From contig NZ_FUYN01000001.1 in the NCBI RefSeq assembly GCF_900168025.1, positions 62,001 to 126,000 of the forward strand: a stretch of DNA of 64,000 nt. The letters are read 5' to 3'. The notes under the pieces were generated by a model, which ran no database searches, was not told the DNA's origin, and saw nothing but the letters and a program-made list of their open reading frames with translations. This DNA comes from Acetoanaerobium noterae (GTDB lineage Bacteria; Bacillota; Clostridia; Peptostreptococcales; Filifactoraceae). The stretch's first letter is position 1. Each line of letters opens with the position of its first letter. The translations under genes and the position numbers were made by a program. Below, one piece after another: positions 1-64,000 of the stretch.

Positions 1-558
1 AATTTTATTTGCCAAATCCTGTTTTGCTATCTTAATTGATAAATGCCCATTTTTATCTTGCTTTCCTTCTTTCGAAATATAAAATAATATCTTATGTCTG
101 ATACTTTTCATAGAAAGAAGAGACACCTTATTGTTTAAAATACTGATTTTAGTTGATAAAATCCCCATGAACTTCTCTATAAAATCAGGATATTTAGAAC
201 ACATTTTTACTATGTTTTCCCTAGATATAAATAATACCTTTGAGTCAGAAGAAGCTTCAATAGTAGCTGGAAATTTATGATATTGAGAAAAAACCACAGC
301 TTCTGCAAACATATCTCCGGCTTTAATTTTAGTAATATTGACCTTTTTTCCAATTGTAAGGCCTTTATTAACTTCCACTTCTCCATCTAAAACTATCCCT
401 ATAGAATTACAATCATCGCCTTCAAAAAATAGTATTTCATTTTTTTTATAATCAAGAATTCTAAATGGAATTTCATTAACTATCTCATTAAAATTAACTT
501 CAGAAACGTCCTTAAATATAATGCTTTTGCGCAAAGAATTATATAGTCTAGTGTCCAT
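1..558 (-). CDS. Crp/Fnr-family transcriptional regulator (partial, C-terminus outside window)
   Basis: Reading the minus strand from the ATG at 558 gives 186 residues open to the window edge. Residues about 15-120 look like a cyclic-nucleotide-binding beta-roll (a glycine-rich FFEGDDCNSIGIVLDGEVEV stretch, then KAGDMFAE). A long dimerisation helix follows at about 125-155, and the beginning of the Crp winged helix (KIAKQDLANKI) is reached at the edge. There is no Fnr-like N-terminal cysteine cluster; the isolated cysteines are not arranged for an Fe-S cluster. An AGGAAATT sequence precedes the ATG. It is the last gene of a short run after a sulfurtransferase and a 50-residue membrane peptide, so it may be cotranscribed with them. 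Its ligand and targets cannot be inferred. Confidence 0.85.
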   Translation of the reverse strand, partial: MDTRLYNSLRKSIIFKDVSEVNFNEIVNEIPFRILDYKKNEILFFEGDDCNSIGIVLDGEVEVNKGLTIGKKVNITKIKAGDMFAEAVVFSQYHKFPATIEASSDSKVLFISRENIVKMCSKYPDFIEKFMGILSTKISILNNKVSLLSMKSIRHKILFYISKEGKQDKNGHLSIKIAKQDLANKI

Positions 559-577
559 AATTTCCTACACCTATTTT

Positions 578-730
578 CTATAGATTGTACTTGTTTAATA
601 TATTATTGATTTTACTGGATAATCTATTAATTCTTTTGTTTAGATTCAAGCTGTTCTTAGCTATGAGGATTAAATATACAAGGACTAAAAATAGAACAAT
701 CAAATTCAAACTTAAGCCAATAGTCGTCAT
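578..730 (-). CDS. small single-pass membrane peptide, 50 aa, unknown function
   Basis: This short frame starts with ATG at 730 behind a strong ribosome-binding site (GGAGGCG, 736-742) and ends with TAG at 578. Residues about 4-24 form one hydrophobic membrane segment rich in Leu, Val and Ile. The rest is a basic, Asn/Lys/Leu-rich amphipathic tail with heptad-like spacing that could form a short coiled coil. It sits 18 bp after the sulfurtransferase stop and 19 bp before the Crp-like regulator start, so all three are probably one transcript. I recognise no family. The good RBS, tight spacing and membrane helix support a real gene, but there is no homology evidence here. Confidence 0.6.
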   Translation of the reverse strand: MTTIGLSLNLIVLFLVLVYLILIAKNSLNLNKRINRLSSKINNILNKYNL

Positions 731-748
731 TTTATCGCCTCCAAGTAT

Positions 749-1576
749 TTAATCTTTTTCGATTACATTGTCTTTATATGATACATAATCACTATAACTA
801 CCTAAGTAAAGTCTAGAATATAATCCTACCTCATCCATAGCTACTATATTTATCGGTGCTGTCACCCCTGAACCACAGTAAGCAATTACCATTTTATCAG
901 AATCAATATTATTATATACTTTTTTTAAATCTTCAATTTCTTTTATTCTATTTTCATTCATTACATCCTTAAAGAATATATTGATTGAAGTTGGAATTCT
1001 TCCTGGAATTTTATCATAAGGTTCAATTAGCCCTTTATACCTTTCTGGTGATCTTGAATCGATTAAAATATAGTTCTTGCCTTTAGAAATTATGATTTTT
1101 AGTTCATCCATCTCTATTAATAGATCGTTATTTATTCTAGCATCGATTTTACCCTTCAGATGATTGCTTTTATTTGGTTCACCACTTTCCATCTCAATAC
1201 CTGCCTGAGCTGCTGCATTAATCCCACCATTTAATATTTTTACATTCGTAATTCCAATATATTTTAACATCCACCATAATCTTGCAGCAACTGAAATATC
1301 GTCATCGTAAACTAATATCTTTGTATCATTTGAAATCCCAATCGCCTCTAACTTATTTATAAACATGGCCATATCTGGCAATGGGTGTCTTCCTCCATGA
1401 ACAGACTTCTTTGCTGACATATCACCTTCTAAATCGAAAAAGAATGCATTTTTTATATGTGAGTTTTTATATGCCTTAATTCCATAGTCTGTTTCAACTA
1501 AATCAAATCTACAGTCTATAATTACGTATTCGTCTAAATTAGATTTAACTTCAAATGCTTCAATAAAATTTTTCAT
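749..1576 (-). CDS. 3-mercaptopyruvate / thiosulfate sulfurtransferase (tandem rhodanese)
   Basis: A 275-residue protein made of two rhodanese domains, the usual size for this family. The N-terminal inactive domain carries HGGRHPLP (about 60-67) and the linker and C-terminal domain carry DSRSPERYKG (173-182). The catalytic cysteine is Cys234 in the loop CGSGVT. That loop form is typical of 3-mercaptopyruvate sulfurtransferases rather than thiosulfate rhodaneses (CRKGVT), so sulfur transfer from mercaptopyruvate is the better guess. No signal peptide is visible, so it is cytosolic. The ATG follows GAGGAGGG. It is the first gene of the run towards the Crp-like regulator and is divergent from the deacetylase. 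Confidence 0.88.
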   Translation of the reverse strand: MKNFIEAFEVKSNLDEYVIIDCRFDLVETDYGIKAYKNSHIKNAFFFDLEGDMSAKKSVHGGRHPLPDMAMFINKLEAIGISNDTKILVYDDDISVAARLWWMLKYIGITNVKILNGGINAAAQAGIEMESGEPNKSNHLKGKIDARINNDLLIEMDELKIIISKGKNYILIDSRSPERYKGLIEPYDKIPGRIPTSINIFFKDVMNENRIKEIEDLKKVYNNIDSDKMVIAYCGSGVTAPINIVAMDEVGLYSRLYLGSYSDYVSYKDNVIEKD

Positions 1577-1740
1577 GACACCCTCCTCTTAATTTAAACT
1601 ATATAATTTATATTATCCTTTTTTAGCTAATTCATGCGCAAATATTTAAATTCTCGTTATTTATATGTAATTTCTTTTATTTTATCATATAATGGTTATA
1701 TCATAACTTACTATTTCAAAATAAAGGAGAATCAATAATA

Positions 1741-2790
1741 ATGAAAAAATTATTTATTTATATTTTGCTTTTCGCTTTTATCATTACAGGCTGCTCTTCT
1801 AATAAAACTATTTCTGATTCAGACTCAACAACTTCGCCTGCAGCTTCAAGTGTAGAAGCTGTTGATGAAAAGGTGGAATTTGAAATTCTTGAATCTGATG
1901 AGCTTAAGGCATTGAAAGTTGATGAAAGTCAAGAAGTAATGGTACTTATGTATCATAACATTGGCGAAGAGGAAGCAACTTGGACAAGAACACCTGAAAA
2001 TTTTCGTCGTGATTTAGAAACTCTATATAATAACGGTTTTAGAGCTATATCTTTAGAGGACTACGCACTAGGTAATATAGCTACAGAAAAAGGTCATACT
2101 CCAGTTGTTATAACCTTTGATGATGGAAATGAAAACAATTTCAGATATTTAGAAAATGGAGAAATTGACCCAACTTGCGCTATCGGAATACTAGAAAGCT
2201 TTAAAGCAGATTTTCCAGACTTTAATACTACTGCAACATTCTTCCTTAACCAGCTTGCTTTTGGAAGCAAAAGCCAAGAGGTAGACAAGCTGAAGTTCCT
2301 TGCTCAAAATGGTTATTCAATAGGTAATCATACTTTAACTCACTTAGACCTAAAAAAAGCCTCTCCTGAAGACATTCAAAAAGAAATTGCATTACTAAAG
2401 TCTACTCATGAGAGCACTTATCCTGAATTAAATATTCAAACATTAGCATTACCTTATGGAGCAAAGCCCTCTGAGGAAAATTATTCTCTAACCTATAAAG
2501 GTTTATTTGATAATATTTCATATGACAATATAGCAGTTTTACTTGTTGGTTGGGATCCATATTTTTCTCCATATCACAAGGACTTTGATTTTTCAAAAAT
2601 ACGCAGGGTCCGTGCAAGTGAAACAAATGTTGATGGAGTTGGTCTTTATGACTGGCTAAAAGCATATGAGCAGGGAACAAAATTCAGATATATAAGTGAT
2701 GGAAACCCAGCCACTATATCTATCCCAGAAAGTAAGCAAGAGCTTATTCAATCATCAAAATTCCAAGATAAAAAAATTATAACTTATTAA
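1741..2790 (+). CDS. polysaccharide deacetylase family lipoprotein
   Basis: A 349-residue exported lipoprotein. A hydrophobic leader ends in the lipobox ITGC with Cys18 as the lipidated residue, followed by a Ser/Thr-rich linker. The NodB-like domain begins near residue 67 with a YHNIG motif and carries the metal/catalytic motif TFDDG (125-129) and the zinc motif NHTLTH (196-201). Motif 3 reads LALPYG (about 235-240), so the usual arginine of RxPYG is missing. The family removes N- or O-acetyl groups from cell-wall polysaccharide or peptidoglycan, and this one would act outside the membrane. The ATG is preceded by AAAGGAGA at 1723-1730. It is monocistronic, with a rho-independent terminator directly after the stop. 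Confidence 0.88.
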   Translation: MKKLFIYILLFAFIITGCSSNKTISDSDSTTSPAASSVEAVDEKVEFEILESDELKALKVDESQEVMVLMYHNIGEEEATWTRTPENFRRDLETLYNNGFRAISLEDYALGNIATEKGHTPVVITFDDGNENNFRYLENGEIDPTCAIGILESFKADFPDFNTTATFFLNQLAFGSKSQEVDKLKFLAQNGYSIGNHTLTHLDLKKASPEDIQKEIALLKSTHESTYPELNIQTLALPYGAKPSEENYSLTYKGLFDNISYDNIAVLLVGWDPYFSPYHKDFDFSKIRRVRASETNVDGVGLYDWLKAYEQGTKFRYISDGNPATISIPESKQELIQSSKFQDKKIITY

Positions 2791-2814
2791 AAAAAACCGC
2801 AGAGGCGGTTTTTT
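2791..2814 (+). terminator. rho-independent terminator of the deacetylase gene
   Basis: An AAAAAACCGC / GCGGTTTTTT hairpin with a four-base loop and a T-run starts immediately after the stop codon of the deacetylase. The A-run on the other side would also let it act on the minus strand. Confidence 0.88.
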
Positions 2815-2908
2815 CATGTTTAGTTTCAGTACTAAAAGCTCCAGAGCATTAGAAATCTTCAAGTACTTTATTTTGTGGTTTATTTTACTAATAGATATAT
2901 TTCCACTC

Positions 2909-3370
2909 TTATTTCCATATGTATAAATCTAGATAATCTAATTTATCAAAATCCGGATCGAATTTTTCTTTTGCACGTAGCCAGTGGTATATTTTTCTTG
3001 CAGTATCTTTTTCTCCTAACTCATAGTATGTAAGTACAATTGCAGATATATCCTTCATATATTTAAAATTGTCTTTTCTTACAAAATCTAAAATCTTATC
3101 AAAATGCTCTTTAGCTTTGTTTAATTTTTTCATCTTGTAATACAAAATTCCAATCTTTAAATCGAAGCTTCCTTTTTCTGTTCGAGTAAATTCTGGTTTT
3201 TCTATAGCTTGCTCCAATAATTTAATGGCTTTTGATCTATTTTGAAAATATATTTCATAATTCATTGCCCTTTGATGATAGTCAGTTGCTGTCTTTAATT
3301 CTGTAAAAAAAGCTCTGTATATTACCCTAACAAGTAAAATACCTGAAAAAATATAAATTATTGTCATCAT
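2909..3370 (-). CDS. membrane-anchored TPR-like protein
   Basis: About 153 residues. One hydrophobic N-terminal segment (first ~18 residues) is followed by a helical region. Residues about 40-135 contain helix pairs resembling tetratricopeptide repeats (for example the KIGILYYKMKKLNKAKEHFDKIL stretch, and ISAIVLTYYELGEKDTARKIY). The domain is probably cytosolic and tethered to the membrane, as in scaffolding proteins. A GTG nine bases upstream (3379) is in frame, but it lies almost on the AAAGGG ribosome-binding site, so the ATG at 3370 fits better. No specific family is recognised. It is separated from rubredoxin upstream by a strong terminator. Confidence 0.7.
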   Translation of the reverse strand: MMTIIYIFSGILLVRVIYRAFFTELKTATDYHQRAMNYEIYFQNRSKAIKLLEQAIEKPEFTRTEKGSFDLKIGILYYKMKKLNKAKEHFDKILDFVRKDNFKYMKDISAIVLTYYELGEKDTARKIYHWLRAKEKFDPDFDKLDYLDLYIWK

Positions 3371-3406
3371 ATCTACCACTACCCTTTAAGCTAATATTTT
3401 TTACAA

Positions 3407-3438
3407 AATAAAAGAGAGAAGGCTTTCTCTCTTTTATT
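3407..3438 (-). terminator. terminator after rubredoxin gene
   Basis: A perfect 14-bp inverted repeat (AATAAAAGAGAGAA with its complement, loop GGCT) lies between the rubredoxin stop and the TPR gene start. It ends in T-rich sequence on the minus strand. Confidence 0.75.
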
Positions 3439-3462
3439 AAATCTAAGATTAAGTATTAAATC

Positions 3463-3624
3463 TTATGCTTCTTCCTCGAATTGATCTTTTCCTACTCCAC
3501 AAAGTGGGCATACCCAATCTTCAGGAATATCTTGGAAAGATGTACCAGGATTGATATTATTATCTGGATCTCCTACCTCAGGGTCATACACATAACCACA
3601 CACTGTACATACATATTTTGTCAT
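3463..3624 (-). CDS. rubredoxin
   Basis: A 53-residue minus-strand frame with the two rubredoxin knuckles, [10 protein letters not shown] near residue 6 and [11 protein letters not shown] near residue 39, spaced as in normal rubredoxins. The four cysteines bind a single iron. It carries one electron at low potential, commonly to superoxide/peroxide reductases or diiron proteins in anaerobes. The ATG follows AAGGAGGA (3631-3638) at good spacing. It is apparently monocistronic, with its own terminator. No partner oxidoreductase is adjacent. Confidence 0.95.
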
Positions 3625-3741
3625 AAAACATCCTCCTTCAAAGTAAATTATAAATCCAATACTTATTTACCCACGATAATCATGAATAAACAATTTATTA
3701 ATTTAATTATATACATTTATTTCTGATAATACAATTTTATA

Positions 3742-4002
3742 TTATCTTGGTTCTACAATTAATTTGATTGCTGTTCTTTCTTCACCATCAATAGCTACAT
3801 CCGTAAATGCTGGTATACAAACTAAATCCATACCACTAGGGGCAACAAACCCTCTCGCTATAGCTATTGCCTTTACAGCTTGATTTAATGCTCCTGCACC
3901 AATCGCTTGTATTTCTGCAGAGCCTTTTTCTCTTAGTACTCCAGCCAATGCTCCTGCTACAGAATTAGGATTTGATTTTGAAGAAACCTTTAGAACTTCC
4001 AT
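3742..4002 (-). CDS. spoVS: stage V sporulation protein S
   Basis: An 86-residue Alba-like protein, full length for SpoVS and very similar to the highly conserved family sequence: EVLKVSSKSNPNSVAGALAG at the start, AIGAGALNQAVKAIAIARG in the middle, GEERTAIKLIVEPR at the end. In Bacillus SpoVS is needed for progression past stage V and for spore-coat assembly; the fold suggests nucleic-acid binding. The ATG is preceded by AAAGGAGGA. It is monocistronic. Its presence supports an endospore-forming host, although spoVS relatives also occur in some non-sporulating bacteria. Confidence 0.95.
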   Translation of the reverse strand: MEVLKVSSKSNPNSVAGALAGVLREKGSAEIQAIGAGALNQAVKAIAIARGFVAPSGMDLVCIPAFTDVAIDGEERTAIKLIVEPR

Positions 4003-4112
4003 ATTAGTCCTCCTTTGCTACAAACTATATTATATACTCTATTAGAAACGTTAGCCGTATCTATGATTAATCTATACCCAAAATAATTAATCCTACAACT
4101 TTTTTGAAAATA

Positions 4113-4147
4113 AAAAAATCCATATAGCTTAGACTATATGGATTTTG
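4113..4147 (-). terminator. terminator overlapping the cheR stop codon
   Basis: A 13-bp perfect stem (4115-4127 with 4134-4146) is followed on the minus strand by a seven-T run. The TAG stop codon of cheR (4134-4136) lies inside the stem. Confidence 0.85.
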
Positions 4148-4910
4148 TATAGAAAAATGTTTTTATAGGTTTTAAATTATATTTTTGAGGCGAAATAATT
4201 TGCTCAGTACTACCCACAAATAAAATTCCCTCTGGATTTAAAGATTTACTAAAATTAGAGTAAATCTCAGCCTTAGCCTCTTCAGTGAAGTAAATAAGAA
4301 CATTTCTACACACAATAAGGTCACAGCCTTCAACAAATTTATCTTTTAATAGATTGTGTTGCTTAAAAGATACACATTTCTTGATTTCGTCACTTATACT
4401 GTAGGTTTTATCAGTTATTTTAGAAAAATACTTACTAACAATAGCTGAAGGAACATTCTTTAAGCTGTTTTCAGAATAAATACCTGTCTGAGCTTTTGCC
4501 ATAGCTTCCTTATCAATATCAGTCGCTATAATACTAATTTTAGATAAAGGCAAATGCTGGCTGAGTATCATTGTAATTGTATATGGCTCCTCACCTGTAG
4601 AACAAGCAGCACTCCAAATTTTAATATTACCTTTTTTCTTTATCAGCGCAGGAAAAATTTCGTTTTCAACAATCTTCCACTGCTCAGGATTTCTATAAAA
4701 TTCAGACACGTTAATTGTCATATAATTTATGAACTCTTTAAATAGCTCAACATCTTTATCTATAGCAGTGAAATACAAATTTAAATCAGAATAGCCATTT
4801 CTACTAGCTAAAGATTCAATTCTTCTTTTCATTTGCTTTTCTTTATAAAGACTTAAGTTTATTCCTGTTTTTCTTAAAATCTTTTCTTTAAAAGACTCGT
4901 ATTGAGACAT
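4134..4910 (-). CDS. cheR: chemotaxis protein methyltransferase CheR
   Basis: 258 residues, typical length. CheR methylates specific glutamates of chemoreceptors using S-adenosylmethionine and so sets adaptation. The helical N-terminal domain (about 1-70) precedes a Rossmann methyltransferase domain. Visible motifs are NVSEFYRNPEQW (67-78), the SAM loop WSAACSTGEEPYT (99-111), the acidic ATDID (129-133) and CRNVLIYF (201-208). It follows the S1 gene by 3 bp and is probably the last gene of that run, ending in a terminator that overlaps its stop. No receptors or cheB are nearby; the only other chemotaxis gene in view is cheV at 54 kb. Confidence 0.94.
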   Translation of the reverse strand: MSQYESFKEKILRKTGINLSLYKEKQMKRRIESLASRNGYSDLNLYFTAIDKDVELFKEFINYMTINVSEFYRNPEQWKIVENEIFPALIKKKGNIKIWSAACSTGEEPYTITMILSQHLPLSKISIIATDIDKEAMAKAQTGIYSENSLKNVPSAIVSKYFSKITDKTYSISDEIKKCVSFKQHNLLKDKFVEGCDLIVCRNVLIYFTEEAKAEIYSNFSKSLNPEGILFVGSTEQIISPQKYNLKPIKTFFYTKSI

Positions 4911-4913
4911 AAG

Positions 4914-5990
4914 TTACTCCTTTTCGGTAGTTTCTTCTTCTGCCACTTCTTTATCTTCTAAGATTAAGCTAAGTTCTATTTTCTTGTTTTCTTGTTCTAT
5001 ACTAATGATTTTCACTTCAACTTTTTGGCCTACCTTTAAAATTTCGTTAGGATTTTTTATAAAGTCAGAAGATAAATTTGAAATATGAACAAAGCCATCT
5101 ACTGTAGGATGTAGATTAATAAATGCACCATATTCTTTAATATTTTTAACTTCTCCAGCTACAATATCTCCAACTTTATTATTAGAAATAAACTCATCCC
5201 ATGGATGACCAGCAAGTGATTTTATGCTAAGTGATAATCTCTCTGAAGCTTGGTCAAAGCTAATAACTTGAACATTGATTTTTTCACCTATTTTGTATTG
5301 CTCTTTGATTTTTTCACTTCTATCCCATGAAATTTCGCTAATGTGAACTAAGCCAGTAAATCCACCGATATCAACAAAAATTCCATAGTCCTTAATATCC
5401 TTAATTATTCCTTCGAATACTTCGCCTTCTTTTATTTTTTCAACAACTTCAGTCTTAAGAGCTTCTTGTTGTTTTAAAAGAATATTTTTTCTAGAGAAAA
5501 TTAATCTTCTCTTCTTTGGATCGATATCAATAATTTCCACTTCAAAAGTTTTTCCTAAGTAGCTCTTTAACACATCTTCTCCGATGAATTTAAGCTCAAT
5601 ATGGCTAAGTGGCATAAATCCTCTAAGAGCTGTTTTGTACACGCAAATTAGACCTTTTGCATTGAACTCAACTGCCTTAACTTGAAGAACATCTCCAACC
5701 TTAACCTCATCCCATACCTTAAACTCGTCAACTCTTTTCTTAGATAAAAGAATGTCTCCTGTATTTTTATCAATTTTAACTACTTGAACTTCTATTTCGT
5801 CTCCAACTTTTATTGATTCACTATCTATCACTTGATCCTTTGGCAGGATACCGTCAGTTTTATAATTTAAATCTATATAGAAAGAATCATCTTTCTCAAT
5901 CATTACTCTACCTTTTACTATACTTCCTTTGTATACTTCCTGATAATTCTTTTCTTCTTCCAATAATAGCTTTTCCATTTCGCTACTCAT
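4914..5990 (-). CDS. S1 RNA-binding domain protein (ribosomal protein S1 homologue)
   Basis: About 358 residues with four S1/OB-fold repeats at roughly 22-89, 100-171, 190-259 and 275-346. The third is the best match (DYGIFVDIGGFTGLVHISEIS). The C-terminal tail is acidic. Four-repeat S1 proteins of low-GC Gram-positives bind mRNA and the 30S subunit but are shorter than the six-repeat E. coli S1. In many Clostridia this domain set is fused to IspH; here ispH is a separate gene 105 bp upstream. A TTG nine bases upstream is in frame, but AAGGAG is spaced nine bases from the ATG at 5990, which I take as the start. Confidence 0.88.
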   Translation of the reverse strand: MSSEMEKLLLEEEKNYQEVYKGSIVKGRVMIEKDDSFYIDLNYKTDGILPKDQVIDSESIKVGDEIEVQVVKIDKNTGDILLSKKRVDEFKVWDEVKVGDVLQVKAVEFNAKGLICVYKTALRGFMPLSHIELKFIGEDVLKSYLGKTFEVEIIDIDPKKRRLIFSRKNILLKQQEALKTEVVEKIKEGEVFEGIIKDIKDYGIFVDIGGFTGLVHISEISWDRSEKIKEQYKIGEKINVQVISFDQASERLSLSIKSLAGHPWDEFISNNKVGDIVAGEVKNIKEYGAFINLHPTVDGFVHISNLSSDFIKNPNEILKVGQKVEVKIISIEQENKKIELSLILEDKEVAEEETTEKE

Positions 5991-6094
5991 TAAATCCAAC
6001 TCCTTAAAATTTATTTTGTGAACATAATTAAGAAAAAAGAACTTGTCCTTCTTCTTACTTGAAGCCTTTATTGATTAACTTATTAATTATAAAG

Positions 6095-6931
6095 CTATAG
6101 CTCGTTAATAAGATCCATAACTTCATTAATTATAAAGTCCGGTGTAGAAGCACCTGCTCCTACTCCTATAATATCATAAGTTTTAATTTTCTCTAGGTCA
6201 ATATCTTTTGCTGTTTCAATTAAAAATGTATCACAATTTTTTTTTGCTATTTCTGCTAATTTCTTTGTATTAGAACTGTGTTTTCCTCCTACAATAAGCA
6301 TAGCATCAACTTTTTTAGATAAATCTAAAACTGCTTGCTGGCGCTCTTTAGTAGCAAAACAAATAGTATTATAAAACTCAAGTGTAAGTCCTAATGAAAT
6401 TAGATATTCTTTTACAGCAAAAAATGTATCTTGAGGCATGGTTGTTTGAACTACAACTGCATATTTTTTGCTATTATTAAAATCAATTAGATAAAATTCT
6501 TCTAAATTCTTACCTATAATTGCTTTATTATCGCACCAACCATTTATGCCTTGAACCTCTGGATGTGATTTATCTCCTATGATAATGATATTATACCCTT
6601 TATTATACATTTCGTAAGCAATTTTTTGTATTTTTTTGACAAAAGGACATGTGGCATCAGTAAGATTAATTTTTTTTTCGCTACAATGATCGTATATTTC
6701 TTTTCCAACACCGTGAGATCTTATTATAATGTTGTCACCCTCTACATTATTTATATCATCAACTGAAAATACATTTTTTTCTTTAAGCATATCTACTGCA
6801 GAATTGTTGTGTATTAATGGGCCTAGTGTATATACTTTATTATCATTATCTTGAGCGGTCTTTATTGCAAGCTCTACTGCTCTTTTGACTCCAAAGCAAT
6901 ATCCGGCATGCTCTGCTAATAAAACTTTCAT
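6095..6931 (-). CDS. ispH: 4-hydroxy-3-methylbut-2-enyl diphosphate reductase
   Basis: 278 residues, the last enzyme of the MEP isoprenoid pathway, reducing HMBPP to IPP and DMAPP with a 4Fe-4S cluster. The three cluster cysteines are Cys12 (AGYCFGV), Cys95 (DATCPFV) and Cys191 (TICFATKERQ). Conserved histidines (LIHN near 41, SHG near 73, SHPEV near 123) and the catalytic glutamate of the PEV motif are present. The ATG follows AAAGGAG. It lies in the cmk-plsC-ispH-S1 run, a common clostridial arrangement, and is not fused to the S1 domains. Confidence 0.96.
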   Translation of the reverse strand: MKVLLAEHAGYCFGVKRAVELAIKTAQDNDNKVYTLGPLIHNNSAVDMLKEKNVFSVDDINNVEGDNIIIRSHGVGKEIYDHCSEKKINLTDATCPFVKKIQKIAYEMYNKGYNIIIIGDKSHPEVQGINGWCDNKAIIGKNLEEFYLIDFNNSKKYAVVVQTTMPQDTFFAVKEYLISLGLTLEFYNTICFATKERQQAVLDLSKKVDAMLIVGGKHSSNTKKLAEIAKKNCDTFLIETAKDIDLEKIKTYDIIGVGAGASTPDFIINEVMDLINEL

Positions 6932-6947
6932 TAGTTTACTCCTTTAA

Positions 6948-7523
6948 TTATGATTTTATAATTTTCATAATTTCATTTGAAATGTTCATATAATTTTCTT
7001 GATTAGGAACATCCTTATACTGGTCAGGTATCTCGTAAATATCGAATATATTAATAGTTAATTTGCTAAATAACTTATAATTACCCTCTATTCTAACAGG
7101 TATTATTGGAGTATTTGTTTTCAAAGAAAACATTCCAAGTCCAGCTTTAGCAGAATCTTGTTCTTCTGATTTTACTCTAGTTCCTTGTGGAAAAATACCT
7201 AGAACTCCTCCTGTTTTTAATAGCTTCAAAACCTTTTTTATAGCATTTATGTCATTTTTATTTCTATCTATTGGTATGACTCCAACTTTATCAAATATCT
7301 TTGCAAAAAAATTGTATTTGAATAGTTCTTTTTTCCCAAGATAGTGAATTTCTCTTTCTTTTAAAAAGCATGCAAGTAATACAGGATCAAAATTGTGTAT
7401 GTGATTTGATGCTACTATATATGCTCCTTGGCTTGGTAAATTTTTATTTCCTTTAATCTCAACTTTGTATAATATATTAAAAATAGGTTTAATAATAGAT
7501 GTTAATAACTTATAAAGATTCAT
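6948..7523 (-). CDS. plsC: 1-acyl-sn-glycerol-3-phosphate acyltransferase
   Basis: About 191 residues, membrane-associated, acylating lysophosphatidic acid in phospholipid synthesis. The catalytic box NHxxxxD is at residues 40-46 (NHIHNFD) and motif III is FPQGTR (111-116), with Gln where most family members have Glu. The N-terminal 20 residues are amphipathic or hydrophobic. The frame extends seven codons further upstream into cmk, but the ATG at 7523 has a GAGGAGAT site at about nine bases, so I start there. It overlaps the end of cmk by 14 bp, which implies translational coupling. Confidence 0.9.
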   Translation of the reverse strand: MNLYKLLTSIIKPIFNILYKVEIKGNKNLPSQGAYIVASNHIHNFDPVLLACFLKEREIHYLGKKELFKYNFFAKIFDKVGVIPIDRNKNDINAIKKVLKLLKTGGVLGIFPQGTRVKSEEQDSAKAGLGMFSLKTNTPIIPVRIEGNYKLFSKLTINIFDIYEIPDQYKDVPNQENYMNISNEIMKIIKS

Positions 7524-8172
7524 TCTCACAAATCTCCTCTGCAAGTTTTAATATAGTATTTGCAACCTCATCTATACTTAAGTCACTGGTGTCAATTTCA
7601 ATGGCATCAGATGCTTTAATAAGCGGAGATGTTTCTCTGCTTGAATCTAATTTATCTCTTTTTTCAATTTCAGCCTCGATTTCATTTATATCTATATTTT
7701 TATCTTTGGCTATTAATTCATTATATCGTCTGAGTGCTCTTATTTTTACACTAGCAGTTAAAAATATTTTAAGCTCTGCATTAGGAAATACAACAGTCCC
7801 TATATCTCTGCCATCTAAAATACTATTACTTTCACTAGCAATTTTTCTTTGAAGATCAACTAGCTTTTCTCTTACTTGAGGGATGGCAGAAACTGTTGAT
7901 ACATTAGCGGTTACATTTTTGCTCCTGATTTCATTAGTTACATTTAAATTATTCAAAAATATCTCGTTATTTTTGAATTCTATATTAGTTTTTTCAAGCA
8001 CTTTAGTAATTTCTTCTATATCGCTTAGTGATATAGAAGAAGTCAAAAGCTCATATGTGAAAGCTCTATACATAGCACCTGTATCAATATAAACATATCC
8101 TAAGCTATCCGCCACTTTCTTTGCAATTGTACTTTTTCCTGCCCCTGCAGGTCCATCTATAGCTATTATCAT
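7510..8172 (-). CDS. cmk: cytidylate kinase
   Basis: 220 residues, converting CMP and dCMP to the diphosphates. The P-loop is GPAGAGKST at residues 7-15, followed by YIDTGAMYRA near 28-37 and LDGRDIGTVVFP near 120. The LID region with RDxxDSSRETSPL lies near 170. Length and motifs are those of bacterial CMK type 1. It follows the histidine phosphatase stop by 19 bp and starts with ATG behind AAAGAGG. A perfect 12-bp inverted repeat lies inside the coding sequence at 8011-8041. Confidence 0.96.
   Translation of the reverse strand: MIIAIDGPAGAGKSTIAKKVADSLGYVYIDTGAMYRAFTYELLTSSISLSDIEEITKVLEKTNIEFKNNEIFLNNLNVTNEIRSKNVTANVSTVSAIPQVREKLVDLQRKIASESNSILDGRDIGTVVFPNAELKIFLTASVKIRALRRYNELIAKDKNIDINEIEAEIEKRDKLDSSRETSPLIKASDAIEIDTSDLSIDEVANTILKLAEEICENESL
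8011..8041. repeat. 12-bp perfect inverted repeat inside cmk
   Basis: TTCTTCTATATC (8011-8022) and its exact complement (8030-8041) flank a seven-base loop. Because of the symmetry, both strands encode the same peptide SSISLSDIEE in one frame. It may form an mRNA hairpin; no function is known to me. Confidence 0.6.
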
Positions 8173-8191
8173 ACTAATACCTCTTTATCAA

Positions 8192-8791
8192 TTAATCTAA
8201 ATACGATGTATCATTCATTGTAACTATTGTAGCTTTTTTATTTTTAGTTTTCACTATATTCATAGCCAAATTACCTTGAACTATGTTAAATATTTTATTT
8301 ATAGGTGCATCTAAAAATCCAACTAAGAGTAATTTGATTACCATAGCGTGCGCAACTATTAGTATATGTTTATTCTCATGTTTTGAATCTATTTCCCAAA
8401 AAGCTTGTTTTACACGCTCAAAAGCCTCTACAATTTTTTCTCCTTCGATAAAAGCAACTTCCTCTGGCGAGGTTTGCCAACTTGAATATAGCTCTGAATA
8501 ATTTTTTTGAATCTCTTCTATTGTTAGACCTTCCCATAATCCAAAGTTGATTTCTCTAAATCCTTTTTCTAAATGAATTTCTGAGGATGGTCTGATTATT
8601 TTAGCTGTTTCATAAGCTCTTTTTAAATCCGATGAATATACTTCATCAATATGCATATGAGAAATTTTTCTTGAAAATTGTCTTGCATGCTCAATACCTT
8701 GCTCAGTAAGCTCCGAATTTTTTTGGCCTTGTGTTCTTTTTTCAGTATTCCAAACAGTTTTTCCATGTCTAACGATATAGTATGTATTCAT
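8192..8791 (-). CDS. histidine phosphatase family protein (phosphoglycerate-mutase-like)
   Basis: 199 residues. The RHG motif (residues 8-10, YIVRHGKTVWN) supplies the phosphohistidine. REINFGLWEG (79-88) carries the acid, and AHAM (147-150) the second histidine. Length and pattern fit cofactor-dependent phosphatases such as CobC/GpmB types; substrate specificity is not readable. An in-frame ATG at 8806 lies inside the GAGGG ribosome-binding sequence that serves the ATG at 8791, so the shorter form is chosen. It starts a run that continues into cmk and follows a terminator. Confidence 0.86.
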   Translation of the reverse strand: MNTYYIVRHGKTVWNTEKRTQGQKNSELTEQGIEHARQFSRKISHMHIDEVYSSDLKRAYETAKIIRPSSEIHLEKGFREINFGLWEGLTIEEIQKNYSELYSSWQTSPEEVAFIEGEKIVEAFERVKQAFWEIDSKHENKHILIVAHAMVIKLLLVGFLDAPINKIFNIVQGNLAMNIVKTKNKKATIVTMNDTSYLD

Positions 8792-8875
8792 ATTATTATC
8801 CCTCATATCATAAAAATAATAAAATATAGTAACATAAAATTTGATGTTCTTAGCTAAAAATAAATCTCAGCAACA

Positions 8876-8905
8876 AAAAAGAGAAATATATTATATTTCT
8901 CTTTT
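8876..8905 (-). terminator. terminator of the kor-rpiR operon
   Basis: An AAAAGAGAAATATA stem with its complement lies 65 bp after the RpiR-family stop and runs into a T-rich stretch on the minus strand. It separates this operon from the histidine phosphatase gene. Confidence 0.75.
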
Positions 8906-8970
8906 AATACTTATTGTACACCATTACAATGATTAATGTAAATTTATTTAATCACTTTTACTCATTGTAC

Positions 8971-9840
8971 TTATTTTTCATCATAAATTTTGTATTCTTT
9001 CCAAATTTCTTCAAGCATATCAAAATATTTAGTAATTTCTTCTTTTTTCCTCATCCCTACAGCTACAATTAAAGCATTTGCAACACTTAATGGCGCAACT
9101 AAGGAATCTACGAAGGAAGCCATATTACTTCTTGTTATAAGAGTTTCATCAGATAATGTCGCAATTGGAGATAAATGGCTATCAGTAATTGATACTATTT
9201 CTGCACCTTGCTCTTTTGCATATTGCAATAGCTCAAAGGTTCGCTTTGAATATCTAGGGAAACTTATTCCAATAACTAAATCATCCTTGCCAACCTTTAA
9301 AATTTGTTCAAAAACATCACTTATTCCATAGTTAACTAAAACAACATTATCCAAAATTAGGTTTAGATAAAAGCTTAAGTATTCTCCGATAGCAGCTGAG
9401 CTTCTAAGACCTACTATATAAATTTTCTTTGCACTCAGCAATTGATTTATAACACTTTCAAATGAAGATGGATTGATTTCATCAAGGGTTCCCTTTATAT
9501 TTTCTATATCAGCTTTTAACACCTTTTTTAATATCGCAAAATCACTTGAATATTCCTTTGACATTTCAACTCTTTGAACAGTTGTAAGCTTTGTTTTAAT
9601 CAATTCTTGCAGGGATTTTTGTAATAATGGATAGCCACTATATCCAAGAGCATTGGCAAATCTTACTACTGTAGATTCACTCACCCCTACTGTTTCTCCC
9701 AATTTAGCCGCAGTCATAAACGCTGCTTTATCATAATTCACTAATATAAATTGAGCAATTATTTTTTGACCTTTGCTAAGTTTAGAAAATTTTCCTTGGA
9801 TTAATGATATTAAATCTTTTTTTTCCGATTCACTACCCAT
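8971..9840 (-). CDS. RpiR/MurR-family transcriptional regulator
   Basis: 289 residues with the family layout: an N-terminal HTH_6 domain (about 1-80, with the recognition helix around GVSESTVVRFANALGYSGYP) and a C-terminal SIS sugar-isomerase-like ligand domain (about 120-260; KIYIVGLRSSAAIGEY, DLVIGISFPRYSKRTFELL). SIS domains in this family usually sense phosphosugars. A TTG two codons upstream is in frame, but AAAGGGG is spaced eight bases from the ATG at 9840, so that is preferred. It begins 17 bp after korC and before the terminator, so it is probably cotranscribed with korDABC, an unusual partner for this family. Confidence 0.9.
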   Translation of the reverse strand: MGSESEKKDLISLIQGKFSKLSKGQKIIAQFILVNYDKAAFMTAAKLGETVGVSESTVVRFANALGYSGYPLLQKSLQELIKTKLTTVQRVEMSKEYSSDFAILKKVLKADIENIKGTLDEINPSSFESVINQLLSAKKIYIVGLRSSAAIGEYLSFYLNLILDNVVLVNYGISDVFEQILKVGKDDLVIGISFPRYSKRTFELLQYAKEQGAEIVSITDSHLSPIATLSDETLITRSNMASFVDSLVAPLSVANALIVAVGMRKKEEITKYFDMLEEIWKEYKIYDEK

Positions 9841-9857
9841 ATGCAAATCCCCTTTAA

Positions 9858-10388
9858 TTATAATTTTATTAGCTGAATCCCTTCTTCAAATGCAGTTGTA
9901 TTAAGACTCTCAGTTCCTTGAGGAACTCTTTGAAGTATAGCATCTAATACAGATTGCTTCTCAAGCTCAGGTATCAGCTGAGTTAACACACCCAGAGCAA
10001 CAATATTTGCAACCATGGATTTTCCTATCTTTTCACTTGCAGTTTTTAGAATAGGCAATTTATAAATCATATCTACTTCTATTTTATCATTAGTTTGTAT
10101 ACTTTCGTCAACAACTATTATTGACTTTGAATCTAAATCATGAATATACTGATCAAAAGCCTTCTGTGAAAGAGCAAGTAATATATTTGGTTTTCTAACT
10201 TTTGGGAAGAATATTTCTTCATCTCCAATTATTACTTCTGCTTTACTAGCTCCCCCTCTAGCTTCAGGTCCATAAGACTGGCTTTGAATTGCATTTAGCC
10301 CTTGATTTATGGCTGCTTCAGCTAATATAATTCCTGCTAGAATTAATCCTTGGCCTCCTGAACCGCTTAATCTCAATTCTTTTTTCAT
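9858..10388 (-). CDS. korC: 2-oxoacid:ferredoxin oxidoreductase, gamma subunit
   Basis: 176 residues, the gamma chain of a four-subunit 2-oxoacid:acceptor oxidoreductase. The characteristic N-terminal GSGGQGLILAG (8-18) and YGPEARGGASKAEVII (about 39-54) are present. The complex oxidatively decarboxylates a 2-oxoacid with CoA and ferredoxin; the set resembles 2-oxoglutarate oxidoreductases (KorABCD). The start overlaps the beta stop as TAATG, so translation is coupled. The exact substrate (2-oxoglutarate or branched-chain 2-oxoacids) is inferred. Confidence 0.88.
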   Translation of the reverse strand: MKKELRLSGSGGQGLILAGIILAEAAINQGLNAIQSQSYGPEARGGASKAEVIIGDEEIFFPKVRKPNILLALSQKAFDQYIHDLDSKSIIVVDESIQTNDKIEVDMIYKLPILKTASEKIGKSMVANIVALGVLTQLIPELEKQSVLDAILQRVPQGTESLNTTAFEEGIQLIKL

Positions 10389-11215
10389 TATTCTTCTCCT
10401 CCTGTAGAAAACAGCTCTATGATTTTATCATATTCTGCAGTATATTCTGGTTCCACAGAATGATGAAACTCTCCCATAAACATTTTATTTTCTAATTTTT
10501 CAGGAGACAATTTATCCTTTACTTTTATATCTACAAAGGTATCTTTTAAATGATTTAATAAATCAACAGCTCCACCTTTTTTATTTTTTCTTCCGTAGTA
10601 GGTTGGGCATGAGCTTATTCCTTCAATAAGAGAGAATCCTTTATGGTTAATTCCAGTTTTAATATATTCAATCATTTTATTAGCATGATAAGCAGTTGAT
10701 CTTGCAACGTAAGTCGCTCCTGCTCCCTTTGCTAATGAACAAATGTCAAATGCTTTGTCTATATTACCAAAAGGCGCTGTAGTTCCTCTATCTCCTTTTG
10801 GAGTAGTAGGCGAGAACTGTCCTCCAGTCATTCCATAAATGTTGTTATTAAACACAATAGTAGTTATATCGATATTTCTTCTGCAGGCATGAATTAAATG
10901 ATTTCCACCAATTGCAGATGCATCTCCGTCTCCTGTAACCACGATAACATGAAGGTCTGGATTTGCAAACTTAACTCCTGTAGCAAAAGCCAAGGCTCTT
11001 CCGTGGGTCGTATGTAAAGTATTAAAATCCATATATCCACTTGCTCTAGATGAACATCCAATACCAGATACTATACACACCTTATCTTTATCTAGCTTTA
11101 AATCTTCAATCGCAACAGCAATTGCTCTCATTAATATACCATGTCCACAACCAGGACACCAAATATGTGGAAGTCTATCTGTTCTCATAGTTTGACTGAT
11201 TATTTCACTGGACAT
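10388..11215 (-). CDS. korB: 2-oxoacid:ferredoxin oxidoreductase, beta (thiamine diphosphate) subunit
   Basis: 275 residues. The thiamine-diphosphate fold shows CPGCGHG (20-26), GIGCSSRASGY (51-61), the GDGD motif (95-98) and NNNIYGMTGGQ (123-133), giving the GDG-X(24-27)-NN Mg-TPP signature. CPGCGHG and the later cysteines are typical of the Fe-S-binding beta chains. It overlaps the end of korA by 16 bp. The YGMTGGQ form is common in 2-oxoglutarate-type enzymes, which supports the kor assignment, but this is not decisive. Confidence 0.92.
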   Translation of the reverse strand: MSSEIISQTMRTDRLPHIWCPGCGHGILMRAIAVAIEDLKLDKDKVCIVSGIGCSSRASGYMDFNTLHTTHGRALAFATGVKFANPDLHVIVVTGDGDASAIGGNHLIHACRRNIDITTIVFNNNIYGMTGGQFSPTTPKGDRGTTAPFGNIDKAFDICSLAKGAGATYVARSTAYHANKMIEYIKTGINHKGFSLIEGISSCPTYYGRKNKKGGAVDLLNHLKDTFVDIKVKDKLSPEKLENKMFMGEFHHSVEPEYTAEYDKIIELFSTGGEE

Positions 11216-12348
11216 TTCACAACCTCCATAAATGATTCTATAATTTCTTCAGGAGATATGATTTCTCCATTAGCTTTATTAACACCTTTAACAATATTCT
11301 TATCCTCTACAGCTAACTTTACTGGTTCTATCATCTGACCTAAATTCATTTCTGCAACAAAAATATTTTTCTTATTTTTTGATATTTCTTGCATTCTTTG
11401 TTCTGGGAAAGGCCATACAGTTTTCGGTGCAAAATAGCCTACATTGTAGCCTTGCTCTCTAAGCGTTGCAACAGCTTCTTTAACTGATCTTACAATTCCT
11501 CCAAATGCAATAAACAAAGTCTCTGCTTCTTGAGCAAAGCCTTCTTCATAAATCAAAATATCGTCTAAATTATTATTGATTTTTGCCATTAATCTATCGA
11601 GTAATTTAGCTGCTTCCTTAGTACTGTTTGTTGGAAACCCAGTCTCATCATGTACTAAACCAGTGATATTATATCTATATCCAGTTCCAAAATTTGCCAT
11701 AGGCGGAACTAAATCTTCTGTAAACTCGTATGCTTTATATTCACTAGGAGCTACTTTTGGAAGCTTTCTAGGTACTATTTCCAGCTCTCCAGCTTCAGGA
11801 ATTTCTATTTTTTCTCTTAAATGACCTACTACTTCATCCATTAACAAGATAACAGGAGTTCTATATTTTTCAGAAAAATTAAATGCCTTTACAGTTAATT
11901 CAAATACTTCTCTTACAGTTGTAGGAGAAAGAGCAATTACAGGATGATCTCCATGAGTTCCCCATTTAGCTTGCATATAGTCACCTTGTCCTGGAGATGT
12001 AGGAAGACCTGTACTAGGACCATGTCTTTGAACGTTAACTATGACGCAAGGAATTTCAGTGATACATGCATATCCAATATTTTCTTGCTTAAGTGAAAAT
12101 CCTGGACCACTTGTCGCAGTCATTGCCTTAGCTCCTGCAACCGCTGCCCCTATTGTAGTAGCCATTCCTGCTATCTCGTCTTCCATTTGAATAAATTTAC
12201 CTTTATTTTTAGGCAGAAGTTCCGATGAAACCTCAGCAATTTCTGTTGACGGAGTTATAGGATAACCAGCAAAAAAATTCATTCCTGCATAAATCGCACC
12301 GTGAACACAGGCTTCATTACCCTGCAATAATTTTATATTTTTTTTCAT
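11200..12348 (-). CDS. korA: 2-oxoacid:ferredoxin oxidoreductase, alpha subunit
   Basis: 382 residues with the pyrimidine-binding domain I (GYPITPSTEIAE, about 29-40; EDEIAGMATTIGAAVAG, about 57-73) and the TSGPGFSL region near 80-87 that contacts the cofactor, followed by domain II near 270-350. Unlike pyruvate oxidoreductases, the gamma domain is not fused. It starts with ATG behind AGAGGTG, two bases after the delta stop, and is in the order delta-alpha-beta-gamma, as in other KorDABC operons. Confidence 0.92.
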   Translation of the reverse strand: MKKNIKLLQGNEACVHGAIYAGMNFFAGYPITPSTEIAEVSSELLPKNKGKFIQMEDEIAGMATTIGAAVAGAKAMTATSGPGFSLKQENIGYACITEIPCVIVNVQRHGPSTGLPTSPGQGDYMQAKWGTHGDHPVIALSPTTVREVFELTVKAFNFSEKYRTPVILLMDEVVGHLREKIEIPEAGELEIVPRKLPKVAPSEYKAYEFTEDLVPPMANFGTGYRYNITGLVHDETGFPTNSTKEAAKLLDRLMAKINNNLDDILIYEEGFAQEAETLFIAFGGIVRSVKEAVATLREQGYNVGYFAPKTVWPFPEQRMQEISKNKKNIFVAEMNLGQMIEPVKLAVEDKNIVKGVNKANGEIISPEEIIESFMEVVKCPVK

Positions 12349-12350
12349 AA

Positions 12351-12539
12351 TTACACCTCTTTCAAATAGATAGCATAATCAGGACATCTTAGTTCACACT
12401 GCCCGCATTTTATACATGAATCGCCATCTAATATAGCTATTTTCCCATTTTCTAATCCTAAAACTTTCTTAGGACAAAAAGCAACACAAATTCCACAGCC
12501 CTTGCACCATTCTGGCTTTATTACCAATTTCTTATCCAA
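12351..12539 (-). CDS. korD: 2-oxoacid:ferredoxin oxidoreductase, delta (8Fe ferredoxin) subunit
   Basis: A 62-residue ferredoxin-like chain with two complete 4Fe-4S motifs: Cys12, 15, 18 and 22, and Cys42, 45, 48 and 52. It passes electrons from the TPP subunit to soluble ferredoxin. It starts at a TTG (12537-12539) with GAGGAG ten bases upstream; the only ATG upstream runs straight into TGA. It is the first gene of the korDABC operon. Confidence 0.92.
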   Translation of the reverse strand: MDKKLVIKPEWCKGCGICVAFCPKKVLGLENGKIAILDGDSCIKCGQCELRCPDYAIYLKEV

Positions 12540-12604
12540 TGGTCACATCTCCTCAAATATTGATTTATACTGTATATTCTAAAAGATTCTACTGCTTAAG
12601 TTTA

Positions 12605-12625
12605 GCAAAATTATTGCAATTTTGC
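12605..12625. repeat. TTGCA-rich palindrome upstream of korDABC (candidate operator)
   Basis: GCAAAATT (12605-12612) and AATTTTGC (12618-12625) form a perfect 8-bp inverted repeat with a five-base centre ATTGC, 66 bp upstream of the korD start. Further TTGCA copies occur nearby at 12661 and 12673. It looks like a regulator binding site. No match to a consensus known to me, so the regulator (possibly the operon's own RpiR protein) is inference. Confidence 0.45.
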
Positions 12626-12675
12626 AAGTTTTATTTCATGTTGATGAGTTTTAATTTCATTTGCAGTATAAATTG

Positions 12676-12705
12676 CAAAAACACCTAAATTTTTAGGTGT
12701 TTTTG
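12676..12705 (-). terminator. terminator after the oxaloacetate decarboxylase gene
   Basis: A 14-bp perfect stem CAAAAACACCTAAA with its complement and a two-base apparent loop (in practice a few more unpaired bases) lies about 49 bp beyond the stop at 12754. The stem ends in a run of five Ts on the minus strand. Confidence 0.85.
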
Positions 12706-12753
12706 TAATAGAAAAGCTTTATTTTGATTTTTTACACATCATATATTTCATTT

Positions 12754-14151
12754 TTATACAGGATGTGTGCAATCTTTTGAATTGTATAGAGTAGTTTCTA
12801 TCTTATATTTTTTTGACCACTTATCTTCTAAAAACTTTTTTGCAACTTCTGGAAAAAGTGCATATGACAAAATATCCTCTGTTGACGTTGCAAATTCTTT
12901 AATCTCGTCTTTAAACTTTTTAAACTGAGGCTCAATTAAATCTGCAGGTCTACAAGTTATAGGTTTGTCATTTCCAATAATTTTACTTATAACCTCAAGG
13001 TTGATTTGAGCAGGAGATTTTCCATATTGCCCTTTTACATAATCTTTTATCTCCTTTGGAACCATTTTATATCTTTCTCCCATAATCACATTCATAACTG
13101 CTTGAGTCCCTACCATCTGACTCATAGGAGTAACAAGAGGAGGATATCCTAAATCTTCTCTTACTCTAGGAACCTCTTTTAATACTTCTTCATACTTATC
13201 TTCCATTTGCTGTAGCTTCAGCTGTGAAAGAAGGTTTGAAAGCATACCCCCAGGAACCTGATATATAAGTGCATTTGGATCTACAGATGTAACCTTATAA
13301 TTTAGCATGCCATTTTTAATGTACTTTTCTTTTATTTCCTTAAAATAATCCGATATCTCAGTCAAAGCTTTTAAATCTAGATTAGTGTCATAACCAGAGT
13401 TAATTAAGGTTGCTGCCATAGACTCTGTAGCAGGCTGAGACGTTCCCATAGCAAAAGGTGATATTGCAGTATCTATTATATCAGCACCTGCCTCTATAGC
13501 TTTTAAATACATCATAGAAGCTACTCCACTAGTATAATGGCTATGGATTTCTAAATCCAAATCAACGTTTTCTTTTATTGCTTTAACTAAGTTATATGCA
13601 TCCTGAGGAAGAAGGATTCCAGCCATATCTTTTATACATATACTATCAGCTCCCAGATCTCTCATTTGCTTAGCAACTGATACATAATATTCTTCATTGT
13701 GAACTGGACTTGTAGTATAAGATATAGCACATTGGATATGTCCATTTTCTTTTTTCCCAGATTTAACTACTGTTTCTATATTTCTAACGTCGTTTAGCGC
13801 ATCAAAAACTCTAATAATATCTATACCATTTTCGATTGATTTTCTTACGAATAAATCTACTATATCATCAGAATAATGCTTGTATCCTAATAAATTTTGA
13901 CCTCTTAAGAGCATTTGAAGATTCGTTTTCTTTACTGCTTTTCTTATAGTTCTTAGTCTCTCCCATGGATCTTCTCCAAGATATCTCAAGCAAGAGTCAA
14001 AAGTTGCTCCACCCCACATCTCAAGTGAATAATATCCTGCACTATCAAGCTGCTGTAAAACAGGTAGCATTTCTTTTGTACTAAGTCTAGTTGCAATAAG
14101 AGATTGATGAGCATCTCTTAGGATTGTTTCGGTAAATCGAATCTTCTTCAT
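12754..14151 (-). CDS. oxaloacetate decarboxylase alpha subunit / PycB-type carboxyltransferase
   Basis: 465 residues. The TIM-barrel carboxyltransferase carries RDAHQSL (12-18), the metal and carboxybiotin lysine motif CIKDMAG (172-178, Lys174) and the zinc ligands HSH (203-205). The C-terminal PYC_OADA domain (about 290-450) follows. It ends at 465 without the biotinyl domain and AMKM lysine found in full OadA/PycB chains of about 580-600 residues. No biotin carrier, biotin carboxylase or membrane beta subunit is next to it, so any carrier must be encoded elsewhere. It moves CO2 between biotin and pyruvate/oxaloacetate. GGAGGAA precedes the ATG. Confidence 0.88.
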   Translation of the reverse strand: MKKIRFTETILRDAHQSLIATRLSTKEMLPVLQQLDSAGYYSLEMWGGATFDSCLRYLGEDPWERLRTIRKAVKKTNLQMLLRGQNLLGYKHYSDDIVDLFVRKSIENGIDIIRVFDALNDVRNIETVVKSGKKENGHIQCAISYTTSPVHNEEYYVSVAKQMRDLGADSICIKDMAGILLPQDAYNLVKAIKENVDLDLEIHSHYTSGVASMMYLKAIEAGADIIDTAISPFAMGTSQPATESMAATLINSGYDTNLDLKALTEISDYFKEIKEKYIKNGMLNYKVTSVDPNALIYQVPGGMLSNLLSQLKLQQMEDKYEEVLKEVPRVREDLGYPPLVTPMSQMVGTQAVMNVIMGERYKMVPKEIKDYVKGQYGKSPAQINLEVISKIIGNDKPITCRPADLIEPQFKKFKDEIKEFATSTEDILSYALFPEVAKKFLEDKWSKKYKIETTLYNSKDCTHPV

Positions 14152-14170
14152 TTTTTCCTCCTAAAAAAAT

Positions 14171-14590
14171 TTATTTGGAACTACAACATGTATTTGCAAA
14201 GAAATCTTTTGTGTCCAAAATTAAATAATTTGATTCTTCTCCCTTTAAATCTATCATAAAATCACTGAAAAATAAAGGATTAAAACCTATTTTTGCATAA
14301 AATGATTCATCTCTTGCAATTTTCACAATAATTTTAGTTACATCTAGAAGGTCCATAGCATTGATGAGAGTTCTAATTAACCCATCTTTAATCAGTTCTT
14401 CATCAGTCATCATATGTACATAATTTAACTTGCAAAATTGACCTTCAATTTCATAAAAACATGACCCAATAATTTCATCTCCATCTTGAGCTATCATTAC
14501 ATTGTCATTTACATACTCAGATGGTATCTCAGACAATAAGGCAGATATAATTTCATTTTTCTCTTTACCATAATTTTTGAATAGAATCAT
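14171..14590 (-). CDS. GNAT-like acetyltransferase domain protein, unknown substrate
   Basis: 139 residues. The middle contains GDEIIGSCFYEIEGQFCKLNYVHM, then a helix (LIKDGLIRTLINAMDLL) and KIIVKIARDESFYAKIGFNPLFF, a strand/helix pattern seen in the C-terminal half of GNAT acetyltransferases (FYxKxGF). The acetyl-CoA loop (Q/RxxGxG/A) is not clearly present, so it could be a degenerate or non-catalytic relative. The protein ends in a Cys pair (NTCCSSK). It lies between rluB and the carboxyltransferase gene with short gaps and AAGGAGAA before the ATG, and probably belongs to one transcript with them. Confidence 0.6.
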   Translation of the reverse strand: MILFKNYGKEKNEIISALLSEIPSEYVNDNVMIAQDGDEIIGSCFYEIEGQFCKLNYVHMMTDEELIKDGLIRTLINAMDLLDVTKIIVKIARDESFYAKIGFNPLFFSDFMIDLKGEESNYLILDTKDFFANTCCSSK

Positions 14591-14594
14591 TTTG

Positions 14595-15302
14595 TTATTC
14601 TCCTTTTAATTCACATATTTTTTTCAAGTATTCAACTTCTTCATTTGTTAGCTTTCTGTATGTTCCTTCTTTTAAATCCATTAATTTCAATTTACCTATT
14701 GAGACTCTTTTTAAATCTAGGACATTCTTTCCAAGTGCTGAAAACATTTTTCTTATCTGCCTATTCTTACCTTCTTTTATAATCACTTCATAAGAAGTAT
14801 TACCAATAAATGTTATCCTGCTTTTAGCTGTTATATATCCCCCTATATCAATTCCAGATTTAAACTTTTCAATTTCACTATTGGATAGAGCTGAGCTTAC
14901 TTTAACTTCATATATTTTTTCAATATGATATTTGGGATGAGTTAAGGCATAGGTTAAATCTCCATCATTTGTCATAAGTAGCAAGCCTCTACTGTCGTAA
15001 TCCAGTCTTCCAACCGGATAAATTCTTTGTTTTTTATCAAAAAAATCTACTACTGAAGGTCTTCCAAACTGATCCTTTGCCGTAGAAACATAGCCTATAG
15101 GTTTATTTAGCATATAATAATATTTTTCTTCAACTTTATTTATAATCTTTCCATCTATTTTTACAATATCTATTTCACTTACTTTAGTTGATAAATCGCT
15201 CACTACACTGTCATTAATTCTAACTCTTCCTTCTTGTATCATTTCTTCTGCTTTTCTTCTAGAAGCAATTCCGCAGCTAGCTATAAATTTGTTTATCCTC
15301 AT
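14595..15302 (-). CDS. rluB: 23S rRNA pseudouridine synthase, RsuA/RluB family
   Basis: 235 residues: an N-terminal S4 RNA-binding domain (about 1-60, MRINKFIASCGIASRRKAEEMI) and a pseudouridine synthase catalytic domain with GRLDYDSRGLLLMTNDG, whose catalytic Asp is residue 101. The later KEGKNRQIRKM motif (about 180-190) is the family signature. Family members isomerise one uridine in rRNA; RluB-type (23S U2605 region) is the usual clostridial annotation, with RsuA as the alternative. AAGGGAA precedes the ATG. A plausible promoter lies at 15329-15357. Confidence 0.88.
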   Translation of the reverse strand: MRINKFIASCGIASRRKAEEMIQEGRVRINDSVVSDLSTKVSEIDIVKIDGKIINKVEEKYYYMLNKPIGYVSTAKDQFGRPSVVDFFDKKQRIYPVGRLDYDSRGLLLMTNDGDLTYALTHPKYHIEKIYEVKVSSALSNSEIEKFKSGIDIGGYITAKSRITFIGNTSYEVIIKEGKNRQIRKMFSALGKNVLDLKRVSIGKLKLMDLKEGTYRKLTNEEVEYLKKICELKGE

Positions 15303-15328
15303 AAGGTTCCCTTCTTTACTATTTTACT

Positions 15329-15357
15329 GTTATAATAAGTATATATCATAAATGTAA
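15329..15357 (-). promoter_or_regulatory. predicted promoter of rluB
   Basis: On the minus strand TTACAT and TATAAC are separated by 17 bp, about 27 bp upstream of the rluB start. It is a fair sigma-A-type match. Confidence 0.5.
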
Positions 15358-15426
15358 CTATAAAAAAATAATTGAATTACTATTTTAACTAATTGTCTAT
15401 GCAATATCTTTAAGGAGATGTACTAT

Positions 15427-15966
15427 ATGGTAATAGGAGAAAAAATTAAACGACTAAGAATATTAAACAACCTTACACAGGAAGAATTAGCACTCAGGTG
15501 CGATTTAACTAAAGGATTTATATCTAAATTGGAAAGAGATTTAACCTCTCCATCTATAGCAACGCTTGTAGATATACTAGAAGCTCTAGGAACAGATTTA
15601 AAAGATTTCTTCAATGAAAGCTCAAACAACAAAATTGTTTTTGGAAAAGAAGATATTTACGATGCATATTATGAACATAACAAGTCTAAAATTCACTGGC
15701 TAATTCCAAATTCTCAGAAAAACTCCATGGAACCAATCCTAATCGAAATTGAACCAGAGGGGATAAGTGAACTAGATAGACCTCATCCTGGTGAAGAATT
15801 TGGATATGTATTAAAAGGTTCAATAATTTTAGTTGTAGGAAACAAAAAGTATAAAGTAAAAAAAGGAGAAAGCTTCTACTTTACTCCTGACAAAGAACAC
15901 TATATAATAAATAATTCTACAACAAATGCTGAGATTATTTGGGTTTCAACTCCACCTTCATTTTAA
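15427..15966 (+). CDS. XRE-family regulator with C-terminal cupin domain
   Basis: 179 residues. An N-terminal helix-turn-helix (about 4-60, EEKIKRLR-like start, LTQEELALRCDLTKGFISKLERDL) is joined to a C-terminal cupin (about 100-175; HPGEEFGYVLKGSIILVVGNKKY, then KGESFYFTPDKEHYIIN). Regulators of this architecture often sense small metabolites through the cupin and resemble PuuR/SinR-like proteins. The ATG at 15418 overlaps AAGGAG, whereas the ATG at 15427 lies nine bases after it, so the latter is used. It is divergent from rluB and convergent with scpB, seven bases apart. Confidence 0.86.
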   Translation: MVIGEKIKRLRILNNLTQEELALRCDLTKGFISKLERDLTSPSIATLVDILEALGTDLKDFFNESSNNKIVFGKEDIYDAYYEHNKSKIHWLIPNSQKNSMEPILIEIEPEGISELDRPHPGEEFGYVLKGSIILVVGNKKYKVKKGESFYFTPDKEHYIINNSTTNAEIIWVSTPPSF

Positions 15967-15973
15967 TTATAAT

Positions 15974-16564
15974 TTACATATCTTCTTTAAGAACTGGCAA
16001 GTCTTTGAGAGATTCTATAGAAAACTGCTTTAGGAACATCTCAGTTGTCTTATAGATTATTGGTTTTCCTATCTTATCAAGTCTTCCAGCTTCTTCAATT
16101 AGATTTGCCTCTAATAATGTCGCTATTGCTTTATCACATTTTACTCCCCTGATGCTTTCTATTTCTGGCTTTGTGATTGGTTGTTTGTACGCTATGATGG
16201 AAAGAGTTTCTAAAGAAGCTTGTGTTAGAGATTTTTTCTTAATAGGATGTAAATAAAGTGAAATGTAATCATAGTTATCTGATTTTGTGGCAAGTTGCAT
16301 TTTTTCATCAATAATCACTAACTCTAAACCACTATCTGATTCCTTATATCTTTCTTTTAAAAGCTCTAAGCTATACCTAATTTCCTTTAAAGACACATCT
16401 ATACTCTTACTCTTGAAAATAGCTTGTATATCCTTAAAGGATATCAAATCACCATATGCAAACATCAACGATTCACATACAGATATAATTTTATTGATTT
16501 TATCAGACTTTGGATGATTTAAATAGATTTGTCCGTCTGACTCTACATTAAATTGCTTATCCAA
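15974..16564 (-). CDS. scpB: segregation and condensation protein B
   Basis: 196 residues of paired winged helices, the kleisin-associated subunit of the SMC-ScpAB condensin. Visible conserved stretch: LTQASLETLSIIAYKQPITKPEIESIRGV (about 113-141). The start is a TTG at 16564 overlapping the scpA stop by 8 bp, with AAAGGTGG seven bases upstream. It acts with ScpA and with the SMC protein encoded 31 kb away in the same window. Confidence 0.94.
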   Translation of the reverse strand: MDKQFNVESDGQIYLNHPKSDKINKIISVCESLMFAYGDLISFKDIQAIFKSKSIDVSLKEIRYSLELLKERYKESDSGLELVIIDEKMQLATKSDNYDYISLYLHPIKKKSLTQASLETLSIIAYKQPITKPEIESIRGVKCDKAIATLLEANLIEEAGRLDKIGKPIIYKTTEMFLKQFSIESLKDLPVLKEDM

Positions 16565-17255
16565 TATCCTTCCACCTTTCTATATGAATCCTTTCCAAAT
16601 GATCACTTTGGGTAAGATAAGCTTCTTTAGCTTTTGCTAGTTCTAGTATTCCTAGCATTGAAGCTATTTTTTCTTCTTTTATAATTTCTCCAGCTATCTC
16701 ATCAAAATAAAAAGATGTTTTTTCGCTTAATATAGATTTTATTTCATTAATTTTGTCTTCAATTGATATAATTCTTCTTGTAAAATCTCTTTTAATCTCT
16801 TTTTCTTGAGGCTTAAATTTTGGGAAAGATTTAATAATATCATCAAGTGATATTTTTGATAAATCAATAACGTCTTCATAGTATATCTCTATACTAGGTC
16901 TAAAATAACGTGAGGGTGCCTTCATTAGCGATTCATTGAGCTCTAATGCTGCATTTTTAAATTTTGCATATTCTTTTATTGATTCATATAAATCAACTCT
17001 AGGATCTTCCATATCTTCTTCTAATCCTACATAAAGCATATACTTGGATTTTATTTCAAGCAATCTTGAAGCCATGTAAATAAAATCACTTGCTATATCC
17101 ATATTCATTTCATTAAGCTCAGATATAGTATCCATATATTGTTTTGTTATTTGAGATATCGAAATATCATAAATATCTATCTTCTTTTTTGACACTAAAT
17201 CTAAAAGCAAATCCATAGGGCCTTCATAACAGTCTACGCAAATTTCATATGACAT
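16557..17255 (-). CDS. scpA: segregation and condensation protein A
   Basis: 232 residues, the kleisin bridging the two SMC heads. The N-terminal motif YEGPMDLLLDLVSKKKIDIYDISISQITKQY (about 9-39) and ASRLLEIKSKYML (about 67-79) are characteristic, and the C-terminal winged helix binds the SMC cap. It is coupled to scpB by overlap and follows the M50 protease by 14 bp, the usual firmicute arrangement. Confidence 0.95.
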   Translation of the reverse strand: MSYEICVDCYEGPMDLLLDLVSKKKIDIYDISISQITKQYMDTISELNEMNMDIASDFIYMASRLLEIKSKYMLYVGLEEDMEDPRVDLYESIKEYAKFKNAALELNESLMKAPSRYFRPSIEIYYEDVIDLSKISLDDIIKSFPKFKPQEKEIKRDFTRRIISIEDKINEIKSILSEKTSFYFDEIAGEIIKEEKIASMLGILELAKAKEAYLTQSDHLERIHIERWKDIG

Positions 17256-17269
17256 TATTTTTCTCTCCT

Positions 17270-17881
17270 TTATCCTCTAAATAATAGGATAATAGAATTG
17301 AGGAATGAAATCAAGGCACTAATTACTGGATTAAGCAGTAAGCTTATCCCTCCAGTCAACAATAGTATTATTAATATTATACTGCCATAGCTTTCATATT
17401 TATAAAATGTAAATCTTAAATTCCTTGGTAAAAAAGTATATATTATTTTTGAACCATCTAGAGGAGGTATTGGAAGTAGATTAAATGCAGCAAGCATAAT
17501 ATTTATCCAAACTATGCCTCTCATAACATCAACATATGCAGATAACTGCACTATATCAGCAGTAAAAAATAAAATAAGCTGAAATATAAGGGCTAATATC
17601 AAGTTCATAGTAATTCCAGCGATTGATACAAAAAATAAGCCTAGTCTTTCATGTCTAAAGTTATTTTCATTTATAGGAACTGGTTTTGCCCATCCAAATC
17701 TCATAATAAAAAGCATAATAAAACCAATAGGATCTATATGCTTCATAGGATCCAGGGAAAGTCTACCTGCATTTTTCGCAGTATCATCTCCCATAGCATA
17801 GGCCGCTAGACCATGTGCAAATTCATGAAAAGTTAGTGCAATTAGTATTCCAGGTAACATTGTGAGCATATCTATTATCAT
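17270..17881 (-). CDS. site-2 protease family (M50) membrane metalloprotease
   Basis: About 203 residues with several membrane segments. The zinc motif HEFAH is at residues 19-23 and the second metal-site motif NLLPIPPLDG at about 140-149. It belongs to the YwhC/Rip3-like short M50 peptidases without PDZ domain. Substrates are unknown. The frame could extend nine codons upstream, but AAGGTGG lies six bases before the ATG at 17881. It sits directly before scpAB and after RNase J with a terminator between. Confidence 0.88.
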   Translation of the reverse strand: MIIDMLTMLPGILIALTFHEFAHGLAAYAMGDDTAKNAGRLSLDPMKHIDPIGFIMLFIMRFGWAKPVPINENNFRHERLGLFFVSIAGITMNLILALIFQLILFFTADIVQLSAYVDVMRGIVWINIMLAAFNLLPIPPLDGSKIIYTFLPRNLRFTFYKYESYGSIILIILLLTGGISLLLNPVISALISFLNSIILLFRG

Positions 17882-17928
17882 ATTTTTCCACCTTGTCGTC
17901 TTAATCACATTTTAAATATTTCTATATT

Positions 17929-17957
17929 AAATACCCCGATATGATATCGGGGTATTT
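17929..17957 (-). terminator. terminator after the RNase J gene
   Basis: AAATACCCCGATAT and its perfect complement surround a single central base; the hairpin begins right after the stop of the RNase J gene (17961). A following T-rich stretch on the minus strand supports termination. Confidence 0.78.
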
Positions 17958-17960
17958 AGA

Positions 17961-19625
17961 TTAAACTTCCATAATTATAGGTAATATCATAGGATTTCGT
18001 TTTGTTTTTTCGTAAAGATAGTTTCTAAGCTCATCTTTAATTGTGTTTTTAAGATAAGACCATTCTCTCATATTTTTATTTTCACAGGTTTCAAGAGATT
18101 TTTTTATTACCTCTCTAGCTCCATCCATTAAATCTTCAGATTCTCTAACATATACAAAGCCTCTTGAAATAATATCTGGTCCTGAAACTACTCTTCCTGT
18201 ATCTTTTGACATACTAACTACCACAACCATCAAACCATCTTCTGATAAATGTTTTCTATCTCTAAGAACTATGTTTCCTACGTCTCCAACGCCTAATCCA
18301 TCTACAAGAATATTTCCAGAAGGTATTTTACTTACTATTTTACCTTGGTCCTTATCAAGCTCAAATACACAGCCATTGCTAAGCATAAAAACATTTTCTT
18401 CTGGCATACCAAGTTTTTTTGCAAGCTCCATATGCTGTTTTAGATGTCTATATTCTCCATGCACCGGTATAAAAAATTTAGGTTTAACTAGTCTGTGCAT
18501 TAGTTTAAGCTCTTCTTGGCAAGCATGTCCAGATACATGTATATCTGATATGCTCTCGTAGATTACATTAGCTCCTCTTTCAAAAAGCTGATTTATAACC
18601 CTAGAAACTAGCTTTTCATTTCCTGGAATAGGATGAGCAGAAAAAATTACTAAATCACCTTTTTTAATTTCTATCTGCCTGTGTTCTTGAGAAGCCATCC
18701 TAGTAAGTGCTGATAATGGCTCTCCTTGAGATCCTGTTGTCATAATAACAAGCTCATGGTCTTGATATTTGTTAATATCTTTTAATTCTATAAAAGTGTT
18801 TTCCGGAATATTTAAATAACCTAAATTCCTAGCTACATTAACGACATTGACCATAGATCTTCCTGAGGTAGTTACTTTTCTACCATTTTTGTATGCTGCA
18901 TTTATAATTTGCTGAAGTCTATGAACATTAGATGCAAATGTTGCAATTAATATTCTAGATGTAGCTTCAGAAAAAATTTCGTCTAAGGTATGTCCTACAT
19001 TGCTTTCTGATAAAGTATACCCTGGTCTTTCAACATTTGTACTTTCTCCCATCATTAGCAGTACGCCCTTGCTTCCTAATTCTGCTATACGATGAAGATC
19101 CATTACTTGTCCATCTATTGGAGTATAATCCACTTTAAAATCACCAGTATGGAAAATAGTGCCTACGCCAGTTGTGATAGCTAAAGCACATGCATCTGGT
19201 ATACTGTGAGTAACCCTAACAAATTCTACTTCAAAGTTACCTAGCTTAATTTTTGAGCCTGGATTAACTACATTTAATGAATTTGTACTTATCCTATGCT
19301 CTTTGAGTTTAATTTCTAATAAACCTATAGCTAAATTTGCCCCATATATAGGTATATCTAATTTCTTTAGAACATAAGGTATCGCACCAATGTGGTCTTC
19401 ATGTCCATGGGTCAATACTAGGCCTTTAATTTTTTCTCTGTTTTTTATCAAATAGGTTATGTCTGGAATAACTATATCTATTCCTAACATTTCATCTTCA
19501 GGAAAACTAAGTCCACAATCTATGATTATGATTTCATCTTTATATTCAATGACAGTCATATTCTTTCCTATTTCCTGTAATCCTCCTAAAGGAATTATTT
19601 TTAATTTTGATGTTTTTCTTGCCAT
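17961..19625 (-). CDS. rnj: ribonuclease J
   Basis: 554 residues, metallo-beta-lactamase/beta-CASP nuclease with 5'-3' exonuclease and endonuclease activity in mRNA turnover and rRNA maturation. The zinc motif HGHEDH is at 73-78, HSIPDACALAI near 155-165, the beta-CASP motifs in 330-390 (SAHPIPGNE, HVSGHACQEELKL), and a C-terminal domain follows. The start MARKTSKLKIIPLGGLQEIGKN is typical of the family. AAAGGAGAG precedes the ATG. Only one RNase J gene is seen in this window. Confidence 0.95.
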   Translation of the reverse strand: MARKTSKLKIIPLGGLQEIGKNMTVIEYKDEIIIIDCGLSFPEDEMLGIDIVIPDITYLIKNREKIKGLVLTHGHEDHIGAIPYVLKKLDIPIYGANLAIGLLEIKLKEHRISTNSLNVVNPGSKIKLGNFEVEFVRVTHSIPDACALAITTGVGTIFHTGDFKVDYTPIDGQVMDLHRIAELGSKGVLLMMGESTNVERPGYTLSESNVGHTLDEIFSEATSRILIATFASNVHRLQQIINAAYKNGRKVTTSGRSMVNVVNVARNLGYLNIPENTFIELKDINKYQDHELVIMTTGSQGEPLSALTRMASQEHRQIEIKKGDLVIFSAHPIPGNEKLVSRVINQLFERGANVIYESISDIHVSGHACQEELKLMHRLVKPKFFIPVHGEYRHLKQHMELAKKLGMPEENVFMLSNGCVFELDKDQGKIVSKIPSGNILVDGLGVGDVGNIVLRDRKHLSEDGLMVVVVSMSKDTGRVVSGPDIISRGFVYVRESEDLMDGAREVIKKSLETCENKNMREWSYLKNTIKDELRNYLYEKTKRNPMILPIIMEV

Positions 19626-19707
19626 TTAATCTCTCCTTTTCATTTTTTTCCGGGCGTTATTATAATTAAGGCATTTTTATAATACCTAATAATAAAATCT
19701 TTTTAAA

Positions 19708-19736
19708 TTGACAACCATATTTGAAACTGATAGACT
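19708..19736 (+). promoter_or_regulatory. predicted promoter of the ydjM-like gene
   Basis: TTGACA at 19708-19713, a 17-bp spacer and TAGACT at 19731-19736. The start codon is 36 bp downstream. Confidence 0.6.
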
Positions 19737-19772
19737 TAAAAAATCTTATCTGAATCAAAGGAAGTGATTATA

Positions 19773-20558
19773 TTGAAGGGCAAAGCCCACGCATCCATAG
19801 GGTTATTGACATATTACAACTACACTATTTTAAGTAACACTGAGTTAACTATTTTAGGAGGAGCTATAAGCCTATTTTTTTCTCTTCTTCCTGATTTGGA
19901 CCACTTTAACTCTGTAATCTCAAAAAAGCTTTCAAATAAAAAAATAGAGTCTCTTGTTGAAGCATTAATGATGCTAGTTCCACTATCAACGCTTCTTTAC
20001 CTTGGATATTTAAAAAAATTTGATTATTCTATATTATTTTTTTTAGGTTTAATTTTATTCATATCAATTAAAAAGAAATTTAAAACTTCTATTATTCGTA
20101 AGCTTATTATAAGCATTTTCTTAATACTGATTTGTATATTATCATACAATCTTTTTAAAAATATAGCTATTGTTAAGCTATTATTGTTTTTTATACTTAT
20201 TCCTTGGTTTTCACATAGAACCTTTTCACATTCGATTTTTTCAGCTGTCATATTATACTTTATTACCAATAATTTGGGCTTTATAATCAAAAATCTTAAC
20301 ATGATATCTACATTAAGCTATCTAAGTCATATATTCCTAGGAGATATTCTGACTCCTCAAGGAATACCTTTATTCTGGCCTTTATCAAAACACAGATTCA
20401 AGCTAAATCCTTTTAAAGGGCAAAGCTCTGTTAATATAATAGAAAATATTGTAATCTTGCTTATGGTACTGCTTGCTTTCTATTTAACTTTTGTATCAAT
20501 CAAATATAAAACTCCCCAACAAATATTACTGGGGAGCAGCATATTTAATATAAGCTAA
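19773..20558 (+). CDS. membrane-bound metal-dependent hydrolase, YdjM/DUF457 family
   Basis: About 261 residues with seven or so hydrophobic segments. It begins MKGKAHASIGLLTYY, the usual start of this family, with the conserved His and an internal SHRTFSHSIFSA motif (about 145-156) plus a SHIFLGDILTPQGIPLFWP stretch (about 180-200). Those His/Asp residues probably bind metal in the membrane. Function in vivo is unclear. A GTG three codons upstream sits on the AAAGGA site, so the TTG at 19773 is taken as start. The last 50 bp overlap a hairpin that terminates fur from the other strand. Confidence 0.83.
   Translation: MKGKAHASIGLLTYYNYTILSNTELTILGGAISLFFSLLPDLDHFNSVISKKLSNKKIESLVEALMMLVPLSTLLYLGYLKKFDYSILFFLGLILFISIKKKFKTSIIRKLIISIFLILICILSYNLFKNIAIVKLLLFFILIPWFSHRTFSHSIFSAVILYFITNNLGFIIKNLNMISTLSYLSHIFLGDILTPQGIPLFWPLSKHRFKLNPFKGQSSVNIIENIVILLMVLLAFYLTFVSIKYKTPQQILLGSSIFNIS
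20505..20536 (-). terminator. fur terminator lying inside the opposite coding sequence
   Basis: CTCCCCA (20512-20518) pairs with TGGGGAG (20530-20536); on the minus strand TTTTATATTT follows. It lies 25 bp beyond the fur stop, within the 3' end of the ydjM-like gene. Confidence 0.65.
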
Positions 20559-20560
20559 AT

Positions 20561-20995
20561 CTACTGGCAATTAGCACAAATGCCATAGAATTTTACATCG
20601 TGATCATTAATTTTAAATTTATAGCTTCGCTCAATTTTTTCCTCTAGATGATCAAGTAAATCCTCTTCAACCTCTATAACTTTTCCACATGACTTACAAA
20701 TCAAATGGTGATGGTTATGTGAGTCTTTATCTAAATTAAGTTCATATCTAACGCATCCATCATCTAAATTTAATTTATTTGTGAAGCCAATTTTATCCAA
20801 CATTTGAAGAGTTCTATATACTGTAGCTAAACCTATCTCTGGGCATTCATTTTTTACTTCATCGTAGATTTCTTCACTGCTCAAATGTTTCCCTTTTGAT
20901 GATACCATAGTTTCTACAATACATCTTCTCTGCGGGGTTAACTTAAAGCCCTCTTCTTTTAGTTTCATTTTCAATTGCTCTACATAAGTATCCAT
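20561..20995 (-). CDS. Fur-family metalloregulator
   Basis: 144 residues. The N-terminal winged helix (about 10-80) includes GFKLTPQRRCIVETM and GLATVYRTLQML; the C-terminal dimer/metal domain has HNHHHLICKSCGKV (about 90-103) and CANC at the end, giving two CxxC structural-zinc pairs. It could be Fur, PerR or Zur; the residue set does not settle this. A GTG four codons upstream is in frame, but the GGGTGAT anti-SD match favours the ATG at 20995. It is the last gene of the alaS-ireB-ruvX-DUF1292 block, with its own strong promoter. Confidence 0.9.
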   Translation of the reverse strand: MDTYVEQLKMKLKEEGFKLTPQRRCIVETMVSSKGKHLSSEEIYDEVKNECPEIGLATVYRTLQMLDKIGFTNKLNLDDGCVRYELNLDKDSHNHHHLICKSCGKVIEVEEDLLDHLEEKIERSYKFKINDHDVKFYGICANCQ

Positions 20996-21049
20996 ATGAT
21001 CACCCACTATTATAAATTAGCTATCAAATAATAACATCTATCAATTAAT

Positions 21050-21077
21050 ATTATAACAGTTTGTTAATAAAAGTCAA
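21050..21077 (-). promoter_or_regulatory. predicted promoter of fur
   Basis: TTGACT and TATAAT with a 16-bp spacer on the minus strand, located between the DUF1292 gene and fur. It gives fur independent transcription. Confidence 0.65.
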
Positions 21078-21088
21078 CAAGCTGCTAT

Positions 21089-21349
21089 TTATTCATTAAT
21101 CAGTGTTTCATAAACTTCAACTACCATCTCATACTCTTCATCATCTTCAATTGGAATTAATGACATTTCATCCTCATCATCGTATTCTATACGAAAAATA
21201 TAAGCTTCATCTTCTTCAGTTTCCTCAACTGGTGCAAGTATAGCGTAATCATGCTCATTCGCTTCTATGCTCATTACAAGCTCAAATTCAACTTCATTTC
21301 CCTCTTCATCAATCAGCGTGATAATATCATTGTTAATTTCGTTATTCAT
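21089..21349 (-). CDS. DUF1292 domain protein
   Basis: An 86-residue, very acidic protein (about one third Asp and Glu) matching the YrzB/DUF1292 pattern: ITLIDEEGNEVEFELVMSIE, then YAILAPVEE and a C-terminal PIEDDEEYEMVVEVYE. Its function is not known. It is nearly always found between ruvX and fur-like genes in Clostridia, as here. A strong AGGAGG-like site precedes the ATG. Confidence 0.88.
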   Translation of the reverse strand: MNNEINNDIITLIDEEGNEVEFELVMSIEANEHDYAILAPVEETEEDEAYIFRIEYDDEDEMSLIPIEDDEEYEMVVEVYETLINE

Positions 21350-21364
21350 AATAAACCTCCAAAA

Positions 21365-21784
21365 TTATTTTTTGCTATCTAAATAGCCCTGTAATATATG
21401 TACAGCTGCTGCTGTATCAATCAACTTTTTTTCTTTTGCTTTAGCTAGCTTCATATGACTTAAGCTTTGCTTAGCCATTTTGCTAGTCAATCTTTCGTCA
21501 CAATATATTATTTCTATATTACTATTAGTTTTTTCTAAAAGCAACTGTGAAAAATCTCTAGTTCTTTTAGCTTGTATACCTTCAGTTGAATCCATATTCT
21601 TAGGTAATCCTACAACCACTTGCTTTATATCTTCTTTTTGTATGATTTCAGCTATCTCATTTATTGCATCCTTAGTGGACTTTCTAGTCAAGGTATAAAG
21701 TGGCTGTGCCATCATCCCAAGCAAATCACTAACAGCTATTCCAATTCTTTTATCTCCTATATCAAGACCTAAAATTCTTCTCAT
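21365..21784 (-). CDS. ruvX: Holliday junction resolvase-like / pre-16S rRNA nuclease RuvX (YqgF)
   Basis: 139 residues with the RNase H-like fold: GLDIGDKRIGIAVSD (about 6-20) carries the first catalytic Asp, VVGLPKNMDST the middle motif, and CDERLTSKMAKQSL the DERLTS signature near 95-100. The family is needed for 16S rRNA 5' processing and was first proposed as a junction resolvase. A TTG one codon upstream is in frame; AAGGGG six bases before the ATG at 21784 favours the ATG. Confidence 0.92.
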   Translation of the reverse strand: MRRILGLDIGDKRIGIAVSDLLGMMAQPLYTLTRKSTKDAINEIAEIIQKEDIKQVVVGLPKNMDSTEGIQAKRTRDFSQLLLEKTNSNIEIIYCDERLTSKMAKQSLSHMKLAKAKEKKLIDTAAAVHILQGYLDSKK

Positions 21785-21796
21785 CAACTACCCCTT

Positions 21797-22747
21797 CTAG
21801 ATTATTTTTATGCAAAACTCCTTACATCTAGGAGCACAGTAAGAACATAAAACGCATCTTTCTTTATCTACTACAGCTTTTCCATTTATAACATTAATTG
21901 CATTTTGTTTACATACCTTTTCACATTCCCTGCATCCAATACACCAATCTGAAATTATTAGCTGTCTATTTTGAGCTCTTAGATTTTCTTTGAGCTTTTC
22001 TGGAATGATTTCGTTACTGAATCTCATAAAATTCGCATCAATCTCAAATGTAGATTGCATTCCAATGGCTATAGAATCAATCTCATCAACTGATAAAACA
22101 TAATCTAAAGCCTCATCGTAATTTTTAATAAGATTACCTCCACCCAGTGGCTTCATCGAGTAAATTCCAACACCTTTATTCCTTGCCGTTTTGATTGCTG
22201 AAAGCATTTCTGAAGCGCTTCCATCTAATATTCCAATTCCGCTTTTATTAAAAAGTGGATGAATTACATCGATAAAATCATATTTTAGAGAAGCAAGTAC
22301 GCAATTAATACTATGAGTTGATACCCCAAATGTTCTGATGTATCCCTTTTCTTTAGCCCTAACAAAAAATTCTGCTGCCTCTATATGTCCTCTTAAGGTA
22401 TGCTCACTTTCTTGTTCGTGAAGTAAAAACCCATCAATATAGTCAGTGTTTAGTTCTTTTAGAGCTTTAGCTAGACTATCTTCTGCAGTTTTAGAATCAT
22501 AGGCATAGGATTTTGTAAATATGTTCACCGAATCTCTAGGTCTATTTATTAGGGACTCTTTAATTTGAGCATAGTTATCATAAAGCTCTGCAGTATCTAA
22601 AAAATTTATTCCTTTATCATATGCATAAGATAAAAGATTTGCTCCTTCCCTCACAGAATAATTTTTCTGAAGAGGGCCTAATGTAAGGGTTCCAAAACAA
22701 ATTTTAGAAACCTTAATTCCACTTTTTCCTAAAATATTATACTCCAT
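21797..22747 (-). CDS. aldo/keto reductase with C-terminal 2x[4Fe-4S] domain
   Basis: 316 residues. The N-terminal TIM barrel has the aldo/keto reductase tetrad region: FLDTAELYDNY (Asp, Tyr), IFTKSY (Lys) and FLLHEQE (His). The C-terminal part adds a bacterial ferredoxin module with Cys269, 272, 275 and 279 and Cys298, 301, 304 and 308, plus an extra Cys312. This architecture is common in anaerobes and couples NAD(P)H and ferredoxin-type electrons, with unknown physiological substrate. It lies between the AlkP-like membrane protein and ruvX, interrupting an otherwise conserved block. Confidence 0.88.
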   Translation of the reverse strand: MEYNILGKSGIKVSKICFGTLTLGPLQKNYSVREGANLLSYAYDKGINFLDTAELYDNYAQIKESLINRPRDSVNIFTKSYAYDSKTAEDSLAKALKELNTDYIDGFLLHEQESEHTLRGHIEAAEFFVRAKEKGYIRTFGVSTHSINCVLASLKYDFIDVIHPLFNKSGIGILDGSASEMLSAIKTARNKGVGIYSMKPLGGGNLIKNYDEALDYVLSVDEIDSIAIGMQSTFEIDANFMRFSNEIIPEKLKENLRAQNRQLIISDWCIGCRECEKVCKQNAINVINGKAVVDKERCVLCSYCAPRCKEFCIKII

Positions 22748-22758
22748 AAATTTACCTT

Positions 22759-24927
22759 CTATTTTTTCAAGAAATTAATATCATCACTGTTATTTAATAA
22801 AAGAACTAGCATAGGCACAACAACATAGCTTATGCTTGTTGCTGCAGCTACAACACCAGAATCGTTAACCATAAATCCAACTACACTTCCCACCAATATA
22901 GCTATCCATCCATTAGCTATATATGGATGCTTTTGACATAACTTTTTTAACACTCCAAATGGCTTATAAAATAGCATTACCATTAGTATTATCGCTAGAA
23001 TAAGCACCCTACTCCACATGGAAGCTGAAATAAGCTGTATATTCATAGATATTTTACGTATGATTATTTGCAGTATTGCTGATGGTCCAGTATTTATTAT
23101 AGTGAGTATGGTGTTCGCTAAATGGCTTCTATTTTCGTTGTTGAAATCCATCCATGCCATAAAAGATACAATTAAAACTATTGCCACAAAAATTCCTATG
23201 ATTTTTTTTATATCAATTTTAACGCCATTGGATTTTAATATTAAAAATAAAAATGCTGCAGATATAGTAATTGTTCCTCCTACATTTGCTCCCATCATTG
23301 GATTCCCCATTATAAACACCACTGCTAAAGCAAAAGGTAGTAAAATAATATTTTTAAACCCAAATTTTTCAAAGAATATGCTAATTGTTATAAGAGAAGC
23401 TCCAACTAAAACACCCATATATTCATTACCTATACCATAAAATCTTGCTCCTATAATTGGATCATATCCAAGCAAAGAGTTTTTTATTAGAAACTGATTA
23501 AATACAGCCATATCAAATAAGAGAATTATTGTTGTAAGTCCACTCAAAATAGCTATGGTATTTAAATCATTTTTTATTAACTTTGAAATTATAGCATAGC
23601 CTCCTGTTAAAAACAGTAAGCCAATTATAAGAGAATAAATTACATCAGCAAATTTAAAAATAGGAATTATTAAAATCACTAGTGGGATTAATAAAGTAAT
23701 TCTAAGAATAAATTTCACTGCTCTTATAATTATCTTAGGAACTTTAGCATAAAATAATCCAATTATCAAAGTCAAAATCCATACACACATTTCAAAAACT
23801 GCGTAAGTGTAAAGTACTGGAATTCTTACACTTGAAAGAGAAACTATTTTTTGATTCTCTGCTTCTAAAAAAGTCCACGGGTTTTCATATTGCTTTTCAA
23901 CTATGGGCTTTCCAGAAATCTCAGGATTAATTAATTCGAATCTATTATTTATATATGCTGAGATATCTATATTTGATATAACTCCATCTCTTCTTGTAGA
24001 TGCCGAGGTTAATACTCCCAAACCTTCTTCATTCTCATTCAAAATATAAACCGGAGATAGTCTATATCCTTCTTTGTAATTTTCTAAGCTTGGAAAAGGA
24101 CTTACAACCATGAGCGAATCATTTTTAGAAAGCTCATTTTCTACATTTGATATAAAGGAATCTATTCTATTAATGAGCGTACCTTTATATTCTTCATATG
24201 CAGAATCTGTCATCATTTTTTTATATTCATCTAGTCTATAGCTATCACCTAGCTCTATAACTACAATATCTGATGACTTATATTGCTCTCTAAATGAAAT
24301 CAGCAGTTTATCATAGTCAGTTCTAATGCTATATGGCGCTTCATAATCTACTATATTAACATCATCTATATTTCCAGAATTTATTCTTCCGAAAGTGTCC
24401 ATGGCTATAGCACCAGAAAAAAGAAGAGGCTCTTCTTTATCTGAGTTACCAATAACTGATATTTTCAAATCATTTTTTTTCGCAATTTCACCTAGGTTCC
24501 CTGGTATAGCTCCAAAATCAGATTCTGAATTGGTCTGAATTAATGTATTTATATTCAAATTCGAAATTTTGCTAGGTTCTTCTTTTGTTGTAAACTTATA
24601 ATGGTTCGATTTTGCTACATCTGAATAATCAAAAAAAGTCAAGTCCTTATTCAATACATAAGATTTTCTTCCCCATCCTATGCTTGCATAAGAACTTGCA
24701 TCATTTGTACCCTTTGCCCCTCTGATATTCATCAACCCGATATAGCCTTGATTAGATTCACCAATAGAGTTAATTGATTTGAAATCTTCTAAATCAAGCC
24801 TATTTGCCGTGATAATAATTAGCTTTTCATTTTTAGGTGCTTTATTTTCAGCAAAAACTAAGCTTTGAGCAAATACTTGAATTAAAAAAACAAACAATAT
24901 AATACTAATTATCTTTTTATTTTTCAT
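22759..24927 (-). CDS. large membrane protein with alkaline-phosphatase-like extracellular domain
   Basis: 722 residues. A cleavable signal (about 1-26, ends AQSLVFAEN) leads to an extracellular domain of about 350 residues, followed by about ten membrane helices (about 370-715). The ectodomain has an IIITANRLDLEDF start, a SYASIGWGRKSY motif (about 89-100) and DIVVIELGDSYRLDEY (about 220-235), which resemble the alkaline-phosphatase/phosphoglyceromutase-like superfamily seen in clostridial envelope proteins. Clear catalytic metal ligands are not all recognisable, so activity is uncertain. It begins 4 bp after ireB, so it is cotranscribed. I do not recognise a named family. Confidence 0.7.
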   Translation of the reverse strand: MKNKKIISIILFVFLIQVFAQSLVFAENKAPKNEKLIIITANRLDLEDFKSINSIGESNQGYIGLMNIRGAKGTNDASSYASIGWGRKSYVLNKDLTFFDYSDVAKSNHYKFTTKEEPSKISNLNINTLIQTNSESDFGAIPGNLGEIAKKNDLKISVIGNSDKEEPLLFSGAIAMDTFGRINSGNIDDVNIVDYEAPYSIRTDYDKLLISFREQYKSSDIVVIELGDSYRLDEYKKMMTDSAYEEYKGTLINRIDSFISNVENELSKNDSLMVVSPFPSLENYKEGYRLSPVYILNENEEGLGVLTSASTRRDGVISNIDISAYINNRFELINPEISGKPIVEKQYENPWTFLEAENQKIVSLSSVRIPVLYTYAVFEMCVWILTLIIGLFYAKVPKIIIRAVKFILRITLLIPLVILIIPIFKFADVIYSLIIGLLFLTGGYAIISKLIKNDLNTIAILSGLTTIILLFDMAVFNQFLIKNSLLGYDPIIGARFYGIGNEYMGVLVGASLITISIFFEKFGFKNIILLPFALAVVFIMGNPMMGANVGGTITISAAFLFLILKSNGVKIDIKKIIGIFVAIVLIVSFMAWMDFNNENRSHLANTILTIINTGPSAILQIIIRKISMNIQLISASMWSRVLILAIILMVMLFYKPFGVLKKLCQKHPYIANGWIAILVGSVVGFMVNDSGVVAAATSISYVVVPMLVLLLNNSDDINFLKK

Positions 24928-24931
24928 AAAA

Positions 24932-25192
24932 TTATTTTCCCTCTAGATATTCCCTAATTATAGTTTCTAGTAATTCGTCTCTTTCATATTTCCTTATTAT
25001 TGTTCTGGCATTTTTATGACTAGTTATATAGGTTGGATCTCCAGAAAGCATATACCCTACAAGCTGATTTACTGGGTTGTAGCCTTTTTCTTTTAACGCT
25101 TCATATACAAAATTAACTACTTCCTTTTCGTCCATTTTCTCTTCGTCTTTTTTATGCTCAAACTTCATAGTAAAATCCATATTATCGTTCAT
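24932..25192 (-). CDS. ireB: IreB-family regulatory phosphoprotein
   Basis: 86 residues, matching the UPF0297/DUF965 family: the central VYEALKEKGYNPVNQLVGYMLSGDPTYITSHKNARTIIRKYERDELLE block is almost invariant. In Enterococcus IreB is the substrate of the PASTA kinase IreK and influences cell-wall antibiotic tolerance. A phosphoacceptor Thr is expected near the N-terminus (DFTMKF). It is encoded 112 bp after alaS, beyond a terminator, in the standard alaS-ireB-ruvX position. Confidence 0.92.
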   Translation of the reverse strand: MNDNMDFTMKFEHKKDEEKMDEKEVVNFVYEALKEKGYNPVNQLVGYMLSGDPTYITSHKNARTIIRKYERDELLETIIREYLEGK

Positions 25193-25256
25193 TATTTCTC
25201 CTCCTCTACAACTATCTATGTTAGATATGATATTATATAAAACAAATTAAATCAAG

Positions 25257-25285
25257 TATAAAGGAGCCATAAAGGCTCCTTTATA
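25257..25285 (-). terminator. terminator after alaS
   Basis: TATAAAGGAGCC and its perfect complement (12 bp, loop of five) lie 19 bp beyond the alaS stop, with T-rich sequence following on the minus strand. Confidence 0.82.
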
Positions 25286-25303
25286 TTCTAAAATCTATCT
25301 AAT

Positions 25304-27952
25304 TTAAGAATTTATAAAAGTTTTTAGTATCGTCTCAGATTGCTTCATAGCCTCGCTCAATTTCGAGATATCTTTACCACCAGCTTGAGCCATGTTAGGT
25401 TTTCCACCACCGCCGCCGCCTGTTAGTGAAGATACTTCTTTTATGAATTTTCCAGCATGAACACCTTTTTGAAGTGCACCTTTTGATACCATACAAACAA
25501 AAGAAATTTTATTTTCAAAATAGCTGCTTAGTAGTACAACAGAATTTTCTATTTTATCAATTACATTTTCTGCTGCATTTCTAAGTGTTTCATCATCTAA
25601 ATCTTCAAATGAGCTATATACATATTTAATACCCTCAATATCTTTAGCTCCCTCTAAAATTTCATTAATCTGATTCTTTGCAATTTCTGATTTTAGCTTT
25701 GAAAGTTCTTTTTGAGCTGTCTTATAATCTTCAATAGTTTGAGATAGTTTAATTACTAGGTTGTCTTCATTTGATTTTACTAAAGATTTTATCTCATCAA
25801 GAACTGCTTCTTTTTCCAATAAATATTGATATACATTACTTCCTGTAATTGCTTCAATTCTTCTTACTCCAGAAGCAATTCCAGATTCAGAAAGAATTTT
25901 AAACATACCGATATCAGAAGAATTGCTCACATGCGTTCCTCCGCAAAGCTCAGTAGAAAATTCTCCTACAGAAACAACTCTTACATTATCTTCATACTTC
26001 TCATCAAATAAAGCCATAGCACCAGATTTCTTTGCTTCTTCTATATTCATTACCTCTACTTTAACTGGATAAGCTTTAAATATAGCTTCATTCACCATAT
26101 TTTCAATTTGACTTAATTGCTCAGAAGTAATAGGTTCAAAATGAGTAAAATCGAATCTTAATCTAGTATCAGAAACCAAAGAACCTGCTTGATGTATGTG
26201 AGCCCCTAATACCACCCTTAAAGCTTTATGCAAAAGATGAGTACAAGTGTGGTTTCTTTGAGTAGACTTTCTTAGCTTTTCATCGACTACTAATTCACAT
26301 TTATCCGAAAGCTTAGCTTCTCCTGATACAACTTCTACCCTATGGATAAATAGTCCATTATGAGATTTTTGGACATCCTTAACTTCAGCCACAAAATTTT
26401 CACTTTTTACAATCCCTTTATCAGCTACTTGTCCACCTGATTCTGCATAAAAAGGAGTTTTTTCAAAAACCAGTTCTCCTGCTTGCCCCTCTGATAAGAT
26501 ATCTATTTTCTGGTTATCATATATGATATCTTTAATTTGAGCCGATGTTTCAAGTTCATCATATCCAATAAATTCATTTTTTTCTATAGAAAAAGTAAGT
26601 GTGTCAGCAGTTTCCTTCCATCCCTCTACTCCTTTATCTGTCCTTGCAGAGCGAGCTCTTTCTTTTTGCTTTTGCATTTCAGCTTTGAATCCATCCTCAT
26701 CAACCTTTAGTCCATATTCCTCAACAATTTCAAATGTCAATTCTATAGGGAATCCATAAGTGTCATATAATCTAAATGCATCTTCTCCACTTAAAACAGC
26801 TTTAGATTCTGACTTAATTTTATCCATATACTCTTTTAAAATAACCATACCTTGATCTAAGGTTTCGGAAAATTTTTCTTCTTCAACTGTTAATATTTTT
26901 TTGATATACTCTTTTTTCTCCACTAAATCTAGATATGCCTCGCCATAATTTTCTATTACAGTTTCCATAAGTTTAACTAGAAAGTTATTTTTTATTCCTA
27001 ATAATCTTCCATGTCTTGCAGCTCTTCTTATTAACCTTCTTAGCACATAGCCTCTACCTTCATTCGAAGGAAGAACTCCATCTGAAATCAAGAAAGTCAC
27101 TGCTCTAGAATGGTCAGTAATCAATCTAATGGAAACATCTGTTTCAGTCGATTTTCCATATTCTTTGCCTGACAACTCGCATACATTGTCTCTGATGCTT
27201 TTCATAGTGTCTATGTCAAAAATACTATCTACGCCCTGCATGATGCATGCCATTCTTTCTAATCCCATACCAGTATCGATATTTGGATTTGGAAGAGGGT
27301 TATAGTTTCCATCTTCATCTTTATTAAACTGGGTAAAAACTAAATTCCAAAATTCTAAAAATCTATCGCAGTCACATCCTGGTTTACAATCAGGGTCAGA
27401 ACATCCAAATTCTTTTCCTCTATCTATATATATTTCTGAGCACGGACCACAAGGACCTGTTCCTGTTCCTATCTCCCAAAAATTATCTTCCTTTCCAAGT
27501 CTAACAATTCTTTCTTTAGGGACATTTATATCCTTTTCCCATATATCAAAGGCCTCATCATCTTCTAAATACACTGTAACCCATAAATCATCTGGATTTA
27601 GCTCTAAATCTTTTGTAACAAACTCCCAAGCCCATGCAATAGCTTCTTTTTTGAAATAATCTCCAAAAGAAAAATTTCCAAGCATTTCAAAAAAAGTAGC
27701 ATGTCTAGCAGTTTTTCCAACGTTTTCGATATCTCCTGTTCTAACACACTTTTGACAGGTAGCCATTCTCTTATTAGGCGGAGTCTCTATCCCCATAAAA
27801 TAATTTTTCATTGGAGCCATGCCCGCATTTATAAGCAAAAGACTTTTATCATTTTCTGGTACTAAAGAAAAGCTACTTCTAGAATAATGATCTTTCGAAC
27901 GAAAAAAACTAAGGTACATTTCTCTAATTTCATTTACCCCTAAATTCTTCAA
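25304..27952 (-). CDS. alaS: alanyl-tRNA synthetase
   Basis: 882 residues, full length. Class II catalytic core (motif 2 region RMATCQKCVRTGDIENVGKTARHATFFEMLGNFSFGDYFK, about 42-81), tRNA-recognition helices, the editing domain with HTCTHLLHKALR (HxxxH zinc site, about 568-579) and ELCGGTHV (zinc site, about 667-674), and the C-terminal DHHA1/C-Ala with the glycine-rich GGGGGGKPNMAQAGG near the end. A Cys-rich insertion (CSDPDCKPGCDCD, near 184-196) is typical of firmicute AlaRS. The start is TTG at 27952 with GGAGG eight bases away; an upstream ATG runs into TGA. It is controlled by a T-box leader. Confidence 0.97.
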   Translation of the reverse strand: MKNLGVNEIREMYLSFFRSKDHYSRSSFSLVPENDKSLLLINAGMAPMKNYFMGIETPPNKRMATCQKCVRTGDIENVGKTARHATFFEMLGNFSFGDYFKKEAIAWAWEFVTKDLELNPDDLWVTVYLEDDEAFDIWEKDINVPKERIVRLGKEDNFWEIGTGTGPCGPCSEIYIDRGKEFGCSDPDCKPGCDCDRFLEFWNLVFTQFNKDEDGNYNPLPNPNIDTGMGLERMACIMQGVDSIFDIDTMKSIRDNVCELSGKEYGKSTETDVSIRLITDHSRAVTFLISDGVLPSNEGRGYVLRRLIRRAARHGRLLGIKNNFLVKLMETVIENYGEAYLDLVEKKEYIKKILTVEEEKFSETLDQGMVILKEYMDKIKSESKAVLSGEDAFRLYDTYGFPIELTFEIVEEYGLKVDEDGFKAEMQKQKERARSARTDKGVEGWKETADTLTFSIEKNEFIGYDELETSAQIKDIIYDNQKIDILSEGQAGELVFEKTPFYAESGGQVADKGIVKSENFVAEVKDVQKSHNGLFIHRVEVVSGEAKLSDKCELVVDEKLRKSTQRNHTCTHLLHKALRVVLGAHIHQAGSLVSDTRLRFDFTHFEPITSEQLSQIENMVNEAIFKAYPVKVEVMNIEEAKKSGAMALFDEKYEDNVRVVSVGEFSTELCGGTHVSNSSDIGMFKILSESGIASGVRRIEAITGSNVYQYLLEKEAVLDEIKSLVKSNEDNLVIKLSQTIEDYKTAQKELSKLKSEIAKNQINEILEGAKDIEGIKYVYSSFEDLDDETLRNAAENVIDKIENSVVLLSSYFENKISFVCMVSKGALQKGVHAGKFIKEVSSLTGGGGGGKPNMAQAGGKDISKLSEAMKQSETILKTFINS

Positions 27953-27984
27953 ATCATAACCTCCTCAATCAAATTAAAATCAAA

Positions 27985-28236
27985 ATAAAAAACCCCGTTC
28001 CTATGATATCTATTATATCACAGGGACGAGGTTAAATCGCGGTACCACCCTAATTGCCAATTGGCCACTTAATCTAACTGTAACGTAGTTAACGTGACTA
28101 TTTATTAGACAGTCAGGCTCAAAGTCAGCTTCAAGTAATAATAACCTAGGGACTTTCAGCATATGTCCCCTCTCTGTAAGGCAATTAAGCTACTTTACTA
28201 TTCTTATCATAGCCGTTTGGTATTAAAATTATATTG
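27985..28236 (-). ncRNA. T-box leader with GCU (alanine) specifier upstream of alaS
   Basis: On the minus strand the conserved T-box sequence AGGGTGGTACCGCG (28038-28051) is followed by a long terminator hairpin (28015-28033 with 27991-28009) and a T-run. Upstream the stem I AGAGA/GCTGAAAG elements are present, and the specifier loop reads GAA-GCT-GAC, so the specifier GCU (28127-28129) matches tRNA-Ala. Uncharged tRNA-Ala should bind and favour the antiterminator, turning on alaS when alanine-tRNA charging is low. Confidence 0.93.
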
Positions 28237-28241
28237 ATACA

Positions 28242-28270
28242 ATTATATAGCCTTGGACTACAAAAATCAA
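28242..28270 (-). promoter_or_regulatory. predicted promoter of the alaS T-box transcript
   Basis: TTGATT and TATAAT with a 17-bp spacer on the minus strand. The -35 box lies just after the nifU stop at 28273, and the -10 box just precedes the T-box leader. Confidence 0.7.
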
Positions 28271-28272
28271 TA

Positions 28273-28713
28273 TTAATCTTCTTCTATATCATCATGATGA
28301 TCGTGATCATCATCAAACTCAACATCAGTTAATCCTTCAATAGTTAAATTATTCTTTAGCGCATAGTCTTGAAGAGCTTTCTTTATTGCTTGCTCTGCTA
28401 AAACTGAGCAGTGCATTTTTACTGGCGGAAGACCATCCAAAGCTTCTGCAACTGCTTTGTTTGTTAAATTTAAAGCTTCCTGAACAGTCTTGCCTTTAAT
28501 CATTTCTGTAGCCATACTAGAGCTTGCTATGGCTGAGCCACATCCATAAGTTTTAAATTTTACATCCTGAATTACATTATCCTCTACTTTAAGATATATT
28601 TTCATTATATCTCCACATTTGGCATTCCCAACTTCTCCAACACCATCTGCACCTTCAATTTCTCCAACATTTCTAGGATTTGTAAAATGGTCCATAACTT
28701 TATCGCTATACAT
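28273..28713 (-). CDS. nifU: Fe-S cluster assembly scaffold NifU/IscU-like
   Basis: 146 residues of IscU-type scaffold. Three cluster ligand cysteines are visible: AKCGDIMKI, YGCGSAIASSS and MHCSVLAEQAI. The last 16 residues are an unusual Asp/His-rich tail (FDDDHDHHDDIEED). It receives sulfur from the adjacent desulfurase and iron, then passes clusters to apo-proteins. It overlaps the nifS stop by 8 bp, giving the common clostridial iscR-nifS-nifU operon. Confidence 0.93.
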   Translation of the reverse strand: MYSDKVMDHFTNPRNVGEIEGADGVGEVGNAKCGDIMKIYLKVEDNVIQDVKFKTYGCGSAIASSSMATEMIKGKTVQEALNLTNKAVAEALDGLPPVKMHCSVLAEQAIKKALQDYALKNNLTIEGLTDVEFDDDHDHHDDIEED

Positions 28714-29902
28714 TAACTGATTCTCCCTTCAAAAAATCTTCATATAATGGTGACATTCTTCTAAGTCTATCTATAATCGGCGGAAGCTTCTCAATTACGT
28801 AATCAATTTCTTCTTCCGTTGTAAAATCAGATAAGCTAAGTCGTAAAGAGCCATGCGCTATCTCATGAGTAAGTCCAAGTGCCATAAGCACATGAGAAGG
28901 GTCCAGTGAACCAGATGTACAAGCTGAACCACTCGAGCCTGCTATACCAACTAAATCTAAGCTCAGAAGCAAAGCCTCACCCTCTATAAACTTAAAGCAA
29001 AAGCTTGCAGTTCCAGGCAGCCTATTTTCTCTGCTTCCAGTTACAATAGTATGAGGTATTTCATTTAAAATTCCATTCATGAGTCTTTCTCTTAAATTAG
29101 TAAGCTTAGAAATATGGCTCTCCAAATTGTCATTTGCAATTTCACAAGCTTTTCCAAGACCTATAATCCCAGGTACATTTTCTGTTCCAGCTCTTTTTTT
29201 ACGCTCCTGCGCTCCACCATGGATTAAATTGTCTAGCTTAACTCCATTTTTAATATAAAGAGCACCTATTCCTTTAGGTCCATAAATTTTATGAGCTGAA
29301 AGTGATAGCATATCTATATTAAGTTCTTTTACATCAATTTTTATATTTCCAACTGCCTGTACTGCATCTGTATGGAAAACAATCCCTTTTTCTTTACAAA
29401 TTTGGCCGATTTCTCTTATAGGCTGAATTGTTCCAATTTCGTTGTTGGCAAACATTATACTAACTAAAATTGTATCATCCCTTAGATTACTTTTAAAATT
29501 ATCTAAATCTACTAAGCCATCCTTGTTTACATCTAAATAAGTGATTTGAAATCCATGCTCTTTTTCTAAGTATTCACAAGTGTGAAGCACAGCATGGTGC
29601 TCAATTTTAGTTGTTATTATATGTTTACCTTTATTCATCAATTTAAAAGCTGCACCTTTAATTGCCCAGTTATCTGATTCAGATCCCCCAGCTGTAAAAT
29701 ATATTTCATTGCTTGTAGCACCTAATAACTTTGCTACTTTTTCTCTAGCTTCATCTACAGGCTTTCTAACCTCTCTGCCAAAGAAATGTATACTAGATGG
29801 GTTCCCATAATTATTTGTAAAGTAAGGTATCATAGCATCTAGAACTTCTTTTTTAACCGGAGTAGTCGCTGCATTGTCAAGATAAACTCTTTTTTGCTCC
29901 AT
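28706..29902 (-). CDS. nifS: cysteine desulfurase
   Basis: 398 residues, PLP-dependent class V aminotransferase fold. It begins with YLDNAATTPV, the PLP lysine lies in SLSAHKIYGPKG (about 205) and the catalytic Cys in SGSACTSGSLDPSHVL (about 328). It takes sulfur from cysteine as a persulfide for Fe-S cluster building on the downstream NifU. It is the second gene of the iscR-nifS-nifU operon; AAGGAGA precedes the ATG. Confidence 0.95.
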   Translation of the reverse strand: MEQKRVYLDNAATTPVKKEVLDAMIPYFTNNYGNPSSIHFFGREVRKPVDEAREKVAKLLGATSNEIYFTAGGSESDNWAIKGAAFKLMNKGKHIITTKIEHHAVLHTCEYLEKEHGFQITYLDVNKDGLVDLDNFKSNLRDDTILVSIMFANNEIGTIQPIREIGQICKEKGIVFHTDAVQAVGNIKIDVKELNIDMLSLSAHKIYGPKGIGALYIKNGVKLDNLIHGGAQERKKRAGTENVPGIIGLGKACEIANDNLESHISKLTNLRERLMNGILNEIPHTIVTGSRENRLPGTASFCFKFIEGEALLLSLDLVGIAGSSGSACTSGSLDPSHVLMALGLTHEIAHGSLRLSLSDFTTEEEIDYVIEKLPPIIDRLRRMSPLYEDFLKGESVNV

Positions 29903-29905
29903 AAA

Positions 29906-30352
29906 TCACATCTCCTTAAAATTATTTTTGCTACTTTTTAGTTTATGATCTAAAACCATATCTTTTAACGTTACAGAATCTATAACACTATCTACACTAT
30001 CTTTAATTCTTTGCCAAACTACCTTGGTAACGCAAAAGTCAGAGTTCTCACAATCAGCATCTTCTTCTAAAACACAATCAGATGGAGCCATAGGCCCTTC
30101 TAAAGCTCTAAGCACTTGACCTACTGTGATTTGTGAGGAAGGCTTGCTAAGATAATAACCACCTTGAGCTCCTCTTACACTTTTCACTAAACCTGATTTT
30201 TTTAATATAGCAAAGATTTGTTCTAAGTACTGCTCTGAAAGTCCATTCTTGTCTGCAATATACTTTAATGAAAGTGGAAGATTTTCCTCTTCCTTTAAGG
30301 CTAATTCAAAAATGGCTTTAAGTCCATATCTTCCTTTCGTTGATAGTTTCAC
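29906..30352 (-). CDS. iscR: Rrf2-family regulator, IscR-like
   Basis: 148 residues. The N-terminal winged helix (about 1-75, LSTKGRYGLKAIFELAL, GLSEQYLEQIFAILKKSGLVKSVRGAQGGYYLSKP) is the Rrf2 signature. Cysteines near 100-115 (SDCVLEEDADCENSDFC) match the IscR cluster position, so it probably senses Fe-S status and controls its own operon. The start codon is GTG behind AGAGGT. A strong promoter lies at 30403-30431. Confidence 0.9.
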   Translation of the reverse strand: MKLSTKGRYGLKAIFELALKEEENLPLSLKYIADKNGLSEQYLEQIFAILKKSGLVKSVRGAQGGYYLSKPSSQITVGQVLRALEGPMAPSDCVLEEDADCENSDFCVTKVVWQRIKDSVDSVIDSVTLKDMVLDHKLKSSKNNFKEM

Positions 30353-30402
30353 GTTTATAACCTCTTTTCATAATCCCTAGTCATTTACTATGAATTAATT
30401 TT

Positions 30403-30431
30403 ATTATAGCTTAGTGTCTTTTCTTTGTCAA
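30403..30431 (-). promoter_or_regulatory. predicted promoter of iscR-nifS-nifU
   Basis: Near-consensus TTGACA and TATAAT with a 17-bp spacer on the minus strand, about 50 bp upstream of the iscR GTG. Confidence 0.75.
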
Positions 30432-30446
30432 TCAAAAGACAATCAA

Positions 30447-31703
30447 TTATTTTTTAATATCTTTCCAATAATTTTTAATGCTAGTTTCGAATTTATTTTT
30501 TTGCGATTGGTAATATACTCTGCTTTTTATTGCGTCTGGTAGATATTGTTGCACAACATAATTATTCTCATAATTATGTGGATACTTATAATCTATTCCT
30601 CTATCCAAATTCTGCGCTCCTAAATAATGTGCATCCTTTAAATGAAGAGGTATATCTCCTACTGAAAACTTTTCTAAATCATCCATAGCGCTATCAATTG
30701 CTTTAATAACGGAATTGGATTTAGGCGATGTTGCTAATAGTATAACTGCTTGAGCAAGAGGTATCCTCGCTTCTGGAAATCCTAAATGAAGAGCACTATC
30801 AACGCAGTTTTTTATTATAGTTATAGCATTAGGATAAGCTAGTCCAATATCCTCTGAAGCAATCACAAGCAACCTTCTGCAAATAGATTTCAAATCACCT
30901 GATTTAATAAGCCGAGCTAAATAGTGAAGTGAGGCATCTGTATCGCTACCTCTTATTGATTTTTGGAATGCGCTTAAAATATCGTAGTGACTATCTCCAC
31001 TTATATCATACATAAGCTGCTTTGATATATTTAGCTTCTTCAAAAGCTCAATACTAATGTTGATTTCATTTTCATCTTCATATAACTGCAAAATAAGTTC
31101 TATTAAATTAACTGCTTTTCTCATATCTCCATCTGCATAATGAGCGATATTATCTAAGGCAATATCATCAATCTTAATTTTGTAAGTGTCATTTTTTAAA
31201 GATGCAATAAGAACCTGCACCCCTTTTTTTATATCCTTATGCTCTAAGGCTTTAAACTCAAGCACAAAGCATCTACTAAGCAGCGCTTTATATACATAGT
31301 GGTATGGATTTTCAGTGGTGCTAGCTATAAGAACAATGTCCCCTTTTTCAATATAATCTAAAAGAATTTGTTGCTGTTTTTTATTAAAATTTTGTATTTC
31401 ATCTATATATATAATCTCTTTACTGTCAAGAGTTTGAAGCTTAGAGTCCTTTAATATTTCTTTTACTTCTTCAGTTTTAGTATAGGTTGCATTTAACATG
31501 TGTATAGATTTATTGCAGGAATTTGCAATAATATTTGCTACACTTGTTTTTCCAACTCCAGGCGGGCCATAAAATATCATATTTGGTATTATATTATTCT
31601 CTATAGCCCTATAGATTACCCCGTCAGACCCTGTCAAATGCTCTTGTCCAACTATTTCATCAATTTTTTTAGGCCTTATCATATCTGCCAGTGGTTTTTT
31701 CAT
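30447..31703 (-). CDS. rarA: replication-associated recombination protein A
   Basis: 418 residues, AAA+ ATPase of the RarA/MgsA/WRNIP1 family acting at stalled forks. The Walker A sequence GPPGVGKTS is at 46-54, and IIYIDEIQNF (Walker B) at about 98-107. Sensor and tetramerisation regions follow, with the characteristic RLLVIASEDIGLAYPNA (about 270-286) and PEARIPLAQAVILLATSPKSN (about 304-324). It starts with ATG after GAGGAG. Neighbouring the iscR operon but with a separate promoter for iscR. Confidence 0.94.
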   Translation of the reverse strand: MKKPLADMIRPKKIDEIVGQEHLTGSDGVIYRAIENNIIPNMIFYGPPGVGKTSVANIIANSCNKSIHMLNATYTKTEEVKEILKDSKLQTLDSKEIIYIDEIQNFNKKQQQILLDYIEKGDIVLIASTTENPYHYVYKALLSRCFVLEFKALEHKDIKKGVQVLIASLKNDTYKIKIDDIALDNIAHYADGDMRKAVNLIELILQLYEDENEINISIELLKKLNISKQLMYDISGDSHYDILSAFQKSIRGSDTDASLHYLARLIKSGDLKSICRRLLVIASEDIGLAYPNAITIIKNCVDSALHLGFPEARIPLAQAVILLATSPKSNSVIKAIDSAMDDLEKFSVGDIPLHLKDAHYLGAQNLDRGIDYKYPHNYENNYVVQQYLPDAIKSRVYYQSQKNKFETSIKNYWKDIKK

Positions 31704-31843
31704 AAAGATAACTCCTCGTAATAATAATATAAATTATTATAACTCTTTTAATATGGTTATGGATAAAATTAAGTATTTGAATAATAAGCTAAACGATTAA
31801 TCAATCAAATATAATTTACTAATCCTTAATCAATTTTATACAT

Positions 31844-31870
31844 AAAAAAACCCGGACAAATAGCCGGGCT
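31844..31870 (-). terminator. terminator after codY
   Basis: A GCCCGG stem with CCGGGT, then seven Ts on the minus strand, 8 bp after the codY stop at 31878. Confidence 0.88.
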
Positions 31871-31877
31871 GTAATTA

Positions 31878-32657
31878 CTAATGCTTATTCTTTTTAAGTT
31901 CATCAAGCAGCTTGTCATTTAGAATCTTAATATGAGTACCCTTCATTCCAAGAGAACGGGATTCAATTACACCAGCACTTTCAAATTTTCTAAGTGCATT
32001 TACTATAACAGAACGAGTAATTCCAACTCTGTCAGCTATTTTACTAGCAACTAGAAGCCCTTCATCTCCATTAAGTTCATTAAAGATGTGCTCAACAGCT
32101 TCAAGCTCTGAATATGATAGTGTATTAATAGCCATTTGAACAACAGCTTTGCTTCTCATTTCGTCTTCTAATTCTTCGCTTCTAGCTCTTAGAATTTCCA
32201 GACCAACAACAGTTGCACTATATTCAGCAAGTATCAAATCCTCATCAGAAAACTTACTTTCATATCTTGATAAAATAAGAGTTCCTAGTCTTTGTCCACT
32301 TCCCATTATAGGTACAATTGTTGCATATTTTTCATAGCTTTTTACGTCATCTTTGAAAACCTCTAAAAGCTTTTCTTGAGTTAAATTTGATATGGTTTCA
32401 AATATACGATTAACTGATTCAATATAGCTATCTGGTAGTCTTTCTTCTCCTGTTTTTTCATCAATAATAGTTGAACTGTCTGACATATGAGTAAGCTCAA
32501 CTCCAAGAGCCTTTCCTTTAGAACTTACAATATATACATTGGCATTTAAAACGTCTTTTAATGTTTTGCTAAGCTCCGTAAATGATACTGGGTTTGAACC
32601 TGAATTTTGAAGAATCTTATTGATTTTTCTTGTTTTTTCTAATAATAAGCTTGACAT
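31878..32657 (-). CDS. codY: global transcriptional regulator CodY
   Basis: 259 residues, full length. The N-terminal GAF domain (about 1-155) senses branched-chain amino acids, and the C-terminal winged helix (about 180-255) includes [43 protein letters not shown], nearly invariant in CodY. The frame opens ten codons earlier, but AAAGGAGA eight bases before the ATG at 32657 and the [11 protein letters not shown] family start select this start. CodY controls nitrogen and carbon metabolism genes in low-GC Gram-positives; a close match to its box lies before alsT at 55762. Confidence 0.96.
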
Positions 32658-32819
32658 CTTATTCTCTCCTTTATCGTTTCTACACAATTATTATATTAAT
32701 GAATTATTTTTTATATTAGAGAATTTAGTATTATTTTTTGAATTTTTTAAATTTTCTAAAGTATTTTAATACCACAAAAAATATTATCACAACTTATGAA
32801 AATATTCAAGCTTTTTTAC

Positions 32820-34874
32820 CTATTTTTCATAATCGCACTCTTTGTTTGAACATTTTATTTTTTCAGTGGTCTTAGTTTTAGCTATAACCAAGAAAGAATC
32901 ACATTTAGGGCACTTTTCTCCATTTGGCCTATCCCAAGAAACAAATCTACATTTTGGAAAAGAAGAACATCCATAAAAAATTCTTCCCTTTTTTGTTTTT
33001 CTAATTATTACGTCGCCATCACTACATTCTGGACATTTAATTCCTATTCTCTCAAGTATAGGCTTAGTTCCTTTGCATTCAGGATAGTTTTTGCAAGCTA
33101 TAAATTTGCCAAATCTTCCAAATTTAATTACCATTTCAGAGCCACATATGTCGCAGATTTCATCAGTTTTTTCTTCCAAAATAACCTTCTCTATATTTTC
33201 AACAGCTTTTTCAATAGATTCTTCTAGAGGAGAATAAAAATCCTTAACTATATTTTGCCATTCAATTTCTCCATCTTCTATCTTATCTAAATTGTTTTCC
33301 ATATCAGCTGTAAATGTATAATCAACGATTTCTTTGAAATTTTCACTCATTATTTCTGTTACTATAAATCCTAGCTCAGTAGGAATCAAGCTATTGCCTT
33401 TTTTTTCTACATAATCTCTTTGTAGTATAGTTGAAATCGTTGGAGCGTACGTACTAGGTCTTCCTATTCCCAGCTCCTCTAAAGTCTTTACTAGGCTAGC
33501 CTCACTATATCGCGCAGGAGGCTGAGTAAAATGCTGTTTTGGGTCTATCTTCTTTACTGGAAAAACACTTTCTTCTTTCATATCTGGTAAAATGGTCTCT
33601 TCTTGAGAGCTAAAACTATATACTTTCATAAAACCATCGAATTTCAGCTTTGAACCACTTGTTTTAAAAATATACTTGTCTATTGATGCACTTATATTTT
33701 GCGAATCATATATTGCATCTGCCATCATTGTCGCGATAAATCTTTCCCAGATTAATTTATATAGTTTAAACTGCTCTTTAGAAAGTGAATCTTCTATGTC
33801 TTCTGGTGCTAAGTCTACATATGAAGGTCTAATACATTCATGTGCATCTTGAATTTTCTTTTTTGATTTAGAATTATTTTGATACTTTTTGAAATAGTCT
33901 TTTCCATATTTATCATTAATATAGTTTTTTGCATTTTCCTGAGCCTCATCCGATATTCTAAAGGAATCGGTTCTGATATATGTTATAAGACCAAGACTTC
34001 CCTTGCCTTTTATATCTACGCCTTCATAAAGCTGCTGAGCTACTATCATCGTCTTTTTTGTAGTAAAAGACAATTTGCCTGATGCTTCTTGCTGAAGTGA
34101 GCTTGTAGTAAAAGGTTTTGGCGCGCTTCTCTTTCTTTCCTTTTTTTCTACAGCTTTTATCACTAAATCTTTATTTTTAATTGATTTTAAAATTAAATCT
34201 ACTTCATCTTTACTATGCAATTCTATTTTACCTTTTTCATCACCATAAAACTTAAAGTCAACTTTATTTTTCTTGTCGATTTGAGTTATTGCATCAATAG
34301 ACCAATACTCTTCAGGCTCAAAAGCATTAATTTCATTTTCTCTATCACAAATTAGCTTAGTAGCGACAGACTGAACTCTACCAGCACTTAAGCCTTTTCT
34401 GATTTTAGCCCATAAAATCGGGCTGATTTTGTAACCCACCAATCTATCTACTACTCTCCTAGCTTGCTGAGCATCTACAAGAGGTCTATCTATTTTCCTA
34501 GGATGCTTGATAGCTTTTTTTATTGCATCCTTTGTTATTTCATTGAATTCAATTCTTATAGGTTCTTCTTCATTTAGCCCTAGTAGATAAGCAAGATGCC
34601 ACGAAATAGCCTCTCCCTCTCTATCAGGGTCAGTTGCCAGATATACCTTGTCAGATTTTTTTGCTTGCTTTTTTAATTCGTTTACTACGCTTCCTTTTCC
34701 CCTTATTGTGATGTACTGTGGCTCAAAATCATTTTCTACATCAACACCCAATTTGCTTTTTGGCAAATCTCGAATATGTCCTACAGAAGCCTTAACCGTA
34801 TAGTTTTTGCCTAGAAATTTTCCAATTGTCTTAGCTTTCGCAGGTGATTCTACGATAACCAAATTTTTTCCCAT
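32820..34874 (-). CDS. topA: DNA topoisomerase I (type IA)
   Basis: 684 residues. Toprim domain at the N-terminus with LATDPDREGEAI (79-90), the catalytic Tyr299 in LITYIRTDSFR, and at the C-terminus two or three zinc ribbons (CDICGSEM...CKNYPEC, CPECSDGDV...CSSFPKC, CPKCDSF...CSNKEC). It relaxes negative supercoils. GAGGTG precedes the ATG. It lies between dprA and codY, part of a Bacillus-like cluster missing the xerC/hslVU genes. Confidence 0.96.
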   Translation of the reverse strand: MGKNLVIVESPAKAKTIGKFLGKNYTVKASVGHIRDLPKSKLGVDVENDFEPQYITIRGKGSVVNELKKQAKKSDKVYLATDPDREGEAISWHLAYLLGLNEEEPIRIEFNEITKDAIKKAIKHPRKIDRPLVDAQQARRVVDRLVGYKISPILWAKIRKGLSAGRVQSVATKLICDRENEINAFEPEEYWSIDAITQIDKKNKVDFKFYGDEKGKIELHSKDEVDLILKSIKNKDLVIKAVEKKERKRSAPKPFTTSSLQQEASGKLSFTTKKTMIVAQQLYEGVDIKGKGSLGLITYIRTDSFRISDEAQENAKNYINDKYGKDYFKKYQNNSKSKKKIQDAHECIRPSYVDLAPEDIEDSLSKEQFKLYKLIWERFIATMMADAIYDSQNISASIDKYIFKTSGSKLKFDGFMKVYSFSSQEETILPDMKEESVFPVKKIDPKQHFTQPPARYSEASLVKTLEELGIGRPSTYAPTISTILQRDYVEKKGNSLIPTELGFIVTEIMSENFKEIVDYTFTADMENNLDKIEDGEIEWQNIVKDFYSPLEESIEKAVENIEKVILEEKTDEICDICGSEMVIKFGRFGKFIACKNYPECKGTKPILERIGIKCPECSDGDVIIRKTKKGRIFYGCSSFPKCRFVSWDRPNGEKCPKCDSFLVIAKTKTTEKIKCSNKECDYEK

Positions 34875-35136
34875 TATTTCACCTCAAATATTTTATCTGG
34901 TTGCTTATATATAATATAAATAAAACAATTTGCTTAAAAAAACGATACGAATCTATTTATATATTTAAAATTCAATTTTGTCAAATAAAAACAAATTTGA
35001 TTCATATACTAACCTTAATCTTAATTAGCTGTAATCAGCATTAGAAGTATAATATTATATTTTTTTAAAAGATAATATTCTGAATTTTGAATGCTTTATG
35101 GATTATATATTAAATAATGAATTATTTCAATACACA

Positions 35137-36207
35137 TTATGTTTTTATACTCGCTATATGTCCATCATAATTAATAAATGACTTTATATCCAAGATATTG
35201 AGAATTCCTGTTACATCTTTAATATTTAGTGAAGTATGAATTGATATCATATCAGCAGTACATATTCCCTTACTTTGAATACAACCATATATAGTTCTTT
35301 CTATCTCAGAAAGAGATCTCATATCTTTACTGCCTGTCACCACATTTCCATAATTCATTCCATAAGCTTCTAAAATATCATTTACACAGGTTACTAGTTG
35401 TGCTCCTTGCTTTATTAGGTTGTTTGTACCAATACTAGAAACAGAGTCAATGCTTCCTGGTACTGCAAAAATATTTTTTCCCTGCTCCAATCCAAAATCT
35501 GCAGTAATGAGTGTTCCACTTTTCATTCCAGCTTCAATTATCAATATCCCATCCGACAATCCACTTACAATTCTATTTCTGTAAGCAAAATTCGCAGGAA
35601 TAATAGGGCTTAAATCAGAATACTCACTTATCACCAAACCTCCTGAATCAATCACAGTTTGCATCAACTTAGAATTGGTTTTGGGATATGGCTTCGTTAT
35701 CGATGAGCCTAGTACACATATAGTTTTTCCATCACTTTCTAAGGCTCCTTGGTGAGCAAATTTATCAATACCAGAGGCCATCCCGCTAATTACACAAAAC
35801 CCATTAGAAGCAAGTTCTTTTGAGAATTTATTTGCCGCCCATATCCCATAATTTGATGGTTTTCTCGTTCCTACTATAGCTATTGATAGAGACCCTATAT
35901 TATCTAAATTTCCCTTGTAATATAATAGTCTTGGAGCTTGTGCTATCTCTCTTAGCTTTTGAGGAAATTTATCATCAAAGTATGTCAAATAATTCAAATT
36001 ATTTTTTTCAATATAGTTTTCTATTTGAATAAAATAATCATATTTAGAGGAATATAACTCATTATCAACTATAGATGAATTAATAGAATCGTTCATTTCT
36101 TCAATACTCGGAATCTTATTATCTTCTTCAATAGTAGAATCTATATAAGCAAGTCTTTCAATTGAGAGTTTCTTAAATAATGATAAAAATAACTTTTTTC
36201 GGCTCAT
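35137..36207 (-). CDS. dprA: DNA processing protein DprA/Smf
   Basis: About 356 residues. An N-terminal helical region and a Rossmann-like DprA core (about 105-300): IAIVGTRKPSNYG, FCVISGMASGIDKFAHQGAL, PANFAYRNRIVSGLSDGILIIEAGMKSGTLITADFGLEQGKNIFAVPGSI. A short winged helix follows. DprA loads RecA on incoming single-stranded DNA in transformation. A TTG two codons upstream is in frame, but AAAGGA favours the ATG at 36207. It lies between comM and topA. Confidence 0.93.
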   Translation of the reverse strand: MSRKKLFLSLFKKLSIERLAYIDSTIEEDNKIPSIEEMNDSINSSIVDNELYSSKYDYFIQIENYIEKNNLNYLTYFDDKFPQKLREIAQAPRLLYYKGNLDNIGSLSIAIVGTRKPSNYGIWAANKFSKELASNGFCVISGMASGIDKFAHQGALESDGKTICVLGSSITKPYPKTNSKLMQTVIDSGGLVISEYSDLSPIIPANFAYRNRIVSGLSDGILIIEAGMKSGTLITADFGLEQGKNIFAVPGSIDSVSSIGTNNLIKQGAQLVTCVNDILEAYGMNYGNVVTGSKDMRSLSEIERTIYGCIQSKGICTADMISIHTSLNIKDVTGILNILDIKSFINYDGHIASIKT

Positions 36208-36257
36208 AGTCAATCCTTTCAGTGAAAATTTTGAAAATTTCGTATTTTAAAATCGTT

Positions 36258-37787
36258 TTAATCCCAATACTTATGAAATGTTTTCCTGAAATTCAGAGCT
36301 TCTGCTATATGATTTATATTAATTAATTCACTTGAATCCAAATCTGCAATAGTACGAGATACTTTTAAAATCCTATGATAGCTTCTTGCTGTCAAATTGC
36401 TCTGTTTAAAAGCTGCCTCAAGCAAGCTTTTTGCTTCCTTTGATAGTATGCAATATTTTGTTATTTGCCTAGAATTCATTTGACTATTGTAATTAATTTT
36501 CAAGGATTTAAATCTATTTTTTTGAATTTCAACTGCTTTTTCTACCCTTTTCTTAATTGTAGCTGAGTCCTCCTCATCAATTTCCACTACTAAATCCTCA
36601 TAGGGAATAGGAGAAGTTTCGACAAAAATATCCATTCTATCCAAAATAGGAGTTGAGGCTCTAGATAGATATGTTTTTATCTTATTATCGTTGCAGCTGC
36701 AAGCCTTTGATTGATTCAAAAAGTTTCCGCAAGGACATGGATTCATTGCCGCAATCAAAATAAAGTCCGAAGGATAAGTATATTTATTATTTAATCTTGA
36801 AATTGAAACCTTTTTGTCTTCTAGTGGTTGCCTAAGGCCCTCTACTAATTTTTTATCAAATTCTAGAAACTCATCCATAAATAATACACCATTATGAGAT
36901 AACACTACTTCTCCAGGATTGCTATTGTGCCCTCCCCCTATAAGCGAGGCATAGGTTATTGTATGATGAGGTTGTCTAAATGGTCTTTTCCTCATTTTAA
37001 TTTCTGATGGAATATGACCTAAAAAGCTATAAATTTGGCTTACTTGAATAAATTCCTCATTATTAAGCTCTGGCATTATAGTGTTAAATCTTGCTGCTAT
37101 CATTGTCTTGCCAGAGCCAGGTGGTCCTATCATAAGCAAATTATGAAATCCAGCAGCCGATATTTCTGCTGCTCTTTTTACTAATTGGCAGCCTTTCACA
37201 TCTTTAAAATCAAGAAGATTATCAGGCTCTTCGTGGTTTTTTTCATTTAAATTAATTTCATATTCTATTGATTTCTTCTCCACCAAATAATCATAAACTT
37301 CTTTTAGGGTTTTTAGAGGTAATATCTCTATACCTGGAATCATAGAGGCTTCATTAAAATTTTCAAAAGGGATAATAACCTTTTTTATTTTGGAGTTTTT
37401 TAGTAACCCAAGGATTAATGCAGTACATGCCTTTATAGGTTTTAATTTTCCATCTAGTGACAGCTCTCCTATAAAAGCAATATCTTCAAACTTTTCTTCA
37501 GCTATATTTTCGACTTCTCTTAGAATGGCTAAAGCAATAGCTAAGTCATAGTGAGAGCCTTCCTTTTTTATATCAGCTGGAGATAAATTGACTATAATTT
37601 TTTTATTTGGATATCTAAAGCCACTGTTGCACACTGCTGATTTAATTCTCTCTTTTGATTCTTTAACTGCTGCATTTGGCAAGCCTACTAAAGAAAACCC
37701 TGGTAAGCCTTTGGTCATATCAGCTTCTACTTCCACTATATAACCTTCTATTCCAGATGTTCCTGCAGAAATAATTTTAAAAAACAT
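36258..37787 (-). CDS. comM: YifB/ComM-family Mg-chelatase-like ATPase
   Basis: About 509 residues. N-terminal Lon-protease-like domain (FFKIISAGTSGIEGYIVEVE start) and an AAA+ Mg-chelatase domain with Walker A GPPGSGKTM near 217-225, GVLFMDEFLEF as Walker B, and PCPCGNF with a Cys cluster around 355-370. ComM-type helicases aid branch migration in natural transformation. The open frame extends 29 codons further into the yraN gene, but AAGGGGG directly before the ATG at 37787 marks the real start. Confidence 0.9.
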   Translation of the reverse strand: MFFKIISAGTSGIEGYIVEVEADMTKGLPGFSLVGLPNAAVKESKERIKSAVCNSGFRYPNKKIIVNLSPADIKKEGSHYDLAIALAILREVENIAEEKFEDIAFIGELSLDGKLKPIKACTALILGLLKNSKIKKVIIPFENFNEASMIPGIEILPLKTLKEVYDYLVEKKSIEYEINLNEKNHEEPDNLLDFKDVKGCQLVKRAAEISAAGFHNLLMIGPPGSGKTMIAARFNTIMPELNNEEFIQVSQIYSFLGHIPSEIKMRKRPFRQPHHTITYASLIGGGHNSNPGEVVLSHNGVLFMDEFLEFDKKLVEGLRQPLEDKKVSISRLNNKYTYPSDFILIAAMNPCPCGNFLNQSKACSCNDNKIKTYLSRASTPILDRMDIFVETSPIPYEDLVVEIDEEDSATIKKRVEKAVEIQKNRFKSLKINYNSQMNSRQITKYCILSKEAKSLLEAAFKQSNLTARSYHRILKVSRTIADLDSSELININHIAEALNFRKTFHKYWD

Positions 37788-37797
37788 ATCCGCCCCC

Positions 37798-38148
37798 TTA
37801 AAAGCAACCAATGATATGATTGATATTTTTAGTATCAAAATATATTTCAACAACGTCAAATGATATTTCTTCATATATTAGGTTAGTTTGGTTTAGGTAA
37901 ACCTCGGCTGCCAATCTAATTTTATTTTGTTTCCTAGCATCAACAGCTTCATGCGCATATCCAAAATCTATTGTGGTTCTAGCCTTCACCTCAATAAAAT
38001 TCACTATATTATTTTTATAGGCAATAATATCAATTTCTGCCGCCTTTATTGCAAAATTTCTATCTAGTATCTCAAATCCACAGTTTTTGAGATAGTTTAC
38101 TGCAATATCTTCTCCTAGTTTTCCTTTTGAGTAATTATTGGATTTCAT
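37798..38148 (-). CDS. YraN-family endonuclease-like protein (UPF0102)
   Basis: About 116 residues with a restriction-endonuclease-like fold: GKLGEDIAVNYLKNCGFEILDRNF, AAEIDIIAYKNNIVNFIEVKART (the D...ExK nuclease motif). Members are usually annotated as hypothetical nucleases. Two more upstream in-frame start codons exist; AGGAG nine bases before the ATG at 38148 selects this start. Coupled to the upstream flhB-like gene by overlap. Confidence 0.85.
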   Translation of the reverse strand: MKSNNYSKGKLGEDIAVNYLKNCGFEILDRNFAIKAAEIDIIAYKNNIVNFIEVKARTTIDFGYAHEAVDARKQNKIRLAAEVYLNQTNLIYEEISFDVVEIYFDTKNINHIIGCF

Positions 38149-38413
38149 CAGCATCAACTCCTGCAATAAAAGCTAAAATTTGCGCCACAGCTTCATATAG
38201 CTCTTCTGGAATAAATGAATCAATTTCCATTGCACTTAGCTGACCTGCTAGTTTTTCATCTTGATATACAGGTATATCGTTCTCCCTTGCTTTTTCAATT
38301 ATTCGTTTAGCTACTTCTCCTTGCCCTTTTCCTACAATTTTTGGGGCTATAAACTCATTCATATCGTATCTTAATGCAACAGCAGTTTCCTTGCCTTTAA
38401 TTTTTCTTTTCAT
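38135..38413 (-). CDS. FlhB C-terminal-domain-like protein (YlqH type)
   Basis: 92 residues corresponding to the cytoplasmic C-terminal domain of FlhB/EscU export-switch proteins: AVALRYDMNEFIAPKIVGKGQGEVAKRIIEKARENDIPVYQDEKLAGQLSAMEI. It lacks the membrane part and the cleaved NPTH motif, which here reads differently at the expected place. It sits next to a FliK-like gene, the same pairing as Bacillus ylqG-ylqH. Function is not established. Confidence 0.85.
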   Translation of the reverse strand: MKRKIKGKETAVALRYDMNEFIAPKIVGKGQGEVAKRIIEKARENDIPVYQDEKLAGQLSAMEIDSFIPEELYEAVAQILAFIAGVDADEIQ

Positions 38414-38416
38414 AAA

Positions 38417-39916
38417 TCACACCCAAGTTTCAAAAGATTTTGAGTCAATATTTTTATACACCACATCATCTAGGATTTGCGAGACATTGACATTTTGAAT
38501 TTCTGTTGACAATAAAACACCTGTAAATCCTATAGAATTTAATCGTTCTTTCAGTATAGGGATAGCCTTTTTAAATTTATCTTCGACTTCTTTGCTTTTT
38601 GTAGCTATATTAACAGAAATATTGTTCATATCTTTGTAGTTTAACATCGCTTTAACATTCCCTAGCTTGTGAGTTTCAATTGAAAATGCAACAGTTATTC
38701 CTTCTTCTCTAGTCTTACTTTTCTTATTTTTTTTCATATAATACTGAGCTATATTTTCATATTTATCAATCTGAAAAGGAACAACTTGATAGAAGATATT
38801 CTTCGACAAATCCTTTAAAAGCTCTAATTTCGGCATAATTTCCTTTTCTAACTTTGTAGCTTCTTTTGAGCCCGGCTCCAGTGAAGCTAATATCTTCTCA
38901 AACTCAGATTCTATTTTATTTAAGTCTAGTTTTATATCCTCTGATCCAAGCTTAGTTTTTAAATCTAGTTTTTTTACGACCATATCCACTAAATCAGGCT
39001 GCTGTTGGATTTTCATGCTATCATTTTCTTTATCTGATAATTTATTTAAAGCATTATCTTTACCCAAGATATCGTCCTTAGGTTTGAAAGCTAATTCTTT
39101 AAATAAGTCCTCTTGAGCTTTTGGAGCTATATTACTCGCTTCTAAAGCTTTTCCTTCCTCTGACTTCGTATTTAAATTTAATTGCACATTTTTATTATCT
39201 ATTACTAAGGCTTTTATATCTAAAATATCTATATCCTTATCAGCAATTTTTTGCTCTATATTAGCCATCGCCTTTAAATTCTTGGGATTCACTTCTAAAT
39301 TCAAGCTTTTTAGTATGATAATATCTTTTAATCCTAATTCTTTCGGTAAGGCTGATTGCTTAGATGAATTATTGACAGCAGTAGCTTCTTTACCGTCTTG
39401 GAACAGCCTAACAATATTATCTAACGGCATATCCTCTTGCTCTGCTGATAGCTCTCCTTGTAGATTTTGAAGCATTTTAAGTGATAAGGATAAATCCTTA
39501 ACTTCCTTAAAGCTATCTATTGTAACTGGGATTCCAGACTTAATCATTTGTCTTACTATTTCTTTATTTTCTGAATTAACAGTTTTTCCAAGCTTAGTCA
39601 GTAAATCTTCGACCTTTAAGTCCTTGATAAGATTCTGCTTTTTTTCATCTAGTTGAGGTTTTAAAAAGATTTGACCTTCTTCATTAAATAATACAGTAAA
39701 TAGCATCTCTTCCCCGATGAAATTTTCCATTGGAATAGTAGTGTTCGCAACAAATTCTTTACCAGTTGACGTTTGAATAAGTACCATATTTTGGTTTACA
39801 TCAATTACTCTACCCCTTACGTTTTCTCCTCTATTATTAAATTCAAAAGAATCAATATTACTCTTATTAAGTATTAGTTCTGGGCGTATACTGTTAGAAC
39901 CTATATCTATTCTCAA
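38417..39916 (-). CDS. FliK-like hook-length-control-related protein (YlqG type)
   Basis: 499 residues, mostly low-complexity, Lys/Glu/Leu-rich sequence. The C-terminal ~100 residues (GITVAFSIETHKLGNVKAML ... LKERLNSIGFTGVLLSTEIQNV) resemble the C-terminal domain of flagellar hook-length control proteins FliK. The start is TTG at 39916 with AAAGGTGAT upstream. It lies between rnhB and the FlhB-like gene, as ylqG does in Bacillus. Role is inferred only by this resemblance and position. Confidence 0.75.
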   Translation of the reverse strand: MRIDIGSNSIRPELILNKSNIDSFEFNNRGENVRGRVIDVNQNMVLIQTSTGKEFVANTTIPMENFIGEEMLFTVLFNEEGQIFLKPQLDEKKQNLIKDLKVEDLLTKLGKTVNSENKEIVRQMIKSGIPVTIDSFKEVKDLSLSLKMLQNLQGELSAEQEDMPLDNIVRLFQDGKEATAVNNSSKQSALPKELGLKDIIILKSLNLEVNPKNLKAMANIEQKIADKDIDILDIKALVIDNKNVQLNLNTKSEEGKALEASNIAPKAQEDLFKELAFKPKDDILGKDNALNKLSDKENDSMKIQQQPDLVDMVVKKLDLKTKLGSEDIKLDLNKIESEFEKILASLEPGSKEATKLEKEIMPKLELLKDLSKNIFYQVVPFQIDKYENIAQYYMKKNKKSKTREEGITVAFSIETHKLGNVKAMLNYKDMNNISVNIATKSKEVEDKFKKAIPILKERLNSIGFTGVLLSTEIQNVNVSQILDDVVYKNIDSKSFETWV

Positions 39917-39931
39917 AATATCACCTTTTTC

Positions 39932-40702
39932 TTAATATATATTCTTCAAGAAGCTTAATCTATGAATCGGCGTAATTCCATATTTATTTATAGCTTCAAT
40001 GTGTTCTTTAGTCCCATAGCCCTTATGTTTATCAAATCCATACTGGGGATAAATCTCTGCATATTGCTTCATAATTCTATCTCTTGTTACTTTTGCTAGA
40101 ATACTAGCACATGCAATACTTATAGATTTTGAATCTCCTTGAACTATACATCTTTGAGGATGATTTATATCAGTTATTTGCTGATTACCATCTACAATAA
40201 TAAAATCCGGTCTTTGTGATGCCATTGCAATAGAACGCTTCATAGCTAGAAAGGTTGCATTTAGTATATTATATTCATCTATTTCATTGCTATCTGAAAT
40301 TCCAATTCCATATACAATATCAGAGTTTAAGATAGTGTCAAAAATCCTATCTCTATTTTTTTCGCTGACTTTTTTTGAATCGTCAATTCCATCAATCATA
40401 GGATTTTTATCTAAAATAACACAAGCTGAAACTACTGGTCCAGCAAGGGGCCCTCTTCCAGCTTCATCAACTCCTCCAATTTTTTTATAGCCTTCAGCAA
40501 ATAGCGATTCTTCAATAATAAACATATTTTTTAAGCGCTCTTCTTCTTTTCTAACAGCATCCAATTTTTTTGATAAAGACATCGCAATTTTCTTTACTGA
40601 TTCTCTTTTATCTTTAGATAAAATATTTATATAACTCAAATATTGTTCGTAGCTACTAGTTTGCACTATATCTTTGATTTCTTTTACACTTAAGTTTTCC
40701 AT
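39932..40702 (-). CDS. rnhB: ribonuclease HII
   Basis: About 256 residues. An N-terminal helical extension (about 1-65) precedes the RNase H2 core: GGVDEAGRGPLAGPVVSACVIL (about 76-97, with Asp and Glu catalytic), DGIDDSKK, and a later DGNQQI and ACASILAKVTRD block. It removes ribonucleotides from DNA and RNA primers. A more upstream ATG (40714) overlaps the ribosome-binding site of the ATG at 40702, so the latter is preferred. Confidence 0.93.
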   Translation of the reverse strand: MENLSVKEIKDIVQTSSYEQYLSYINILSKDKRESVKKIAMSLSKKLDAVRKEEERLKNMFIIEESLFAEGYKKIGGVDEAGRGPLAGPVVSACVILDKNPMIDGIDDSKKVSEKNRDRIFDTILNSDIVYGIGISDSNEIDEYNILNATFLAMKRSIAMASQRPDFIIVDGNQQITDINHPQRCIVQGDSKSISIACASILAKVTRDRIMKQYAEIYPQYGFDKHKGYGTKEHIEAINKYGITPIHRLSFLKNIY

Positions 40703-40752
40703 AATATACCTCATTTTTTAGTCTTATAACAATATTATCAATAAAAACCAAT

Positions 40753-40782
40753 AAAAAAAAGCCTCACTTTAATTAAGGCTTA
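40753..40782 (-). terminator. terminator after rbgA
   Basis: AAGCCT pairs with AGGCTT around an 11-base loop; eight Ts follow on the minus strand. It divides rbgA from rnhB. Confidence 0.72.
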
Positions 40783-40799
40783 TCTTATTTATACAAATA

Positions 40800-41786
40800 T
40801 TAAATTGATTTAGGTGTTTCAAGTGTTATTGTCCCTAGCTTTCCTGCTCTAAACTCCATTAGTAATGAAGACGATAGTCTAAAATAATCCACTTGATTTC
40901 CAGGTAGGATATATCCCCTTTTAAAAGCTATAAAATCTGCTATTTCTATAGCCTCCATATCGCTTATATCTTTATCAAGATCAAATCTTTCAGTGAAAAT
41001 TTGAGGTTTAATTTCTTTTAGGTACTTAATTAGTTCCATAGCTATTTCTTCAATTTCCATAACTTGATCTTTTATAGAACCAAGAAAAGCAAGTTTCATA
41101 GCTACACTTTGATCTTCAATCTTAGGCCATAGGACTCCTGGAGTATCTAAAAGCTCTAAATCTCCTTTTAATTTAACCCACTGCTTGCCTTTTGTAACTC
41201 CTGGTCTATCACCAGTTTGAGCACTTTTCTTTCCAACTATTCTATTTATAATAGAAGACTTTCCAACATTGGGAATACCTACTACCATTACTCTTAATGC
41301 TCTTTTTCTCCTGCCTTTGCTTTCTAGCTTCTTATATAAGTCCTTGGATTTATTATTTAAAGATGCCAGCAATTCGTTAAGTCCCTTACCAGTTAAGGAA
41401 TTTATCATAGCAGATTCATGACCTTTTGTCTTATAGTACTCAATCCATTGCTGTGTCTTATTAGGATCAGCTAGGTCTTCCTTATTTAATACTACGACCT
41501 TTGGTAAGTTTTTTACCATGTCGTCAATATCAGGATTGCTTGTGCTGTATGGCGCTCTAGCATCTACGATTTCTAAAACTACATCTACTAATTTAATATT
41601 TTCTAAAATTTGTTCTTTAGTTTTCTTCATATGTCCAGGATACCAGTTTATATTCAAATCAGAATCCTGAGAACTAGATTTATTAGCTTCATCCGCCTTT
41701 AAATCTTTTACCTTGTTATTTTTCGTGCTAGGCTTGCGTGATGATTTTATAACAGGCTTGTTCACTTTACTATTACTTTTTTTCAT
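40800..41786 (-). CDS. rbgA: ribosome biogenesis GTPase RbgA/YlqF
   Basis: About 328 residues. A basic, Lys/Ser-rich N-terminal tail precedes the circularly permuted GTPase: INWYPGHMKKTKEQI, the G4-like NKEDLADP, G1 GIPNVGKSS, and G3 DTPG. RbgA helps assemble the 50S subunit. A more upstream ATG (41798) overlaps GAGGG, so the ATG at 41786 is used. Order rplS-rbgA-rnhB as in Bacillus. Confidence 0.93.
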   Translation of the reverse strand: MKKSNSKVNKPVIKSSRKPSTKNNKVKDLKADEANKSSSQDSDLNINWYPGHMKKTKEQILENIKLVDVVLEIVDARAPYSTSNPDIDDMVKNLPKVVVLNKEDLADPNKTQQWIEYYKTKGHESAMINSLTGKGLNELLASLNNKSKDLYKKLESKGRRKRALRVMVVGIPNVGKSSIINRIVGKKSAQTGDRPGVTKGKQWVKLKGDLELLDTPGVLWPKIEDQSVAMKLAFLGSIKDQVMEIEEIAMELIKYLKEIKPQIFTERFDLDKDISDMEAIEIADFIAFKRGYILPGNQVDYFRLSSSLLMEFRAGKLGTITLETPKSI

Positions 41787-41821
41787 GTTATCCCTCATCT
41801 CAAAGCTTTTTGTATATACAA

Positions 41822-41851
41822 TAAAAAGGACTGAATAAACAGTCCCTTTAT
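41822..41851 (-). terminator. terminator after rplS
   Basis: GGACTG pairs with CAGTCC around a short AT loop and five Ts follow on the minus strand, 9 bp after the rplS stop. Confidence 0.72.
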
Positions 41852-41859
41852 CAAAACTA

Positions 41860-42201
41860 CTATTTAGCTTCTTTAACTTTAGCTGCTTTACCTACTCTAT
41901 CTCTTAGGTAGTTAAGTTTAGCTCTTCTTACTTTACCTTTTCTAGTAACTTCAATTTTCTCAATGCTTGGAGAATGAACTGGGAAAATCTTCTCTACTCC
42001 AACACCAAAAGAAATTTTTCTTACTGTAAAAGTTTCTCTTACTCCACCATTTTGTCTTTTAAGCACAACGCCTTCAAAGATCTGAATTCTTTCTCTTTTT
42101 CCCTCTTTTACTCTGATATGTACTTTAACAGTATCACCAGCTGAGAATTTAGGTAAATCTGATTTTAATTGTTCTTGCTCAATTGCCTTAATAATTTCCA
42201 T
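41860..42201 (-). CDS. rplS: 50S ribosomal protein L19
   Basis: 113 residues, full length. [35 protein letters not shown] and [45 protein letters not shown] are diagnostic. L19 lies at the 30S-50S interface. GGAGGAAG precedes the ATG. A leader hairpin lies just upstream. Confidence 0.97.
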
Positions 42202-42219
42202 TTTTCTTCCTCCTCATAA

Positions 42220-42252
42220 AACGTTCTTAATGCAATTCACCAGAGGAACGTT
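42220..42252 (-). promoter_or_regulatory. leader hairpin of rplS, resembling the L19 autoregulatory leader
   Basis: On the minus strand AACGTTC and GAACGTT form a perfect 7-bp stem enclosing a TCTGGTGAATTGCATTAA-like loop, 18 bp before the rplS start. Size, position and CTCTGGTGAATTGCATT sequence resemble the known L19 leader of Gram-positive bacteria. The link to ligand L19 is by resemblance only. Confidence 0.6.
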
Positions 42253-42289
42253 CGTATTTATAACCTATAAAATTATATCTTAATACTAT

Positions 42290-43045
42290 CTATTTGTCAA
42301 TAATATTGTGTTTTTTAAGTAATTTTTTATCTTCCTTAGACAGAGCTTCATAGTCAAACAAGTCAGGTCTTAGCTTCATAGTTAATTTTATAGATTCTAG
42401 CTTTCTCCAGGATTCAATATTTTTATGATGGCCTGATAACAGAACCTTAGGCACTTCCTTCTCCATAAAAACTTCAGGCCTAGTGTAATGAGGGTATTCT
42501 AGCAATCCATTTGTAAATGATTCTTCCTCCAAGGATTCTTCGTGTCCTAAAACGCCTTTAACATGCCTTGATATACTATCTATAAGTATAAGAGCAGGTA
42601 GCTCCCCTCCAGTTAAAACGTAGTCTCCAATAGATATTTCTTCATCCACAATCAAATCAATAACTCTTTGATCCACTCCTTCATAATGACCGCAAAGCAA
42701 TATCAAGCTTTCTTCTTTTGCAAGAGCTGTAGCCATGTCATTATTAAATACTTTTCCTTTAGGAGTAAGGTAGATAACTTTAGGCTTCTTTTCTTGCTTC
42801 AAAGATGCATCTAAATCATCAACTACAGCATTATAACAGCTTACTATAGGCTGAGGAGTCATGACCATTCCCGCTCCTCCACCATATGGATAGTCATCTA
42901 CTTTTTTATGTTTGCTTTCTGAGTAATCTCTTATATTCCAAGTCTTATATTCTATGTTACCTTTTTCTTCTGCTTTTTTCATAATACTTTCACTCATATA
43001 TGCTTCAATAATTTGAGGAAATAAGGTCATAATATGAAATTTCAT
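42290..43045 (-). CDS. trmD: tRNA (guanine37-N1)-methyltransferase
   Basis: 251 residues, SPOUT methyltransferase methylating G37 of tRNAs. The trefoil-knot motifs LLCGHYEGVDQRVID and EISIGDYVLTGGELPALILIDSISRHVKGVLG are clear. DYPYGGGAGMVM is the family N-terminal signature. The start overlaps the rimM stop (TAATG). Confidence 0.96.
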   Translation of the reverse strand: MKFHIMTLFPQIIEAYMSESIMKKAEEKGNIEYKTWNIRDYSESKHKKVDDYPYGGGAGMVMTPQPIVSCYNAVVDDLDASLKQEKKPKVIYLTPKGKVFNNDMATALAKEESLILLCGHYEGVDQRVIDLIVDEEISIGDYVLTGGELPALILIDSISRHVKGVLGHEESLEEESFTNGLLEYPHYTRPEVFMEKEVPKVLLSGHHKNIESWRKLESIKLTMKLRPDLFDYEALSKEDKKLLKKHNIIDK

Positions 43046-43551
43046 TACTCAATCATTCCTTCAATAGGATCTATTATAATCTTCTTATTATCAATATCAA
43101 TAACTGGAACAAATTTCTTAATCGCAGGAACAAGGTAGGTTTTTCCATTTTCTGATTTTATGGAGTAGACATCATTAGCACTATACTGAAGTACATCTTC
43201 TAATACCCCTATATATTTTTCACTTATATCATAAACCTTGCATCCTATTAAATCAGCTATAAGATGTTCATCTTCGTCCAGTTTTCTTGCATTATCTCTA
43301 TCTATAAATAAATAGTTGTTTCTATTTTTTTCTGCATCATCAATAGTCAAAATACTACTCAGTTTCAATATAACCATATTTTTGCTTATCTTCACATTTT
43401 CAACTGATATTTTTTCATCGCTATTTTCCATGTATAAATATTGTATTTCTTTAAATCTCTCTGGGTAATCCGTATATGGATATACTTTTACCTCTCCTTT
43501 TAATCCATGAGTATTTACTATTTTTCCTATTCTCAATTTATTAGATTTCAA
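43045..43551 (-). CDS. rimM: ribosome maturation factor RimM
   Basis: 168 residues with the N-terminal RimM barrel (LRIGKIVNTHGLKGEVKVYPYTDYPERF) and C-terminal PRC barrel (DLIGCKVYDISEKYIGVLEDVLQYSANDVYSI). It assists 30S head assembly through S19. The start is TTG with GAGGTGA four bases upstream. It overlaps trmD. A terminator separates it from khpA upstream, so it probably has its own promoter. Confidence 0.93.
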   Translation of the reverse strand: MKSNKLRIGKIVNTHGLKGEVKVYPYTDYPERFKEIQYLYMENSDEKISVENVKISKNMVILKLSSILTIDDAEKNRNNYLFIDRDNARKLDEDEHLIADLIGCKVYDISEKYIGVLEDVLQYSANDVYSIKSENGKTYLVPAIKKFVPVIDIDNKKIIIDPIEGMIE

Positions 43552-43670
43552 GTTTTCACCTCATAACTTTATTGATACTACAAATCATAAACATCGCAAT
43601 ACCAAAAAATAAAATAATGGCTCTGATTTATAAAAGGAATCAGAATTTATTATATTTCTTGAAAATCTTG

Positions 43671-43707
43671 TAAAAAAAGCAAAGGATTAGAGAAGTCTCT
43701 AATCCTT
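43671..43707 (-). terminator. terminator overlapping the khpA stop codon
   Basis: A 12-bp stem (43682-43693 with 43696-43707) is followed by a run of seven Ts on the minus strand. The TAA stop of khpA starts in the stem. Confidence 0.85.
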
Positions 43708-43936
43708 ACTGAATAATTTCTACAACTACTCTTTTGCTTTCTTTAACGGCTGCAGCTTTGACAACAGTTCTAATCGCTTTTGCAATTCTCCCTTGCTTGC
43801 CAATAACCTTGCCCATATCTTCAGAGGCTACTTTCAATTCGACTACTATCGAATATTCAGTATGTTTTTCATTAACTGAAACCTCATCGGGATGGTCAAC
43901 TAGGGATCTCGCAATAAATGCTACTAATTCTCCCAT
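43706..43936 (-). CDS. khpA: KH-domain RNA-binding protein KhpA
   Basis: 76 residues, a single type II KH domain (ELKVASEDMGKVIGKQGRIAKAIRTVVKAAA with the GKxG loop at VIGKQGR). KhpA pairs with KhpB (Jag) and affects cell division and mRNA in Gram-positives. The start at 43942 is almost on GGAGGG, while the ATG at 43936 has eight bases, so that is used. It follows rpsP, as in Bacillus ylqC. Confidence 0.94.
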   Translation of the reverse strand: MGELVAFIARSLVDHPDEVSVNEKHTEYSIVVELKVASEDMGKVIGKQGRIAKAIRTVVKAAAVKESKRVVVEIIQ

Positions 43937-43975
43937 ATTCATTCCCTCCTACTGATATAAAAACTTGGCTACAGA

Positions 43976-44218
43976 TTACTCCATTATTCCATTCTTTTTG
44001 AAAAGTGTTCTTACAGTCTCAGTAGGTTGTGCACCAGTTGATAACCATTTTGCAGCTTTTTCATTATCTATCTTAACCACCTTAGGTTCTGAAACTGGAT
44101 TGTAGTAACCTATTTCCTCGATAAATCTACCATCTCTTGGAGAACGAGAATCAGATACAACTATTCTGTAGAAAGGTTTCTTATGAGAACCCATTCTTCT
44201 TAATCTAATCTTTACCAT
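43976..44218 (-). CDS. rpsP: 30S ribosomal protein S16
   Basis: 80 residues, full length, [41 protein letters not shown] start is diagnostic. It is transcribed after ffh (26 bp gap) and before khpA. GGAGG precedes the ATG. Confidence 0.97.
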
Positions 44219-44244
44219 TTTTTCACCTCCTTAAAAGTGTATAT

Positions 44245-45591
44245 CTATAATCCTGGAAAAGGAAATTTCATTTTTCCTTTTTTCATAGATTTGCTCATAT
44301 TAGTAAATTGCTTCATCATTTTCTTTGACTCTTCAAACTGCTTTAACAACCTATTAACTTGACTTACATGAGTACCACTACCCATTGCAATACGTTTTTT
44401 TCTACTTGCGTTGATAATGCTTGGATTCTGTCTTTCTTTTTTTGTCATAGATTGAATTATCGCCTCAATCTTCACAAGCTCCTTATCGTCTATATCTACA
44501 TCTTTTAATTGCTTCATCTGGGACATGCCTGGAATCATTTCCAAAAGGTTTTTTAAAGGTCCCATTTTTTTAATCTGCTGCATTTGATCTAAGAAATCAT
44601 CAAATGTAAAATCAGAAGATTTCATCTTAGCTTGCATCTCTTTTGCTTTATCTTCATCAAAAGCACTTTGGGCTTTTTCTATAAGGCTCATAACATCGCC
44701 CATGCCCAAAATTCTAGATGCCATACGATCTGGATAGAATTGTTCTAAATCCTCGAGCTTTTCTCCAACTGCAGCATATTTAATAGGTTTCTTTGTTATT
44801 GCCTTAATAGATAAAGCCGCTCCACCTCTTGTGTCCCCGTCTAGCTTAGTCAGTATAACTCCGTCTATACCTAGCGTTTGGTCAAAGGACTCAGCAATAT
44901 TTACAGCGTCTTGACCTGTCATCGAGTCTACTACAAGCATAATTTCGTGAGGCTTAATAGATGACTTAATATTTTTGAGCTCATCCATGAGGTTTTCGTC
45001 TATGTGAAGTCTACCTGCAGTATCTATAATAACAATATCATAGCCTAAAGTTTTAGCTTTTTCATATCCTTTAGTTGCTATTTCTACAGGGTTCGTATTA
45101 CCCTCTTCAGAGTAAAATATTGCTCCTGCACCACTTGCTACTATTTCTAGCTGCTTTATAGCTGCTGGTCTATAAACGTCACAAGCTACAAGCATTGGCT
45201 GCTTACCTTGTTTTTTTAGATTAAGAGCTAGTTTACCTGCTGTACTTGTCTTACCTGCCCCTTGAAGACCTACTAGCATAATAACAGTAGGAGGCTTTGA
45301 GGATATATTGATTTTGCTTTGAACTCCTCCCATAAGCTCTGAGAGTTCTTCATTTACAATCTTAATAACCTGCTGTCCTGGCGTAAGACTTTCCATAACT
45401 TCCGAGCCAATAGAGCGCTCCTTAACTTTTTTTATGAAATCCTTAACCACTTTATAGTGTACGTCTGCTTCTAATAATGCTAACTTCACTTCTCTCATTG
45501 CAAGGTCTACATCTTTCTCCGTAAGCTTCCCTTTACCTTTGAGATTTTTTAAAGTACTTTGAAGTTTTTCAGCAAGATTTTCAAATATCAT
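44245..45591 (-). CDS. ffh: signal recognition particle protein Ffh (SRP54)
   Basis: 448 residues: N and G domains (P-loop GLQGAGKTSTAGKLA, about 107-121; VDSMTGQDA; TKLDGDTRGGAA) and a C-terminal methionine-rich M domain with MGSGT and Met-rich helices (about 320-445). It targets nascent membrane proteins to FtsY. The ATG at 45591 overlaps the ylxM stop as ATGA, with AAGGAG nine bases upstream; an extended start six codons earlier is less likely. Confidence 0.96.
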   Translation of the reverse strand: MIFENLAEKLQSTLKNLKGKGKLTEKDVDLAMREVKLALLEADVHYKVVKDFIKKVKERSIGSEVMESLTPGQQVIKIVNEELSELMGGVQSKINISSKPPTVIMLVGLQGAGKTSTAGKLALNLKKQGKQPMLVACDVYRPAAIKQLEIVASGAGAIFYSEEGNTNPVEIATKGYEKAKTLGYDIVIIDTAGRLHIDENLMDELKNIKSSIKPHEIMLVVDSMTGQDAVNIAESFDQTLGIDGVILTKLDGDTRGGAALSIKAITKKPIKYAAVGEKLEDLEQFYPDRMASRILGMGDVMSLIEKAQSAFDEDKAKEMQAKMKSSDFTFDDFLDQMQQIKKMGPLKNLLEMIPGMSQMKQLKDVDIDDKELVKIEAIIQSMTKKERQNPSIINASRKKRIAMGSGTHVSQVNRLLKQFEESKKMMKQFTNMSKSMKKGKMKFPFPGL

Positions 45592-45953
45592 TCTGATAAC
45601 TCCTTGCAATAATCTATTAATTCATTAATCTTAGTTAACATTTTTGCTTCATCTTTAGACATTATACTAGTCTTAAGATTCTCTAAACCATTTATAAGAT
45701 TTTTAAAATCGTGCTTTTTCTGTAAAATTAAATCGTTAAATTTCAGCTGTTCTTCATATTGATATAAAAGTTTTTCTGACCGTTTAATGGTGTCATATAT
45801 GGCCTGACGTGATATTTCCAAGTTCTCACTGATTTCGCTCAGCGACAAATCTTCATTGTAATATTGCTCCATTACATCTTTTTGTTTCTTTGTTAGAAGA
45901 TTCCCATATAAATCTAACAATTGGGCAATTTCTACGATTTTTTTTAGTTCCAT
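45588..45953 (-). CDS. ylxM: YlxM/p13-like SRP-associated HTH protein
   Basis: 121 residues, a sigma-70 region-4-like helix-turn-helix (LTKKQKDVMEQYYNEDLSLSEISENLEISRQAIYDTIKRSEKLLYQYEEQL) typical of the YlxM family, which is always next to ffh and stimulates SRP assembly in Streptococcus. GGGGTGAAAAT precedes the ATG. It overlaps ffh by 4 bp. Confidence 0.93.
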   Translation of the reverse strand: MELKKIVEIAQLLDLYGNLLTKKQKDVMEQYYNEDLSLSEISENLEISRQAIYDTIKRSEKLLYQYEEQLKFNDLILQKKHDFKNLINGLENLKTSIMSKDEAKMLTKINELIDYCKELSE

Positions 45954-46035
45954 ATTTTCACCCCTGTAAAGGTTATCAACTTTACACTAATGTAGTTTAT
46001 CTCACCAACGATTAAAAGTCAAGCTATTTTTGGTA

Positions 46036-47256
46036 CTAATTCGAACTAAAAAGAGCTTTTGCAAAATCCTTTGCATTAAAATCTTGTAAATCCTCAATTT
46101 TTTCTCCAACCCCTATTAGCTTAATAGGAAGCTGCTGCTCAGATTTTATAGATAATACAACTCCACCCTTAGCTGTTCCATCGAGCTTTGTCAAAATTAT
46201 ACCTGTAAGCGGAGCAGCCTCTTTAAATATTTTCACTTGATTAATAGCATTTTGACCAGTTGTAGCATCTATAACGAGAAGAACTTCCTTCGTCGCCTCT
46301 GGGTACTCTCTATCAATTATTCTAAATATTTTTGCTAGCTCCTGCATCAAGTTCTTTTTGTTGTGAAGTCTTCCAGCTGTGTCGCAAATCAGTACATCTG
46401 TATTTCTGGCTTTTGCACCACTTATGGCATCAAAAATTACAGCTGAAGGGTCTGACCCTTCCTGATGCTTGATAAGCTCCACTCCTGCCCTGTCTGCCCA
46501 TACTTCAAGTTGCTCTGCTGCTGCCGCTCTAAATGTATCTCCCGCAGCTAAAAGTACGCTTTTGCCTTCAGATTTCAGCCTCATTGCTATTTTGCCTATT
46601 GAAGTTGTTTTTCCTACTCCATTTACTCCTACTATTACTAAAATAGCTGGCTTAGGCTCTAATTTTAAGTTACTGTCATCCCCAGATAAAATTTCTTCTA
46701 CTATTAATTTAAGCTCTTCTCTTACATCTTTGACATCCTGAATAGATTTTTTCTTTACATTTTTTCTTAGCATATCAACGATTTTCAATGTAGTTTCAAA
46801 GCCTACATCACCAGTGATGAGTATTTCTTCTATTTCCTCATAGAGTTCTTCATCAATCTCTATATGTCCTTTGAAAAGCTCATCTAGTTTACCTGTTAAA
46901 TTTTGAGTGGTTTTACTTAAGCCTTCTTTAAGCTTTGCAAAAAAGCCAAGATTCTTTTGAGGCTGTTCTTCATCCATATCAGACTCAGCTTGGTTTAAGC
47001 TCACTTCCTCTATTTTTCCAGCTTCAACATTATCATTTAAAGAAGCTTCTTCTATATTTTCTTCTATGCTTTCAACTATACTTTCTTCCTCAATCACTTC
47101 TTTATCATCTTCATTCATTTCATTAGCATTTATATCTTCATCCGTATTTGCGTTCTCCCAGTTTTCCTCTTCAGCTTTTAAGTCATCTTTCTCAACTATC
47201 TCTTCATTTGTGCTATCATTTTTTTTATTTAGACTGTTCCAAAATTTCTTTAACAT
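46036..47256 (-). CDS. ftsY: signal recognition particle receptor FtsY
   Basis: 406 residues. A long acidic N-terminal region (about 1-100, low complexity) precedes the NG GTPase domain: GVNGVGKTTSIGKIAMRL (about 213-230), DTAGRLHNKKNLMQEL, and TKLDGTAKGGVVL. It is the membrane-associated partner of Ffh. GGAGGACT precedes the ATG; it begins 14 bp after smc. Confidence 0.95.
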   Translation of the reverse strand: MLKKFWNSLNKKNDSTNEEIVEKDDLKAEEENWENANTDEDINANEMNEDDKEVIEEESIVESIEENIEEASLNDNVEAGKIEEVSLNQAESDMDEEQPQKNLGFFAKLKEGLSKTTQNLTGKLDELFKGHIEIDEELYEEIEEILITGDVGFETTLKIVDMLRKNVKKKSIQDVKDVREELKLIVEEILSGDDSNLKLEPKPAILVIVGVNGVGKTTSIGKIAMRLKSEGKSVLLAAGDTFRAAAAEQLEVWADRAGVELIKHQEGSDPSAVIFDAISGAKARNTDVLICDTAGRLHNKKNLMQELAKIFRIIDREYPEATKEVLLVIDATTGQNAINQVKIFKEAAPLTGIILTKLDGTAKGGVVLSIKSEQQLPIKLIGVGEKIEDLQDFNAKDFAKALFSSN

Positions 47257-47270
47257 CTAAGTCCTCCTAA

Positions 47271-50200
47271 TTAATTTTCAATATATTCTTTCGCTTCTTC
47301 AAGCTTAAGACTGATTATTTTTGAAACTCCTTTGTCTTGCATGGTTACACCATAAATATATTCAGAAGCCTCCATAGTCCCTCTTCTATGAGTTATAGTA
47401 ATGAACTGTGTCTGCTTTGATAAAATATTTAATAAAGTAATAAATCTTATTATATTCGCATCATCAAGTGGAGCATCAATTTCATCTAAAACGCAAAAAG
47501 GAACTGGTTTTCTCATAAGTATAGAAAATAATATTGCAATAGCTGATAGAGCTTTTTCTCCTCCAGATAAAACTGAGATAGATTTTACTTTTTTCCCTGG
47601 TGGCTGAACGTTTATATCAATATCAGAAGCCAGCATATTGGATTCGTCAGTTAAAATTAGCTTTCCGCTTCCTCCTCCAAATAGTATTTTGAATACCTCG
47701 TCAAACTTTGAATTAATCTCACAGAAGCTTTTTTCAAATTCCACTACCATATTTTGTTCTAGGCTTATAATTATTTGATTAATTTGCTTTATAGAATCCT
47801 CTAAATCTTCCTTTTGCTCCTTATAAAAATCATATCTCTCTTTAATTACATTATACTGCTCTATTGCATCTACATTTATATTTCCAAGATCTTGAATAGA
47901 TTTTTTCAGATTATCTATTTTAGTTTTAGAAGTGTCTATGGTTTCATCTAGAAGCTTTATTGCATCATCTAGCTCCATACTATAATCATCTCTAATTTTT
48001 TCGATTATAGAGTTCTTTTGAAAATCTATTTTTGCTTTATCCGAATCCAACTTTGAGATTTTAGCTTGTAAACTTATTAAATCCTTTTCCAAATTCCTAT
48101 AGTCTTCTCTTTTCTGAGCTAATGCTTTTTTCACAGTATCTTCTTGATTACTGCATACATATATCTTATCTTTTACTATAACAATCTGCTCTGACAACTT
48201 ATTTACTTCCTCATCTAAAGAAGCATTATCATCTATCATTTGTTTTTTTAGTTTCTCATTAAAAGCGATTTCACTTTCTAAATCATTTAAAAGCTTGGAA
48301 TTTTTTTCAATTAAACTATTAAAAGAATCTAATTCTCTCTGCTTAGAATTTAAAAGCTCATTTAGCCTGACATTTTCCATATCCAAACTTCTAAGCTCGC
48401 TATCCTCGTCTGAAAACACTTTAGAAATACTATTCTTCTTATTAATTAAATCATTTGTAAGAAGCTTAAGACGATTTATAGTTTTTTCATATTCTTCAAC
48501 TTCATTTTTTTCTCTATTATATGTAATTTTAGCATCCACTAATGACTTGCTAATTAAATCAGAATCGCTTATTGAGTTTTTTGATTTGCTTTCTAGATGC
48601 TCCATCTGGATTACGTGAGTTTTATGATTTTGAAGTAAGTCCATTTTTACATCTGATATATTTTTATATTCTTTTTCTTTATTACTTAATTCTAGTAATA
48701 AATCCTCATTTACTCCAATCAATTCCTTAATTTCAAGCTCTATATCACATCTTTTTAATTCTAAGCCTTTTAGCATTTCTTCTAATTCAGAAATTTGCTT
48801 TCTTCTAGTAAAAATGCTATTCGATGTGAAAATGCTTCCTCCTGTTATAGAGCCTCCTGCATTAAAAATATCTCCATCTTTGGTAACTATCCTAAATGAA
48901 TTTTTATATTTTTTAGATATCTCAAGCGCCTTATCTATATCCTCAACTATCACTGTTCTTCCAAGCAAATAAGCTGCTATATCCTTGTATTCATCTTTGT
49001 ATTTAATTGCATCTAGAGCAAGAATACCCTCATCAGAATACGATAATACCTTTCCTGATATTGAATCTATAGGAAGAAAAGTTACTCTTCCCAATTTTTT
49101 TTCTTTAAGAAACTCAATACATTTTTTCGCATCATTTGAAGTTTTAATTATGATATTTTGCATTTGACTTCCAAGCGCTGCTTCTAATGCTTTTTCATAC
49201 CCTGGCTTAACTGTTATTAGATTAGCTACTGCTCCACAGATACCATTTAAATTCCTATTTAAGATTACTTCCTTTACTCCTTTAGATAAACCTTCGTTAT
49301 CTGCTTCCATTTTTTTTAGTAGTCCAACTTTCGATGAACATTCTGATATATCTATGTTGTTTTTATTATTTTTAGACTTAAGAGCTTCTATTTTATTAGT
49401 ATTTTCGGTAATTCTTAAAGATAATAATGATTTTTCTTCATCTAGCTTCTCAATTTGATTTACAGTTAGCTTAATTTTAGTTTCATTTTCAATTATACTT
49501 TTTTGAACTTCTTCAATCTGATTTAAAATATTTTGATGATCATTTTGCCATGAGCTCATCTTTTTTTCTAAATCATTAATATTCTCACTTAAGATTTCAT
49601 TTCTAGATATTAATCTAGATTGTTCATTCATAAGCTCTAGAATTTTATTCCTATTATTCTCAATTTCTTCATCGTATTTTTTTAGCTCTATTTCTAGAGT
49701 TTCATACTTTTCACGTTTATTGCTATGACTATCCTCTAAAATCTTCTTTTGCTTGAGTAAATCTTCATGAGTTTTTTGAATACTATCTAGATTTACTTTA
49801 TTAGAATTAATTTCAAAAATTATTTTTTCTTTCTGAGAATAGCTTTTCTCAAGATTTTCATCTAAGTTAATTATTTTTTGGCTATCTACATCCTTGTTTC
49901 TGACATACTCATTCATTTTTCTTTCCAGCTCAGTATTTTCATTAGAAAGAATTTGTTTATCTTGCTCTAATTCTTTGAGTTTGTTTTCTAATTCATTTAA
50001 CTCAGTTTCCTCTGATACCAGCTGTTCGCTGAGTTTTGCATTATTTTCATCTGTTTCTAATATTAAGCTATTAATTTTTTCTACATCTGAATCCATAGAA
50101 AAATATGAGCTTAGCAATCTATTCACATCAGAAGCAAGAAGCTCTTCTTTTAATAATAGATATTTTTCAGCCTTAGTTTTTTGGATTTCTAAAGGCAGTA

Positions 50201-50804
50201 TTTGTTTTTCAACCTCTTTATATACATCATGTATTCTCTCAAGATTTTCATTTGCTACATCTAGTTTTTTTTCACTTTCTTCTTTTTTATATCTAAATTT
50301 TGTGATTCCTGCAGCTTCTTCCAATATTTTTCTTCTTTGGTTAGAATTTCCATTTACTATTTCATCTATTTTGCCTTGGCTTATAATGGAATAGCCTTCT
50401 CTTCCAATTCCAGTGTCTAATAAAAGCTCTTTGATATCCTTAAGCCTACATTGCTTGTTGTTAAGAAAAAACTGACTTTCTCCAGATTTAAAAGCTTTTC
50501 GTTTTATGCTTATCTCACTATAGTCTATATCTATCATTTTATCCTGGTTATCAATAAGCAGTGAAACCTCGCAATAGTTCATTTCCTTTCTCTTCTCTGT
50601 ACCAGAAAAAATAACATCTTCTAATTTATCGCCTCTAAGGCTTTTCATGCTTTGCTCGCCAAGTACCCACCTTATAGCATCTAATATGTTACTTTTTCCA
50701 CTCCCATTTGGTCCAACTACAGAGATTAACCCATGAGGAAATAAAATTTCTGTTTTGTCTGGAAATGATTTAAATCCTTTTATTTCCATTTTTTTCAAGT
50801 ACAT
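47271..50804 (-). CDS. smc: chromosome segregation SMC protein
   Basis: 1177 residues, full length. Walker A GPNGSGKSNILDAIRWVLGEQS (about 32-53), a long coiled coil, a hinge domain around 510-650 (GVKEVILNRNLNGICGAVANLI ... RIVTKDGDIFNAGGSITGGS), a second coil, and the C-terminal head with SVLSGGEKALSAIAILFSIL and Walker B PFCVLDEIDAPLDDANIIRF. With ScpA/ScpB (15.9-17.3 kb in this window) it forms the condensin complex that organises the chromosome. It precedes ftsY. Confidence 0.97.
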   Translation of the reverse strand: MYLKKMEIKGFKSFPDKTEILFPHGLISVVGPNGSGKSNILDAIRWVLGEQSMKSLRGDKLEDVIFSGTEKRKEMNYCEVSLLIDNQDKMIDIDYSEISIKRKAFKSGESQFFLNNKQCRLKDIKELLLDTGIGREGYSIISQGKIDEIVNGNSNQRRKILEEAAGITKFRYKKEESEKKLDVANENLERIHDVYKEVEKQILPLEIQKTKAEKYLLLKEELLASDVNRLLSSYFSMDSDVEKINSLILETDENNAKLSEQLVSEETELNELENKLKELEQDKQILSNENTELERKMNEYVRNKDVDSQKIINLDENLEKSYSQKEKIIFEINSNKVNLDSIQKTHEDLLKQKKILEDSHSNKREKYETLEIELKKYDEEIENNRNKILELMNEQSRLISRNEILSENINDLEKKMSSWQNDHQNILNQIEEVQKSIIENETKIKLTVNQIEKLDEEKSLLSLRITENTNKIEALKSKNNKNNIDISECSSKVGLLKKMEADNEGLSKGVKEVILNRNLNGICGAVANLITVKPGYEKALEAALGSQMQNIIIKTSNDAKKCIEFLKEKKLGRVTFLPIDSISGKVLSYSDEGILALDAIKYKDEYKDIAAYLLGRTVIVEDIDKALEISKKYKNSFRIVTKDGDIFNAGGSITGGSIFTSNSIFTRRKQISELEEMLKGLELKRCDIELEIKELIGVNEDLLLELSNKEKEYKNISDVKMDLLQNHKTHVIQMEHLESKSKNSISDSDLISKSLVDAKITYNREKNEVEEYEKTINRLKLLTNDLINKKNSISKVFSDEDSELRSLDMENVRLNELLNSKQRELDSFNSLIEKNSKLLNDLESEIAFNEKLKKQMIDDNASLDEEVNKLSEQIVIVKDKIYVCSNQEDTVKKALAQKREDYRNLEKDLISLQAKISKLDSDKAKIDFQKNSIIEKIRDDYSMELDDAIKLLDETIDTSKTKIDNLKKSIQDLGNINVDAIEQYNVIKERYDFYKEQKEDLEDSIKQINQIIISLEQNMVVEFEKSFCEINSKFDEVFKILFGGGSGKLILTDESNMLASDIDINVQPPGKKVKSISVLSGGEKALSAIAILFSILMRKPVPFCVLDEIDAPLDDANIIRFITLLNILSKQTQFITITHRRGTMEASEYIYGVTMQDKGVSKIISLKLEEAKEYIEN

Positions 50805-50819
50805 TCTTTATCACCTACT

Positions 50820-51878
50820 TTAAAAATAGATTAGAAAAAGCCTACTGTATATATCATTTATACTTAACTTTGAATTTCCAAAAATAAGCTCATAAATGTT
50901 AAGCTTGTTATTTTCCTTTACCCTGACCCTTATATTCAGCTTATTATATATATAGCTAATATTTTCTTTTTTATTGCCTACTAATTGAGAAACAAGAGAT
51001 TTATTCACTTGTACAATAATGCTTTCCTGAATTTTATGCTCAATTAAAAAAGCTTCCAAGTAGTCCCTGTATAATCTTGAAAAAACAAGCTCTCCAAAAG
51101 CAGGATGAAAAGGTCCAGCAATCACCGACTCATTTTCATTTATTTCCTGAGTTGCCTGAAGTCCTATACGTATTACTTTTATTTTATTTTGGACAAATAG
51201 AAGATATATTTTCTTTACGATTTCAATTGAATCCTCTACGCTAATTGGTGAGTATACACCTTGGAGCATCTGTTCTTCAAGTTTAGTATCCTTAATCACC
51301 AATACAGGATAAATCCTAACATAATCTGGCTTAATTTTAACAAATTCACGTGCAGTATAAATAGCCTTCTCCTGAGAATCATTAGGAAGGCCTACCATCA
51401 TCTGTAGTCCTAAAGTAAAACCATATTGTTGTATTTGAGAAGAAGAACTGTAAACACATAAGCAGTCATGTCCTCTTTCACTGGAAATAAGAACCTGTTC
51501 ATCTAGAGATTGTACACCAAGCTCAATTATGGTAACATTATACATTTTTAAAAAATCAAGTTTCTCTTTAGAAATAGCATCAGGTCTTGTGGATATCCTT
51601 ATATCACGGATTCTAGCATCGATACCTTTATAATAATTTGCTATTTCTAAACATTTTCTTTGAAGTTCAGTATTTATTGCTGTAAAACTTCCTCCAAAAA
51701 AAGCTATTTCAATTAGGGTATCTGGTTTTATAGTTTTTAATGAGTCTTCAATATCCGACTTTATCTCTTCAAAATCTATTGATCCACCTTTTCCTGTTAT
51801 TCTTTTTTGATTACAAAAAACACAATCATTCGGACAGCCTTGATGTGGAATAAATATCGGTATAATTTTCTTTTTCAT
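50820..51878 (-). CDS. Elp3-like radical SAM protein
   Basis: About 352 residues, a radical SAM enzyme with the cluster motif CPNDCVFC (Cys15, Cys19, Cys22) and the SAM-binding GGSFTAIN. The core matches the Elp3 N-terminal radical-SAM half, but the C-terminal acetyltransferase half of true Elp3 is absent. Such shortened proteins sit between rnc and smc in many Clostridia; their substrate is unknown (tRNA modification is a guess). A TTG at 51884, overlapping the rnc stop and eight bases after GGAG, is an alternative start. Confidence 0.85.
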   Translation of the reverse strand: MKKKIIPIFIPHQGCPNDCVFCNQKRITGKGGSIDFEEIKSDIEDSLKTIKPDTLIEIAFFGGSFTAINTELQRKCLEIANYYKGIDARIRDIRISTRPDAISKEKLDFLKMYNVTIIELGVQSLDEQVLISSERGHDCLCVYSSSSQIQQYGFTLGLQMMVGLPNDSQEKAIYTAREFVKIKPDYVRIYPVLVIKDTKLEEQMLQGVYSPISVEDSIEIVKKIYLLFVQNKIKVIRIGLQATQEINENESVIAGPFHPAFGELVFSRLYRDYLEAFLIEHKIQESIIVQVNKSLVSQLVGNKKENISYIYNKLNIRVRVKENNKLNIYELIFGNSKLSINDIYSRLFLIYF

Positions 51879-51880
51879 AA

Positions 51881-52570
51881 TCAATTTTCTTTCTCCATGG
51901 CATCTTTTGCAGCTTCTTGCTCTGCTTCCTTCTTACTTTTTCCTATCCCTGTTCCTATGAGCTTTTCTCCTAAAAACACATTCATTTTAAAAGTTTTGTC
52001 GTGGTCTGGTCCTAGCTGATCTACTAACTTATAAGTTATATTTTCTTTATTATCCTTTTGAATTAGTTCCTGAAGCTGAGTCTTATAATCTCTCATAATC
52101 TTGCCTTGAATGGCTTGAGAAATTATATCTCCCATATGCTCAAGTACAAAGTCAGTAGCCTTTCTAAAGCCTCCATCTAGATAAATTGCAGCTATAAGGG
52201 CTTCTGTAGCATCTGCTAATATGGAATCTCTCGTTCTTCCTCCAGTTGACTCTTCACCTTTTCCTAAATATAAATACTCTCCTAGCTGTATGGATTTTGC
52301 AACCTCTTTAAGTGACCTTTCGCATACTATAGCTGCTCTAATTTTCGTCAATTCTCCTTCTGGAAGCTCTTTTTTAAGTCTAAATAAATAGTTACTGATT
52401 ATAAGTCCTAAAATACTGTCACCTAAAAATTCCAGACGCTCATTATTTCTATTTTTTATTTTTTTATATTCATTAGAATAAGAACTATGAGTAAGTGCTT
52501 CTTTAAGTAGTTTTACATCTTGAAACTCATAGTTAATCTTTTTTTGAAGTTCATATGATTTACTCTTCAT
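51881..52570 (-). CDS. rnc: ribonuclease III
   Basis: 229 residues. The endonuclease domain carries NERLEFLGDSILGLIISNYL (about 43-62) with the catalytic Glu/Asp pair, and DATEALIAAIYLDGGF near 116-131. The C-terminal double-stranded RNA-binding domain (about 155-229) ends KSKKEAEQEAAKDAMEKEN. It cuts double-stranded RNA, including pre-rRNA. GAGGTCG precedes the ATG. It starts the rnc-elp3-smc-ftsY run after a terminator. Confidence 0.96.
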   Translation of the reverse strand: MKSKSYELQKKINYEFQDVKLLKEALTHSSYSNEYKKIKNRNNERLEFLGDSILGLIISNYLFRLKKELPEGELTKIRAAIVCERSLKEVAKSIQLGEYLYLGKGEESTGGRTRDSILADATEALIAAIYLDGGFRKATDFVLEHMGDIISQAIQGKIMRDYKTQLQELIQKDNKENITYKLVDQLGPDHDKTFKMNVFLGEKLIGTGIGKSKKEAEQEAAKDAMEKEN

Positions 52571-52611
52571 CTCTCGACCTCATTAATATAGACTTTAATT
52601 TTAACTTTGAA

Positions 52612-52635
52612 AAAAGGCTGCAAAGGCAGCCTTTT
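52612..52635 (-). terminator. terminator between the zinc-ribbon gene and rnc
   Basis: A 10-bp perfect stem AAAAGGCTGC / GCAGCCTTTT with a short AAAG loop lies 37 bp after the stop at 52672, with six Ts on the minus strand. Confidence 0.88.
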
Positions 52636-52671
52636 CTCATACAAGTATGATATTTTGAACACAGACTAAAA

Positions 52672-53049
52672 CTATTCCTCGTCCTTATCATCTTCTGCGT
52701 GAATAATCACTTCGTTGCATGCAGGACAAACAATATCTTGAGTTTCGTCATAAAGTAAGTCTTCATCAACTTCTACCTCTTCACCGCATGAAGGGCACTG
52801 TAATTGAACAAATTCCAAGCCTTCATCTTCGTATAGCTCGTCTTCGATTTCAGATAAATCTTCATCGATTGAATCCACATACTCAGATAACTCTTGTTGC
52901 TCCTCATACAGCTCAACTATTGCATCTGCAAACTCATCCAAAGTTTCAATAACAGCAGCTAAAACCTTGCCTTCTTTACTCTCTTTAGACAATTCCATTC
53001 CATCACAAAGACCTCTAAGATAAGAAACCTTTTCATATAAATGCTGCAT
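52672..53049 (-). CDS. CD1247-type acidic zinc-ribbon protein
   Basis: 125 residues. Helical N-terminus (YLRGLCDGMELSKESKEGKVLAAVIETLDEFADAIVELYEEQQELSEYVDSIDEDLSEIEDELY) and a C-terminal zinc ribbon with CPSCGEEVEVDEDLLYDETQDIVCPACNEVI. Very acidic overall. This matches a clostridial family of unknown function known from C. difficile CD1247. It is 21 bp after efp and probably cotranscribed. GGAGGCTACC precedes the ATG. Confidence 0.82.
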   Translation of the reverse strand: MQHLYEKVSYLRGLCDGMELSKESKEGKVLAAVIETLDEFADAIVELYEEQQELSEYVDSIDEDLSEIEDELYEDEGLEFVQLQCPSCGEEVEVDEDLLYDETQDIVCPACNEVIIHAEDDKDEE

Positions 53050-53070
53050 GGGTAGCCTCCTTTTTTCGAT

Positions 53071-53628
53071 TTACACGCGGGATAAATATTCTCCTGAACG
53101 TGTATCGATTTTTATTTTATCTCCAATATTTACAAACAGAGGTACTTGGACAATAGCTCCAGTTTCAACGGTAGCAGCTTTTGTAACATTTGTAGCTGTA
53201 TCACCCTTTACTCCTGGCTCTGTGTCTAGTATCTCAAGTTCGACAAAGTTAGGTGCTTCCACTTGGAAAGCATTTCCTTGATAAAAACGAATTAAAGCTT
53301 TATCGTTTTCTTTTAGAAATTTTATTGCTTCTTCAACCTGAGAATAGTTCAATGGAATTTGCTCGTATGTTTCAGCATCCATGAAGTAATATAATTCTCC
53401 ATCATTGTATAGATATTCCATTTCTTTAGTTTCTATTGTAGCCTTTGGAAATTTATCGTTTGGATTAAAAGCTTCTTCTCTTAAAACTCCAGACTTAAGA
53501 TTTCTATATTTTGTTCTAACAAAAGCTGCACCCTTACCAGGCTTAACATGTTGAAAATCAACAACTAAATACGGTTGTCCATCTATTTCAAAAGTTACTC
53601 CCTTTCTAAAATCACTTGCAGAAATCAT
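53071..53628 (-). CDS. efp: elongation factor P
   Basis: 185 residues, three OB-like domains. The functional lysine loop PGKGAAF places Lys32 where B. subtilis EF-P is modified. [51 protein letters not shown] is the conserved C-terminal domain. It relieves ribosome stalling at polyproline. No dedicated modification gene is seen nearby. The strong promoter at 53701-53730 precedes it. Confidence 0.96.
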
Positions 53629-53700
53629 AAATAAAACCCCTCCATTAATAAATTGTCTACTTCAAATAACAACCGTTACAGTCATCTCTGAACAATATCC

Positions 53701-53730
53701 ATTATATATATTTCGTATATCTACTGTCAA
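53701..53730 (-). promoter_or_regulatory. predicted promoter of efp
   Basis: Consensus TTGACA and TATAAT boxes with an 18-bp spacer on the minus strand, about 75 bp upstream of the efp start. Confidence 0.75.
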
Positions 53731-53849
53731 GAATCCTAGTATCCGTAATTATTATTTTACACTATTGATTTATTTTACTATTAATTATAATATTACCATA
53801 ACCTTTTTTATTTATTAATTTATTACTATTATACACTAAAAAATAAATT

Positions 53850-53881
53850 AAATGTTTAATCTTTATTTAGATTAAACATTT
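53850..53881. repeat. 13-bp inverted repeat upstream of cheV
   Basis: AAATGTTTAATCT and its exact complement flank a six-base loop (53863-53868) 104 bp upstream of the cheV start. There is no clear T-run, so it may be an operator or an mRNA-end structure rather than a terminator. Confidence 0.5.
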
Positions 53882-53984
53882 GTTGTAAAAATTTATTAAC
53901 TGGGTATATTTAAATCATATCAATAGTAAAAAACAACTAAATTCATTTTTAAAATTTAATAAACTATTATTAGGAGGGAACACC

Positions 53985-54914
53985 ATGACAGAAGACAAAA
54001 AAGGGATATTACTTGAAACGGGAACTGGCGAGCTTGAAATTCTTGAATTTACTGTAAAAAACACACATTATGCAATTAATGTAATAAAAATCAAAGAAAT
54101 ATTAGAGATTGATTATGTTACAAAAGTTCCAAAATCAAATCCAGCCTTAATAGGCTTGACAATGGTCCGTGGTGATGTAATTCCTCTCATAGACATGAAC
54201 TACGTACTTGAAAAGGAATTTACTCCTATTAATGGAAAAATTAAAACTCTTCTTTGTGAGTTCAATCAATTAAAAGTTGCTTTTTGCGTAGATGAAGTTC
54301 ATGGTATTCATAGAATCGGCTGGAATTTAATAAAAAAACCAGATATGGTCATTGAAAATAGCGATTCTTTAATAATAGGAAACATAACCCTAGGAGAAAG
54401 AATCATAATGCTACTCGACTTCGAAAAAATTGTAACTGATATTGCTCCTTCGACAGGTATAAACGAAAGCCGTATAGGAAATATAACAAAAAAAGATCGT
54501 ATGGGTATAAAATTGATTCTTTCTGATGATTCTCCTATGATTCGTCAGCTTTTAGATGATGTATTAACTAAAGCAGGCTTTGGTAATATGAAATTTTTTA
54601 ACGATGGTCAGCAAGCGTGGCATTATCTAGACAACTTAGCTTCTGAAAAGGGTAATCGCTTTATTGAAGATGTTCAAATTTTAATTACAGATATTGAAAT
54701 GCCTCAAATGGATGGACATACTCTTACAAGAAAAATTAAAGAACATAAAATATTAAGAACACTTCCTGTAATAATATTCTCATCTCTTATAACAGATGAC
54801 TTAAAACATAAAGGTGAATCTGTAAAAGCTGATGCTCAGATGAGCAAGCCAGAGGTTGAAAATTTGGTGGGAGTGATTGACAAGTTAATAGAAAAGATTA
54901 ATAACGTAAAATAA
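53985..54914 (+). CDS. cheV: chemotaxis coupling protein CheV
   Basis: 309 residues: an N-terminal CheW-like domain (about 15-155; FTVKNTHYAINVIKIKEILEI, MVRGDVIPLIDMN) and a C-terminal response-regulator domain (about 175-305) with acidic pocket DDS (181-183), phosphoacceptor Asp236 (LITDIEMPQMDG), Ser266/267 and Lys288. CheV couples receptors to CheA and is adapted by phosphorylation. It starts behind AGGAGGG and is apparently monocistronic; the window has no cheA, but cheR is present at 4.1 kb. Confidence 0.94.
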   Translation: MTEDKKGILLETGTGELEILEFTVKNTHYAINVIKIKEILEIDYVTKVPKSNPALIGLTMVRGDVIPLIDMNYVLEKEFTPINGKIKTLLCEFNQLKVAFCVDEVHGIHRIGWNLIKKPDMVIENSDSLIIGNITLGERIIMLLDFEKIVTDIAPSTGINESRIGNITKKDRMGIKLILSDDSPMIRQLLDDVLTKAGFGNMKFFNDGQQAWHYLDNLASEKGNRFIEDVQILITDIEMPQMDGHTLTRKIKEHKILRTLPVIIFSSLITDDLKHKGESVKADAQMSKPEVENLVGVIDKLIEKINNVK

Positions 54915-55011
54915 AAAATAGATTTATAGTATTATTTCAGTGGTAATAAAAACTCTATCCATTATAGCAATCAAATATTACTAATTTGCTCTTTGAACCT
55001 TGTTTTATTAA

Positions 55012-55071
55012 CAATAATAGAGAGATTGTAATTTTAGCAGGATGCTTAAAATTTCAGTCTCTCTATTTGAT
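55012..55071. terminator. bidirectional hairpin between cheV and dut
   Basis: AATAGAGAGA (55016-55025) pairs with TCTCTCTATT (55058-55067), and the inner arms around GGATGC are partially complementary, giving a long imperfect stem. It lies between two convergent genes and probably terminates both. A small RNA is not excluded. Confidence 0.5.
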
Positions 55072-55121
55072 TGTAAAAATTAATTTAAATAAAATTATTG
55101 AAGAGAGTATTCCATATTTAA

Positions 55122-55556
55122 TTATTTTACTCCTGTACTTCCATGACCCCCTCTATTTTGTTTTTGTAATTCATTGACAAACAAAACCTTAACAACTTCC
55201 ATTTGTCTAACAATTCGGAACTGACAAATCCTATCTCCCTTTTCAATTATAGTATCCCTTAGTGCGTAGGCTGGAAAGAACCAATAGTCATCATTTCCGC
55301 TATATGCGTTATCAATTATTCCCATCGAGTTTGTCTGTATAATTCCATAATTTTTAAACGTCGAGCTTCTAGGCAAGATGTGTGCTTCAAATCCTTCTGG
55401 TAGCTCTAATGCAAATCCTAACGGTATAAGCTTAAAATCTCCTTTATTCATTTTTATGCGCTCTGCTGTTCTTAAATCTATCCAATTTGATTTTCCCTCT
55501 ATAAATTCAAATTCTTGATGGACACCTTCTTGTAGTTTAACCTTAATTTCCAACAT
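55122..55556 (-). CDS. dut: dUTP diphosphatase (dUTPase)
   Basis: 144 residues of trimeric dUTPase fold. Motif 1 (LIPLGFALELPEG), motif 2 PRSSTFKNYGI (about 62-72), motif 3 GIIDNAYSGND (about 79-89), motif 4 (EKGDRICQFRIV) and a glycine-rich end RGGHGSTG (about 135-142) are present. It converts dUTP to dUMP. GAGGTTTTAT precedes the ATG. Convergent with cheV. Confidence 0.92.
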   Translation of the reverse strand: MLEIKVKLQEGVHQEFEFIEGKSNWIDLRTAERIKMNKGDFKLIPLGFALELPEGFEAHILPRSSTFKNYGIIQTNSMGIIDNAYSGNDDYWFFPAYALRDTIIEKGDRICQFRIVRQMEVVKVLFVNELQKQNRGGHGSTGVK

Positions 55557-55666
55557 ATAAAACCTCGCTTCTTTATTTAGTATTAATCAATATAAAAATA
55601 TTTTACATGAAAACCTGATAATATAATATATTAAAATGTCAAGTTTATTGTATCTGTGTACCTATT

Positions 55667-55697
55667 TTTTTCATAAAAAAAGTTTTTTTATGAAAAA
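55667..55697. repeat. 14-bp AT-rich inverted repeat upstream of the alsT promoter
   Basis: TTTTTCATAAAAAA (55667-55680) and its exact complement (55684-55697) lie just upstream of the alsT -35 box. It could be an activator/repressor site or a terminator for minus-strand transcription. Confidence 0.5.
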
Positions 55698-55711
55698 TTT
55701 TGCTTACTTGA

Positions 55712-55741
55712 TTGACTAATACTTATACAAAATGATAGAAT
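55712..55741 (+). promoter_or_regulatory. predicted promoter of the alanine symporter gene
   Basis: TTGACT (55712-55717), 18-bp spacer, TAGAAT (55736-55741), about 98 bp upstream of the start codon. A CodY-box-like sequence lies directly downstream. Confidence 0.65.
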
Positions 55742-55761
55742 TCACTTGTAGCAATTATGAA

Positions 55762-55776
55762 AACTTTCAGAAAATG
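55762..55776 (+). promoter_or_regulatory. candidate CodY operator
   Basis: AACTTTCAGAAAATG matches the CodY consensus AATTTTCWGAAAATT at 13 of 15 positions. It lies 20 bp after the alsT -10 box, roughly at +15, where binding would block transcription. Confidence 0.65.
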
Positions 55777-55839
55777 ACATTTTTTTCTAAGACACACTTC
55801 ATAATTATTACAAATTTGAACTTATAAGGAGGTACGTGT

Positions 55840-57297
55840 ATGCAAGGAATCGTAGATTTTCTTAACGGTATTATTTGGAGTAACGCACTTATTTATTTAT
55901 GTTTAGGTACTGGGGTTTATTTTTCTGTAATCCTAAAGTTCCCACAAGTAAGATTAATTAAGGATATGGTTAAACAGATGCTTAGTGGTGAGGCATCAGA
56001 AACTGGAGTTTCTTCATTCCAAGGCTTTGCTATGGCTCTTGGTGGAAGAGTTGGTACAGGTAACATCGCTGGGGTTGCTACAGCAATCGGAACTGGTGGT
56101 CCTGGAGCAGTATTTTGGATGTGGGCAATCGCTTTCCTTGGAGCGGGTTCAGCTTACATAGAGTCAGCACTTGCACAGGTTTATAAAGATGAGGTTGACG
56201 GCGAATATCGTGGAGGTCCTTCTTACTACATTGAAAAAGGACTTGGAATCAAATGGTATGCTATTCTATTTGCTGTTTGTGCAGTACTAGGAGTAGGAGT
56301 TTTCTTACCTGGAGTACAAGCTAACAGTATCGCAAGCTCAATGAACACTGCATTTGGAATTTCTCCTGCAATAACTGGAGCAATCGTAGTTGGTCTTTTA
56401 GCGTTCATTATCTTCGGAGGAACAAAGCGTATAGGTAAAGCTGCTGAGCTTATAGTTCCATTTATGGCTATTGCTTATATCATAGTTGCACTTATTATCA
56501 TATTTATGAACATCACCATGCTTCCTGATGTAATTGCTCTAATTTTCCGTTCAGCTTTTGGAGCTGACGCTGCATTTGGTGGTATCTTAGGAACTGCTAT
56601 TCAGTGGGGAGTAAAAAGAGGTATCTACTCAAACGAGGCTGGACAAGGTACAGGACCTATGGCTGCTGCTGCTGCTGAAGTTTCTCACCCTGCAAAGCAA
56701 GGTTTAGTTCAAGCTTTCTCTGTATATGTTGATACATTATTTGTTTGTTCAGCTACAGCTTTTATGATTCTTATTACTGGTATGTACAATGTTAAAGACG
56801 GAGCAGATGGCTTCATTGTAGAAAACATTCCTGGCGTAGAGATTGGGCCTGCTTACACGCAAATGGCAGTAAATACTCTTCTTCCTGGTTTTGGTCAAGC
56901 TTTCGTAGCAATCGCACTTTTCTTCTTTGCTTTTACTACTTTATTAGCTTACTACTACTATGCAGAGACTAACGTTGCTTATCTTTTCAAAGGTTCAAAA
57001 AATCACAAAACATATTTCTTACTAACTAAATTTGCTTTACTTGGTATGACATTCTTCGGAGCTATAAGAACAGCAGATTTAGCTTGGGCTCTTGGTGATA
57101 TCGGAGTTGGAGCAATGGCTTGGTTAAATATTATAGCAATAATTCTATTAACTAAGGTTGGTGTTGGTACACTTAAAGATTACGAAAAACAGAAAAAAGA
57201 AGGAAAAGATCCAATCTACGAGCCAGAAACTCTTGGCATTAAAAATGCAGATACTTGGAAAGCAATCGCTGCTAGATACAAAAAGAAAGTTTCATAA
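55840..57297 (+). CDS. sodium:alanine/glycine symporter (AGCS family)
   Basis: 485 residues with about ten or eleven membrane helices. Family motifs GRVGTGNIAGVATAIGTGGPGAVFWMW (about 69-95) and GVKRGIYSNEAGQGTGPMAAAAAEV (about 259-283) are clear. It imports alanine or glycine with Na+. AAGGAGG precedes the ATG. Monocistronic between its own promoter and a bidirectional terminator; a CodY-like site implies repression when amino acids are abundant. Confidence 0.94.
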   Translation: MQGIVDFLNGIIWSNALIYLCLGTGVYFSVILKFPQVRLIKDMVKQMLSGEASETGVSSFQGFAMALGGRVGTGNIAGVATAIGTGGPGAVFWMWAIAFLGAGSAYIESALAQVYKDEVDGEYRGGPSYYIEKGLGIKWYAILFAVCAVLGVGVFLPGVQANSIASSMNTAFGISPAITGAIVVGLLAFIIFGGTKRIGKAAELIVPFMAIAYIIVALIIIFMNITMLPDVIALIFRSAFGADAAFGGILGTAIQWGVKRGIYSNEAGQGTGPMAAAAAEVSHPAKQGLVQAFSVYVDTLFVCSATAFMILITGMYNVKDGADGFIVENIPGVEIGPAYTQMAVNTLLPGFGQAFVAIALFFFAFTTLLAYYYYAETNVAYLFKGSKNHKTYFLLTKFALLGMTFFGAIRTADLAWALGDIGVGAMAWLNIIAIILLTKVGVGTLKDYEKQKKEGKDPIYEPETLGIKNADTWKAIAARYKKKVS

Positions 57298-57310
57298 TTT
57301 AAACTTATAA

Positions 57311-57350
57311 AGTAAAAAATGGCTTGCATTTATGCAAGCCATTTTTTACT
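57311..57350. terminator. bidirectional terminator between the alanine symporter and the racemase
   Basis: A perfect 19-bp stem (57311-57329 with 57332-57350) centred on a two-base apparent loop has A- and T-runs on both sides. It ends both convergent transcripts. Confidence 0.92.
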
Positions 57351-58052
57351 TTAGTATTTATTCTTAACAATAGCCTCAATTGCTACATCCATAGGGTCTA
57401 TTAACGGTATATCAAAATGGGAAGAATTTAAAACTAGACCTATTTCGGTACAGCCAGCAATCAGTATCTGAGCTCCATTTTTTATCAATATTTCGCCAGT
57501 TTCAACTAGCATATCTATTGGTTTGCCTTCTATTACCCCACTTTTTATTCCATACTGCGGAGAATAAATAGCCTGCATTACTTTGTTTGTTTGGATATCG
57601 TAATCAGGATAGATTAAATTATAATCACTTAGATATTTATTAAATAATCCAGTTTTTAGGGTTCCGCTCGTTGCTAGAATACCAATATTTTTTATGTCAG
57701 GATAATTAGCTTTTATATAAATATCAAGTTCTCTTAGAGCATTCAATATTGGGAAGTTTATGCTTTCTTGAATCTCATCTATAAAATAATGAGCCGTGAT
57801 ACAAGGAATGCAAGCGACATCTACTTTTGCACATTCAAGGGTTTTTGCCGTCTCTATAAGAGCAGGAACTGGATTTTCTCCGTTTCCAAAGATTGCACTC
57901 GTTCTGTCTGGAATTTTACTATTGCTATCCATAATCACTCTAAAATGATCTTGATCTGTTTTTGAGGGAGTAGCTTTTATTAGCTTAAAGTAAAAGTGTG
58001 CCGTAGCTTCTGGACCCATTCCTCCAAGAATTCCTATTATTTTATCATTCAT
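57351..58052 (-). CDS. aspartate/glutamate racemase family protein
   Basis: About 233 residues. Two catalytic cysteines, Cys84 in CIPCITAHYF and Cys201 in AGCTEIGL, with GILGGMGPEAT (about 7-17) at the start, fit PLP-independent aspartate/glutamate racemases. The first Cys motif is usually CNT; here Asn is replaced by Ile, which may alter specificity. It overlaps nothing when started at the ATG 58052 (AGAGG at eight bases); a longer frame into the Mur ligase gene is unlikely. Last gene of a racemase / Mur ligase / ATP-grasp operon; D-aspartate is the most likely product, but this is inference. Confidence 0.85.
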   Translation of the reverse strand: MNDKIIGILGGMGPEATAHFYFKLIKATPSKTDQDHFRVIMDSNSKIPDRTSAIFGNGENPVPALIETAKTLECAKVDVACIPCITAHYFIDEIQESINFPILNALRELDIYIKANYPDIKNIGILATSGTLKTGLFNKYLSDYNLIYPDYDIQTNKVMQAIYSPQYGIKSGVIEGKPIDMLVETGEILIKNGAQILIAGCTEIGLVLNSSHFDIPLIDPMDVAIEAIVKNKY

Positions 58053-58077
58053 TGCTGTAACCTCTTTCTTATTATCT

Positions 58078-59628
58078 TTACTCAATTCCACACACTCTAT
58101 GCTTTAGGGGTTCAAATAATTCATCCTCAGATATAGATGGGTTCATTATTTTTAGTTTTTTAAGTGCTATACTAGCGCCATAATCCATTCCCTGACAACC
58201 AGCAAGAAGAATTACGTCATCCTCCTTAGCCCTATTTAAAGCTTCACCAATAGCATCTGAAAGATTCTCATATAGCTCAAGCTTTAGCTTCGAACCATTA
58301 ATAATGTCTCTAAACACTGCTTCTTCTTCATCAGTCACTATATCTTTTTCTGTTGTGTAATCTGCACTTTTAGTAGCAATAATTTCAGATAAATTAAGCT
58401 TTTTCGCCCATGTAACTATTGCCTGAGCATTTTCCTTATTTACAATAGGCCCTCTTGAACCTCTTATAGCATATACAAGATGCAGTTTATTATATTCCAT
58501 AAAATTAAGAGTTTCCATAGTAACATCTATGTTCCCAGCATTTGCAAAATGATCATCGATTATTTTAAAATCATTTTCATATATGAACTCAAATCTTCTT
58601 TCTACACCTTTAAAATTTAAAAAGCTTTCTTGTATTACAGCTATAGGTACCTTGCAAATTAGCGCCGCAGCAATTGCAGCCATAGCATTATATACGCTGT
58701 GATAGCCTGGCACAGAAAGAGATATCTCGAAGCTTTGATCCATATATAAATGCCCATTTATTGAAAATGGTTTAGAAATTTCTACTGTAAATTTACCTCT
58801 TCCTGAGGATAAATCTAGATTTTTGCACAATATCATAGCATTATCATTATTAACGCCATAAGTAAGTACATTGGCCTCTGTCTTATTAATTAGAGATGCT
58901 GCTTCTTCACAATCCATATTCAGTATAGCCCAGCTACCCTTCTTTGCATTGGTAATCAAACTTGATTTCAATGCTACATAGTTTTCAAAGGTTTCATGAA
59001 GATCAATGTGCTCTCTGCTAATATTGTTAAAAATAACGATGTCGTAATCAATCCCAGCAATCCTGTCAAGCTCAATAGCAGACGAAGACACTTCCATTGT
59101 TACATGTGTTAAACCATTTTCTTTCATTCTGTATATATAATTTTGAAGATCTAAGGACTCTGGTGTTGTTAAATCAGAAGCTATTTGTTCATCGCCTACT
59201 TTTATAAGCACTGTTCCAACAAGCCCAGTTTTAAAATTATTATTTTCTAGAATATTATCAATCATAAAAGCAGTTGTGGTTTTACCATTAGTAGCTGTTA
59301 TTCCAATCATCTTCATAAATTTTGAAGGGTGATTATAAAAATTACATGCACATAGAGCTAAAGAATGCCTAGCATCTGAAACCAAATATTGAGGAATATC
59401 AATATTATCTTGAATGCTTTCCACAACAGCACCTACAGCTCCTTTGTTTTTAGCATCTAGTAAATACTTATGTCCATCTGTCTTATATCCTTTGATACAA
59501 AAGAATAAATCTCCCTCTTTAACCTTAGCAGAATGATAAGCTATCCCCTGAATATTATGGTCATGGCTTAAAGGTCTGTTTTCCTCTAAAATTTCAATCC
59601 CTTTCAATAAAGAAGCAACGTCCATCAT
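58078..59628 (-). CDS. MurE-like Mur ligase with divergent substrate motifs
   Basis: 516 residues with the three-domain Mur ligase fold. N-domain (AYHSAKVKEGDLFFCIKGYKTDGHKY), ATP P-loop TATNGKTTTA (111-120), TTPE (154-157), MEVSSSA (178-184, usually MEVSSHA), NNISREHIDLHETFENYVALK (201-221) and GVERRFE (341-347). The C-terminal MurE DNPR (or Lys-type) amino-acid motif is absent; IDDHFANAGN (357-366) replaces VDYAHTPD, and ATKSADYT occurs where DNPR should be. So it probably is not the housekeeping MurE and adds a different amino acid. It starts with ATG behind GAGGAGA. Middle gene of the operon. Confidence 0.85.
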   Translation of the reverse strand: MMDVASLLKGIEILEENRPLSHDHNIQGIAYHSAKVKEGDLFFCIKGYKTDGHKYLLDAKNKGAVGAVVESIQDNIDIPQYLVSDARHSLALCACNFYNHPSKFMKMIGITATNGKTTTAFMIDNILENNNFKTGLVGTVLIKVGDEQIASDLTTPESLDLQNYIYRMKENGLTHVTMEVSSSAIELDRIAGIDYDIVIFNNISREHIDLHETFENYVALKSSLITNAKKGSWAILNMDCEEAASLINKTEANVLTYGVNNDNAMILCKNLDLSSGRGKFTVEISKPFSINGHLYMDQSFEISLSVPGYHSVYNAMAAIAAALICKVPIAVIQESFLNFKGVERRFEFIYENDFKIIDDHFANAGNIDVTMETLNFMEYNKLHLVYAIRGSRGPIVNKENAQAIVTWAKKLNLSEIIATKSADYTTEKDIVTDEEEAVFRDIINGSKLKLELYENLSDAIGEALNRAKEDDVILLAGCQGMDYGASIALKKLKIMNPSISEDELFEPLKHRVCGIE

Positions 59629-59655
59629 TATAATTCTCCTCACGTAAAATTAAGC

Positions 59656-60837
59656 TTACCTAAAAATTTTTTTAGTTATTTTTTTTGAAATACTTTTGCT
59701 AAAAGCAAAAAACGGCTTAGGATCTGAATAGTCCCATATAGCATATGCTTTAGGTTTAAAATATGATTTTAGAACCTGAGATAGCTTCAGCTGTTTTGTC
59801 TTTAGATATCCTCTAACAGCAAAGAAATCCTCGTAAGCATACCAAAACACTAGCCCAGTATCCTTTTTAAGCTCAAAAGGTGGTTGTGGCTTTCCTATTA
59901 GCTCAGAATAGGTTAAATATGGCATGTTTATCCCTGCCTTATACAGCAAGCTATTTAAATTAGTTATTCTTACATTCACCTCTATTAAATAAAATTCTCC
60001 TGTTACTGCATCTTTTTTAAACTCAATTTCCGCAAATCCTTTAAAACCAACATTTTCTAAAAATTTTGCTCCTATATCATAGAGCTCTTGGACATATTTC
60101 TGTCCAGTATATACTGAGGCTCCAAAATTTATAGGATACTGTCTAAATTTCTGGCAAGTCATCCAGTTTGTAACTTTTGAATCCTGATTTAAGTAAGCAT
60201 CAAAAGTGTACATATGGTCGTCAAATCCTGGAATTATTCTTTGTACAATTACTTCCAGCTTTTTCTCATGTACTTTTTTTACTGCTTCAAGCAATTCTTC
60301 CTTGTTATTAACCTTAAACATCTTTCTTCTAAAAACCGACACAAATGATGGAGAATCAGTAGGTTTAACAATACATGGATAGCCAATTTGCTTGTCAACT
60401 TTATCTAAATAATCCTCATCGCTTACATAAACTGTTTCTGGAACTTTAACAGAATTTTTTACTGCAAGAGCGTGAAGCTTCTCTTTATCCATAAGATTAG
60501 TGTAAATTCCCTGCTGATTCTGAGGAATAAGGTAATATTCTCTAAGCTCGTAGAGATACTCATCTACAAACTCAACATATGGATCAGCACAAGGAATCAG
60601 CACGGGTTTTAGAGCTTGCTTTGATGCATAATCTATTAAAAACTGTAAAAACTCTTTAGGTTGTTTTTTATAGTGTGGACCGATTAATTTTTCCTTACAA
60701 TATTTTGATTCAAAAGCATAAGAGCCTTCATAGCTATAATCTACAGCCGCTACTTCAACACCCATCACACCTAGACATCTTATTGTACTTAAGCCTATAT
60801 AATAATTAGCACCTAAAATAACTGCTTTATTAGACAC
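59656..60837 (-). CDS. ATP-grasp ligase
   Basis: 393 residues. Pre-ATP-grasp domain (AVILGANYYIGLSTIRCLGVMG), then the ATP-grasp core: IGYPCIVKPTDSPS (151-164, Lys158), VIVQRIIPGFDDH (about 197-209), GFAEIEFKKD (267-276) and EVNVRITNLNSL (286-297, acidic/Asn metal ligands). It resembles carboxylate-amine ligases, including D-aspartate ligases that act on wall precursors. The start is GTG with AGGGGG upstream. First gene of the operon, 27 bp ahead of the Mur ligase. Exact substrate unknown. Confidence 0.83.
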   Translation of the reverse strand: MSNKAVILGANYYIGLSTIRCLGVMGVEVAAVDYSYEGSYAFESKYCKEKLIGPHYKKQPKEFLQFLIDYASKQALKPVLIPCADPYVEFVDEYLYELREYYLIPQNQQGIYTNLMDKEKLHALAVKNSVKVPETVYVSDEDYLDKVDKQIGYPCIVKPTDSPSFVSVFRRKMFKVNNKEELLEAVKKVHEKKLEVIVQRIIPGFDDHMYTFDAYLNQDSKVTNWMTCQKFRQYPINFGASVYTGQKYVQELYDIGAKFLENVGFKGFAEIEFKKDAVTGEFYLIEVNVRITNLNSLLYKAGINMPYLTYSELIGKPQPPFELKKDTGLVFWYAYEDFFAVRGYLKTKQLKLSQVLKSYFKPKAYAIWDYSDPKPFFAFSKSISKKITKKIFR

Positions 60838-60867
60838 GGTAATCCCCCTAAAATAGATTCTAATATA

Positions 60868-60896
60868 ATTATCAACACTTAAATATATCTTTTCAA
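60868..60896 (-). promoter_or_regulatory. predicted promoter of the ATP-grasp / Mur ligase / racemase operon
   Basis: TTGAAA and GATAAT with a 17-bp spacer on the minus strand, about 30 bp upstream of the ATP-grasp GTG start. Confidence 0.6.
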
Positions 60897-60962
60897 ACTA
60901 ATATTTTATCATGAAAATCTAATCTATAAAACCCTATAGTAAATATAGTTTTTCTTTGGCAA

Positions 60963-61463
60963 TTAAAGATTGATTATTAAGCTCTTCACTGAGTTAATTG
61001 CATAATCATAATCATTATTATTTTCAATTATGTAATCAGAATACTTTTTATATAATCCTATTCTTTCGTTATATATTTTTATAAGAGCTGTTGGATTATC
61101 CTTTACTAGTGGTCTATTATTAACATCCATTTCCTCTAATATTTTTTCTGGATTTCTATCAATAAAAATTATACTGTATCCATTATTCTTCAATATTTCA
61201 ATATTACTTGAGTCAAGAATAATCCCCCCACCGCAATCTATAATACAGCTTTCATTAATAACAGCATTTTTTAATACTTTTGTTTCAATTTTTCTAAAAT
61301 ACGGCTCCCCAAATTTCTCAAATATATCGGATATGCTTAAATTGAGTTCCTTTTCCACCATCTTATCAATAGAAATAAGCTTAAGAGCCAAGTCTTTTGA
61401 AATGTCATTAGCTATACTGCTTTTTCCACATCCCATCATTCCTATAAATGCTATTTTTTTCAT
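60963..61463 (-). CDS. aroK: shikimate kinase
   Basis: 166 residues. The P-loop is GMMGCGKSS (8-16), with IIDCGGGIIL near 65-74 (shikimate-binding GGG) and NRPLVKD in the lid near 108-114. It phosphorylates shikimate in aromatic amino-acid synthesis. The open frame is 15 codons longer, but GAGGT seven bases before the ATG at 61463 and homologous starts favour the shorter form. Divergent from aroD. Confidence 0.93.
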   Translation of the reverse strand: MKKIAFIGMMGCGKSSIANDISKDLALKLISIDKMVEKELNLSISDIFEKFGEPYFRKIETKVLKNAVINESCIIDCGGGIILDSSNIEILKNNGYSIIFIDRNPEKILEEMDVNNRPLVKDNPTALIKIYNERIGLYKKYSDYIIENNNDYDYAINSVKSLIINL

Positions 61464-61500
61464 CTTCTTTACCTCATTTATATTTATTATTTTTAAAACA

Positions 61501-61529
61501 TTGTCCAATCAAAATTAACATGTTAAAAT
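61501..61529 (+). promoter_or_regulatory. predicted promoter of aroD
   Basis: TTGTCC and TAAAAT with a 17-bp spacer, 32 bp upstream of the aroD start. Confidence 0.55.
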
Positions 61530-61561
61530 AATGAAAATTTATGTAAAGCTAGGAGAATAAT

Positions 61562-62326
61562 ATGAAAATCGAAGCTACTAAAAAAATCCAAATAAAAAAC
61601 ATTGAAATCGGGGGAAGCAAAACCCTAATTTGTACTCCTATAATACCCTCTACTCTTGAAGATTTTGTTGCAGATATCGACGATGCTCTATCTCAAAATC
61701 CAGATGTAGTTGAGTGGAGATTAGATTACTTTGACAATCTCAGTTCATTAGATTATGTATATAATACCTTAACTTCAATTAAATATAAACTAGCAAATAC
61801 AATATTTATCTTGACTCTAAGAGATAATAAAGAAGGCGGAAAATGCACTCTTTCTCAAGAAGATAAGCTCAAAATAATTCAAAACGCTCTAAAAACAGAT
61901 ACTATCGATATATTAGATATAGAACAAATCCAAGGAAAAGATTATATATCTACAGTTAAACAAATGATTAATAATACTAATACGAAGCTTATACTTTCTT
62001 ATCACAATTTTGAGTTTACACCAAATAAAGAAGAAATCGTTCAAAAAATAGAAAAGGCCCTCGAATTAGGGGCCGATATTCCTAAAGTAGCATATATGCC
62101 ACATTCTAGTGAAGATGTACTTTGTTTATTAGATGCTAGTCTTTCATGCAGAAAATTATTAGAGGCTCCTATGGTGAGCATCTCCATGGGTGACCTAGGA
62201 AAAATTTCTAGAGTATATGCTGGCCAATTTGGCTCTGATATTACCTTTGCTTCTTTGAAAGACTCAACCGCTCCAGGTCAAATCAAAATTGATGATTTAA
62301 AGAGAGCTTGGACCCATCTTTTTTAA
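61562..62326 (+). CDS. aroD: 3-dehydroquinate dehydratase type I
   Basis: 254 residues, Schiff-base type I enzyme. EWRLDYFD (51-58), TLRDNKEGG (85-93, Arg86), the catalytic His148 (SYHNFEFT) and the Schiff-base Lys175 (IPKVAYMP) are visible; [24 protein letters not shown] closes the barrel. It dehydrates 3-dehydroquinate to 3-dehydroshikimate. TAGGAGAA precedes the ATG. Its 3' end overlaps the mscL gene by 30 bp on the opposite strand. Confidence 0.94.
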
Positions 62327-62704
62327 TTCGTCCCTGATTTCACTTAATAGCACAACTTCTTCACTTGGTTTTGCTGGCGCTGCTTCTTCTTTTGGTTTAG
62401 CTTTTAATTTATTTATCATCTTAATCATTATAAAAATTGAAAAAGCAATGATAACAAAATCAACTAAATTTTGAATAAATTGACCGTAGTATACAGCCAG
62501 TTCTGGAATTTCTCCCTGAGCTGGCTCAATTACATATTTAAGATGCTTAAAATCAACACTTCCTGTTAGTATAGATATAACTGGCATTATAATATCGTTT
62601 ACTAGGGATGTGATTATCTTGCCAAATGCTCCTCCAATAATAATCCCCACTGCCATATCCATAACATTTCCACGCATAATAAATGTTTTAAACTCCTTTA
62701 ACAT
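62297..62704 (-). CDS. mscL: large-conductance mechanosensitive channel MscL
   Basis: About 135 residues with two membrane helices: [43 protein letters not shown], then a second helix (about 75-97) and a charged C-terminal bundle. It opens under membrane tension to release solutes. A more upstream ATG (62713) nearly overlaps the AGGAAGG site; the ATG at 62704 starts [12 protein letters not shown] as in homologues. Its end overlaps aroD by 30 bp. Confidence 0.95.
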
Positions 62705-62872
62705 GTCCTTCATCCTTCCTTTTCTTTAGTTTCTTGAATAATATCTTTATAAATCCAACTATATAATACCCTAAAAATATCTGGTTAAAAACTATTCTAT
62801 AAGGTAGATATAATTATATGTACTAAAATTATTTTATTTACTCATTAATATAACTAATCAAGAGGTGATATT

Positions 62873-64000
62873 ATGTGGTTTACAAAAGAGATTCAGGATG
62901 TTCTAAAGGAATATGATTCGAATGAAGCGACAGGACTTTCCAGTCAAGAGGTAAAACTTCGATTAGAAAAATATGGTGAAAATAAATTAAAATCTAAACC
63001 TAAAAAAAGCTTTTTTCAGCTATTCTTATCTCAGCTTAAGGATATGCTTATATATGTTTTGCTAGGAGCAGCTGCTATTACTTTATTTATTGGTGAGTAT
63101 GTTGATGCAGTTATAATACTGCTTGTTGTAATTCTTAATGCAGTTATAGGTGTGGTTCAAGAGTATAAGGCCGAAAAAGCTGTTGAGGCTCTGCAAAAAT
63201 TATCTAATCCAAAGGCCCTAGTTAAAAGAGATGGCCAAACCTTAGAAATCCAGGCCCTTGAATTAGTCCCTGGAGACATAGTAATTTTGGATGCTGGAAG
63301 ATTCGTTCCAGCTGATTTGAGATTAATTGATTCTGCTAATCTTCAAATAGAAGAATCTGCACTAACCGGTGAATCTGTCCCTTCTGAAAAAAGTGCATCT
63401 GAAATATATACTAACCTTAAAACTCCACTGGGTGATCAAAGTAATATGGCATTTATGTCTACAATAGCTACCTATGGCAGAGGCGAAGGAATAGTAGTCG
63501 CGACTGGTATGAATACAGAAATTGGTAAAATAGCTCAAATACTAGATGAAGATAATAATGAATTAACTCCTCTTCAGGTAAGACTGGAGGAGCTTGGCAA
63601 AATCCTAGGGTACATTGCTATAGGAATATGTATCTTGATATTTGCAATCGCATTAATCCAAAAAAGAGATTTATTTGAAATGTTTCTTACAGCAATTAGT
63701 TTGGCTGTAGCCGCTATACCAGAAGGATTGCCAGCAATAGTAGCTATTGTTTTAGCTATAGGCGTTACTCGTATGTCTAAAATCAACGCTATAGTAAAAA
63801 AACTGCCAGCTGTAGAAACTCTTGGCTCAGTAAACATTATTTGTTCAGACAAAACTGGTACCTTAACACAAAATAAAATGAAAGTAATGAAATATTATAC
63901 TCTAAATAATTTAAATGAAGTTGATGATAATAATGAAATAAATAATCCTGATTCCATAAAACTAGTTCAAGGAATGATACTTTCCTCAGATGCCACCTAT
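62873..64000 (+). CDS. cation-transporting P-type ATPase, Ca2+-type (partial, continues beyond window)
   Basis: 376 residues of open frame run to the window end, about 40% of a typical 880-910-residue pump. The cation-ATPase N-terminus (about 1-70), membrane helices near 58-95, the actuator TGES (165-168), the membrane motif PEGLPAIVAIVLAIG (283-297) and the phosphorylation site DKTGTLT (326-332) are present. PEGL suggests a P2A calcium-type pump, but Mn2+ or Mg2+ is possible. AGAGGTGAT precedes the ATG. Not extendable here. Confidence 0.9.
   Translation, partial: MWFTKEIQDVLKEYDSNEATGLSSQEVKLRLEKYGENKLKSKPKKSFFQLFLSQLKDMLIYVLLGAAAITLFIGEYVDAVIILLVVILNAVIGVVQEYKAEKAVEALQKLSNPKALVKRDGQTLEIQALELVPGDIVILDAGRFVPADLRLIDSANLQIEESALTGESVPSEKSASEIYTNLKTPLGDQSNMAFMSTIATYGRGEGIVVATGMNTEIGKIAQILDEDNNELTPLQVRLEELGKILGYIAIGICILIFAIALIQKRDLFEMFLTAISLAVAAIPEGLPAIVAIVLAIGVTRMSKINAIVKKLPAVETLGSVNIICSDKTGTLTQNKMKVMKYYTLNNLNEVDDNNEINNPDSIKLVQGMILSSDATY

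Follow-up and report, generated by a model that had tools for sequence, protein, structure and literature searches.

Gene order and flanking signals

We find that the minus strand of the window, the 64,000-nucleotide stretch of Acetoanaerobium noterae DNA that was analysed, carries from 60837 to 57351 a tandem run, evident in the ORF list, of an ATP-grasp carboxylate-amine ligase (ATPG), a MurE-type ligase (MurE*) and an Asp/Glu-type racemase. The three ORFs, their order and their tight spacing are as given in a preliminary description of this DNA. The start codons below were chosen by reading of the sequence; the ATG preferred for the racemase lies 25 nt past the MurE* stop.

59656..60837, minus strand: ATPG, ATP-grasp carboxylate-amine ligase, first gene; ORF of 393 aa, GTG start behind AGGGGG
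58078..59628, minus strand: MurE*, UDP-MurNAc-tripeptide synthetase type; frame open to 59643, ATG at 59628 likelier, behind AGGAG
57351..58052, minus strand: Asp/Glu-type racemase; frame 58091-57351, ATG at 58052 likelier
57308..57353, both strands: bidirectional intrinsic terminator, palindromic stem of 20 pairs, common to the operon and agcS
60868..60896, minus strand: promoter-like hexamers, 10/12 matches

The terminator, previously placed at 57311-57350, is thus a slightly longer stem which, being palindromic and just past the convergent agcS gene (ending at 57297), is shared with that gene. As a class, terminator-like sites are about as frequent as expected (5 found versus 3.7), so that the weight here rests on the strength of this one stem. 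The promoter proposed at 60896-60868 fares less well and is no better than chance, with 37 promoter-like sites found against 41.9 expected. Since a shikimate-kinase gene on the same strand ends 125 bp upstream, the three genes are likely, short of proof, to form an independent operon; the gene upstream of the operon in A. pronyense differs from that in A. noterae.

The MurE-type ligase and its amino-acid domain

A domain search finds three Mur_ligase domains in MurE*, which scores above the cut-off of the murE profile TIGR01085 (281.2 versus 257.3 bits), and its model is matched best by S. aureus MurE 4c12 (Z 39.1, 474 residues, rmsd 3.2), tied with 4c13 and with M. tuberculosis MurE (2xja, Z 38.3). 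The enzyme nevertheless belongs to a separate clade that joins an ordinary UDP-MurNAc/ATP front to a rebuilt C-terminal amino-acid domain. Domains 1 and 2 score as in ordinary MurE (83.8 and 175 bits), whereas domain 3 reaches only 27 bits, compared with 94-185 in 11 other MurEs, among which L219-L221 have no ligase beside them, and 7-9 for the organism's own MurF and MurD.

Motif counts follow the same division. They were taken over 86 MurE* sequences, also used for the tree, which comprise the window enzyme, nine from relatives and 76 of the 79 loci kept from 80 (L112 was dropped, no MurE* ORF having been called, and three loci duplicating G001, G058 and G034 were left out). The P-loop is present in 86/86, while DNPx (residues 380-480), GGDR, GKGHE and DNPR, the mark of a meso-DAP-type MurE, each occur in 0/86; the clade instead has motifs of its own, DDHxAN (86/86), IRGxRG (85/86) and GCQxMD (81/86). 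According to the available text of PMC3829189, the Arg and Asn of DNPR contact the DAP carboxylate, and in S. aureus MurE the N407A variant is inactive and E460A very weak. Among eight MurEs outside the clade that adjoin an AslA-like ligase or ATPG, DNPD occurs in five, DNPK in one, no motif in two and DNPR in none. DNPR is found in 15 of 19 ordinary MurEs without such a neighbour: in 15 of the 16 at loci L026-L041 (L039 lacks the motif) and in none of the g4 enzymes L219-L221, all three of which have DNPD. Given these four exceptions, the idea that DNPR is lost only beside a linked ligase does not strictly hold. The rebuilt C-terminal domain would choose the third residue, probably a diamino acid other than meso-DAP, e.g., L-Lys or L-Orn.

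MurE* is also the one MurE found in the window genome (99.92% complete), in A. pronyense and in a closed A. noterae chromosome of 2.63 Mb, and the dcw cluster, which reads pbp-murF-mraY-murD, has no murE at the usual place. No MurE other than MurE* is found in 8 of the 14 genomes in one set and in 11 of the 31 in a second; in the second set murE matches were taken down to 1e-45, and one of the 11 has an extra partial match. Because no other MurE is found in such genomes, the assignment of MurE* as the enzyme that adds the third residue to UDP-MurNAc-L-Ala-D-Glu is well supported, and MurE* would have displaced ordinary MurE in Acetoanaerobium and several other lineages, which would depend on the MurE* pathway. 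The atypical Mur ligase of the preliminary description is thus no add-on but the organism's sole MurE, and the overall interpretation given there, supported in part, missed both the rebuilt domain and the displacement. Elsewhere, 49 of the 50 genomes behind named loci retain an ordinary MurE (matches taken to 1e-55), so that the MurE* module there is a second pathway; most carriers among the Bacilli have both enzymes.

Partner genes and their distribution

ATPG contains the Pfam domains Dala_Dala_lig_C (1.4e-09) and CPSase_L_D2, and its AlphaFold model (pLDDT 88.3) has an ATP-grasp fold that matches 2pn1 with a VIA Z of 25.9 (294 residues, rmsd 3.2), with tied rows below. The numerous fold matches, all to ATP-grasp enzymes in general and tied in Z, give no hint of substrate, and the absence of a D-Asp ligase chain among the fold matches listed excludes nothing. 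In a tree with long branches, 19 ATPG rows fall on one side (93/86) and 17 AslA-like rows, named by context and including no characterised AslA, on another (98/100); with that qualification, the equation of ATPG with AslA is rejected. From its gene context, we propose that ATPG is a ligase for D-Asp or another D-amino acid.

The third protein has an Asp_Glu_race domain and exceeds the TIGR00035 cut-off (171.3 versus 93.1 bits), which bears out the last of the three family assignments made earlier. Its best solved match is the aspartate racemase 1jfl (phmmer 3.1e-51), and both cysteine motifs, PCITAH and AGCTE in the window racemase, are kept in 45/45 racemases of MurE* clusters. Family and gene context together lead us to propose that it supplies D-Asp.

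Of 79 loci, 38 have both ATPG and a racemase in the vicinity of MurE*, so that the three-gene arrangement is non-random; a racemase is near in 45/79 and absent nearby in the other 34. An AsnB-type amidotransferase lies near MurE* in 19/79 loci, no more than 600 bases downstream in 15; the window operon itself has none. In family f38, MurE* sits between a hemZ-like gene and aspS. Among 59 relatives, MurE* occurs in 11 and ATPG in 11, with both in 10 (Fisher p 1.9e-9, relatedness ignored), and among 393 Clostridia the corresponding counts are 17, 14 and 13 (p 4.7e-20, relatedness again ignored). In this class sample MurE* was counted at E < 1e-60, a threshold set after a second, MurE-2-like group of nine (E 7e-42 to 1e-55) had been seen, and ATPG at 1e-80; at the search threshold of 1e-40, 26 genomes have MurE*, including all 14 with ATPG. 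The two genes share genomes also where they are unlinked, which, with the neighbourhood counts, supports the shared pathway suggested in the preliminary description.

The association is not complete. MurE* occurs without ATPG in 4/17 genomes of the class sample, in G033 and 4 MAGs, and in 11/11 genomes of the Psychrobacillus group, 6 Paenibacillus and Filobacillus, all of this last series carrying AslA-like ligases instead; scoring in the class sample and the Psychrobacillus group covered the leading 4 to 8 candidates of each genome, so that absences there are upper bounds. Conversely, the MurE that adjoins ATPG in G023 (L223, DNPK) has a domain 3 of the ordinary kind (184.6 bits).

A proposed pathway and its relation to known systems

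We favour, with a probability of roughly 0.5, a reading in which the product of the operon is a stem peptide whose third residue is non-standard and bears D-Asp; the operon would thus provide the third-residue step of wall-peptide synthesis together with its branch. MurE* would add the third residue to UDP-MurNAc-L-Ala-D-Glu, its rebuilt C-terminal domain selecting a diamino acid such as L-Lys or L-Orn rather than meso-DAP; the racemase would produce D-Asp, and ATPG, by a step that we infer from precedent in Lactococcus and Enterococcus, would couple it to the amino group left free on the third residue, so giving a branch or cross-bridge. In relatives having one, the AsnB-type enzyme may then amidate the D-Asp branch. 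That the operon is linked to D-Asp and UDP-muramyl peptides, as suggested at the outset, thus stands as the best reading. More doubtful is the bolder view that MurE*, with its replaced amino-acid domain, and ATPG install an uncatalogued position-3 residue or a ready D-Asp-bearing dipeptide, canonical MurE having been displaced in Acetoanaerobium and other lineages and two stem-peptide chemistries running side by side in many Bacilli and Clostridia.

MurE* could also still add meso-DAP via a differently built pocket, with ATPG decorating the DAP amino group or acting elsewhere to give a DAP wall with a side branch. We regard this as unlikely. In its favour, DapF scores above cut-off in six sole-MurE* genomes (G000, G001, G016, G027, G038 and G033; G005 and G055, both 79% complete, have none above cut-off), so that meso-DAP is available in the cell and the notion that sole-MurE* genomes lack DapF is rejected. 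DAP pathway genes adjoin dapF in A. pronyense, as judged by eye, and the kept MurE* carriers belong for the most part to Bacillaceae, Paenibacillaceae and Clostridia, in which DAP walls are usual. LysA, found in the A. noterae record (46.1% identity), offers another reason for DapF there. Against a DAP product stand the complete absence from MurE* of the DAP-contacting DNPR, missing also from the eight other ligase-linked MurEs, and the two DAP ligases that two-enzyme genomes would then hold. No report of Acetoanaerobium wall chemistry is among the matches listed from a literature that excludes most subscription journals.

Quite unlikely, in our estimate, is an order of events in which ATPG first makes a free dipeptide, e.g., Lys or Orn bearing D-Asp, that MurE*, its pocket being altered, attaches as MurF does the product of Ddl. 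The rebuilt domain 3 and the close tracking of MurE* by ATPG would suit such a scheme, as would the L-amino-acid dipeptide ligases 3vot and 3vmm among the ATPG fold matches, although many other ATP-grasp enzymes appear there too; the ordinary domain 3 beside the G023 ATPG, and MurE* without ATPG, argue against it. We give little credence to a racemase that provides another D-amino acid (stem D-Glu, or cysteate) from a merely convenient operon position. The window enzyme does pass the CuyB cysteate-racemase cut-off (NF052483; 195.5 versus 190), as do two of three other MurE*- or ATPG-linked racemases scored (205.0 and 194.1; 189.3 falls below), and many MurE* loci have no racemase nearby; yet the two scored beside AslA-like ligases split (216.8 passes, 162.2 fails), so that this cut-off does not settle the substrate, and the best solved match is an aspartate racemase. 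A non-wall product, either a soluble peptide, as proposed earlier and without support in this analysis, or a cyanophycin-like polymer, is very improbable: an ATP-grasp and a Mur ligase are the domain pair of cyanophycin synthetase, and CphA rows occur among the MurE* fold matches, but these align only to about residues 77-512, and the retained UDP-MurNAc domain 1, the separate genes and the role of MurE* as the only MurE of whole genomes lead us to reject the polymer.

As the amino-acid domain of its only MurE has been rebuilt, the wall chemistry of the organism may depart from the textbook kinds. MurE, an essential enzyme, dictates to which chemical type a wall belongs; a clade that is without the amino-acid motif of characterised enzymes, and that provides whole genomes with their one MurE, offers a handle on the evolution of position-3 specificity. 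Genomes with MurE* alone, with both enzymes, or with an AslA-linked MurE form a natural set in which wall type is predictable from genes and checkable by amino-acid analysis. Where an organism has both enzymes, its wall peptide may be of two kinds, and this would matter for antibiotics directed at the wall, for hydrolases and for spore walls.

In cyanophycin synthetase CphA1, ATP-grasp and Mur-type ligases likewise act together, but both domains lie in one chain, whereas the window has separate genes and a UDP-MurNAc domain; scores on the CphA profile TIGR02068 are 31 and 93 bits, below the 850 required. Canonical MurE (S. aureus, L-Lys; E. coli and M. tuberculosis, meso-DAP) shares three domains and the P-loop with MurE*, which differs in having DDHxAN, IRGxRG and GCQxMD in place of DNPx and GKGHE. 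No publication on the MurE* clade is among the matches listed, in a search covering a minority of subscription journals; the nearest are PMC11915815 and PMC4155827. As described in the available part of PMC11915815, methanogen pseudomurein clusters also group Mur ligases with a CarB-like ATP-grasp protein; they are archaeal, the word racemase is absent from the main text of that paper, and against pMurE, with its cut-off of 600 bits, the window MurE* reaches 173.

The preliminary description knew of no named system with precisely this gene set, but the set has relatives. In Lactococcus lactis, the portion of PMC4155827 available describes aslA and racD in one operon, with asnH amidating D-Asp. 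Together with Enterococcus faecium Aslfm, this D-Asp cross-bridge set is among the closest known systems; the window operon resembles it in joining an ATP-grasp ligase and a racemase, and the AsnB-type gene at some MurE* loci recalls AsnH. The window operon differs in a dedicated divergent MurE inside the operon, in the lack of AsnB and in a ligase from a clade apart from the AslA-like enzymes. Also close are seven loci of relatives (L212-L218, Peptostreptococcales), two of them from the window's own family, which unite the same three functions in the order AslA-like ligase, racemase and MurE; unlike MurE*, the MurE there has a domain 3 of ordinary score (94-145 bits), and it shows DNPD or no motif.

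Operon layout

We find that the three-gene operon seen in the preliminary description holds, with the order ATP-grasp ligase, MurE-type ligase and Asp/Glu racemase borne out on the minus strand from 60837 to 57351. The terminator reported there is strong, but it is not the operon's own, being shared with a convergent agcS gene, and the promoter-like site proposed for the operon is no better than chance.

Features of the operon, in window coordinates
From 60837, minus strand: ATP-grasp ligase (ATPG), first of three genes, 393 aa
From 59628 (likeliest start, an ATG behind AGGAG), minus strand: MurE-type ligase, 27 bases after the ATPG stop
58052 (likeliest start, an ATG) to 57351, minus strand: Asp/Glu-type racemase, 25 bases after the MurE stop
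57308-57353: strong terminator, common to the convergent agcS gene

This spacing suggests that the three genes are translated as a unit. Their function most likely lies in making a stem peptide for the wall whose third residue is non-standard and carries D-Asp, with the MurE-type ligase (MurE*, as we call it and its clade) as the essential MurE. The ATPG of an A. noterae record (Filifactoraceae) shares 99.2% identity with the window's, and G001 (A. pronyense DSM 27512) is a genome of the same genus, Acetoanaerobium. Immediately upstream of the operon (60963-62326) are genes for a shikimate kinase and a type I dehydroquinase, given here as divergent, and a T-box leader occupies 28019-28219 of the minus strand (RF00230, 124.8 bits).

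MurE* as the probable MurE enzyme, and its amino-acid domain

The only protein above the murE-model cut-off in the window's genome is MurE*; the remaining Mur-type matches are weaker and fall at genes judged by inspection to be murF, murD, murC and folC. In the dcw cluster at L042 (mraW, ftsL-like, pbp, murF, mraY, murD, ftsW and murG, named by eye) there is no murE, whose place would be between pbp and murF. The circular A. noterae chromosome (2.63 Mb) likewise has a single MurE. In PLSDB this is record L181 (NZ_CP154629.1; 2,633,942 bases), evidently a chromosome filed as a plasmid, since its title reads 'Acetoanaerobium noterae strain DSL2 plasmid pTPELB2'; besides its one murE-type gene it carries a gene resembling lysA. 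Eight of 14 genomes carry MurE* only (G000, G001, G005, G016, G027, G038, G055 and G033; G005 and G055 are 79% complete, and the G033 protein, at 239.7 on the murE model, is below cut-off), three carry both types and three ordinary MurE alone. Both types occur in 49 of the 50 genomes behind the named loci, the remaining one, A. pronyense, having MurE* only, and a full ordinary MurE was not found in 11 of 31 further genomes or records, namely the A. noterae chromosome and ten MAGs (by title) of unstated completeness, G517 having a further partial match. That MurE* performs the MurE step in Acetoanaerobium is, in our judgement, highly probable.

In a 106-row tree, built by a quick method and containing long branches, a branch (SH-aLRT 99) splits off 86 MurE* sequences from 13 ordinary MurEs and four members of a further group. 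Profiles made from these 13 MurEs, cut domain by domain, give the window MurE* 83.8, 174.6 and 26.8 bits on domains 1, 2 and 3, and six other MurE* 89-116, 117-172 and 11-23 bits; the domain 3 profile gives 94-185 bits for 11 other MurEs, and 8.8 and 7.1 bits for the window genome's own MurF and MurD. Because of these scores, we read MurE* from its sequence as having an ordinary front (UDP-MurNAc-dipeptide, ATP) and a rebuilt amino-acid domain. The motifs DNPx, GGDR and GKGHE are each absent from all 86 sequences, which have DDHxAN (86/86), IRGxRG (85/86) and GCQxMD (81/86). The DNPx motif helps to hold the amino acid in characterised MurEs, DAP and Lys types alike, according to PMC3829189. 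A MurE-2-like group in family f3 (L054, L055, L056 and L058) shares an IRGxRG-type motif and not the rest of MurE*.

An AlphaFold model of MurE* (pLDDT 88.9) matches S. aureus MurE (4c12) with 474 residues aligned (Z 39.1, rmsd 3.2), and M. tuberculosis MurE ties with it (Z 38.3), so the fold cannot choose between Lys and DAP. The residue that MurE* uses is probably other than meso-DAP. Counting against this is DapF in six sole-MurE* genomes, which lysine synthesis could explain, since LysA is present in A. noterae and a LysA-like gene adjoins dapF in G033.

Gene neighbourhood and co-occurrence

Searching 84,980 species genomes with the C-terminal region of MurE* yielded 167 relatives; we kept the 80 best, mainly from Bacillaceae, Paenibacillaceae and Clostridia and including the loci of G001, G058 and G034. 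A MurE* ORF was called at 79 of these loci. Counting four ORFs to each side of it, ATPG is joined by the racemase in 25 loci, by the racemase and an AsnB-type amidotransferase in 13 and by AsnB only in 4, and has neither partner in 9; where ATPG is not nearby, the racemase is found singly in 6 loci, AsnB singly in 1 and the two together in 1, which leaves 20 loci with none of the three. In 51 pairs ATPG precedes MurE* on the same strand within 800 bases, and in 47 of these within 100. AsnB is downstream within 600 bases in 15 of 19 AsnB loci; in L116, L119 and L132 it is upstream and may not be a cluster member. In 14 loci AsnB is followed by a C39-like peptidase (one of the 14 was scanned with Pfam; the copy at L065 spans 10586-11407), possibly a hydrolase suited to the modified wall; a membrane stretch at its N terminus was discerned by eye. 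Both cysteine motifs are kept in 45/45 cluster racemases.

MurE* and ATPG also co-occur among 59 relatives (11 with MurE*, 11 with ATPG, 10 with both; Fisher p 1.9e-9) and in a set of 393 Clostridia genomes with a completeness of 90% or more (17, 14 and 13; p 4.7e-20), in tests that ignore relatedness and samples that share G000, G023 and G034. The two genes are unlinked, on another contig or hundreds of kb apart, in four g11 genomes, G671 and five f38 genomes, and ATPG is on a separate contig in five MAGs without a linked copy (G511, G512, G515, G519 and G532). In f38, six of six loci inspected (L230, L232, L234, L235, L240 and L241) place MurE* between a hemZ-like gene and aspS in a conserved housekeeping row, and five of the nine MurE* genomes have ATPG elsewhere. 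Among 398 Bacilli around carrier G061, ATPG occurs only in G061 and one other (E below 1e-100). G023, the one genome with ATPG that lacks a strict MurE*, carries it directly before an ordinarily built MurE with motif DNPK (L223). In four MAGs with MurE* (G522, G524, G528 and G531), the ATP-grasp search returned nothing below an E of 1e-15.

MurE* occurs without ATPG in 11/11 Psychrobacillus-group genomes (ten so named and Bacillus sp. FJAT-22090), six Paenibacillus lacking linked ATPG, and Filobacillus, and all 18 have a ligase named by context after Lactococcus AslA. Replacement of ATPG by this AslA-like ligase is only suggestive, because Paenibacillus G085 carries both.

Comparison with D-Asp ligase systems

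Psychrobacillus walls are of the L-Orn-D-Glu type, and the AslA-like ATP-grasp ligase of all 11 group genomes (L178, L201, L202 and L204-L211) and Filobacillus (L203) is a candidate D-Glu ligase for such walls. A reference title in PMC9781867 gives the Filobacillus wall as Orn-D-Glu.

An AslA-like ligase, racemase and MurE stand in tandem, in that order, in 5/5 g8 genomes among the 59 relatives and in G002 and G003, which belong to the same family as the window (L212-L218, Peptostreptococcales). The MurEs of these seven tandems and of G023 have DNPD (5), no motif (2) or DNPK (1), whereas 15 of 19 ordinary MurEs without such a neighbour have the meso-DAP-type DNPR; the four exceptions are L039 (no motif) and G004, G008 and G010 of genus g4 (DNPD), where no DapF is above cut-off. 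On these motif counts, MurEs tied to D-amino-acid ligases deviate in differing ways from the DAP motif, and they are not the only ones to do so. The g4 MurEs (window's family; L219, L220 and L221) have no adjoining ligase or racemase, and the wall there is likely non-DAP by another route.

That ATPG adds D-Asp is, in our judgement, slightly more likely than not. Among the points against, ATPG lies outside the AslA-like clade, and the window racemase passes the cysteate-racemase cut-off; of the racemases adjoining AslA-like ligases, one is above it and one below. Two Bacilli AslA-like loci (L170 and L180) have the order AsnB, ligase, racemase. In L. lactis, as PMC4155827 describes, the ATP-grasp enzyme AslA puts D-Asp on the stem L-Lys, racD sits in the operon of aslA, and AsnH amidates the D-Asp.
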